29,575 nt of DNA, from positions 1 through 29,575 of the IMG/VR virus record IMGVR_UViG_3300027659_000152; one strand, written 5' to 3'. This document shows positions 1 through 29,575 of the stretch, piece by piece. The stretch is from a virus. Position 1 is the first letter of the stretch. Every line of letters starts with the position of its first letter. Made by a program: the position numbers and the translations under genes. Below the pieces are notes generated by a model. It worked only from the letters and a program-made list of their open reading frames with translations, did not search any database and was not told the origin of the DNA.

Positions 1-215
1 GGTTTGGCGACCCGCGTGAAACGCACATTTTGGGTAAAAACACCCAACTTCCAAAACCAGAAGCAGACCAGGGTCGCCGTTTAACTTTGTTACGCGGCAA
101 GCACCTGCGGCTGCGCCACTTGCGCAAGCATCGTCTGATTCTTCTTCACAAGCGCGGATCCGTTCGGCTATCTTGTGTGCGTCGGAGGCAATCAAGCCCG
201 AGACCAAAACACACG

Positions 216-359
216 ATGAACGACAAATTCAGCATTACCCCCGAGTGGATCGGGCAAGACGGGAACCGTTACCGTAGCTTTCGCCGCTGGCAGGGCGATG
301 GCTGGACTCAAAGTTTTCTCCAGTGCTTCCAGCAGAATCGCTGGGTGACGCTTTACTGA
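216..359 (+). CDS. small hypothetical phage protein (47 aa)
   Basis: Predicted 47-residue basic, aromatic-rich protein (starts MNDKFSITPEWIGQDGNRY, ends WVTLY). I do not recognise it. The frame is open further left to the window edge, but that part is unnaturally arginine-rich, so I chose the ATG at 216, which follows an ACACACG leader also seen before the genes at 770 and 9002. It ends 3 nt before the lysozyme-like gene, so the two are probably co-transcribed. The 215 nt to its left contain no gene I can support. Confidence 0.5.
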   Translation: MNDKFSITPEWIGQDGNRYRSFRRWQGDGWTQSFLQCFQQNRWVTLY

Positions 360-362
360 GCC

Positions 363-746
363 ATGAAACGTTTACTGTTTCTCCTTACCCTGGCCGCAAC
401 CGTGCACGCCGCGCCGCCGGCTGCATTCTGGAAAGCGCTGCACCAGGTCGAGACTTCCGGCCGGCTTGGCGCCACGCTGGGCGATAACGGGCGCAGCTTG
501 GGGCCGCTCCAAATCTCCCGCGCCTACTTCGCCGATTCCAAGGTCGCCGGTAGTTACGAGCAGGTGGCCGATCTGCAGTTTGCGATCACGGTGGCATCTG
601 CCTACATGCGTCGCTACGAGCCCGAGGCATGGCACCAGGGCAACGTCGAGATCCTGGCGCGGCTTCACAATGCCGGTCCGAGCTGGCGCCGCAAGCTGGC
701 AGCTACCGATGCGTACGCGGCTAAGGTGCAACGCGCCATGCGCTAA
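363..746 (+). CDS. exported lysozyme-like / transglycosylase protein, putative endolysin
   Basis: 127 aa. Residues 1-17 form a signal peptide (MKRLLFLLTLAATVHA, likely cleavage after VHA), so the product is probably exported by Sec. The mature part has the layout of destabilase/i-type lysozyme-like or SLT-type muramidases: VETSG with a candidate catalytic Glu30, then GDNGRSLGPLQISRAYF (residues 40-56) and an LHNAGP motif (101-106) resembling the HNGGP motif of i-type lysozymes. It would cleave peptidoglycan in the periplasm, either as a SAR-independent secreted endolysin or in DNA entry. It is short for a complete lysozyme but has all the family landmarks I know. It lies far from the membrane-protein genes at the right edge of the window. 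The fold assignment is fairly sure; the role in lysis is inferred. Confidence 0.75.
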   Translation: MKRLLFLLTLAATVHAAPPAAFWKALHQVETSGRLGATLGDNGRSLGPLQISRAYFADSKVAGSYEQVADLQFAITVASAYMRRYEPEAWHQGNVEILARLHNAGPSWRRKLAATDAYAAKVQRAMR

Positions 747-769
747 TTTTTCTTAGTCACACACACACG

Positions 770-1435
770 ATGAATGCTAAAACATACCTAGTAAGAATCC
801 AAGGCAGCACACCGCTGCTTTTTCATTACGACAATATTCAGTGGGCTGCGCACATGGCCGAATGGAGCAGCGACCCGGCGAATAAAGCCAAAAGCATCGC
901 TGGCGATGATCGGTCCCCCGCTTTCCGCTGGATCGGGTGCCTGTATCACGACCAAGGGAAAGTGGTTATTCCAAGCGATAACCTGATGACCATGCTGCGC
1001 GAGGGTGGCGCACGGTGCCCGACCGGAAAGCGCGGCGCGACATTCAAGCGTCAAACTCAGTCTGGCATGGTGGTCGATCAAGCCGGCTGGGCCGTCGAGG
1101 TAAACGGAAAGACAATCGACTTTGGGCCTATCAAAGATCTGACCGAGGAGGCCGATTTCGCAAAGCACGAATCCTTTGTTCGTGGTCTTGGATTTGAGCT
1201 CTTCGTAAAACGTGCTCGGGTGGGCACAAGCAAGCACGTCCGCGTTCGTCCTCGGTTCAACACCTGGGCAGCTGAAGGCACGGTCACCGTCTTTGATGAA
1301 ACGATCAGCGAGCGCGTGCTCGCCGATATCGTGACCTACGGCGGGATGTATGCTGGAATCGGTGACTGGCGCCCATCTTCACCGCGGTCGCCTGGTCCGT
1401 TCGGTAAGTTCACCGCTATGGTCTCAATCGCATGA
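770..1435 (+). CDS. uncharacterised phage protein with TPLLFH and GIGDWRP motifs
   Basis: 221 aa. I recognise the pattern from many phage genomes but no function is known to me. The N-terminus is a beta-strand-like VRIQGSTPLLFHY (residues 8-20), followed by a charged helix region, a middle part with IPSDNLMTMLREGGA, and a C-terminus with GIGDWRPSSPRSPGPFGKF (about 196-214). The G-x-TPLL start and the glycine-rich GIGDWRP...GKF end remind me of RAMP/Cas7-type RRM folds, which bind RNA along a groove; this is a shape analogy only. It is first in the early region, overlaps the next gene by ATGA, and has a (CA)n leader without a Shine-Dalgarno sequence. Confidence 0.7.
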   Translation: MNAKTYLVRIQGSTPLLFHYDNIQWAAHMAEWSSDPANKAKSIAGDDRSPAFRWIGCLYHDQGKVVIPSDNLMTMLREGGARCPTGKRGATFKRQTQSGMVVDQAGWAVEVNGKTIDFGPIKDLTEEADFAKHESFVRGLGFELFVKRARVGTSKHVRVRPRFNTWAAEGTVTVFDETISERVLADIVTYGGMYAGIGDWRPSSPRSPGPFGKFTAMVSIA

Positions 1436-1905
1436 AGTCCAACGATCTATTCCTCGGCGGCGTACCAACAGAGCCGGACGTGAAAAAATTGTTGGCGATC
1501 TATGGGGTGCCAGCGATCGGAACGGAGCTAACCTATGAACAGGTGGCTGAAACGATCGGCACGCCGGTCAGATCCTACCGATTCCGCACGGTCACTTGGT
1601 CGTGGCGCAAGGTGCTCGATCGCCAACACAATCTGATTGTTGGCACGGTGCATGGCCGCGGCTTCGTGGTGCTCGACAATCAGAGCAGAGTGCGGTTTTC
1701 GGCTGGCCGATTCAAACGGGGTTTGCGTTCGGTTCGGCGCGCATCTGACGTTGCAGGCAGGACGGATCTGGTGGGCCTGACGCCAGAGGAACGTCGGTCG
1801 CGAGATCATATTGTGGCGACGGGATCGATGCTGCAGCTGGCAGCGGCGACAGAAGCGCGAAAGCTCAAACTCACGTTTGGCAACGTTCAACCGATCGGGC
1901 ATTGA
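1432..1905 (+). CDS. uncharacterised phage protein, possible HTH N-terminal region
   Basis: 157 aa, starting at an ATGA overlap with the preceding gene, so the two are probably translationally coupled. Residues 33-45 (LTYEQVAETIGTP) look like a winged-helix or HTH segment, followed by a basic, aromatic stretch YRFRTVTWSWRKVLDR. The C-terminal half carries LTPEERRSRDHI and an alanine-rich helix. I have seen this arrangement in other phage early regions, where it is usually left as hypothetical. DNA binding is plausible from the helix and the high arginine content but is inference. The noncoding pentamer array begins about 20 nt after its stop. Confidence 0.65.
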   Translation: MKSNDLFLGGVPTEPDVKKLLAIYGVPAIGTELTYEQVAETIGTPVRSYRFRTVTWSWRKVLDRQHNLIVGTVHGRGFVVLDNQSRVRFSAGRFKRGLRSVRRASDVAGRTDLVGLTPEERRSRDHIVATGSMLQLAAATEARKLKLTFGNVQPIGH

Positions 1906-1925
1906 TAAAGCTCGAACACGGAACG

Positions 1926-2079
1926 TGGCCTGGCGGGGCGTGGCTCGGCAAGGCCAGGCGCGGCGTGGCCAGGCGCGGCGTGGCGTGGCTAGGCGAGGCA
2001 GGGACCGAGGCGCGGCGGGGCTTGGCCTGGCGAGGCTCGGCATGGCCGGGCGAGGCCGGGCAGGGCATGGACCGAGCGG
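1926..2079. repeat. NGGCN pentamer array, two blocks each ending GGACCGAG
   Basis: The only intergenic stretch in the early region (1906-2107) is almost entirely built of 5-nt units with an invariant GGC core and variable outer bases. Block 1 has 15 consecutive units (1926-2000) and block 2 has 12 units in a shifted phase (2008-2067). Both blocks end in the same octamer, GGACCGAG (2002-2009 and 2069-2076), which suggests a block duplication followed by drift of the outer bases. All three forward frames stay open through it only because the units contain no stop codons. It separates a possible HTH gene from the recombination operon. I have an unverified memory of similar GGC-core pentamers near recombination genes of other prophages. 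Confidence 0.9.
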
Positions 2080-2107
2080 GAGCGGTTAAGTCCCGCACTA
2101 ATTTCTT

Positions 2108-2524
2108 ATGACCAACGAACAATACAACGAGCTGATCCTCGAGATCCGCGCCATCCGATCCGCGCTCAGTGATCGCATCAAGCCAGCTGCAACCGCAGCG
2201 GCTTTTAAACCCGCGGCAGCGAAGTCTGCCGACATTCCGCAGCCAACGGAGATCGTGGATAATCCGGGAGCCGTGCAGGTGCACTTTGGCAAGAACAAAG
2301 GCCGTCCGCTCGCGGATCTTGGCGCGAAGAGCGTCGAGTGGTACGCTCAAGAGCCCGAGCCACGGCTGCGCACCGATGGCTCGCCATTCCCGCCGCGAGC
2401 GGAGGATCTGCTGCTGCGCAACGCAGCGCGGACAATCGTCCATCAAAACCGCGGCACGCTGACCGGCGCCACCAAGCTCGTGCTGAAAGATGACATCAAC
2501 GTGAGCGAGCAAGTTCCTTTCTGA
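2108..2524 (+). CDS. phage protein with ExoX C-terminal-like domain
   Basis: 138 aa. The first 50 residues are a helix followed by an alanine/proline-rich linker. Residues 57-79 (VHFGKNKGRPLADLGAKSVE and following) match the FGK-x-KG-x-x-L-x-DL pattern of the small domain found at the C-terminus of exodeoxyribonuclease X and as a stand-alone phage or bacterial protein. No exonuclease catalytic residues are present. Next to the RecT-like gene (2 nt spacing) it may bind DNA or a partner in recombination. The start at 2108 is the first ATG after the pentamer array, preceded by a leader with no Shine-Dalgarno sequence. Confidence 0.6.
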   Translation: MTNEQYNELILEIRAIRSALSDRIKPAATAAAFKPAAAKSADIPQPTEIVDNPGAVQVHFGKNKGRPLADLGAKSVEWYAQEPEPRLRTDGSPFPPRAEDLLLRNAARTIVHQNRGTLTGATKLVLKDDINVSEQVPF

Positions 2525-2526
2525 CC

Positions 2527-3186
2527 ATGAACAACACACACGATACAACCGACGCGGCAGTGGTTAAGGCTACTGCCAATAAATCGCCAATCACCTTCGG
2601 GGATTCGGGCGTCAAACTAGCCAGCCTAGAGGACGCCTATCGATTCGCCAACGCGATCTGCGCAAGCGGCTTCGCGCCGCGAGGCATGGAAAAGCCCGAG
2701 GCCGTCCTGGTGGCGATCCAGCTAGGCGCTGAAATCGGGCTCTCGCCGATGGCTGCGCTGCAGAATACTGCCGTCATCAATGGCCGGCCGGCGATCTACG
2801 GCGACGCCGCTCTGGCACTCGTCCGCGGATCTGGGCTGCTCGTCTCTTACAAGGAAGAGGAGATCGGCGAGGCCGGCAGCGACGGCCACGGCTACCGGGT
2901 GACAGCGGTGCGCCAGGGCGAGCAGACTGCGGTTGAGACGTTCACCGTTGGCGACGCCAAGCGGGCGAAGTTGTGGGGCAAGTCTGGCCCGTGGACAGAT
3001 TACCCGAAACGCATGCTGCGGTTTCGTGCCCGGGGCTACGTCCTGCGCGATCTATTCGGCGATGTCCTCAAGGGACTGCGCACCGTCGAGGAAGCGCGGG
3101 ACATTCCGAGCGAGCCGATCAACGTAACGCCGCTTGCCGATAAGGTCGCCGGCGGGCTTTCGAGCCAGATTGGGGGTGCCGCATGA
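2527..3186 (+). CDS. RecT-like single-strand annealing recombinase
   Basis: 219 aa. Residues 30-95 show the pattern I know from one branch of phage RecT-family proteins: a helix with RFANAICASGFAP, then PEAVLVAIQLGAEIGLSPMA and LQNTAVINGRPAIYGDAALA. The later WTDYPKRMLRFRARGYVLRD segment (about 156-175) also fits that family. Such proteins anneal complementary ssDNA during phage recombination. A RecE-like exonuclease lies about 850 nt downstream, the partner expected for a RecE/RecT pair, separated here by three small genes. The C-terminus overlaps the next gene by ATGA. The family call is by pattern memory, so moderate to good confidence. Confidence 0.75.
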   Translation: MNNTHDTTDAAVVKATANKSPITFGDSGVKLASLEDAYRFANAICASGFAPRGMEKPEAVLVAIQLGAEIGLSPMAALQNTAVINGRPAIYGDAALALVRGSGLLVSYKEEEIGEAGSDGHGYRVTAVRQGEQTAVETFTVGDAKRAKLWGKSGPWTDYPKRMLRFRARGYVLRDLFGDVLKGLRTVEEARDIPSEPINVTPLADKVAGGLSSQIGGAA

Positions 3187-3479
3187 GCGCCGACGAACGC
3201 CGCGAGCGCGTGATCAGCTCCATCGTTGAGCAGTTCCGCAATCTACTCGAGACGCGATATCCGCAGATCATCAAGGCCGCTGCCGATACCTTCCAAGACG
3301 ACAGCGACGCCGCGGAGCCGACGTGCAAGGTGAACGCGCTGGTGGAGTGGGATGCGATGGCGCCCAGCACTAAGGTCGCCGTGCGGCTCACCTGGTCGGC
3401 GAAGTTTAAGGACGAGAGCGACGACATCGTGGACTTTGAGCAAGGCAAGCTGGCGCTCGGAAAGGATGAGACGCCATGA
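3183..3479 (+). CDS. small hypothetical phage protein
   Basis: 98 aa acidic protein, not recognised. The N-terminal half is helical (RERVISSIVEQFRNLLETRY); the C-terminal half has a beta-like section (CKVNALVEWDAM, KVAVRLTWSAKF). It overlaps the RecT-like gene and the following gene by ATGA at both ends, so it belongs to the recombination operon and is probably translated by coupling. The position between an annealing protein and an exonuclease suggests an accessory role, but nothing in the sequence fixes it. Confidence 0.65.
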   Translation: MSADERRERVISSIVEQFRNLLETRYPQIIKAAADTFQDDSDAAEPTCKVNALVEWDAMAPSTKVAVRLTWSAKFKDESDDIVDFEQGKLALGKDETP

Positions 3480-3781
3480 ATCTTGAAACCATCCAAGCGT
3501 GGATCGCCGGCCAAGAGTCTGCGACCATGCGCACGCACGCAGATCACTTTTCGCAGATCCGCCTGATCATCGAGGCCAAGACGGTGCGAATCTGGGGTTA
3601 TGGCGTTCGCGGGGACGAGCGGAACCAGTACCGCAGCGGCGACGGCGCCACGGTCGAGGAAGCGGTGGCCGCACTTGCGGCGCAATTCCCGAGCGGTCAG
3701 CAGCGCATCAACAAGCTGCGCGACCAGGCCAAGGATCTCTTGCGACAGGCTGCTGAGATCGAAAAGGAGACGGCCAGATGA
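3476..3781 (+). CDS. small hypothetical phage protein with C-terminal coiled coil
   Basis: 101 aa, not recognised. The middle has a beta-hairpin-like section (IRLIIEAKTVRIWGYG), and residues 75-101 (QRINKLRDQAKDLLRQAAEI) form an amphipathic helix likely to be a coiled coil. An AAGGATGAG sequence about 6 nt upstream could serve as a weak Shine-Dalgarno sequence, and the gene overlaps its upstream neighbour by ATGA. Probably a co-translated member of the recombination operon. Confidence 0.65.
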   Translation: MNLETIQAWIAGQESATMRTHADHFSQIRLIIEAKTVRIWGYGVRGDERNQYRSGDGATVEEAVAALAAQFPSGQQRINKLRDQAKDLLRQAAEIEKETAR

Positions 3782-4038
3782 TGAACTTCGACGCAATCGA
3801 GGCGCTGATCCGCAAGCACGCTCCTATCTATCTCAAGGCGGAGGAAGACGAAAAGCCAAAGCGCATTTGCGACTGGAAGCCGGGACCGTATCGACCGCCG
3901 ATCAGCCAAGCGCTTCGTGCCCAGATGAAGCAGATGCGGCGCGAGGGAATGACGATCGGTGACATTGCACGCGCCTGCAAAGTCACTTGGCGAACGGCCT
4001 GGAAGCATTCGAACATCAAGCAGGAGGCCCTCACATGA
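3778..4038 (+). CDS. small HTH protein (KHAP family, copy 1)
   Basis: 86 aa from a double ATG (3778 or 3781), with GGAG about 9 nt upstream. It begins with IEALIRKHAPIYL and ends in a helix-turn-helix-like segment MTIGDIARACKVTWRTAWKHS (about 59-79) preceded by RPPISQALRAQMKQMRREG. It shares this plan with the product of 5951-6205, so the two look like diverged paralogues. Likely a DNA-binding regulator or nucleoprotein; target unknown. Overlaps the exonuclease start. Confidence 0.65.
   Translation: MMNFDAIEALIRKHAPIYLKAEEDEKPKRICDWKPGPYRPPISQALRAQMKQMRREGMTIGDIARACKVTWRTAWKHSNIKQEALT
4022..4027 (+). promoter_or_regulatory. strong Shine-Dalgarno AGGAGG for the exonuclease
   Basis: AGGAGG lies 7 nt before the ATG at 4035, inside the end of the preceding gene. 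It supports the chosen start and shows that this phage can use classical ribosome binding sites at overlapping junctions, unlike most of its genes with separate leaders. Confidence 0.7.
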
Positions 4039-4871
4039 TCCAGGAATCAGGCAGCGCCTATCACGCTAACCCAGCGATCTCGCACTCTAAATTGGAGTGC
4101 TTTCGCCGCCGGCCGGCGCTTTACCATAAAAAGTACATCGCCAAGACCATCGCAGCGGAGGAGCCGAGCGCGGCTTTTCGCATCGGATCCGCGGTGCATT
4201 GCTCGGTGCTCGAGCCGGCCGAGTGGGCGCATCGTTATGCGATCAAGCCAGAGGGCATCGACCGCCGCACGAAAGAGGGCAAGGAACGGTGGGCGAATTT
4301 TGAGCAGCAGAACGGCGGCAAGACGATTATCGATCAGGACGAGTCAGCACTGGTGCTGCAGATGACGGATGCCGTGCGTCAGAATCCTCTGGCCGCGCAG
4401 CTGCTGGCCCGGGGCGTGCCCGAGGCGACCTGGCGAACTGGCGGCACCATGACCCTGCAATGCCGGACCGACTGGTTTAACCCCGACGGCTGCGAGCTGA
4501 CCGAGGGGCGCGCATACGTGGCCGATCTGAAGACCGTTGAGAGCCTGGACGACGAGACGTTTAGCAACTTCGAGCGTGCCGTTTTCCGGTTCGGCTACCA
4601 CCGGCAGGCTGGGTTTTATCTGCCGCTGATCTCTGAGCTCTGGGCAAAGCCGGTCTTTGATTTCTTCTTTCTGGCCGTGGAGAAGTGCGAGCCGTTTGGA
4701 GTCGCCGTGTTCCGGCTCACCGATGATGCGGTTTCGCTCGGCCAGGACGAGACGATTGCGGATCTGCGCGATCTGAAGCGGTGCATTGATTTCGATGTTT
4801 GGCCCAACATTGATGCCGTCGTGCGCGAGCTCGGCGTGCCGGCATGGTACGCGAAAGGAGGTGCACCGTGA
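4035..4871 (+). CDS. PD-(D/E)XK exonuclease, RecE/DUF3799-like
   Basis: 278 aa. The start at 4035 is chosen because AGGAGG (4022-4027) lies 7 nt upstream and the ATG overlaps the preceding stop. Key features: GSAVHCSVLEP (51-61, the G-x-x-x-H-x-x-x-LEP signature of RecE-like nucleases), a conserved Glu130 area, LQCRTDWF with Asp146, and VADLKT with Asp164 and Lys166, the core of the PD-(D/E)XK site, then YHRQAGFY (188-195) as the closing helix. Expected to degrade one strand of linear dsDNA and pass ssDNA to the RecT-like protein encoded upstream. Family length and motifs are complete. Confidence 0.85.
   Translation: MIQESGSAYHANPAISHSKLECFRRRPALYHKKYIAKTIAAEEPSAAFRIGSAVHCSVLEPAEWAHRYAIKPEGIDRRTKEGKERWANFEQQNGGKTIIDQDESALVLQMTDAVRQNPLAAQLLARGVPEATWRTGGTMTLQCRTDWFNPDGCELTEGRAYVADLKTVESLDDETFSNFERAVFRFGYHRQAGFYLPLISELWAKPVFDFFFLAVEKCEPFGVAVFRLTDDAVSLGQDETIADLRDLKRCIDFDVWPNIDAVVRELGVPAWYAKGGAP
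4854..4861 (+). promoter_or_regulatory. strong Shine-Dalgarno AAAGGAGG for a GTG start
   Basis: AAAGGAGG ends 6 nt before the GTG at 4868, within the exonuclease C-terminus. It decides the GTG start of the next gene against the longer frame that begins at 4844. Confidence 0.75.
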
Positions 4872-5248
4872 AAGGGACCGACATTTGCGACGGATTCGGA
4901 AACTCGTGGAGCCGCTGCAAGCTGGGCGATGAATGCGGTCTGCACGTCGTGCGGCCGGGCAAGGCTCAATGCTGGTGCCAAGATCAAGACGAGAGCCGCG
5001 CCCAGGTGCAGAGCGCACGCGAGGAGATTGCGACGCTGGAGGCGGACAACGAGCGGCTGCGGGAGGAAGTGAAAACGGCGAAGGTCGACCGCGATCTGGC
5101 TGGATGGGACGACTACGCCGTGATTGCAAAACTGAAGAGCGACAACGCCGCGCTGCGCGTGGCTCTCGAGGACATCATGACGGAAAGCGACGAGCAGCAC
5201 ATCTGGCGCATGGCGCGGGCCGCGCTGGAAAAGGAACTAAAGCCGTGA
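4868..5248 (+). CDS. hypothetical protein with Cys-rich N-terminus and coiled coil
   Basis: 126 aa from GTG 4868, which overlaps the exonuclease stop (GTGA) and has a strong Shine-Dalgarno sequence. The first 40 residues hold six cysteines (CDGFG, RCKLGDEC, QCWC) and may bind a metal ion. Residues 45-70 (AREEIATLEADNERLREEV) form a clear coiled coil, and a further helical stretch follows. No known family recognised; perhaps a scaffold or adaptor in the early region. The start and reality of the gene are well supported; the metal site is inference. Confidence 0.65.
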   Translation: MKGTDICDGFGNSWSRCKLGDECGLHVVRPGKAQCWCQDQDESRAQVQSAREEIATLEADNERLREEVKTAKVDRDLAGWDDYAVIAKLKSDNAALRVALEDIMTESDEQHIWRMARAALEKELKP

Positions 5249-5448
5249 AAGCCACGCTTGAATTCCAGCTTCCAGACGAGCGCGAAGAGCACATTCGCGC
5301 TGTTCACGCAGCAGATGCGTGGGCAACGCTCGACGATATCGACCAGGAGCTGCGGCGCATTCTGAAATACGGCAGCGAAATCACCCGGGACCAACTTGCG
5401 GAAACGATCCGCACTCAAATCAACGAACTATGCCAACGCATCACATAA
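5245..5448 (+). CDS. small conserved-type phage protein (67 aa)
   Basis: 67 aa from GTG 5245, overlapping the preceding stop, with AAAGGAACT a few nt upstream. It begins MKATLEFQLPDEREEH and continues with a helical DDIDQELRRILKYG. I know similar short proteins with an opening K-A-T-L-x-F-x-LP from many phage early regions, where they are unassigned. It overlaps the next gene by 19 nt in another frame. Confidence 0.65.
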   Translation: MKATLEFQLPDEREEHIRAVHAADAWATLDDIDQELRRILKYGSEITRDQLAETIRTQINELCQRIT

Positions 5449-5618
5449 TCATCGACGATCTGCAGGCCGAGCTGGACCGGCTGAAGCAGGAAAATCTAGA
5501 TCTGCGAATCGCGAATGACCGGCTGACCCGAGCGAACGCCCAGATCGTCCGCCTGGCCGCGGTGGCAGATCGTCACATCGCGGAACTGAAGGCACAGATA
5601 GTAGGGGGCAACAGGTGA
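5430..5618 (+). CDS. small coiled-coil protein (62 aa)
   Basis: 62 aa. Almost the whole length is a heptad-repeat helix (DDLQAELDRLKQENLDLRI, then NDRLTRANAQIVRLAAVADR), resembling a leucine zipper without a basic region. It begins inside the preceding gene and ends in a GTGA overlap with the next. Such small zippers can dimerise or partner other small phage proteins; no function can be assigned. Confidence 0.55.
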   Translation: MPTHHIIIDDLQAELDRLKQENLDLRIANDRLTRANAQIVRLAAVADRHIAELKAQIVGGNR

Positions 5619-5788
5619 GCATTACGAGCGCCATGATCCTGCTGGTCGGCGGAGGAACCCTCGCCCTGCTGCTTGGCATTCACATCGGCATCGAGATCGG
5701 CCGCGATCGCGAATGGTTCAACTCCATATTCACACGACATGACACAAACTCACAAACAACATCTCCGCGCAAGCGACGCCGCAATTAA
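5615..5788 (+). CDS. small single-span membrane protein (57 aa)
   Basis: 57 aa from GTG 5615 at a GTGA overlap, with a G-rich TAGGGGGC upstream. Residues 6-25 (AMILLVGGGTLALLLGIHIG) form one transmembrane helix, followed by a soluble tail ending in the basic cluster SPRKRRRN. By the positive-inside rule the tail should face the cytoplasm. The last 50 nt also encode the start of the next gene in another frame. It could be an inner-membrane partner of the early genes or a small toxin-like or holin-like peptide. Confidence 0.5.
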   Translation: MSITSAMILLVGGGTLALLLGIHIGIEIGRDREWFNSIFTRHDTNSQTTSPRKRRRN

Positions 5789-5954
5789 CGCGATGGTGCT
5801 GGACGGCACCGACCCCAAGCTGGTGGCCTACGCGCAAAACGTCTCGCTGGCTAAGGTCTACAAGAACATCAGCCGAATGCAGATGGCGAAAATGTATGTT
5901 TCAATAACAGAGCGGCACAAGCTGCTCGCATCACGGAAAGGGATTAACTTGTGA
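5739..5954 (+). CDS. small HTH-like phage protein (71 aa)
   Basis: 71 aa from ATG 5739, preceded by CACACGAC, a leader type seen elsewhere in this phage. The frame is open further left but the ATG gives a sensible protein. Residues about 25-45 (DPKLVAYAQNVSLAKVYKNIS) have helix-turn-helix spacing and the N-terminal half is helical. The first 50 nt overlap the membrane-protein gene in a different frame. Probably a small regulator; not recognised further. Confidence 0.55.
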   Translation: MTQTHKQHLRASDAAINAMVLDGTDPKLVAYAQNVSLAKVYKNISRMQMAKMYVSITERHKLLASRKGINL

Positions 5955-6205
5955 ACGTCAGCGAAACCATGCGCAGGATTGAATTCCTGCTAGAGAAGCA
6001 CGCGCCGCGAGATGCTCTGGCATTCGACATCGGCGACGCCATCAGATCCATGCCGAGAGACGGCAGGCGCCGGCCAATCACCGACGCACAAAAGGCCGAG
6101 GCCCGCCGGCTGCGGGTCGCGGGGTATTCTTACAAGCGCATTGCCCGCGCAATCAATGCCTCCGATACCGTCGTTTACCGTGTCATCACCGGAGCCCACC
6201 ACTGA
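5951..6205 (+). CDS. small HTH protein (KHAP family, copy 2)
   Basis: 84 aa from GTG 5951 at a GTGA overlap. Like the product of 3778-4038 it has IEFLLEKHAP near the N-terminus, an arginine-rich RRRPITDAQKAEARRLRVAG linker, and a C-terminal HTH (YSYKRIARAINASDTVVYRV). This HTH resembles the Hin/resolvase-type DNA-binding helix pair, in which IA and a V/T-V-Y-R-x recognition helix are common. Probably binds DNA; the two copies may read different sites. It overlaps the RusA gene by 26 nt if that gene starts at GTG 6180. Confidence 0.65.
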   Translation: MNVSETMRRIEFLLEKHAPRDALAFDIGDAIRSMPRDGRRRPITDAQKAEARRLRVAGYSYKRIARAINASDTVVYRVITGAHH

Positions 6206-6647
6206 CCTGCGATTTTGGATCCCAGGAGATCCCAAGGGCCAGCCAAGGCCGCGGGCCTTTGCGCGCAGGATGGGCGCCCGATTCGTGGCGCGCATGTATG
6301 ACAGCGATGCGGCCGACACCTGGAAGGCTGCCGTAGATGCGCAGCTGGCAGAGATTGCGAGAACGCATTCGCTGCAGCCGTTTGCCGGGCGCTGCTCGGT
6401 GATCCTGCAGTTCTACTTTCAGCGGCCGAAATCCCACTTGCGCACAAGTGGCATGCTGAAGGAACACGCGCCCAGTGCGCACACCAGCAAACCGGATCTC
6501 GATAATCTCGCCAAGTTGATCCTCGATCGGATTACGCGCAATGAGCGATTCTGGCGGGACGATGCCCAGGTGGACATGCTGATGATCAGCAAAGAATGGG
6601 CGCCGCCGCCGCAGGGTGGTGGCGTGCTCGTAACGATTAAAGACTGA
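6180..6647 (+). CDS. rusA-like: RusA-family Holliday junction resolvase
   Basis: 155 aa from GTG 6180 (ATG 6156 in the same frame is the alternative; both lie inside the preceding gene). WIPGDPKGQPRPRAF (13-27) is the opening strand and basic turn of RusA. SKPDLDNLAKLILDRI (103-118) holds the catalytic aspartates (106 and 108), and RDDAQV (126-131) with Lys138 in SKEW completes the site. RusA dimers cut Holliday junctions, here probably resolving recombination or branched replication products before packaging. It sits between the recombination genes and the primase-helicase, as is common in phages. Confidence 0.9.
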   Translation: MSSPEPTTDLRFWIPGDPKGQPRPRAFARRMGARFVARMYDSDAADTWKAAVDAQLAEIARTHSLQPFAGRCSVILQFYFQRPKSHLRTSGMLKEHAPSAHTSKPDLDNLAKLILDRITRNERFWRDDAQVDMLMISKEWAPPPQGGGVLVTIKD

Positions 6648-6658
6648 GACCGAAAAAA

Positions 6659-8683
6659 ATGACGCCACAACACACGTTGGCACTAGGGCTCAAGGCTCAG
6701 GGCATCGCTACGATTCCGGTAAAGCCGGACAAACGCCCGCTGGTTCCTTGGAAGAAGTACATGAGCGAGCTGCCAAGCGACAAAGAGCTGGCGACTTGGT
6801 ACGCAAAGCAGGACTCCGCGCTGGCTCTGGTGGCCGGCGAGATCCAAGCGATCGACTTCGACGAGAAATACGCGAAAGGCATTCTGGACAGATTCGCGAA
6901 GCGTGCGGAGGAGCTGGGCCTAGATCACTTACTCGGCGAGCTGGTGCGGCAGCGTACGAAGAACGGCGGCTTCCACCTGGTCTTCCGCTGCGCCGATAAT
7001 CCGATTGGCAACGAAAAGCTCGCCAGCCGCATGCCGACCGAGGCGGAGAAGAACGCGAATCCTGATGTGCAGGAATTCGTGATGATCGAGACCCGCGGGG
7101 CCGGCGGTTACTTCGTGATTGCGCCGTCTGCTGGGTACACGATGGAGCAGGGCGATTGGCTGGCGATCCCGACGATCGCACCGGACGATCGCAATTCCTT
7201 GATAAATCTGGCACGTTCTTTCAACGAGACGCGACCGCAGGAAATCGAAATTCCAAAGGCAGTTACGCTGCCGCCGGCCGGATACGACATTTCACCCGGC
7301 GACGATTACGACCAGCGCGCAGATCTGCCGAGCCTCTTGCGCCGCCACGGCTGGAAATCGATCGGGGACAACACGCGACACTGGACACGCCCAGGCAAGG
7401 AGCACGGGATCTCGGCAAGCTGGAATCAAGTGCCGGGCCGCTTTTACGTTTTCTCGAGCAGCACGAAGTTTGAAACAGGCAGGGTTTACAAGCCGTGGCA
7501 CGTTTACGCGATTTTGGAATGCGGCGGCGATTTCTCGGCCGCGGCGCGTGAGTTGCAGCGCCAGGGATTCGGTCAGCGTTCGCACAAGCTGCAGACAAGC
7601 TCATTGCCAACGCCGACGCCACAGGGCAAGGATCCGCTCCAGGCCGCGCCGACTACTGAGACCGAGACCGACAAATTGCGCCGTCTCTGGAAGGCTCGCG
7701 TCTTCGATCCCAATAAGGAGCCGCCGCCGATTAGGCCAATCTTCGAGCTTGGCGGCGTGGTGATCTGCACCCCTGGCAATCTCACCGCCATCACGGCTCA
7801 GGCCAAGACAGGGAAAAGCTCTCTCGTGGCAGCGATGATCGCGGCTTCACTTACCAACGATTACGACGACGTGGACACGCTATCGGCGCGAGGATTCAAC
7901 GAGGCCGGCAAAGCGCTGCTCTACGTCGACACCGAGCAAAGCCCAGACGATTTCTGGCATCTGGTAGCGCGGGCGAAGCGGAGATCGCGCATCGAGGAAA
8001 TCCCGGGCTGGCTGCATGCGGCGACGCTCGCGGATCTGCCGAGCCACACCGCGAAAGCCGTGCTCGCCGTGGTGATGGCCGATGCTGCTGCTGCACACGG
8101 TGGGATTCATGCGGTGATCATCGACGGCATCGCCGATCTCGTCGTGGACGTTAACGACTCGCAGGAATGCAATCAGATTGTGGCCGAGCTGCACACGCTA
8201 GCGATCCGCTACGACTGCGCGATCGTCTGCGTGATCCACAAAAACCCGGGCAGCGATAAGGTCCGTGGGCATCTCGGCTCGCAGATTGAACGGAAGGCCG
8301 AGACAAACCTGAGTCTGGACAAGGAAGACGAGGTGACGGTGGTCTGGTCGCAAAAGCAGCGGCGGTCGCCGATCCTAAAGAAGAGCGGGCCGCGTTTCCG
8401 CTGGTCCGACGACATGAAAATGCACGTCACGGTTTCGACCGTGGCGAGCGAGGATCGCAAGGTGTCAGAACTGCGCGAACTGATCGAAACGGTGCTTCAA
8501 CCGGGACAGAAAAAGACCTGGGCGCATCTGATGAAGGAACTTACAGAAGCGCGGAGCACGCCGAACCATGAGCCAAGCCGCGCAACGACAGCGAGATGGA
8601 TAAATCAGGCGAAGCAGGCCGGTATCGTAAACGTTGAATTTGGCGCGTATTTTTTGGCCGTTAAGTCTCAAGTCTCAAAGTAG
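6659..8683 (+). CDS. bifunctional primase-polymerase / RecA-like helicase
   Basis: 674 aa. Residues 1-165 are a prim-pol domain: VKPDKRPLVPWK, AIDFDEK (Asp66 and Asp68, metal site), RTKNGGFHLVF (His106, nucleotide site) and ETRGAGGYFVIAPS. Residues 230-306 form the domain often found between primase and helicase (RPGKEHG, FYVFSSS, CGGDFSAAARELQRQG). From 370 follows a RepA/RecA-like ATPase: Walker A AQAKTGKS (380-387), YVDTEQ, Walker B-like HAVIIDGIADL (484-494) and VIHKNPG. The last about 70 residues look like a winged helix. It should synthesise primers and unwind the phage replication fork. The leader is A-rich, without a Shine-Dalgarno sequence. Its last codons already contain two GTCTCA repeats. 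Confidence 0.88.
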   Translation: MTPQHTLALGLKAQGIATIPVKPDKRPLVPWKKYMSELPSDKELATWYAKQDSALALVAGEIQAIDFDEKYAKGILDRFAKRAEELGLDHLLGELVRQRTKNGGFHLVFRCADNPIGNEKLASRMPTEAEKNANPDVQEFVMIETRGAGGYFVIAPSAGYTMEQGDWLAIPTIAPDDRNSLINLARSFNETRPQEIEIPKAVTLPPAGYDISPGDDYDQRADLPSLLRRHGWKSIGDNTRHWTRPGKEHGISASWNQVPGRFYVFSSSTKFETGRVYKPWHVYAILECGGDFSAAARELQRQGFGQRSHKLQTSSLPTPTPQGKDPLQAAPTTETETDKLRRLWKARVFDPNKEPPPIRPIFELGGVVICTPGNLTAITAQAKTGKSSLVAAMIAASLTNDYDDVDTLSARGFNEAGKALLYVDTEQSPDDFWHLVARAKRRSRIEEIPGWLHAATLADLPSHTAKAVLAVVMADAAAAHGGIHAVIIDGIADLVVDVNDSQECNQIVAELHTLAIRYDCAIVCVIHKNPGSDKVRGHLGSQIERKAETNLSLDKEDEVTVVWSQKQRRSPILKKSGPRFRWSDDMKMHVTVSTVASEDRKVSELRELIETVLQPGQKKTWAHLMKELTEARSTPNHEPSRATTARWINQAKQAGIVNVEFGAYFLAVKSQVSK

Positions 8684-8790
8684 TCTCATTTGAGTCTCAT
8701 TGAGACAATGTCTCATGTCTCACTCCCCCCGTATATATATACGGGGGGTAAGTGAGACAATCCCAGACACCGAGACCGGGTTTAGTCTCA
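8665..8790. repeat. GTCTCA iteron cluster, putative replication origin or operator
   Basis: Seven GTCTCA (8665, 8672, 8683, 8694, 8710, 8717, 8785) and two inverted TGAGAC (8701, 8753) lie within 126 nt, plus one CGAGAC variant at 8771. Spacings of 7 and 11 nt recur, close to helical phasing. The first two copies are inside the 3' end of the primase-helicase gene. Copies at 8694 and 8701 form a near-perfect inverted pair. Repeated short sites next to a replication gene are typical of phage and plasmid origins, or of a repressor array. Which of these applies cannot be told from sequence. Confidence 0.85.
8717..8758. repeat. 42-nt inverted repeat with GC clamps and alternating TA core
   Basis: A perfect 24-nt palindrome (8725-8748: six C, core GTATATATATAC, six G) is flanked by GTCTCACT on the left (8717-8724) and its complement AGTGAGAC on the right (8751-8758), with two extra bases (TA) on the right. 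The alternating TA core would melt easily, and the structure could extrude as a cruciform or form a hairpin. Without a T-run after it, it does not look like a normal rho-independent terminator, although it could stop transcription after the replication gene. Confidence 0.9.
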
Positions 8791-9001
8791 TTTTTGATCG
8801 GCCAGCGAATCTAGCCAATCCGATCACCCCAAAACCGCACGCCGGCTCAAAAATAGCAAAACGTGGGTGCTGGTATGGGTCGGACAATCTGACAGTCAGA
8901 TTTTCAAAGGAAACGGCACTTCCGGCGATTTTAGGGATCGATCAAACGCGATATTCCCTCACTTGCGCAAAACCGTGGAATAATTACACGGTAGGCACAC
9001 G
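8791..9001. other. spacer after iterons, with a 17-nt inverted repeat at 8886-8902
   Basis: The whole gap 8684-9001 holds no convincing gene. After the iterons the only clear structure is AATCTGAC/GTCAGATT (8886-8893 and 8895-8902, one base between), a perfect dyad that could be an operator. A TTG-started frame (8700-9005) crosses the region but reads through the iterons and palindrome and matches no family I know. The gap ends in GGCACACG directly before the ATG at 9002. Confidence 0.5.
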
Positions 9002-9253
9002 ATGAGCACCAGCCAACAGTTCAAGGGCATTAGCGAGATTTTGCACTATGCGCGGGATGCTTTCCACACGATAGCAGCGGCGAGAAAACAGGCGATCGCC
9101 CAGTATGATGAAGATTTACGGGCGCTTAAAAACCTCGATTTAAAGCTGTCGCCAATCAAAACTAAGGAGCAGCTTGAGCTCTTCGATCTTGAATCAACTC
9201 TTACGCCCGAGCTAAAGCGCCTGCTCGAAAGCCCTCTGGCGAAGTACCAGTGA
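9002..9253 (+). CDS. small hypothetical protein before terminase genes
   Basis: 83 aa, helical and charged (RKQAIAQYDEDLRALKNLDL), not recognised. It begins after a CACACG leader, with no Shine-Dalgarno sequence, and is the first gene of the packaging/structural operon after the iteron gap. Its stop overlaps the GTG of the next gene, so it is probably coupled to it. Confidence 0.6.
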   Translation: MSTSQQFKGISEILHYARDAFHTIAAARKQAIAQYDEDLRALKNLDLKLSPIKTKEQLELFDLESTLTPELKRLLESPLAKYQ

Positions 9254-9633
9254 ACTTTGTGCCGCTGACGCCGAATCTCACCACGCATCCGTGGCAGGAG
9301 CTCGAGCGGCCTAAGCGCGCCGAGCTGGTGGGCGAGATCGCCGAGCGACTGATCGAATGGTCTGAGCTCGAGGGCCGGCCGCGGGTGCATCGCTGGATCT
9401 CGCAGGTCGCACGCATGGGCGGCGATCCTGAGAGCACAGAGGCTATGTGGCTTTATCTGCGGCTTTCCACAGGCGATCTGGGCCAGCTGACCAGCTCATT
9501 TACCGAGCTGGGTAAGAAGCGCAGCCGGACCAAGCAAGCCGAGCAGCAAGAGACTGAGCGGGCAATGCTGGTGATCGCGAGACATTTTCCCGAGCTGGAA
9601 AAAGCACTCAACGAACTAAAACGAGTCAAGTGA
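9250..9633 (+). CDS. hypothetical helical protein upstream of terminase
   Basis: 127 aa from GTG 9250 at a GTGA overlap. Helical throughout, with the core RPKRAELVGEIAERLIEWSE and a C-terminal QQETERAMLVIARHFPELEK. No known domain recognised. Its place directly before a small terminase subunit and its basic SFTELGKKRSRTK stretch would fit a packaging accessory or DNA-binding role. This is inference only. Confidence 0.6.
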   Translation: MNFVPLTPNLTTHPWQELERPKRAELVGEIAERLIEWSELEGRPRVHRWISQVARMGGDPESTEAMWLYLRLSTGDLGQLTSSFTELGKKRSRTKQAEQQETERAMLVIARHFPELEKALNELKRVK

Positions 9634-10133
9634 GCGAGCACAAGACGCACACGGCGCTGGCACGGGCGCTCAATGTTTCATCGACCGCTATCCGCAACTG
9701 GCAGCGCGAATACGATGACGCGCCGAAAACATGGACCGAGGCCGAGTGGCGCGACTTCATCGACCGGCACGGGCTCGGCCAGGCTGGACCGCGCAAGTCT
9801 AGGCGACGCGAGGAGCTCCTGGTTGAGAAGCTGGCGAGCGAAGTGCGGCTTAATCAAATCAAGATCCAGCAGGCCGAGGCCAAGCTGATCCCAGCCGAGG
9901 ACGTGGACAACTACCTGCTGTTCCTCGCGGCACGGGTAAAGTCAGCGATGTATCAGGGTTTCACCACCGAGCTGCCGCCCAAGGTCGCCGGCCTAGATGT
10001 GAGCGACATCCGCCGGCTGGCACGAGAGCACGCGGATCTGGTCTGCGTCTCCATGCAGCACGCGCTCGAGGACTGGAAGACCGAGCAGAACGCCAGGCGC
10101 AAGGCAGCCGCTCAGGAAGCGCGCAGCGCATGA
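9630..10133 (+). CDS. terminase small subunit, Nu1-like
   Basis: 167 aa from GTG 9630 at a GTGA overlap. Residues 6-27 (HTALARALNVSSTAIRNWQREY) form a winged HTH for recognising the packaging site. A helical region with LASEVRLNQIKIQQAEAKLI (70-89) and the IPAEDV/LLFLAARVKSAM part follow the plan of lambda gpNu1-type subunits, where LIP-x-E-x-V precedes the oligomerisation helices. It recruits the large subunit to the genome end. Strong support comes from the overlapping GpA-type gene immediately downstream. Confidence 0.75.
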   Translation: MSEHKTHTALARALNVSSTAIRNWQREYDDAPKTWTEAEWRDFIDRHGLGQAGPRKSRRREELLVEKLASEVRLNQIKIQQAEAKLIPAEDVDNYLLFLAARVKSAMYQGFTTELPPKVAGLDVSDIRRLAREHADLVCVSMQHALEDWKTEQNARRKAAAQEARSA

Positions 10134-11929
10134 GCCTCGAGGTTCTCCAAGGATGGCGCCGCGGGTGGGCGCTGCCAGATCGCCGGCCGATCCACGACTG
10201 GGCCCGGGATTTCGTTCAGCTCGGCGGAGGCTACGCACGCCAGGGCGCCTTTGACATCCGCACCTGCCGGCACCTGCTCGAGCCATTCGAGGCCGTCGCC
10301 GACGAACGTGTGCGCGAGGTGACATGCCGCGCCGCGATCCAGACACTCAAAACGCTCTTCGTGGAGATCTCCAGTCTTTGGGCGATTGCCAACGAGCCAG
10401 GGCCGATCATGTGGACGCAGCAGGACGACGAGAGCGCGGCCGAGCACGTCAAGGGACGGTATCGCAATCTGCTGCGCAACTGCGAGCCGGTGGCGCGCCT
10501 GCTGCCGAAAAACAAGCACGATGCCGCGACCTGCGAGATCTACTTTGGCGATTTCTACCTGATCATCAACGGCGCCAATCTAAACAACCTGCAGAGCAAA
10601 TCGATACGCTGGAAGCTTAACAGCGAGTGCTGGCTCTGGAAGCAAGGGCTGCTGACACATGCTCGCCGGCGCGTCTCGGCCTACGCCCGCGACGGAATCA
10701 GCAAGATTCTAAACGAGAGCCAAGGATCTCACGCGGACGACGATTTTGACCGGCTTTGGCATGAGGGGACGGCGCAGATCTGGTCTGTCCAGTGTTTCGG
10801 CTGCCAGCGCTTTGTGCCGCTCGAGTTTTTCGGCCGCGCCGCGGACGAGCCGGCAAAGCGCGCCTGCGTGATCTGGGACGAAGGCGCACGAAAGGAAAAC
10901 GGCATGTGGGACGAGCAGCTTGTGCGCAACTCGACGCGCTGGCTTTGCCCCCACTGCGGTCACGAACACGCCAACAGCGCCGCCACCAGGGCACGCTGGA
11001 ACAGCACCGGCCGATACTCGGCGCCGCGAGCTGATCGCGACGGGAAGCACCGATCCTTTAACTGGAACGCGATTTTGGCCGAGGACATGGGCCAGCTGGC
11101 GGTTGAGTTCCTGCAGGCGGGCGAGTTCAAAAAACGCGGCCAGATCAACCCGCTGCGCGATTTCTACATGCAGCGGCTGGCGTTGCCGTGGCGCAACGAA
11201 GAGGCCCAGCTAAACCGGACGACGGTCGAGCTCCGCGGAACATACACGCTCGCTGACATCCACGCCCGAGGTCGCGAGAAGATCGAAAACGAAGCGCGCC
11301 GCATGATGACAATAGATCGCCAGCGCGACCACTTCTGGGCCGTGGTGCGTGCATGGAAAAGCGACGGCGGCTCACAGATGCTTTGGCGCGGCAAACTCAG
11401 CACGACCGAGCAAGCCGAGGGAATCCGGCAGCATTTCGGCGTCGAGCAGCAGCTCTGTTTCGAGGACGCGCAGTTCAGCACGGCGCAAGTTTACGAGGAC
11501 TGCATCCGCTACGGTTGGACCGCGCTCCACGGCAGCGGAGATGATTCATTCGTGCACATCCGGCCAAACGGCCAGAAAGTGCAGAAATTCCATTCCAGCA
11601 TCAAACAGACCCAAGTGCCCGGCGGTTATGCGCGTTACATGTTTTGGGCATCGGATCCGGTTAAGGACGTGCTCGCGGCACTGGTCGCCGGCAACTCGCA
11701 CCCGTGGGAATGCGGCGCCGATCACGGCGAAGAATACGCACGCCATCTCCGCGGCGAGGTTAAGCGCGAGCGAGTCAGCAAGAGCACGGGCCGCAGCGAG
11801 TGGCGCTGGACGAAGACCGGACCGAATCACATGTGGGACTGCGAGGCCATGCAGGTGGCCGTGGCTCTCGCGCTGCAGTTGCTACCATCTCCCGAAAAGA
11901 GCGAAACAACTACAAGCACTGAAAAATAA
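10130..11929 (+). CDS. terminase large subunit, GpA family
   Basis: 599 aa, overlapping the small subunit by ATGA. The N-terminal ATPase has a Walker A-like AAIQTLKTL (68-76) in which the usual glycine before Lys is leucine, and SECW (166-169) at the expected catalytic Glu. A four-cysteine zinc site sits at CFGC (222-225) and CPHC (273-276). The nuclease domain shows TIDRQRD (Asp396), FED (Asp446) and HMWDCEA (Asp570), the three acidic positions of the RNase H-like fold. It packages genomic DNA into proheads and cuts it. The length is typical for GpA-like enzymes. The lambda-type enzyme suggests cohesive ends, but this cannot be seen here. Confidence 0.88.
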   Translation: MSLEVLQGWRRGWALPDRRPIHDWARDFVQLGGGYARQGAFDIRTCRHLLEPFEAVADERVREVTCRAAIQTLKTLFVEISSLWAIANEPGPIMWTQQDDESAAEHVKGRYRNLLRNCEPVARLLPKNKHDAATCEIYFGDFYLIINGANLNNLQSKSIRWKLNSECWLWKQGLLTHARRRVSAYARDGISKILNESQGSHADDDFDRLWHEGTAQIWSVQCFGCQRFVPLEFFGRAADEPAKRACVIWDEGARKENGMWDEQLVRNSTRWLCPHCGHEHANSAATRARWNSTGRYSAPRADRDGKHRSFNWNAILAEDMGQLAVEFLQAGEFKKRGQINPLRDFYMQRLALPWRNEEAQLNRTTVELRGTYTLADIHARGREKIENEARRMMTIDRQRDHFWAVVRAWKSDGGSQMLWRGKLSTTEQAEGIRQHFGVEQQLCFEDAQFSTAQVYEDCIRYGWTALHGSGDDSFVHIRPNGQKVQKFHSSIKQTQVPGGYARYMFWASDPVKDVLAALVAGNSHPWECGADHGEEYARHLRGEVKRERVSKSTGRSEWRWTKTGPNHMWDCEAMQVAVALALQLLPSPEKSETTTSTEK

Positions 11930-11935
11930 GACGCC

Positions 11936-13279
11936 ATGAAAGTTCTGTTCTCCAATCCACCCTGGTGGGATGTCGACCTGAAGACACAGCAGCTGTTAAT
12001 CGGAGTGCGCGCCGGATCGCGCTGGCCGTTCACCAGGTATTCCGTGCATGCTCCGGGCGAGTTCAGACACGGTGGCTATCTGCCGTTCCCGTTCTTCTTA
12101 GGAAGCGCAGCGGCTCGGACGAAGGCGACACTGCCGGACGCGACGATTGAGATGCGCGACTCAATCGCCCGCGGCGAAAGCTACCAGCAGTTCTTCGACG
12201 CGGTGCTTGCCGATCCACCCGATTGGGTCGTGCTCGAGACGGCGACCGCCGCGTGGGTCCACGACGAGAAGGTGATCGATTGGTTCGCGGCGATGACAAA
12301 GGCCCAGATTATCCTTTGCGGTCCGCTCGACATTTCCAAGGCCGACGAGATTCTCGGACGGCATCGGAACATCGCGGCGATCGTTCAAGGCGAGTACGAC
12401 AAGCAAGTGCTGCGCGTGATCCGCGGCCAGCGTGGCGTTATCGCGCACGATCTGCTGACTGTTGGCGAGATGGATAATCTGCCGTATCCGATCCACGACG
12501 AAGTGGCGGTGGGCAATTATTGGGACGCATGCCCGAAAGGCCAAACCGCGCCGCAGCTGCAGTTGATCACGAGCCGCGGGTGCCCTTACAAATGCATTTT
12601 CTGCGTCTGGCCGGCAGTGATGACCGGCAACGATCCAGACGGCACCAGGGCGCGCACCGTGCGTTGCCATTCCCCCGAGTGGGTCCGAGGCGCCATCAAA
12701 ACGCAGATCGACGATGCATGGGCGAAGGGTGTGCGCTACAAGAGCATTTATTTGGACGACGACACATTCAACCTTACCGAGAAGCACACCCGGCAGATCT
12801 CGCAGGTGATGAAGGAATTTGGGCTTCCCTGGTTCGCGATGTGCCGTGCCGATACGGTGAAAGAGGAGACCTGGAAGCTCATGCTCGAATGCGGATGCAA
12901 GGGGGTTAAGCTCGGATTCGAGAGCGGATCCCAAACCGTGATCGATAAGATCATCAACAAGCGGCTCAACTTGGCGAAGGCTGCAGACACCGCGAGGATG
13001 CTGCGCAACATGGGCATGAGCGTCCACGGCACGTTTACGGTTGGACTCCCGGGCGAAACCAAGCAGCAGCAGCAGGAGACGCTCGATTACATCAAGATGC
13101 TTTACGAAACCGGCGGTCTGGATACGCACCAACTGAGCGGCACCGCTGAGATTGAAGGCACACCGCTGCACACCCTCAAGGTGACGGGATCTCTCGAAAA
13201 ATACGCTTCCGCGAAAATCGACGATGCCTACGTTGCCAACCCAGACGGCGCCGCGAAGCTGCGCGAGATGAAGCTATGA
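11936..13279 (+). CDS. radical SAM enzyme with B12-binding-like N-terminal domain
   Basis: 447 aa. Residues 1-165 have the Rossmann-like plan of cobalamin-binding domains (KVLFSNPPW; GGYLPFPFFLGSAAARTK; IIL-CGPL; IAAIVQGEYD), but I see no DxHxxG cobalamin ligand motif. The radical SAM core begins with C216PYKCIFC223, the CX3CX2C cluster motif, then a YLDDDTFNLT segment, a GCKGVKLGFESGSQ segment and TFTVGLPGET, all typical of the B12-type branch. Such enzymes methylate, or otherwise modify, unreactive carbons of sugars, lipids or peptides. Its place between terminase and portal, followed by a methyltransferase and a glycosyltransferase-like gene, suggests a modification cassette. Substrate unknown. 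Confidence 0.85.
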   Translation: MKVLFSNPPWWDVDLKTQQLLIGVRAGSRWPFTRYSVHAPGEFRHGGYLPFPFFLGSAAARTKATLPDATIEMRDSIARGESYQQFFDAVLADPPDWVVLETATAAWVHDEKVIDWFAAMTKAQIILCGPLDISKADEILGRHRNIAAIVQGEYDKQVLRVIRGQRGVIAHDLLTVGEMDNLPYPIHDEVAVGNYWDACPKGQTAPQLQLITSRGCPYKCIFCVWPAVMTGNDPDGTRARTVRCHSPEWVRGAIKTQIDDAWAKGVRYKSIYLDDDTFNLTEKHTRQISQVMKEFGLPWFAMCRADTVKEETWKLMLECGCKGVKLGFESGSQTVIDKIINKRLNLAKAADTARMLRNMGMSVHGTFTVGLPGETKQQQQETLDYIKMLYETGGLDTHQLSGTAEIEGTPLHTLKVTGSLEKYASAKIDDAYVANPDGAAKLREMKL

Positions 13280-13812
13280 CCGCACTTCAAAAGCTATTTG
13301 AGGAACGCGCCGCATTCCACGGGCACAAGGACATGCTGCCGCACATGCACCAGCTGCGCCAGCTCGCGGCTGGCTGCAGGACGGCAACGGAATTTGGGGT
13401 GCGCACCGGGCAAAGCACGATTGCGCTGGCCGCAGGTCTCGAGGCCGGCGGCGGCGGCGAACTGGTATCATACGATATCAGCGAGCCATTGTTTGACTTC
13501 CCAGAGGCACCGACCGTGACGTGGAAGTGGCACCGGGCCGATACGTCAAAAATGGATCTGATCGAGCAGACGGATCTGCTCTTCATCGATACGCTGCACA
13601 ACGCCGCGCAAGTTGAAGCCGAGCTCAAACACGCCGTCATGGTGCGCCGCTACATCGCGATGCACGACGTTTACAAATTCGCTCAGGACGGGGAGAGCGG
13701 CGAAGGCATCATCAAGGCAATTCTCGAGTTCCTCGCAGATTGCCCAGAGTGGGGCGTGCTCCAATATTACCACTCAAACTGGGGTCTGCTGATCCTAAAC
13801 CGCATTGCCTAA
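13276..13812 (+). CDS. class I SAM methyltransferase (Methyltransf_24/TylF/CmcI-like)
   Basis: 178 aa, ATGA overlap with the radical SAM gene. Motif I is TEFGVRTGQSTIALA (38-52), with Glu39 and the glycine turn binding SAM; SYDIS (65-69) supplies the acidic residue for the ribose; LLFIDTLHNAAQVEAEL (101-117) and IAMHDVYKF (127-135) match the D-x-x-H and H-D signatures of the Methyltransf_24 group. That group includes sugar O-methyltransferases and cephalosporin hydroxylase-like proteins. It is short, so the core fold may lack extra lid elements. In this context it could methylate a sugar attached by the glycosyltransferases, which is inference. Confidence 0.75.
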   Translation: MTALQKLFEERAAFHGHKDMLPHMHQLRQLAAGCRTATEFGVRTGQSTIALAAGLEAGGGGELVSYDISEPLFDFPEAPTVTWKWHRADTSKMDLIEQTDLLFIDTLHNAAQVEAELKHAVMVRRYIAMHDVYKFAQDGESGEGIIKAILEFLADCPEWGVLQYYHSNWGLLILNRIA

Positions 13813-13815
13813 TCT

Positions 13816-14517
13816 ATGGGATCCGTAATCATCATTGCCGGCCACATGCGCACATGGAAAACGTGCGCGCACACGTTCAACTGGCACGTCGCTAGGCACC
13901 TGCCCAAGCCGCTGCACTTTTACATCTCGACGGTGCAGGACGAAGACGCCGACGACTGGAAGATCACGCAGCAGCTGTTCCGGCCGAAAACGCTGATCAG
14001 CAAGGTCGAGCCGAGCCAACCGGATCTGCCAGAACCAACCGAGCCGGTGCGGTTCGAACCATACGCTCGCAGCGTGCCGATGCAGGCAGTTCTGCGCCAG
14101 CTCTGGCAGCTCGAGCAGGGCTGGAAGCTCTACACCGACCACCCGGTGAGCGACGTGGATCTGTTCGTTCGTGTGCGGCCGGATTTGTTCTTTCACTCAT
14201 TCGATCAGACCTACACGCCTATCATCAACGAAGCTCTGACCCCTTGGTGGGGGCGATTCGGCGGCATTAACGATCGATTCGCGATTATGGGCGGGATCGC
14301 AGCAGCCGAGTACTTCCAGACCTTCAGCAACATGCCGGCACTGCTCGAGGATGGGTGCCCAATTCACCCGGAAAGTCTCGTCAAGGGATCGCTGCGTAAA
14401 CGCTGGTGCATCGTTCGCGATAACCTGCGGGTCGAGTTTTCCACGCTGCGCAAGACGGGCGAGATGCGGCCGCCCGAAATCTCGGCAATAGACATCGCTC
14501 ACGCCGGGCTACGTTGA
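13816..14517 (+). CDS. glycosyltransferase-like protein (RxRPDL family)
   Basis: 233 aa, starting 3 nt after the methyltransferase stop. It opens with VIIIAGHMRTWKTC, like the GG-x-R-T-F openings of a poorly studied group of glycan-synthesis proteins, then has VRVRPDLFF (118-126) at the place of the metal-binding region, and WWGRFGGINDRFAIMGG (144-160), another hallmark of that group. No classical DxD pair elsewhere. The family is usually linked to capsule or O-antigen sugar transfer. Here it would be the third member of a SAM/sugar cassette between terminase and portal. The fold call is from motif memory; activity not shown. Confidence 0.6.
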   Translation: MGSVIIIAGHMRTWKTCAHTFNWHVARHLPKPLHFYISTVQDEDADDWKITQQLFRPKTLISKVEPSQPDLPEPTEPVRFEPYARSVPMQAVLRQLWQLEQGWKLYTDHPVSDVDLFVRVRPDLFFHSFDQTYTPIINEALTPWWGRFGGINDRFAIMGGIAAAEYFQTFSNMPALLEDGCPIHPESLVKGSLRKRWCIVRDNLRVEFSTLRKTGEMRPPEISAIDIAHAGLR

Positions 14518-14535
14518 CGCGCCGGCCGTTTTCAG

Positions 14536-14814
14536 ATGAAAATTCTCGTCTCCATTCTGCTGCGTCAAGCGAGGCGGAACAACGCGGCCAATCCGCGAAA
14601 GTGGCTCGAAGACCTCCAGGCCAGCAAGTGGACCGACATGAGCGCGCAGAACGGCCAGATCGTTGGGACTGCGCTGAACGGAAAATCCATCACGGTGCAG
14701 GCTCTCCCGGGCACCACGATCGCCGACCTGATCATGGCGAGCGAACTAGCCATCCAGACGATTGACGCAGGGTTTACTGCGCCAGTGTCTCAGACCGCCG
14801 GATTCTTACGCTGA
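14536..14814 (+). CDS. small protein at the gpW position, possible head-tail connector
   Basis: 92 aa. It lies just before the portal, a place where lambdoid phages often encode gpW-like head-joining proteins. The sequence has a basic helical start (LLRQARRNNAANPRKWLEDL) and then a beta-rich GQIVGTALNGKSITVQAL with a C-terminal helix. The resemblance to gpW is only in size and place, since the order of elements differs, so I call it by context only. The start at ATG 14536 lies 18 nt after the preceding stop. Confidence 0.55.
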   Translation: MKILVSILLRQARRNNAANPRKWLEDLQASKWTDMSAQNGQIVGTALNGKSITVQALPGTTIADLIMASELAIQTIDAGFTAPVSQTAGFLR

Positions 14815-14819
14815 CGACT

Positions 14820-16652
14820 ATGCCGACGCCACTCCCGCAACGATTCCGCGCAGCGCTGGGTGCTCTATTCGACGCCACTAACCGCAAGGAAATCGTGCGG
14901 CGACCGCTCGAGGTTCGCACGATCGGCAGCATCTCAAGTGAGGTAAATTCCACCGACCGGGCGCAGCTCCTGAGCGATTCCCGCAAACTATACGCCAATC
15001 TGGGGCCGGCCAAGGGCGCAATCGACGCGAAAGCCATGTATGCCGTCGGCCGCTCCTGGCTACCGAAATTTGAGGGCGCCGATCAAGCCTGGGGCGAAAT
15101 CGCACGAGAATGGCTGCTTAATGAGTGGTATCCGATCGCCGACATCAGCGGTCGCGACTTCCAGACGAGTCTATTCCTCGCATCCGTTGCGGTGGATCGC
15201 GACGGCGATGTGGGCGCCATCCTGACCGAGTACGAGACCGCTTTCCCGGCGATCCAGCTGATCCCCAGCGAAGGTATCCACAATCCGAGCAGCGACAAGC
15301 TCGACCGTGACGGATTCCTGCTGAGTGGACCGTACCAAGGGCTGCGCGTCATCGATGGGGTCGTGATCAACCCGCAAGGCCGGCCGGTCGCCTTCTACGT
15401 CGAGGAAGAGGCGCAGGCGCCCGGCAGCGAAGAGGAAATGCCCGAGGTCCGCGAATACGTCACCGCCCGCGATATGATGCTGCTGGCCGAGCCGGCCTGG
15501 ATTAACCAGTTCCGCGGTCTCCCGGGCTTCGCGCATGCCATCCTGGATCTTAAGGATCTGCGCACGGTCCAGGGGTATGAAAAGATGGCGTCTGCGCTGG
15601 CGTCCAGCATCGGCCTGATCGAGTACAACGAGAGCGGGCTGGCAGATACCAGCGATCCAGCGGTGGCGCTTTCCGGCGCTCCCTACGTAGGCCAGGATGT
15701 CGCCGCCAAGGAGTTTTTCGGAGGCATGGTTCGCCACTTCAAGGCCGGCAGCGGCTCAAAGCTCGAGGCATTCAAAAACGACCGGCCAGGCGATGCTTGG
15801 CAGAAATTCATGGACCGGCTGCTGCGCAACGCAATGGCCGGCATCAACTGGCCGTTTGAATTGGCCTGGGACATCTCCGCGCTGGGCGGAGCCAATACCC
15901 GCTTTGTCATCTCGACCGCAATGCGCAGCGTCGAGGATCGCCAGGATCTTCTAAAGCCGTTCGCTCGCCGAGCGGTCGGCTACGCGGTCGCGAAGGCGAT
16001 GAAAAATGGCCGGCTGCCGGCGAATCCTGACTGGTGGAAATGGTCGTTCACGATGCCGCCGCGGCTTACGGTTGATTTCGGCCGCGATGCCGCCGCCCAG
16101 CGCGAGGACTATTTATCCGGCATCATCAATCTCAGCGACATCTGCGCAGAGCGTGGCATCGATCTCAAGAGCCACATCGCTGGCCGCGCCGCTGAAAACC
16201 AAGCACTTGAGGAGGCCGGGCTGCCTGTTCCTGGGCTCCGCGGCGATCTTTCGCCAACTGCTAACGAGCCGATCCCGGTGCCGGTTCAGATTCCGAGCGA
16301 CGCCGCCGCACTCTCCCAGGCTGCGCTGCAGGTGGACACGGCGCCTACTGAGGCGATGCGCGAAGAGGCCGAACGCGGCTTGCGCTGGCGCGAAGAGTTC
16401 AACCGAGGCGGCACTGCCGTCGGCGTGGCACGCGCTAGGGACATCTCCAACGGGCGGTCACTATCCAACGAGACGATTTTCCGCATGAAATCCTTTTTCC
16501 GCCGGCATGAGGTTGATAAGCAGGGCGAAGGATTTAACGCTGGTGAGCCCGGCTATCCATCCGCTGGCCGCATCGCGTGGGCGCTCTGGGGCGGGGATCC
16601 GGGCTATGCCTGGGCCGAGCGCAAGGTGCTTGAGATTGAGCGCGAAAGTTGA
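14820..16652 (+). CDS. phage portal protein, lambda family, with extra C-terminal domain
   Basis: 610 aa. Residues 1-480 follow the lambda-family portal plan (SRKLYANLGPAKGAIDAKAM; the AIQLIPSEGI, GVVINPQGRPVAFYV and PGFAHAILDLKDLRTVQGYE segments; FARRAVGYAVAKAM). Twelve copies should form the DNA entry/exit ring of the capsid and bind the terminase. From about residue 510 there is a distinct domain: RGLRWREEFNRGG, VGVARARDISNGR, SFFRRHEVDKQGEGF, GYPSAGRIAWALWGGDPGYA. I know this as a small conserved phage/prophage domain, usually on other proteins or alone. The fusion to a portal is unusual in my experience. Starts 5 nt after the preceding stop. Confidence 0.87.
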   Translation: MPTPLPQRFRAALGALFDATNRKEIVRRPLEVRTIGSISSEVNSTDRAQLLSDSRKLYANLGPAKGAIDAKAMYAVGRSWLPKFEGADQAWGEIAREWLLNEWYPIADISGRDFQTSLFLASVAVDRDGDVGAILTEYETAFPAIQLIPSEGIHNPSSDKLDRDGFLLSGPYQGLRVIDGVVINPQGRPVAFYVEEEAQAPGSEEEMPEVREYVTARDMMLLAEPAWINQFRGLPGFAHAILDLKDLRTVQGYEKMASALASSIGLIEYNESGLADTSDPAVALSGAPYVGQDVAAKEFFGGMVRHFKAGSGSKLEAFKNDRPGDAWQKFMDRLLRNAMAGINWPFELAWDISALGGANTRFVISTAMRSVEDRQDLLKPFARRAVGYAVAKAMKNGRLPANPDWWKWSFTMPPRLTVDFGRDAAAQREDYLSGIINLSDICAERGIDLKSHIAGRAAENQALEEAGLPVPGLRGDLSPTANEPIPVPVQIPSDAAALSQAALQVDTAPTEAMREEAERGLRWREEFNRGGTAVGVARARDISNGRSLSNETIFRMKSFFRRHEVDKQGEGFNAGEPGYPSAGRIAWALWGGDPGYAWAERKVLEIERES

Positions 16653-16669
16653 CGGATTCTGAACCAATT

Positions 16670-17701
16670 ATGAGCCACCGCGTTTGCCTCCAGGAGTTCT
16701 CCGCTGACGCCAGCGGCTTCGCCAACGTCTCGCTAATCACCGGCGGGATCGAGGCTGCCGGCCACGGCCTTTACATCGACGACAAGAGCATTGACGACGC
16801 GATGCGCCTGCTGCTCGGCAAGAGTCTCCGCGCCTATCTCAAGCACGACGGCGCAGGATCCGATCGGCTCGGCCAGGAGATCGGCTTTTTCAGCGGGATC
16901 TACCGCGAGGGAAACAAGATCAAGGCCAAATCGTTTGAGTTCCTCGAGAGTTTTAAGCGCGAAGCCGGCGCCACATATGACAAGCTGGTTGAGCTAGCGC
17001 AAAAAGTTCCCGATCAGTTTGGGGTCTCGCTGGTCCTCGAGTATCGGCCAGTTTGGGTTCTGGCTGACGGCAGCGAGATCCCTGCTGGTCTGGGCGATTC
17101 TGCACCGAGCGGCGCGCTCCGCTCTGCTCCCAGCATGCGGATCGCCAACGTTATGTCGGCCGATCTCGTCCAGCGCCCGGCCGCAAACCCCAACGGGCTG
17201 CTTTCAGCCGTTGACGCGCCGCAATCTTTGCAAGCTACCATGACCACCGAAACCAAGCCCGAGACCGTTCCCGCGCCTGACGCGGCCGCTCTCGCTGCCA
17301 AGGATTCCGAAATCGCCACCTTCAAGGCCGAGGCCGAGAAGCAAGTTGCCGAGCTCTCGAGGCTCACTGACACCCACAAGGCCGCTCTGGCCGAAAAAGA
17401 CGGCCTGATTGCCACGCTGACCGCCGACAAGGCAAAGGCCGAGGCTGCCGTTGCCGAGCTCTCCAAGGAGCGCGACGAGCTCAAGGCTAAGGTCGAGGAT
17501 CTCGCCGCCTATGACGCTCGCCAGCTCGGCGTGGCGCCGGTCAAGGTCGCGCACGCGCAGCTCGCTCGCAAGAGCGCGAGCTACAAGACGCCCGAGGAAA
17601 TGCTGACCGCCTATGAGGCCATGCCCGAGGGCTCCGAGAAGCGTGCGTTCCGCAAGCTCAACCGCGAGGCTCTCTTCGCTGCTTTTTCCGTCCGTAAATA
17701 A
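16670..17701 (+). CDS. prohead protease fused to scaffolding domain
   Basis: 343 aa from ATG 16670; an in-frame TTG at 16649 overlapping the portal stop is an alternative. Residues 1-180 form a head maturation protease-like domain: LKHDG with His59, PDQFGVSLVLEY with Ser120 and SADLVQRPAANPNGL with Asp165, a plausible His-Ser-Asp arrangement. Residues 215-290 are a long coiled coil rich in Ala, Lys and Glu, the hallmark of scaffolding proteins, ending in a basic helical tail (REALFAAFSVRK). The protease would cut the scaffold and capsid during prohead maturation. The two-in-one layout is like lambda C/Nu3. Confidence 0.8.
   Translation: MSHRVCLQEFSADASGFANVSLITGGIEAAGHGLYIDDKSIDDAMRLLLGKSLRAYLKHDGAGSDRLGQEIGFFSGIYREGNKIKAKSFEFLESFKREAGATYDKLVELAQKVPDQFGVSLVLEYRPVWVLADGSEIPAGLGDSAPSGALRSAPSMRIANVMSADLVQRPAANPNGLLSAVDAPQSLQATMTTETKPETVPAPDAAALAAKDSEIATFKAEAEKQVAELSRLTDTHKAALAEKDGLIATLTADKAKAEAAVAELSKERDELKAKVEDLAAYDARQLGVAPVKVAHAQLARKSASYKTPEEMLTAYEAMPEGSEKRAFRKLNREALFAAFSVRK
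17240..17701 (+). CDS. possible internally started scaffolding protein
   Basis: An in-frame ATG at 17240 (residue 191 of the protease-scaffold) starts exactly after the protease domain: MTTETKPETVPAPDAAA, then the coiled coil. The bases before it, AGCTACC, resemble the GACTACC before the tail tube gene. Lambda makes scaffold Nu3 from the end of protease gene C in the same way. It would give a 153-aa free scaffold in excess over the fusion. This is inference from position and leader only. Confidence 0.4.
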   Translation: MTTETKPETVPAPDAAALAAKDSEIATFKAEAEKQVAELSRLTDTHKAALAEKDGLIATLTADKAKAEAAVAELSKERDELKAKVEDLAAYDARQLGVAPVKVAHAQLARKSASYKTPEEMLTAYEAMPEGSEKRAFRKLNREALFAAFSVRK

Positions 17702-17723
17702 TAACCACTAACCTACTACTCTC
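17702..17723 (+). promoter_or_regulatory. G-free leader of the major capsid gene
   Basis: The 22 nt between the protease-scaffold stop and the capsid ATG contain no G at all, so a Shine-Dalgarno interaction is impossible there. This is presumably the most highly translated gene, so the pyrimidine/A-rich unstructured leader is likely to be the functional initiation signal in this host. Confidence 0.6.
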
Positions 17724-18590
17724 ATGGCTAATTCCCTGAGCTCCTCCCTGGTCCTCGACACCCTCGCCGAGGCCACCCTTACGACGCTGGGCAATCGCCT
17801 GGCTCCCCTCCGCGCCTTCAGCACGGACTTCACGACCGACATGATGAACCAGAACGCCTTCGTTCAGGTTCGCAAGGCCAACGCGGCCGGCGCGGTCCAG
17901 ACCAACCCGACGAACTTCGAGACGGGTGACACCAATGTCACCAACGTCGCTGTGCAGGTTAAGCACTACTCCAAGAGCTACAACCTCTCGAGCCAGGAGC
18001 TTAACCAGGGCTTCCGTCTCGAGCAGCTCGCGCAGATCAACGCGCAGGTCTTGGCTAACAAGATCATCGACATCGCTCTGGCTCCCATCACGTCGACGAA
18101 CTTTGCGAACAACGTTACCGTTGCGCAGGCTTCGTTCTCTGCCACCAACGCCAAAACCCTTTGGGGCTTCGTTGCGAAGAGCTCGCTGCGTCACCTGATC
18201 TTGGATGGCACTGCCTTCGCGCAGCTCCTCCCGACCAGCGGCGAGAACTTCCAGCTGCCAACCGGCGGCTCCTCGAGCTATCGCCCCGGCGCCTATGGTT
18301 TCGACGGCATCATTCTCAACACTCGTTGGGACGGTGCCGGCACGAACATCTACGGCTTCGCGGTCGGACCCGAGGCCGTTGCGGCCGCGGCTGGTCTGCC
18401 GATGATCGACCCGGGCGTGGCTTCCATGCTGGCCGGCTCGCGCACCCTGACGCTGCCTGATCTCGGCATCTCGGTCCAGCTCAACACCTGGGGCTCGCTC
18501 TCCAGCCGTGCGGCCTGGGCTTCGCTGGATGTCATGTTCGGTGCGGCTCTCGGTGACAACACCGCCGGCGCGCACGTCAAGACTGCCTAA
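17724..18590 (+). CDS. major capsid protein
   Basis: 288 aa, directly after the protease-scaffold. The sequence is Asn/Ala/Ser/Thr-rich and beta-rich, with LAPLRAFSTDFTTDMMN, AVQVKHYSKSYNLSSQELNQ (77-96), LANKIIDIAL, YGFDGIILNTRW and a C-terminal WGSLSSRAAWASLDVMFGAA. I read it as an HK97-fold major coat protein from position and pattern; it has no cysteine. Codon use appears narrower than in its neighbours, as expected for strong expression. No cleavage site for the protease is obvious. Downstream are two hairpins and then a glycosyltransferase gene. Confidence 0.8.
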   Translation: MANSLSSSLVLDTLAEATLTTLGNRLAPLRAFSTDFTTDMMNQNAFVQVRKANAAGAVQTNPTNFETGDTNVTNVAVQVKHYSKSYNLSSQELNQGFRLEQLAQINAQVLANKIIDIALAPITSTNFANNVTVAQASFSATNAKTLWGFVAKSSLRHLILDGTAFAQLLPTSGENFQLPTGGSSSYRPGAYGFDGIILNTRWDGAGTNIYGFAVGPEAVAAAAGLPMIDPGVASMLAGSRTLTLPDLGISVQLNTWGSLSSRAAWASLDVMFGAALGDNTAGAHVKTA

Positions 18591-18597
18591 TAAACTC

Positions 18598-18659
18598 CCG
18601 GCCACTGCTCGCGGCCGGTTTATCGTGTGCTACCCAGCTCCTCGCAAGGGGGGCTGGGT
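18598..18659 (+). terminator. two hairpins after the capsid gene, possible attenuator
   Basis: Two inverted repeats follow the capsid stop. The first is CCGGCC/GGCCGG (18598-18603 and 18613-18618, 9-nt loop) followed by TTTAT. The second is ACCCAG/CTGGGT (18632-18637 and 18654-18659), extended inward by CTCCT pairing with AGGGG around a CGCA loop, with two unpaired G. Neither has a long U-tract, so partial termination or mRNA 3'-end protection of the capsid transcript is more likely than full stop. Confidence 0.5.
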
Positions 18660-18692
18660 CAGCCACATAAGGGCGAGCACCACACGATTCCT

Positions 18693-19586
18693 ATGAGCAA
18701 CCAAACAGCAGACGCGCCGGCTGCGGCCGGCAACGCATTAACAGACCACGCTGCGCAGGTCGCAGCGGTCTCAAGCGCCACTGAGCCGGCGCCTATGGTA
18801 TTCGACGAGTCCGATCGGATCGTGATCGGCACGCCATGCTACGGCGGCAACGTCAAAATGGGGTTCATGACCTCATACAACGAGACGCTGCTGCACATCC
18901 GCATCCGCGTGCGGAACGAGGACGGCGAAGTTGAGCTGCAGCCGCTGGTGGCTGAGTCCATGTTTCTGGACAAGGAAAGCCACATCGACCGCGCCCGAAA
19001 CAAGATCGCGGCCAAGTTTCTTGCGACCAGATACAACTGGCTGCTCTACATCGACGCCGATATCGTTTTCCCGGGCACCGCGGTGGCGAGGCTCTGGCAG
19101 CATGGCATGGTGGGCCACAAGATCGTTACGGCACCCTACGCGCTAAAGGGCGTGGTGCCCCAGTTCGCGATCAATGGGCTAGCTGGAGCCAAGATCGACG
19201 AACGCGGGCTGGTCGAGGTAGTGCATGCCGGCACAGGCTTCATGCTGATCCATCGCAGCGTGTTTGACGCGATCCGCGATGCCGGCTTGGCGCCCGAGTA
19301 CAATCTCGGCAGCAATGATCCCGATGTTCACACGCTCAAGACCTCCAGGGCTTACTTCAAGTCGGGCGTGCGCGAAGTGATGCCGGGCAATCCCATCTGG
19401 CTCTCCGAGGATTACATGATCTGCCATGAATGGCGCAGCCTGGGCGGCAAGATCCACACCGACACCAAGGTGGCACTGAGCCACATAGGCGATCTTACCT
19501 ATCCGGCGAATCCCAAGGAAATCTTCGCCGCCGTGGCCGAGCTCCGCCGCATCAAGCATCACGATTGCCCAGCCACGCTGGTTTAG
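18693..19586 (+). CDS. GT-A fold glycosyltransferase next to the capsid gene
   Basis: 297 aa from ATG 18693; the frame extends left but would use the hairpin region. The first 40 residues are a disordered Ala-rich leader. The GT-A core shows VIGTPCYGG (44-52), HIDRARNKIAAKFL (97-110), LLYIDADIVF with the DxD metal site Asp121-Ala-Asp123, VTAPYALK (145-152), HAGTGFMLIHRSVF (178-191) and LSEDYMICHEW, the acceptor-side acidic motif of GT2-like enzymes. It should transfer a sugar from a nucleotide donor. Placement between capsid and head-closure genes suggests a virion target, possibly capsid glycosylation. No membrane segment, so cytoplasmic. Confidence 0.8.
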   Translation: MSNQTADAPAAAGNALTDHAAQVAAVSSATEPAPMVFDESDRIVIGTPCYGGNVKMGFMTSYNETLLHIRIRVRNEDGEVELQPLVAESMFLDKESHIDRARNKIAAKFLATRYNWLLYIDADIVFPGTAVARLWQHGMVGHKIVTAPYALKGVVPQFAINGLAGAKIDERGLVEVVHAGTGFMLIHRSVFDAIRDAGLAPEYNLGSNDPDVHTLKTSRAYFKSGVREVMPGNPIWLSEDYMICHEWRSLGGKIHTDTKVALSHIGDLTYPANPKEIFAAVAELRRIKHHDCPATLV

Positions 19587-19587
19587 G

Positions 19588-19923
19588 ATGAGTGCTTTCA
19601 ACGATCTGAACACGCGGGCCGCGGAATTCGCCGAGGACACGATGGGCGAGGCGTTTTCCTACACGTCTCTGGCCGGCGTTACCACGGCCGGGCTGATCGG
19701 CGTGTTCAACCAGGTCGAAAGCACTTACCTATTCGAAGATCACTCGCAGCGCAGGACCGTCGAGCTGGACTGCTGCACCAGCAAAACGCAATGGGGCGCG
19801 ACGGTTCCTGCCAATCGGGCCACGATCACTTACGGCGGTGTGGGCTACGTCATTGACAAGATCGACGCGACCGACACCGCGGGGGATCCCTGGTACACGC
19901 TGCGCCTAAAGCGGCTGTCGTGA
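19588..19923 (+). CDS. head-closure / FII-like head-tail connector
   Basis: 111 aa starting 1 nt after the glycosyltransferase stop. N-terminal helical part (NTRAAEFAEDTMGEAFSY) followed by a beta-barrel-like C-terminus with YGGVGYVIDKIDATDTAGDP and TLRLKR, the pattern of FII-like stopper proteins, which often read ..Y.I..I...D...W..L.L... It would seal the portal after packaging and receive the tail. Good positional fit right after capsid genes. Confidence 0.65.
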   Translation: MSAFNDLNTRAAEFAEDTMGEAFSYTSLAGVTTAGLIGVFNQVESTYLFEDHSQRRTVELDCCTSKTQWGATVPANRATITYGGVGYVIDKIDATDTAGDPWYTLRLKRLS

Positions 19924-20720
19924 TCTCATTCAACTACCAGGAGAATCTCGACAAGGAGCTGGCATTCCGGCTCATGCGGATTCAAGACCTGGCCCGCGAG
20001 GGCTTGGTGGATCCTGGAATGGGCACGTTGAGCGTGCAGGCGAAGCTGCTGCTGGAGCATGTAATGCGGATAACGCCGCCCAAGACGATCAAGCAGGGCA
20101 AGGATCGGGTGCGAATCGATCTCGAGCGCATATTCAGGCCGCTGGATCCAAACAAGTTCCGCAGCGAGAGCATCCGCAAACTCATCCGCGTCGGGGATCC
20201 AGTCGCTTGGGAGAACTTTTCCAGCAAGCAGCGCGAGGGTGAGCTGGCGCAGACGCAGGCAATCATTCCCAACGAGCGACTGCACCGCGCTAACCGAGAC
20301 AAGCGCGGCCGGGCTTACCGCAACCCGCGGCCAAGGATGGTGACGCTCAAACCCGAGCAGGTCGTGCTTAAACAGATGATCCTAGCATCGCAGGCCAACG
20401 TTGGGCACGCAAAGGCCGGCTGGGTGCGTGCGTACACGGAACTAGGCGGAGATCGGGCGCCCGAGTGGGTTAAAAGGCATTTCCCCGGCAAGGGTGTCTT
20501 CCAGGATGGCCGCAAAGCCGATAACCCATTTATCGCCGCATACAATCAGACCGGCTGGGGGAAAAAGAGCGACGAAGCGCAACGCATCATGAATGCCGCG
20601 ATCAAGGGCCGCACCAACGCCATGCGCAGTTACTTCGACACGATTGGCAAGATGATCGCCGAGGGGAAGCTAACTCCATTCCAGGCGCAGCAGGCAGCGA
20701 TTGCCGAGCAGTTCTTTTAA
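19920..20720 (+). CDS. neck / tail-completion region protein
   Basis: 266 aa from GTG 19920 overlapping the previous stop. Helical N-terminus (ELAFRLMRIQDLAREGLVDP), a basic middle region with RIDLERIFRPLDP and many Arg, then GWVRAYTELGGDRAPEWVKRH and a C-terminal Gln/Ala helix. I do not recognise a named family with certainty; the position between the connector and tail terminator is where gpZ/gp10-type tail-joining proteins lie. Longer than gp10-type proteins, so possibly a Z-like protein. Confidence 0.5.
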   Translation: MISFNYQENLDKELAFRLMRIQDLAREGLVDPGMGTLSVQAKLLLEHVMRITPPKTIKQGKDRVRIDLERIFRPLDPNKFRSESIRKLIRVGDPVAWENFSSKQREGELAQTQAIIPNERLHRANRDKRGRAYRNPRPRMVTLKPEQVVLKQMILASQANVGHAKAGWVRAYTELGGDRAPEWVKRHFPGKGVFQDGRKADNPFIAAYNQTGWGKKSDEAQRIMNAAIKGRTNAMRSYFDTIGKMIAEGKLTPFQAQQAAIAEQFF

Positions 20721-20721
20721 T

Positions 20722-21219
20722 ATGCCAGCCAGCACCATCGCAGCGCTGCTCGATTACGAGACCAACATTGAAGACGCGCTAAAAACGCACTTCCAGAACA
20801 CGCTGCCGACAACCCAGATTTTGACGCCGCGGGTGCTGATCGGGACCGCGCCGATCTTGACCACGCCGCGCATCACCCTGGTCGTAGGCGTTACGGGCAC
20901 GAATCCTAACCAGACCGGCACACGGGCTAACACCACACAGGATTACGACTCGCACAAGCTGGGCACCGTCCAGGCCATCGGCACCACCCGGCGCGACGGC
21001 ACCGGGCAATCTCTGGGCACGCTGCGCGGATCTATTCGCCAGGCGATGCTGCAGGCCACCGCGGCGCTGAACGTAAACACCCTGCCTTACTACCAAGTGA
21101 TCACGCTGCGCGAGGGCTCCTGCGTCTCACTGAGCGACGCCGAGAACGACGAAATCAGCACGCAGGTCACTTACAACCTGGAATTCTACATAAAACCCGA
21201 CCAGTGGCCGGCGAGTTGA
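20722..21219 (+). CDS. tail terminator-like protein
   Basis: 165 aa. I chose ATG 20722, right after the preceding stop, over an upstream in-frame start that would overlap it. The sequence is a Thr-rich alpha/beta protein: an N-terminal helix (IAALLDYETNIEDALKTHF), a strand ITLVVGVTG, a middle loop and a C-terminal beta section EISTQVTYNLEFYIKPDQW. Its position directly before the tail tube is where gpU-like tail terminator proteins lie; assignment by position mostly. Confidence 0.5.
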   Translation: MPASTIAALLDYETNIEDALKTHFQNTLPTTQILTPRVLIGTAPILTTPRITLVVGVTGTNPNQTGTRANTTQDYDSHKLGTVQAIGTTRRDGTGQSLGTLRGSIRQAMLQATAALNVNTLPYYQVITLREGSCVSLSDAENDEISTQVTYNLEFYIKPDQWPAS

Positions 21220-21244
21220 CGCAACCCGCAAAAGCTAGACTACC

Positions 21245-21607
21245 ATGCCCTACCAAGACGGCACATTTCCGAGTGGCTCGCCCACCATCACGATCAACAG
21301 CATCGCCTACAAGGCGAACAGCTTTACAGTCACCAAGCCGGCGAACACCGTGAACATCACGGACCAGAACGGCGATCCGTCCGGCGCCATCAGCTTTAAG
21401 CAGCCGCGCAACGGCACCGCCGAGGTTCAGTTCGCCGCCAACACCACGGCCGAGCCGACGACCGCCGCTTACAATTCCACGACGGGCGTATTCGTCGCGA
21501 CGATCGACAACGCGAACGTGAACTGCTTTGTCACGTCAGTCTCGATCTCAAAGCCCAAGGACGCCCCTTGGACTGCCACGCTAAACTGGCAGGAAAAGAT
21601 TAATTGA
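21245..21607 (+). CDS. major tail tube protein
   Basis: 120 aa. Beta-rich, Thr/Asn/Ala-rich protein with TITINSIAYKANSFTVTKPA and ATIDNANVNCFVTSVSISKP followed by a WTATLNWQEK ending, typical of tail tube monomers, and just upstream of chaperone and tape measure. Its start MPYQDGTF resembles the MAYQDGNF of the large tail protein after the tape measure. The leader is AGACTACC, no Shine-Dalgarno sequence. Should form the hexameric tail tube rings. Confidence 0.65.
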   Translation: MPYQDGTFPSGSPTITINSIAYKANSFTVTKPANTVNITDQNGDPSGAISFKQPRNGTAEVQFAANTTAEPTTAAYNSTTGVFVATIDNANVNCFVTSVSISKPKDAPWTATLNWQEKIN

Positions 21608-21610
21608 GGA

Positions 21611-21624
21611 CCGGCACGCGCCGG
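21611..21624 (+). terminator. short GC hairpin between tail tube and chaperone genes
   Basis: CCGGC-ACGC-GCCGG forms a perfect 5-bp stem with a tetraloop right after the tail tube stop and 8 nt before the next ATG. No U-tract follows. It could protect the tail tube mRNA end or lower translation of the next gene, needed in much smaller amounts. Confidence 0.4.
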
Positions 21625-21632
21625 CTGGCGTG

Positions 21633-22262
21633 ATGTCGACCGTCCTCCAATTTAGAGAAATCCCAGGCTTCGCGGACGCACTGCGCCGCGAGGCTTCTGT
21701 GCGTCGGCAGGCATGGGCACACACGCACACCGAGATCGCAGGCATCCGCGTCCGCGTCCTAACGATGCGTGACGTGATCATCCTCGAGGAGCTGCAAAAC
21801 GGATTTTTCGCTCCCTGGCGATTCGACACCAACGAGGAATTTCTGGCCCACTGCGCGCAGCTCGTCTGGTGGATGTCGGACCTGCCTAAGCCGCCGCTCT
21901 ACTCTCGCAGCGTCTTCCACCCTTGGATCGCCGGGCGCCAGCAGGCTCTAATCCGCTACCTAGCGACCAGGCCCAAGCAGCTCGCTGACGACACCAATCG
22001 CTACCTGCGCGATGCGTTCATGGACGCGCCCAAGGGCGGAGAGACGCAGGGCCAAGCCGTCGCCGGCATGCCCGCCTATCTCGCCGACACTCTGGCCGCT
22101 GGTGGCTTCCAGGGGACGACCGACGAGATGCTGGACATGCCGATTGCTCGCCTTTGGCAGCTTATCCGACTCGCGAGCCGCAGGGTTTACGGGACGCACT
22201 TAACGAATGAGAGCGACAAAATCGCCTGCGACTTCCTCGCCGGCATGACCGGGAGAAATTAA
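21633..22262 (+). CDS. putative tail assembly chaperone-region protein
   Basis: 209 aa from ATG 21633 (a GTG at 21630 is directly in front). Helical protein: LTMRDVIILEELQNGFFAPW, HCAQLVWWMSDLPKPP and a C-terminal ARLWQLIRLASRRVYG. Between tail tube and tape measure one expects a G/GT-type tail assembly chaperone. The MRD-x-I-x-LE segment would fit a domain counting residues of the tube core, but similarity is not certain. I found no slippery heptamer or overlapping second frame, so a lambda-like frameshift product is not supported. Confidence 0.5.
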   Translation: MSTVLQFREIPGFADALRREASVRRQAWAHTHTEIAGIRVRVLTMRDVIILEELQNGFFAPWRFDTNEEFLAHCAQLVWWMSDLPKPPLYSRSVFHPWIAGRQQALIRYLATRPKQLADDTNRYLRDAFMDAPKGGETQGQAVAGMPAYLADTLAAGGFQGTTDEMLDMPIARLWQLIRLASRRVYGTHLTNESDKIACDFLAGMTGRN

Positions 22263-22264
22263 CC

Positions 22265-23695
22265 GTGGCCGAATTTGGCGTTGGATTCCGTTTCTTTGCC
22301 AAGACCGACGAGCTCGCCGCCGGTCTGCGACAGGCTGGCGAAGAGGGCAAGCAGCTCAAAAAGACCCTAGGCGACACGTTCGGCGAATCGAGCGTCTGGA
22401 AGAATCTGACCGCGGTCGGCATCGGCACGACGCTGATCCGCGGATTCATGCTGGCGACCGAGAACGCGCAAAAGCTCCGCGAGGAATCAGAGCGACTCGG
22501 CCGGCCGCTCGACTACGCCACCGCATCTGTAGCCAGGCTCGGCGATGCCTTCGACCAGCTTAAGCAGTTTGGCGCCGATTCCGCGACGTTCATCCTTTCG
22601 GGGTATACTCTGATCGGCGACGAGATCGGCAAAGTGATTAACCGAGTCCGCGGCATCACTGAGGCCCAGGAAGTATTCGCCGAGCGCGCCGCCAAGGCCG
22701 CCGAGGAGGCCGAGAAGCGCCTCGCCAAGGCTCGCGAGGCTAACGACCCGGAGAAGATCCGCGAGGCCGAGCGGCGCCTGGCTGACGCCCGCATTGAGGC
22801 CGCGATGAAAAACGCGGACGAAGTGGGCAAGGTCTTCCTGCTGATGCAGCGCGAGCTAGCGATCAAGGAAGAGATCGCCCGCGTGGGTGAACGCACGGTC
22901 AAGGGCATTGAGCTCCAGGGCCAGCTCGAGAAGACCCGGGCGGAGATCATCGCCGAGAATCGCAAAGATCAGGAGAAGCTAGCGAAGGAAGGCGAGGCCG
23001 CCGTTGAGGCCGAGTTCAAGGCGATCGACGAAACGCTGGCAGCTCGCGAGAAGCTGGCGAAACTGAAGTTCGACGCGCTGACGGCCGCCGAGCAGGAAGT
23101 GATTGTGGCCCGCGAGATGGCCCAGCTCGAGAAGGAATTCCGCCAGCTAAAGGTCGACGGCGTCGAGACTACCGACGTAGAGATTCAGCTGCTCGAGAAG
23201 GGCAACCAGCTTGCCAAGATCCGCGCCGAGATCGCGAAAGACACCGCCAACCAGAGCGAGCGCGCTGTGCAGGCCGAGGTGCAGAAAAACCGCGTTATGG
23301 CCTTTCGCGGCGGCGCCACCTTCAACGAGCAAAGCGACGAGACGCTGCGCGAGATCATCCGCCGCAACGAGCAGCAGGCATCCAGACTCCAGGCTGAGGG
23401 CATCGGGCAGCCGCAGCTTGTGGCTTCGCTCAACCTAGGCGAGGCATCTAGGCTCCGCTTCGAGGCGCAGAATGCGCAGCAGATTCTCGCCAGCCGCGAG
23501 GAGCTGCGCCGAAACGTGCAGATGATGGGCATCGAAGGCGCCCGCATGCAGTTCCGCGGCGATCCGATTGTGTTTGAATCAATGGTGCAGCGCTTCGTCG
23601 AAGACTCACGCACCACGCAAGACGTGCAGCGCGAAAACGGACGCCAGCTCCAGGACATCAACCAACGGCTGCTGAAAGCCGGATTCGGAAAGTAA
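22265..23695 (+). CDS. short tape measure protein
   Basis: 476 aa from GTG 22265. A long helical protein: N-terminal FGVGFRFFAKTDELAAGLRQ, a hydrophobic VGIGTTLIRGFML (about 51-63), then extended Ala/Glu/Lys/Arg coiled coil from 140 to 340 and a Gln-rich C-terminus. Location after the chaperone gene and coiled-coil content support a tape measure protein that sets tail length and may help DNA ejection. At the usual about 0.15 nm per residue it would give a tail near 70 nm, which is short for a siphovirus. No peptidase or lysozyme domain seen. Confidence 0.6.
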   Translation: MAEFGVGFRFFAKTDELAAGLRQAGEEGKQLKKTLGDTFGESSVWKNLTAVGIGTTLIRGFMLATENAQKLREESERLGRPLDYATASVARLGDAFDQLKQFGADSATFILSGYTLIGDEIGKVINRVRGITEAQEVFAERAAKAAEEAEKRLAKAREANDPEKIREAERRLADARIEAAMKNADEVGKVFLLMQRELAIKEEIARVGERTVKGIELQGQLEKTRAEIIAENRKDQEKLAKEGEAAVEAEFKAIDETLAAREKLAKLKFDALTAAEQEVIVAREMAQLEKEFRQLKVDGVETTDVEIQLLEKGNQLAKIRAEIAKDTANQSERAVQAEVQKNRVMAFRGGATFNEQSDETLREIIRRNEQQASRLQAEGIGQPQLVASLNLGEASRLRFEAQNAQQILASREELRRNVQMMGIEGARMQFRGDPIVFESMVQRFVEDSRTTQDVQRENGRQLQDINQRLLKAGFGK

Positions 23696-23701
23696 ACGCA
23701 C

Positions 23702-25591
23702 ATGGCCTACCAAGACGGCAACTTCACCAACGCGATCCAGGACGGTCCAGCGCGCATCTTTTACCCGTTCATCAATGGGCCGACCAAGGACACGACCACC
23801 AAGGGCACGGTGCGCAATTACGTCGTGGTGCCGTCGAGCTATACGCCCGCCGCAGCTCTCAGCACGGATCCGGCCGATAACACGCAGTATCTGATCGAGG
23901 AGACTGATCTGACCGTGGAAGGTGGCCTGGGTCGCTATGGTCGCACCTACTGCAAGGTGCCAGGACAGCAGATTGAGCCTGGGACGATTGCCCTATCTAA
24001 GCCAACGATCCCTGGCAACGACGCATTTCCGCGCAATTTCGGCAGCTACCTAATCGTTCAGCCAGACACGACGCTGGAAAAATACGACGCCTACCAGCGC
24101 ACGGCTGTTACCAGCGACAGCGGGGTGCCGGGCTTTTATCCGACCGGAGGCACGTACACGCTCGGATTCGACGGGAACACGTCGTCTGCACTAAATTACG
24201 CAGCGAATGCGGCCACGGTGCAGACCGCACTGAACGGATTTAGCACGGTTCAGAATCGCGGCAATGTGACAGTGAGCGGAAGCTACAATTCGTCGACAGG
24301 GTTTGATGTGACGTTCGCGAACATCTCGGCGGGGACGATGAATGTTTCTGCAATTAACGTTTCTACAGACTCCACCCGTCTAAGTTCAACAAGCACAAGC
24401 AATGGTGGATACGCGCAATCATTTATTGTTGAAGCATTTGTTGACGCATCATCAACACTCACTAATGCCAACCCATCAATAAACGTAACATCAATTACAG
24501 TTACTGGAAGCACATTTCCAGCGCCATCCAAATCAGGGTATTTTATTGTTGAAAGCACCAGGGTGATGTATGGAACAATTCAAGCAAGCCCAACCGGGGC
24601 GAGCATTACTGGCGGAACATTTACGCTATCTATTTTCGGTCAGACCACGAGTCCAATAAGTTTTTCAACTATCGATGGGACTCTGATTTCAAATATTGAA
24701 ACAGGTTTAAACAGCCTATCCGGTGTTTCAGATCGCGGAGGGTGCGATGTTTATGATTTCACTAGGCTGGAACCAAGCAAAGGATTTATTTTTCGTGCCA
24801 GCTTTTTAACTCCAAAGCTTTCTGGAACGTTTACTATCAGTGCGCTTTCCGAAACAACATCTGCACTGAGTTACAATGCATTAATATCCGATGTTCAAAC
24901 TGCGCTGAATAATCTATCTAATGTTCAGAGCAGGGGCAATGTGGTGGTTACGTCATCAAGCGGGGGCTCATCAATCCTAAACAATTTCGGTAATGTCGCA
25001 GCTTTCTCAGTTGGTTTCAGCAATAACACATTTGCGCAAAATGCTGTCCCCCTGACGCCATCGGGCAGCACGATCACGATTGCAAAGACCGACGGCACCA
25101 TCGGCCGCACCCAGCGCGTCACCTTTGCGTCGGCATCAGCCACCCGCACGCTTTACGCCGCCGGCCACGGGATTGACGCTGGGGAAACCATCTTCATCCG
25201 CAACTCTGGCAGCGTCTTCGCGAATATCGCATCAAGCAAAGTTACGGTGGTTGATGCTAACACGATCCAGCTTTCGGTGGCCGCCTCCGATACATGGGCA
25301 AGCGTCGCATCCATTACCGAGATGGGACCGCGCACGAAGACGAATTACGAGCCAGGCAGCGTCGTGATCCGGTCCAAGACCACAACCGATTTTTATCTGC
25401 CTGGGGTCACTGCGGGCATCACGACTGCGGACGACATTCCTATTCCGGTCGACGAAAGCGGCACGGCGGCTTTTCTCCAAGGCGTCTTTTCCGGCCAAGA
25501 CAACATCAACGTTCGCGTTGGCGAGCTCACGCCCTGGCGCGGGCCGATCTTGCTGGTGGATCGCACCAGCGTGGCATCTGCTGACGTATGA
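23702..25591 (+). CDS. large tail protein with three GGTFTL-type repeats
   Basis: 629 aa, first gene after the tape measure, where distal tail/tip genes lie. The N-terminal 148 residues look like a tail attachment part (MAYQDGNFTNAIQDGP). Three copies of a domain with the plan GGTFTL..G.TTS.....ALN.LS.VQ.RGNV.V follow: about 149-207, 304-370 and 374-440. I associate such repeats with adhesive or structural proteins of Planctomycetes/Verrucomicrobia and their phages. The C-terminal 170 residues are beta-rich. Base composition drops sharply inside the gene (about 24330-25050). Probably a tail tip or fibre component contacting the host. Confidence 0.6.
   Translation: MAYQDGNFTNAIQDGPARIFYPFINGPTKDTTTKGTVRNYVVVPSSYTPAAALSTDPADNTQYLIEETDLTVEGGLGRYGRTYCKVPGQQIEPGTIALSKPTIPGNDAFPRNFGSYLIVQPDTTLEKYDAYQRTAVTSDSGVPGFYPTGGTYTLGFDGNTSSALNYAANAATVQTALNGFSTVQNRGNVTVSGSYNSSTGFDVTFANISAGTMNVSAINVSTDSTRLSSTSTSNGGYAQSFIVEAFVDASSTLTNANPSINVTSITVTGSTFPAPSKSGYFIVESTRVMYGTIQASPTGASITGGTFTLSIFGQTTSPISFSTIDGTLISNIETGLNSLSGVSDRGGCDVYDFTRLEPSKGFIFRASFLTPKLSGTFTISALSETTSALSYNALISDVQTALNNLSNVQSRGNVVVTSSSGGSSILNNFGNVAAFSVGFSNNTFAQNAVPLTPSGSTITIAKTDGTIGRTQRVTFASASATRTLYAAGHGIDAGETIFIRNSGSVFANIASSKVTVVDANTIQLSVAASDTWASVASITEMGPRTKTNYEPGSVVIRSKTTTDFYLPGVTAGITTADDIPIPVDESGTAAFLQGVFSGQDNINVRVGELTPWRGPILLVDRTSVASADV
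24330..25050 (+). other. low-GC insert in the large tail protein gene
   Basis: Hand counts of single 60-nt rows give 22 of 60 (24421-24480) and 20 of 60 G+C (24661-24720), against 39 of 60 at 25501-25560 in the same gene. Codon choice also changes to A/T-ending codons. The frame stays open across. The segment carries repeat copies two and three, while copy one has normal composition. Boundaries are approximate. This looks like a segment acquired from another phage by recombination. Confidence 0.75.
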
Positions 25592-25881
25592 CGCCGATTC
25601 CAGAGCCAACGGATCCTTTGCTCGGCTGGGCAATGGACAATCCGACCGCGGTGCGAGAGGCGATCCGGCGCATCAATCTGCTGACTGGTAACGTTCAAGT
25701 GGTGATCACGAACACCGGAGGATCCCAGCTCACGTTCACGGATCGCAACGCCATCCTGACGATCAGCACCAAGGATATCGATCTAGGCACTGTATCCGGC
25801 AGCAAGGGAAGCAATGCGGCGCTCTCAAGTCTGATGACCGCATTTAAACGGATCTTCACCATCACGGATTCTACGTCTTGA
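25588..25881 (+). CDS. small tail-region hypothetical protein
   Basis: 97 aa, ATGA overlap with the large tail gene. N-terminal half has PIPEPTDPLLGWAMDNPTAV and helical REAIRRINLLTG; the rest is beta-rich Thr/Ser (VQVVITNTGG, RNAILTISTKDIDLG). Not recognised. Probably a minor tail protein, or a linker between the large tail protein and the fibre. Confidence 0.55.
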   Translation: MTPIPEPTDPLLGWAMDNPTAVREAIRRINLLTGNVQVVITNTGGSQLTFTDRNAILTISTKDIDLGTVSGSKGSNAALSSLMTAFKRIFTITDSTS

Positions 25882-25899
25882 CGAAACACTCTCTCTCAA

Positions 25900-28857
25900 A
25901 TGGCCCGCAACGACGTTTTCCTGAACATTAACGCACTTTCGCCTGCTGATGCGGTCGTTACCGGCCAGCAGGACATGACCGCGGCCACTGTGCCCGAGCT
26001 GGTGCTCGGCGATACGCCGACGTTCAATTTCTATTTCACCGATAACACCAACGTCTGGCCGAGCTGGGCTGGAAACGCGTCTTACACTCTGACCTGGGCG
26101 CTATCCGATGCCGTGGCCGGCGATTTCACGCCGGCGGCTACGACCGCCGACGCCACGCCGATTACCGGCGGCTGGAGTGTCGTCCTCCCGCTTAATGCTT
26201 ACGACCTGGTGGGCCTGCTGAACACGAAGCGCGTCGGCCAACCCTACCCGGTGCAGAATCTCTGGCAGCAGCTGCGCGTGGCCGATCCCAGCGGGAACGA
26301 GGTTACCAGGGCGATGTTTTGGACGCCGGTCCGCTACCGGGCTATCAGCGACACTCAGAACACGGAAAGCGCCAGTCCGACGGGCGGCCGCTTCGTCACG
26401 GTGGACACGGTAAACGCGCTACAGAGCCCGAATGCCACCAGCTTTTACGCCGCCAACCCGGTGCCGACATCGGCGCTTGGCACTGCTGCCAACGGCGAAC
26501 TGCTGATCGGCAATGGCACCGGCTTCGTCAAATCGACACTGACCGCAGGCACGGGCATTACCGTCACCAACGCCGCAGGAGCGATCACGATCGACGCCAC
26601 GACCGCTCAGGAAGTGCTGACGGCCACGGTAACGAATGCCGAATCGGTCGCGATCACTAAGGGCCAGGTGGTGTATATTTTCGGCGCCACCGGAAACAGG
26701 CCGTCGGTTAAGCTGGCCTTCAACACGACCGACGCGACGAGCGCCAAGACCTTTGGCGTAGTCTCCGACACATCAATTTCAGCCGGCGGCACCGGCACCG
26801 TCACCTGCGTCGGCGTGATTACTGGTCTGAACCTGGCAGCGTACAACGACGGCGACACCGTTTATCTAGGAGCGACGCCAGGCAGCGTCACCAACGTAAA
26901 GCCCTACGCTCCCAATCATCTCGTTTACGTAGGCATCATCGAGCGGGCGAACATGGGCAACGGCGAGCTGTACGTTCGGATCCAAAACGGCTACGAGCTC
27001 GACGAGATCCACGACGTGCAGATCAACGCGCCGCGGCAAAGCGGTCAGACGCTGATTTATGATAACACGTTAAGCCTGTGGAAAAACGCCAGAATCACCG
27101 CCGGCACCAATATCGGCGTTACGAATGGCGACAGCTCCATCACGATCGGCTTCAGCGGAACGCTGCCGGTCGCCAACGGCGGCACTGGCGTCACGACCTC
27201 GACCGGATCTGGATCGGTGGTGCTCTCGACGAGCCCGACGCTAACTACGCCGATTCTGGGCACGCCGCAGAGCGGCACGCTCTCGAGCTGCACCGGGCTT
27301 CCGATCTCGAGCGGTGTAAGCGGGCTGGGCACTAACGTCGCTACCGCTCTCGGCACGAACGTCGGATCCGCTGGCGCTTTCGTCGTAAATGGTGGAGCAC
27401 TCGGCACGCCTTCATCCGGAACGTTGTCCAGCTGCTCAGGACTGCCAATTTCAACCGGCGTCTCTGGTCTCGGTACTAACGTCGCGACGTTCCTTGCAAC
27501 GCCGAGCAGCGCCAATCTTGCGGCCGCAGTTACTGACGAAACCGGCACCGGCGCACTCGTCTTCGCAAACACGCCCACGCTGGTCACGCCAAACATCGGC
27601 GCGGCGACCGGCACGAGCGTCAATTTATCGGGCGCAGGAACGTTTGGCGGCAACCTCACCGTCAGCGGGACGGGCGTAAATACGTTCAACGTAGGAGCAG
27701 GAACCTCTGTCATCAGCCTCAATAGCACGGCAGCAAGTCCAACATGGCTGGCGTTCACTTCTGGAGCTACAACGCTAGCTTCCATAGCGCGTACCGGAAA
27801 CGATTTTATCATTTCTGGAGGAAATTCTGGTGCGTCATTAAAGCTTACTTATGGAGCTACGCAAACCGCCACCATAACGGGCAACCTCACCGTCAGCGGG
27901 ACGGGGAACAGCAGCGTGGCGGGCAACCTCGGCATCGGGACCACTGCGCCTAGTTACATCTTGGACGTACAGAGCGCCGCTCCCTCATTCCGCGTCAAGA
28001 ATACGACTGCCGCCGGCGGCGCAACACGAGACAGCACGATTTTACTTGAGGCTCAAAACGACTTTAGCGGACAGACGCAGGCGTACATCAAGGGCATCTT
28101 GGCCGGAAATTCAGGTCTGTCCACGCTCACGTTCGGCACAGCCGGAGCGGCTGGAGACACTACTGCTACCGAGCGCATGCGCATCACCAGCGGCGGCAAC
28201 CTCCTCATCGGCGGTGTCATCGACTCCGGCAACGGCAATCTGCAGCTCAAGAGTACAAGCGGCACCGCGGCGGGCGGGATTGGGTTTGGGACGGATACGA
28301 GCTTGTATCGCTACACCGCTGGACGCCTTGGATTGGCCCATATTGGAGGCGGCACGCCTACTCTGTATCTGCTGGAGGGAACCACGGAAACGGCGCGGCT
28401 CTGGACTGCGAACGGCCCTTGCTATCTCGACACGCTTACGGCCCAGCCGATTTATTTCCGTCCCAACGGCACCACCGCCCTGACGCTCGACAGCAGCCAG
28501 AACGCGACGTTTGCGGGGAATGTGACGGCTTCAAAAGCAGGAGCAGCATTTTATTCCATTGAGAGCACGGTTAATGGCGCGCTTTCCGAGGTCATTATTA
28601 AGGGCAAGAACAGTTTAGGAACAGCGCGTGAAGCTCGCCTTGGACTAAACAAATATGCCGACGATGTATTTTCGATTTACGACGGCACAACCGAGCGATT
28701 CCGGCTTAATCTGACAAACGGAGCCGCCACCTTCTCGGGCGCAATCGCCATCGGCAACACGGTAAACACCGTCAGCCCGACCAGTCCGAATCGCACGATC
28801 ACTATGGTTATCGGCGGAGTCACTTACTACCTGCACGCCAAGACCACGAACGACTAA
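25900..28857 (+). CDS. tail fibre protein with repeat modules
   Basis: 985 aa. An N-terminal region of about 150 residues (VPELVLGDTPTFNFYFTDN; WPSWAGNASYTLTWAL) should attach to the tail. The middle is Gly/Ala/Thr/Ser-rich with LLIGNGTGF, LPVANGGTGVTTSTGSG, and two LGTP-x-SGTLSSC-x-GLPIS repeats at 453 and 501 with a 48-residue period, then GNLTVSGTG twice and GNLGIGTTAPSYILDVQS. These are common in trimeric phage fibres. The C-terminal part ends ITMVIGGVTYYLHAKTTND. I see no peptidase S74 autochaperone. It presumably binds the host receptor. The 18-nt leader is CT-rich with no Shine-Dalgarno sequence. Confidence 0.75.
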   Translation: MARNDVFLNINALSPADAVVTGQQDMTAATVPELVLGDTPTFNFYFTDNTNVWPSWAGNASYTLTWALSDAVAGDFTPAATTADATPITGGWSVVLPLNAYDLVGLLNTKRVGQPYPVQNLWQQLRVADPSGNEVTRAMFWTPVRYRAISDTQNTESASPTGGRFVTVDTVNALQSPNATSFYAANPVPTSALGTAANGELLIGNGTGFVKSTLTAGTGITVTNAAGAITIDATTAQEVLTATVTNAESVAITKGQVVYIFGATGNRPSVKLAFNTTDATSAKTFGVVSDTSISAGGTGTVTCVGVITGLNLAAYNDGDTVYLGATPGSVTNVKPYAPNHLVYVGIIERANMGNGELYVRIQNGYELDEIHDVQINAPRQSGQTLIYDNTLSLWKNARITAGTNIGVTNGDSSITIGFSGTLPVANGGTGVTTSTGSGSVVLSTSPTLTTPILGTPQSGTLSSCTGLPISSGVSGLGTNVATALGTNVGSAGAFVVNGGALGTPSSGTLSSCSGLPISTGVSGLGTNVATFLATPSSANLAAAVTDETGTGALVFANTPTLVTPNIGAATGTSVNLSGAGTFGGNLTVSGTGVNTFNVGAGTSVISLNSTAASPTWLAFTSGATTLASIARTGNDFIISGGNSGASLKLTYGATQTATITGNLTVSGTGNSSVAGNLGIGTTAPSYILDVQSAAPSFRVKNTTAAGGATRDSTILLEAQNDFSGQTQAYIKGILAGNSGLSTLTFGTAGAAGDTTATERMRITSGGNLLIGGVIDSGNGNLQLKSTSGTAAGGIGFGTDTSLYRYTAGRLGLAHIGGGTPTLYLLEGTTETARLWTANGPCYLDTLTAQPIYFRPNGTTALTLDSSQNATFAGNVTASKAGAAFYSIESTVNGALSEVIIKGKNSLGTAREARLGLNKYADDVFSIYDGTTERFRLNLTNGAATFSGAIAIGNTVNTVSPTSPNRTITMVIGGVTYYLHAKTTND
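27256..27543 (+). repeat. tandem 144-nt repeat in the fibre gene
   Basis: Two neighbouring 48-codon units, starting at 27256 and 27400, encode near-identical segments (LGTPQSGTLSSC and LGTPSSGTLSSC continuing through GVSGLGTNVAT). Silent sites differ clearly, so the protein pattern is kept by selection rather than by recent duplication. Such repeats usually form triple-beta shaft segments and can vary fibre length. Confidence 0.75.
27649..27905 (+). repeat. 26-nt direct repeats flanking a fibre segment
   Basis: An identical 26-nt sequence occurs at 27649-27674 and 27880-27905 (offset 231 nt, in frame), encoding GNLTVSGTG. The roughly 205 nt between them look lower in GC and less repetitive than the surrounding fibre sequence. 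Identity at silent sites contrasts with the diverged 144-nt repeats and suggests a recent duplication or a recombination cassette. Confidence 0.7.
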
Positions 28858-28866
28858 TCTTCACCC

Positions 28867-29232
28867 ATGCAAACCAACATCTCTCCCGTCGCCGTCTATC
28901 CGGCCACCGCTAACACGCTCCTGATCCGTAGCATCTCCCTCGGGCCTCCGCCCGCGTATTACTACGAGTTGCAGGAGGTCACGGTGGTTCCCGGCACAAT
29001 CGCCGTTCCGGGCAGGGCGGAGCAGCTCGACCCGACGACGGGCGAAGTGATTATGCCTGCCACGCCGGAGATTCCCGCGACGCCCGACACGACCACGGTG
29101 GTGGTGCTGAAAAACGGCAACGTGAACATGACCATCGACCAATGGGACAACTGGGCGGCTGGTCCCGAGAGCGAGGACGATGACTATCAGCTCGATTGCA
29201 TTGCCTTGAATCTTGGGCTAACTCGCGCTTAA
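28867..29232 (+). CDS. hypothetical protein after the tail fibre
   Basis: 121 aa. Pro/Val/Thr-rich with PPPAYYYELQEVTVVPGTIA, an acidic proline-rich PATPEIPATPDTTTVVVLKN, and a C-terminal DQWDNWAAGPESEDDDYQLD. No signal peptide and no membrane segment. I do not recognise it; it may be a fibre accessory protein or a fibre chaperone, given its place. The leader of 9 nt has no G. Confidence 0.6.
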   Translation: MQTNISPVAVYPATANTLLIRSISLGPPPAYYYELQEVTVVPGTIAVPGRAEQLDPTTGEVIMPATPEIPATPDTTTVVVLKNGNVNMTIDQWDNWAAGPESEDDDYQLDCIALNLGLTRA

Positions 29233-29241
29233 CCTTTGCAC

Positions 29242-29394
29242 ATGGACACGATAACTCCCCAACAGGGTCTCGAGGTAATTGCCCAGGCGCTGCAGCAGTT
29301 CCGGGGCACCAGAGCCGATCATGATCTGCTCGAGCGCGCTTTCCGCGCCGTGCAGGAAGCCATCAAACCAAGTGAGACCAAACCTGCCCAGTGA
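29242..29394 (+). CDS. small hypothetical protein (50 aa)
   Basis: 50 aa: MDTITPQQGLEVIAQALQQF, then RADHDLLERAFRAVQEAI and a short tail ending KPAQ. Two amphipathic helices; no membrane segment. The start has a GCAC leader. It precedes two membrane-protein frames, so it may belong to the lysis region. Its 3' end overlaps the next small frame in another frame. Confidence 0.5.
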   Translation: MDTITPQQGLEVIAQALQQFRGTRADHDLLERAFRAVQEAIKPSETKPAQ

Positions 29395-29467
29395 CGAGGA
29401 TCTGATGATGCTTGCCGGCGTCTGTGTCGGCATCGCGATCGCCGCTTTAGTGGCGTTTTTTTGGTGA
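29372..29467 (+). CDS. tiny single-span membrane peptide, possible lysis component
   Basis: 31 aa from GTG 29372; ATG 29405 would give a 20-residue peptide. Sequence: a short acidic head (SDEDL) and a transmembrane helix MMLAGVCVGIAIAALVAFFW. The next gene starts 1 nt after its stop. Very short, so its reality rests on the tight packing and the clear membrane helix. Holin-like or antiholin-like role is speculative. Confidence 0.4.
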   Translation: MRPNLPSDEDLMMLAGVCVGIAIAALVAFFW

Positions 29468-29468
29468 C

Positions 29469-29575
29469 ATGCTCGACCTGCTGACCAACGCGCTCGGCGG
29501 TGGAGCACTCGGCGTGCTGCTCCGCATCGGCAACGGATTCTTCGAGACCTGGCGCGCAGACAAGGAATCCAAGCT
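29469..29575 (+). CDS. partial membrane protein, putative lysis-region protein
   Basis: Starts at ATG 29469 and runs off the window edge; 35 residues visible: MLDLLTNALGGGALGVLLRI, then GNGFFETWRADKESK. The glycine-rich amphipathic or membrane helix followed by a charged segment reminds me of small phage proteins near holins, which often open with MLDLLT. It cannot be classified further without the remainder. Confidence 0.5.
   Translation, partial: MLDLLTNALGGGALGVLLRIGNGFFETWRADKESK

Follow-up and report, generated by a model that had tools for sequence, protein, structure and literature searches.

A radical SAM enzyme, a methyltransferase and a glycosyltransferase encoded among phage head genes: a probable virion glycosylation cassette

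The DNA analysed here (the window) is a phage contig of 29,575 bases from IMG/VR. It begins with genes for recombination and replication (RecT-like, exonuclease VIII-like, RusA, Prim-Pol/helicase), followed by the terminase gene; after these come a run of three genes, a gene for a small protein of ~92 amino acids, the portal gene, two more head genes, a further glycosyltransferase gene and the tail genes. The genes of the run and the neighbours relevant to them are as follows, with the abbreviations used below.

10130..11929, + strand: terminase large subunit (TerL), the upstream flank; GpA_ATPase, 3.7e-17; phrog_15, 7.8e-38
11936..13279, + strand: radical SAM enzyme with a B12-like Rossmann N-domain (rSAM); Radical_SAM, 7.3e-15
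13276..13812, + strand: class I SAM methyltransferase, Methyltransf_24 (MT); PF13578, 1.3e-7
13816..14517, + strand: glycosyltransferase of predicted GT-A fold, DUF7796-like family (GTl); AlphaFold2 model against the PDB
14536..14814, + strand: small gene (~92 aa), gpW-like head-tail joining protein as judged by position only
14820..16652, + strand: portal protein, the downstream flank; Phage_portal_2, 9.4e-29
17724..18590, + strand: probable major capsid protein, a possible glycan acceptor; iterated HMM link to P8625 gp11
18693..19586, + strand: second glycosyltransferase, with DxD (GT2), the fourth member of the set; profile match to A197, 3.7e-4

The start codon of rSAM is an ATG 6 nt past the TerL stop, the start of MT overlaps the end of rSAM via ATGA, and GTl begins after a 3-nt gap; the boundaries of the three open reading frames, the overlap and the gap are exactly those given in a first-pass annotation of this DNA. 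That annotation also placed the run between the terminase and portal genes, which is correct, although the run does not abut directly on the portal gene, since the ~92-aa gene intervenes. Further downstream, the reading frame of GT2 opens at 18627 and has an ATG at 18693, and the capsid candidate was linked by iterated HMM searches to gp11 of P8625, which is annotated as P22 coat protein. Compared with their relatives, rSAM, MT and GTl have dN/dS values of 0.05-0.21 (about 0.05 for rSAM against close relatives), similar to those of the portal and TerL, and thus the three are real genes. Among isolates found by TerL, Verrucomicrobia phage P8625 comes closest, at 22% identity, and it contained no match to the cassette genes. 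Relatives of the portal protein are present in 22/273 genomes of the order to which the Opitutaceae genome G001 belongs; therefore, a Verrucomicrobiota host for the phage is plausible.

The features by which the radical SAM superfamily is recognised, i.e., the cysteine motif, the Pfam match and the fold, are all found in rSAM. The motif is C-P-Y-K-C-I-F-C (Cys216, Cys220 and Cys223), with CxxxCxxC kept in 20 of 20 family members; the score against Pfam Radical_SAM is 56.0 bits (cut-off 29.5; 7.3e-15); and the model (mean pLDDT 87.5) best matches the fold of AprD4 (6fd2; Z 30.0 over 387 residues, 22% identity), with MgmA (Z 26.3), OxsB (Z 24.4) and TsrM (Z 21.5) as other matches. The model has an N-domain of the B12-binding type that aligns with those of OxsB and TsrM, one of the features by which cobalamin-dependent class B enzymes are recognised. 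The cobalamin motif DxHxxG is absent from the N-terminal 205 residues in all 20 family members; it is also missing from some known class B radical SAM enzymes. The top NCBIfam match is HpnJ (TIGR03471; 1.5e-40, 139.5 bits), below its cut-off of 577.6 bits, the AprD4 model (NF033070) gave 71.3 bits against a cut-off of 500, and the curated NCBIfam cut-off is not reached for any characterised radical SAM family. The enzymes nearest to rSAM in fold and in family have sugars of small molecules or lipids as substrates. A viperin-like antiviral role was considered and rejected (the viperin fold gave Z 14.4, versus 30.0 for AprD4, and there was no match to the PADLOC viperin models); the single PADLOC match of rSAM was PDC-M51A (4.4e-9).

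MT matches Methyltransf_24 (PF13578) with 32.9 bits, against a gathering score of 26.3 (1.3e-7), and its profile matched no solved structure. GTl has no match in Pfam, PHROGs or NCBIfam. When its AlphaFold2 model (mean pLDDT 85.8) was compared with the PDB, all 50 best matches listed were glycosyltransferases (GT-A), the best among those listed being human COLGALT1 (Z 12.8 over 192 residues, 3.9 Å), with Mnn9 and BoGT6a at Z 12.0 each. Judged by this modelled fold, GTl is a GT-A glycosyltransferase, and transferase activity is predicted for it. The motifs GxxR, DxD, RxRPD, DRFA and HPE are retained in nearly all members of its family, including those with only about 26% identity; near the expected site there is a conserved RxRPD, not a plain DxD, and D42-x-D44 is separate. 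The Pfam family DUF7796 is matched by 9 of the 15 members of the GTl alignment (best 6.4e-15), and the GTl of the window itself gives no match to it. Matches of GTl to Bcl-X (phmmer against the PDB) and to Tonsoku-like (profile search) were dismissed as chance. GT2 carries DxD, its profile matches the glycosyltransferase A197 of STIV (2c0n; 3.7e-4), and its homologues match the Anp1 and GT2 families of Pfam, weakly. The first-pass annotation had recognised, from motifs, a radical SAM enzyme with a B12-domain-like N-terminus, a Methyltransf_24-type methyltransferase and a glycosyltransferase-like protein: the first identity agrees with Pfam and with the B12-like Rossmann N-domain of the model, the second with the Pfam score, and the third is borne out by the predicted GT-A fold, despite there being no family match.

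Among close relatives of the window phage in which the interval is covered, GTl is present in 22/22, whereas the other two genes vary: rSAM and MT are both present in 11, rSAM only in 4, MT only in 7 and neither in 0/22, a zero that is not significant at n = 22. Thus, GTl can be seen as the core and rSAM and MT as optional additions. An apparent absence of rSAM from L038 and L044 proved to be an artefact of ORF picking: both have the gene, which overlaps TerL. Wider portal relatives, 57 in number, served as a control; in most of them TerL is followed by the ~92-aa gene and then the portal gene, and neither GTl nor rSAM was found (0/57). Hence, the three genes have been inserted between TerL and the ~92-aa gene. 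The independent gain and loss of rSAM and MT in close relatives, together with the HNH-endonuclease-like ORFs that fill the same interval in a few other relatives (L026, L064, L070), is what could be expected if unrelated accessory genes had gathered behind the terminase because insertions are tolerated there. This explanation is hardly likely, and the finding of a conserved neighbourhood largely refutes it: the same genes occur together elsewhere (after the major capsid gene) in unrelated phages, are found in fusions and are under strong purifying selection.

The first-pass annotation had proposed a search for the three genes as a conserved neighbourhood in other phages, and the outcome is positive across several unrelated phage lineages. 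A scan with the core of rSAM (the stretch around and after Cys220, chosen because a first alignment of distant rSAM proteins had no usable conserved stretch) yielded 44 viral contigs. With contigs selected by this core alone and then clustered at 80% identity, so that GTl was no selection criterion, a GTl homologue lay within 6 kb of rSAM in 14/14 clusters with usable flanking DNA, and a gene of the Methyltransf_24 type lay near rSAM in 13/14; two clusters in which the contig ends just past rSAM are left out of the 14. As a control, GTl was found in 7/68 loci from a scan for MT. The set often lies directly 3′ of the major capsid gene (MCP), accompanied by extra glycosyltransferases (GT) and sometimes by a nucleotide-sugar epimerase. 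Typical arrangements are MCP-gp131-GT2-rSAM-(84 aa)-GTl (L200), MCP (HK97-type)-gp131-GT2-(62 aa)-MT-GTl (L119), MCP-(TPR/GT2-type GT)-MT-rSAM-GTl-epimerase-GT-GT (L209) and TerL-rSAM-MT-GTl-portal-protease-MCP-GT2 (L216). The first-pass annotation had counted the glycosyltransferase at 18693 as part of the same system, and the placement of GT2 within the sets of L119 and L200 agrees with this. In 16 of the MT-scan loci, MT is the C-terminal half and a glycosyltransferase domain (phrog_14945, 5.8e-11) the N-terminal half of one protein, which in L132 is encoded two genes past MCP. Since the loci represent at least three portal/capsid types, the association is not accounted for by shared ancestry of whole phages; loci of one and the same type, however, are related to each other and should not be counted as independent. 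Members of the MT family are also found where neither a glycosyltransferase nor a head gene is nearby, e.g. after a helicase-like gene; a “442-aa capsid” next to MT in many loci proved to be helicase-like, and the MTs of those loci are therefore not head genes. All of these loci are metagenomic fragments, with ORFs called and HMM labels assigned by script and then spot-checked; the capsid, glycosyltransferase, methyltransferase and epimerase assignments were checked with Pfam and PHROGs, and pattern-based scans miss divergent members. Among 50,697 isolate phage records there was no match to MT or GTl, and Streptomyces phage SF3 was the sole isolate matching rSAM (26.7%).

This neighbourhood also bears on the idea that rSAM and MT act directly on side chains of virion proteins, as in RiPPs or the methylation of MCR, with the glycosyltransferases being unrelated morons. 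The second-best fold match of rSAM is indeed the MCR glutamine methylase MgmA, and RiPP enzymes are among its weak NCBIfam matches; however, the top matches by fold and by family, AprD4 and HpnJ, respectively, both act on sugars, and the constant presence of GTl near rSAM in the 14 clusters, the GT-MT fusions and the sugar-nucleotide enzymes of the same cassettes leave such direct peptide chemistry only a very slim chance.

In a scan of contigs from bacterial genomes, 79 loci encoding rSAM were found, among others in Azospirillum, Pelagibacteraceae, cyanobacteria, Magnetococcales, Skermanella and Verrucomicrobiota. The neighbours are mostly NAD-dependent epimerases (12/78) and glycosyltransferases, and most of these bacterial relatives sit in general polysaccharide loci. 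GTl adjoins rSAM in three Opitutaceae; in the two loci with upstream DNA, i.e., two genomes of one family, the order is flagellin-rSAM-GTl, near a probable flagellar cap gene. GTl is present in 4/273 genomes of the order of G001, and the bacterial form is therefore rare in that order. That rSAM relatives are common at loci of the polysaccharide type in Pelagibacteraceae, Azospirillum and cyanobacteria is consistent with a cassette that alters the surface of the host (LPS or capsule sugars) during infection, thereby blocking superinfection or the rebinding of progeny, with the site in the late operon being a matter of timing only. Phage glycosyltransferases have often been interpreted in this way, e.g. 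in pelagimyophages (PMC7029224). We regard such a role as unlikely, since neither the sequences nor the models of the cassette revealed a membrane-spanning glycosyltransferase or a flippase, and a protein acceptor fits better with a set that sits among head genes in phages of several unrelated types and next to flagellin in Opitutaceae.

Taking into consideration the co-occurrence, the GT-MT fusions, the epimerase and extra glycosyltransferases and the order flagellin-rSAM-GTl, the joint function of the genes as glycan chemistry is strongly supported, in agreement with the first-pass proposal that they together make and methylate a sugar, and it is very probable that the cassette acts on a glycan. 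The best explanation, which we consider rather likely, is that rSAM, MT and GTl, together with GT2, form a phage cassette for protein O-glycosylation that tailors a sugar on a virion protein. Because the same enzymes adjoin capsid genes in phages and flagellin in bacteria, both encoding highly repeated surface proteins, we infer that the acceptor is a protein, and probably one of the virion; that it is specifically the capsid protein, to which the position of the genes points, is a more tentative proposal, as the genes may be transcribed together with head genes for the sake of late expression and not because of their target. A glycan on DNA, by which phage bases would carry sugar and methyl groups against restriction, has the faintest chance of being the product. 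Glycosylation of phage DNA is known, e.g. as reported for Shewanella phage Thanatos (PMC12838424); against this stand the bacterial flagellin context, the action of the fold and family relatives of rSAM on small-molecule and lipid sugars, and the 30 proteins of the window, among which Pfam revealed no thymidylate-synthase-like protein, hydroxymethylase or other enzyme of base hypermodification.

In the virion glycosylation model, GTl and/or GT2 would work in the cytoplasm with nucleotide sugars of the host and assemble a short glycan on residues at the surface of a structural protein of the virion, for which the capsid protein encoded in the same operon is the likeliest candidate. No gene for nucleotide-sugar synthesis was identified in the window, so the donors must come from the host. 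rSAM would alter a ring carbon of the sugar by a radical reaction such as deoxygenation, epimerisation or ring rearrangement, and MT would methylate the sugar; these two would be optional tailoring enzymes, used singly or together, with GTl and GT2 as the constant core. The nature of the sugar, the order of these enzymatic steps and the radical reaction are what we infer within the model. Perhaps, GTl of the DUF7796-like family, Methyltransf_24 and an AprD4/HpnJ-like radical SAM enzyme are a new protein-glycosylation module that puts a radical-modified rare sugar on a repeated surface protein encoded next to it, i.e., the capsid in several unrelated phage lineages and flagellin in Verrucomicrobiota. 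This wider proposal is possible rather than probable; if true, a glycan produced by radical chemistry would be common to surface proteins of phages and bacteria.

Glycosylation of virions has been shown for few phages, and its association with methyltransferases is already known; the radical SAM step and the parallel between capsid and flagellin appear undescribed. A description of the rSAM-MT-GTl set was not found in the open-licence PMC literature, an absence which is not proof that none exists. With a recognisable module that accompanies capsid genes across several uncultivated lineages, virion glycosylation could be predicted from sequence and tested, and the radical SAM step would add a sugar chemistry unreported for viral particles in the open-licence PMC literature searched. 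The cassette reading would also give the DUF7796-like family a function, and the Opitutaceae with flagellin-rSAM-GTl are a possible cultivable way in.

Several known systems invite comparison. In mycobacteriophages (Che8, cluster O), glycosyltransferases encoded beside an O-methyltransferase are reported to modify capsid and tail tube proteins (Freeman et al. 2023, as cited in PMC11600133 and PMC11256854). These phages and the window phage have in common that they encode glycosyltransferases together with a methyltransferase; however, a radical SAM enzyme, present in the window cassette, is not mentioned there, and the glycosyltransferase genes of Maravista are located close to the 3′ end of the genome, whereas the window cassette lies among head genes. 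A197 of STIV, which the GT2 profile matches, is a GT-A enzyme encoded by a virus, and glycosylation of the capsid protein (B345) by it, in the cytoplasm and with donors from the host, has been proposed (PMC10551542). STIV is, however, an archaeal virus of a different kind, with a single enzyme and no methyl or radical tailoring described.

For rSAM, the closest solved fold over the full length is that of AprD4, the radical SAM 1,2-diol dehydratase of apramycin, which acts on an amino-sugar, in that it deoxygenates paromamine together with a partner reductase (PMC5461906). The cluster spacing of AprD4 is CX3CX3C, whereas alignment gave CX3CX2C, not the AprD4 type, for the rSAM of the window, and no AprD3-like reductase was identified in the window. 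HpnJ, the best NCBIfam match albeit below its cut-off, takes part in forming bacteriohopanetetrol cyclitol ether and works after a glycosyltransferase, converting a glucosamine glycoside into a cyclitol once HpnI has attached it (PMC12583986); its substrate differs in being a lipid glycoside. By analogy, action of rSAM on a sugar already attached would fit both precedents. Lastly, the cassette can be compared with bacterial flagellin glycosylation islands. The neighbours in phages are terminase, portal and capsid genes, and no Maf or nonulosonic-acid gene was identified there; what the two have in common is an enzyme set that adjoins the gene for a surface protein, as in Opitutaceae, where rSAM and GTl directly follow flagellin.

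The cassette glycosyltransferase, GTl, has similar genes in two genomes (L311 and L312) from the order of the Opitutaceae genome G001. In L311 the neighbouring gene resembles a sugar nucleotidyltransferase (MNVIITMAGEGSRFSEIGIPEPKHLI), and the layout in L312 is the same; this resemblance suggests a link between the GTl-like genes and sugar nucleotides. Glycosyltransferase-methyltransferase fusion proteins are encoded in L132 (4890-6065), two genes downstream of the major head protein, and at 15 similar loci.

In wider relatives of the phage group, a protein of approximately 740-775 amino acids with a GT2-like N-terminus is encoded immediately 3′ of the capsid gene, the position held in the window by GT2, its second glycosyltransferase.

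Proteins with a GT2-like N-terminus:
L048 7431-9752
L085 11095-13332
L088 4246-6471

The terminase-portal junction of other members of this wider group holds HNH-endonuclease-like open reading frames, and in the relative L023 (9002-11221) the portal homologue is in two segments with approximately 330 bases between them, a break that is possibly an insertion.

HNH-endonuclease-like open reading frames at the terminase-portal junction:
L026 4672-5346
L064 1786-2616
L070 2077-2802

Four phage homologues of the radical SAM enzyme carry in-frame, intein-like inserts, located immediately before the second cysteine of the catalytic CxxxCxxC and following the pattern CLAGD.LVNTVEGM...VLV.N|C.

Radical SAM homologues with intein-like inserts:
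L013 4650-6485, with an HNH-like endonuclease region
L222 2386-4596, likewise
L223 6936-8678, short form, without this region
L226 1245-3098, likewise short

By size, the 718-amino-acid radical SAM homologue in L224 (6537-8693) could accommodate a similar insert.

The sole match to the radical SAM protein of the window in an isolate phage is that of Streptomyces phage SF3 (L027 10001-10537; 26.7%), which adjoins a thymidylate kinase gene and a NUDIX gene, a neighbourhood that differs in context from the cassette of the window.
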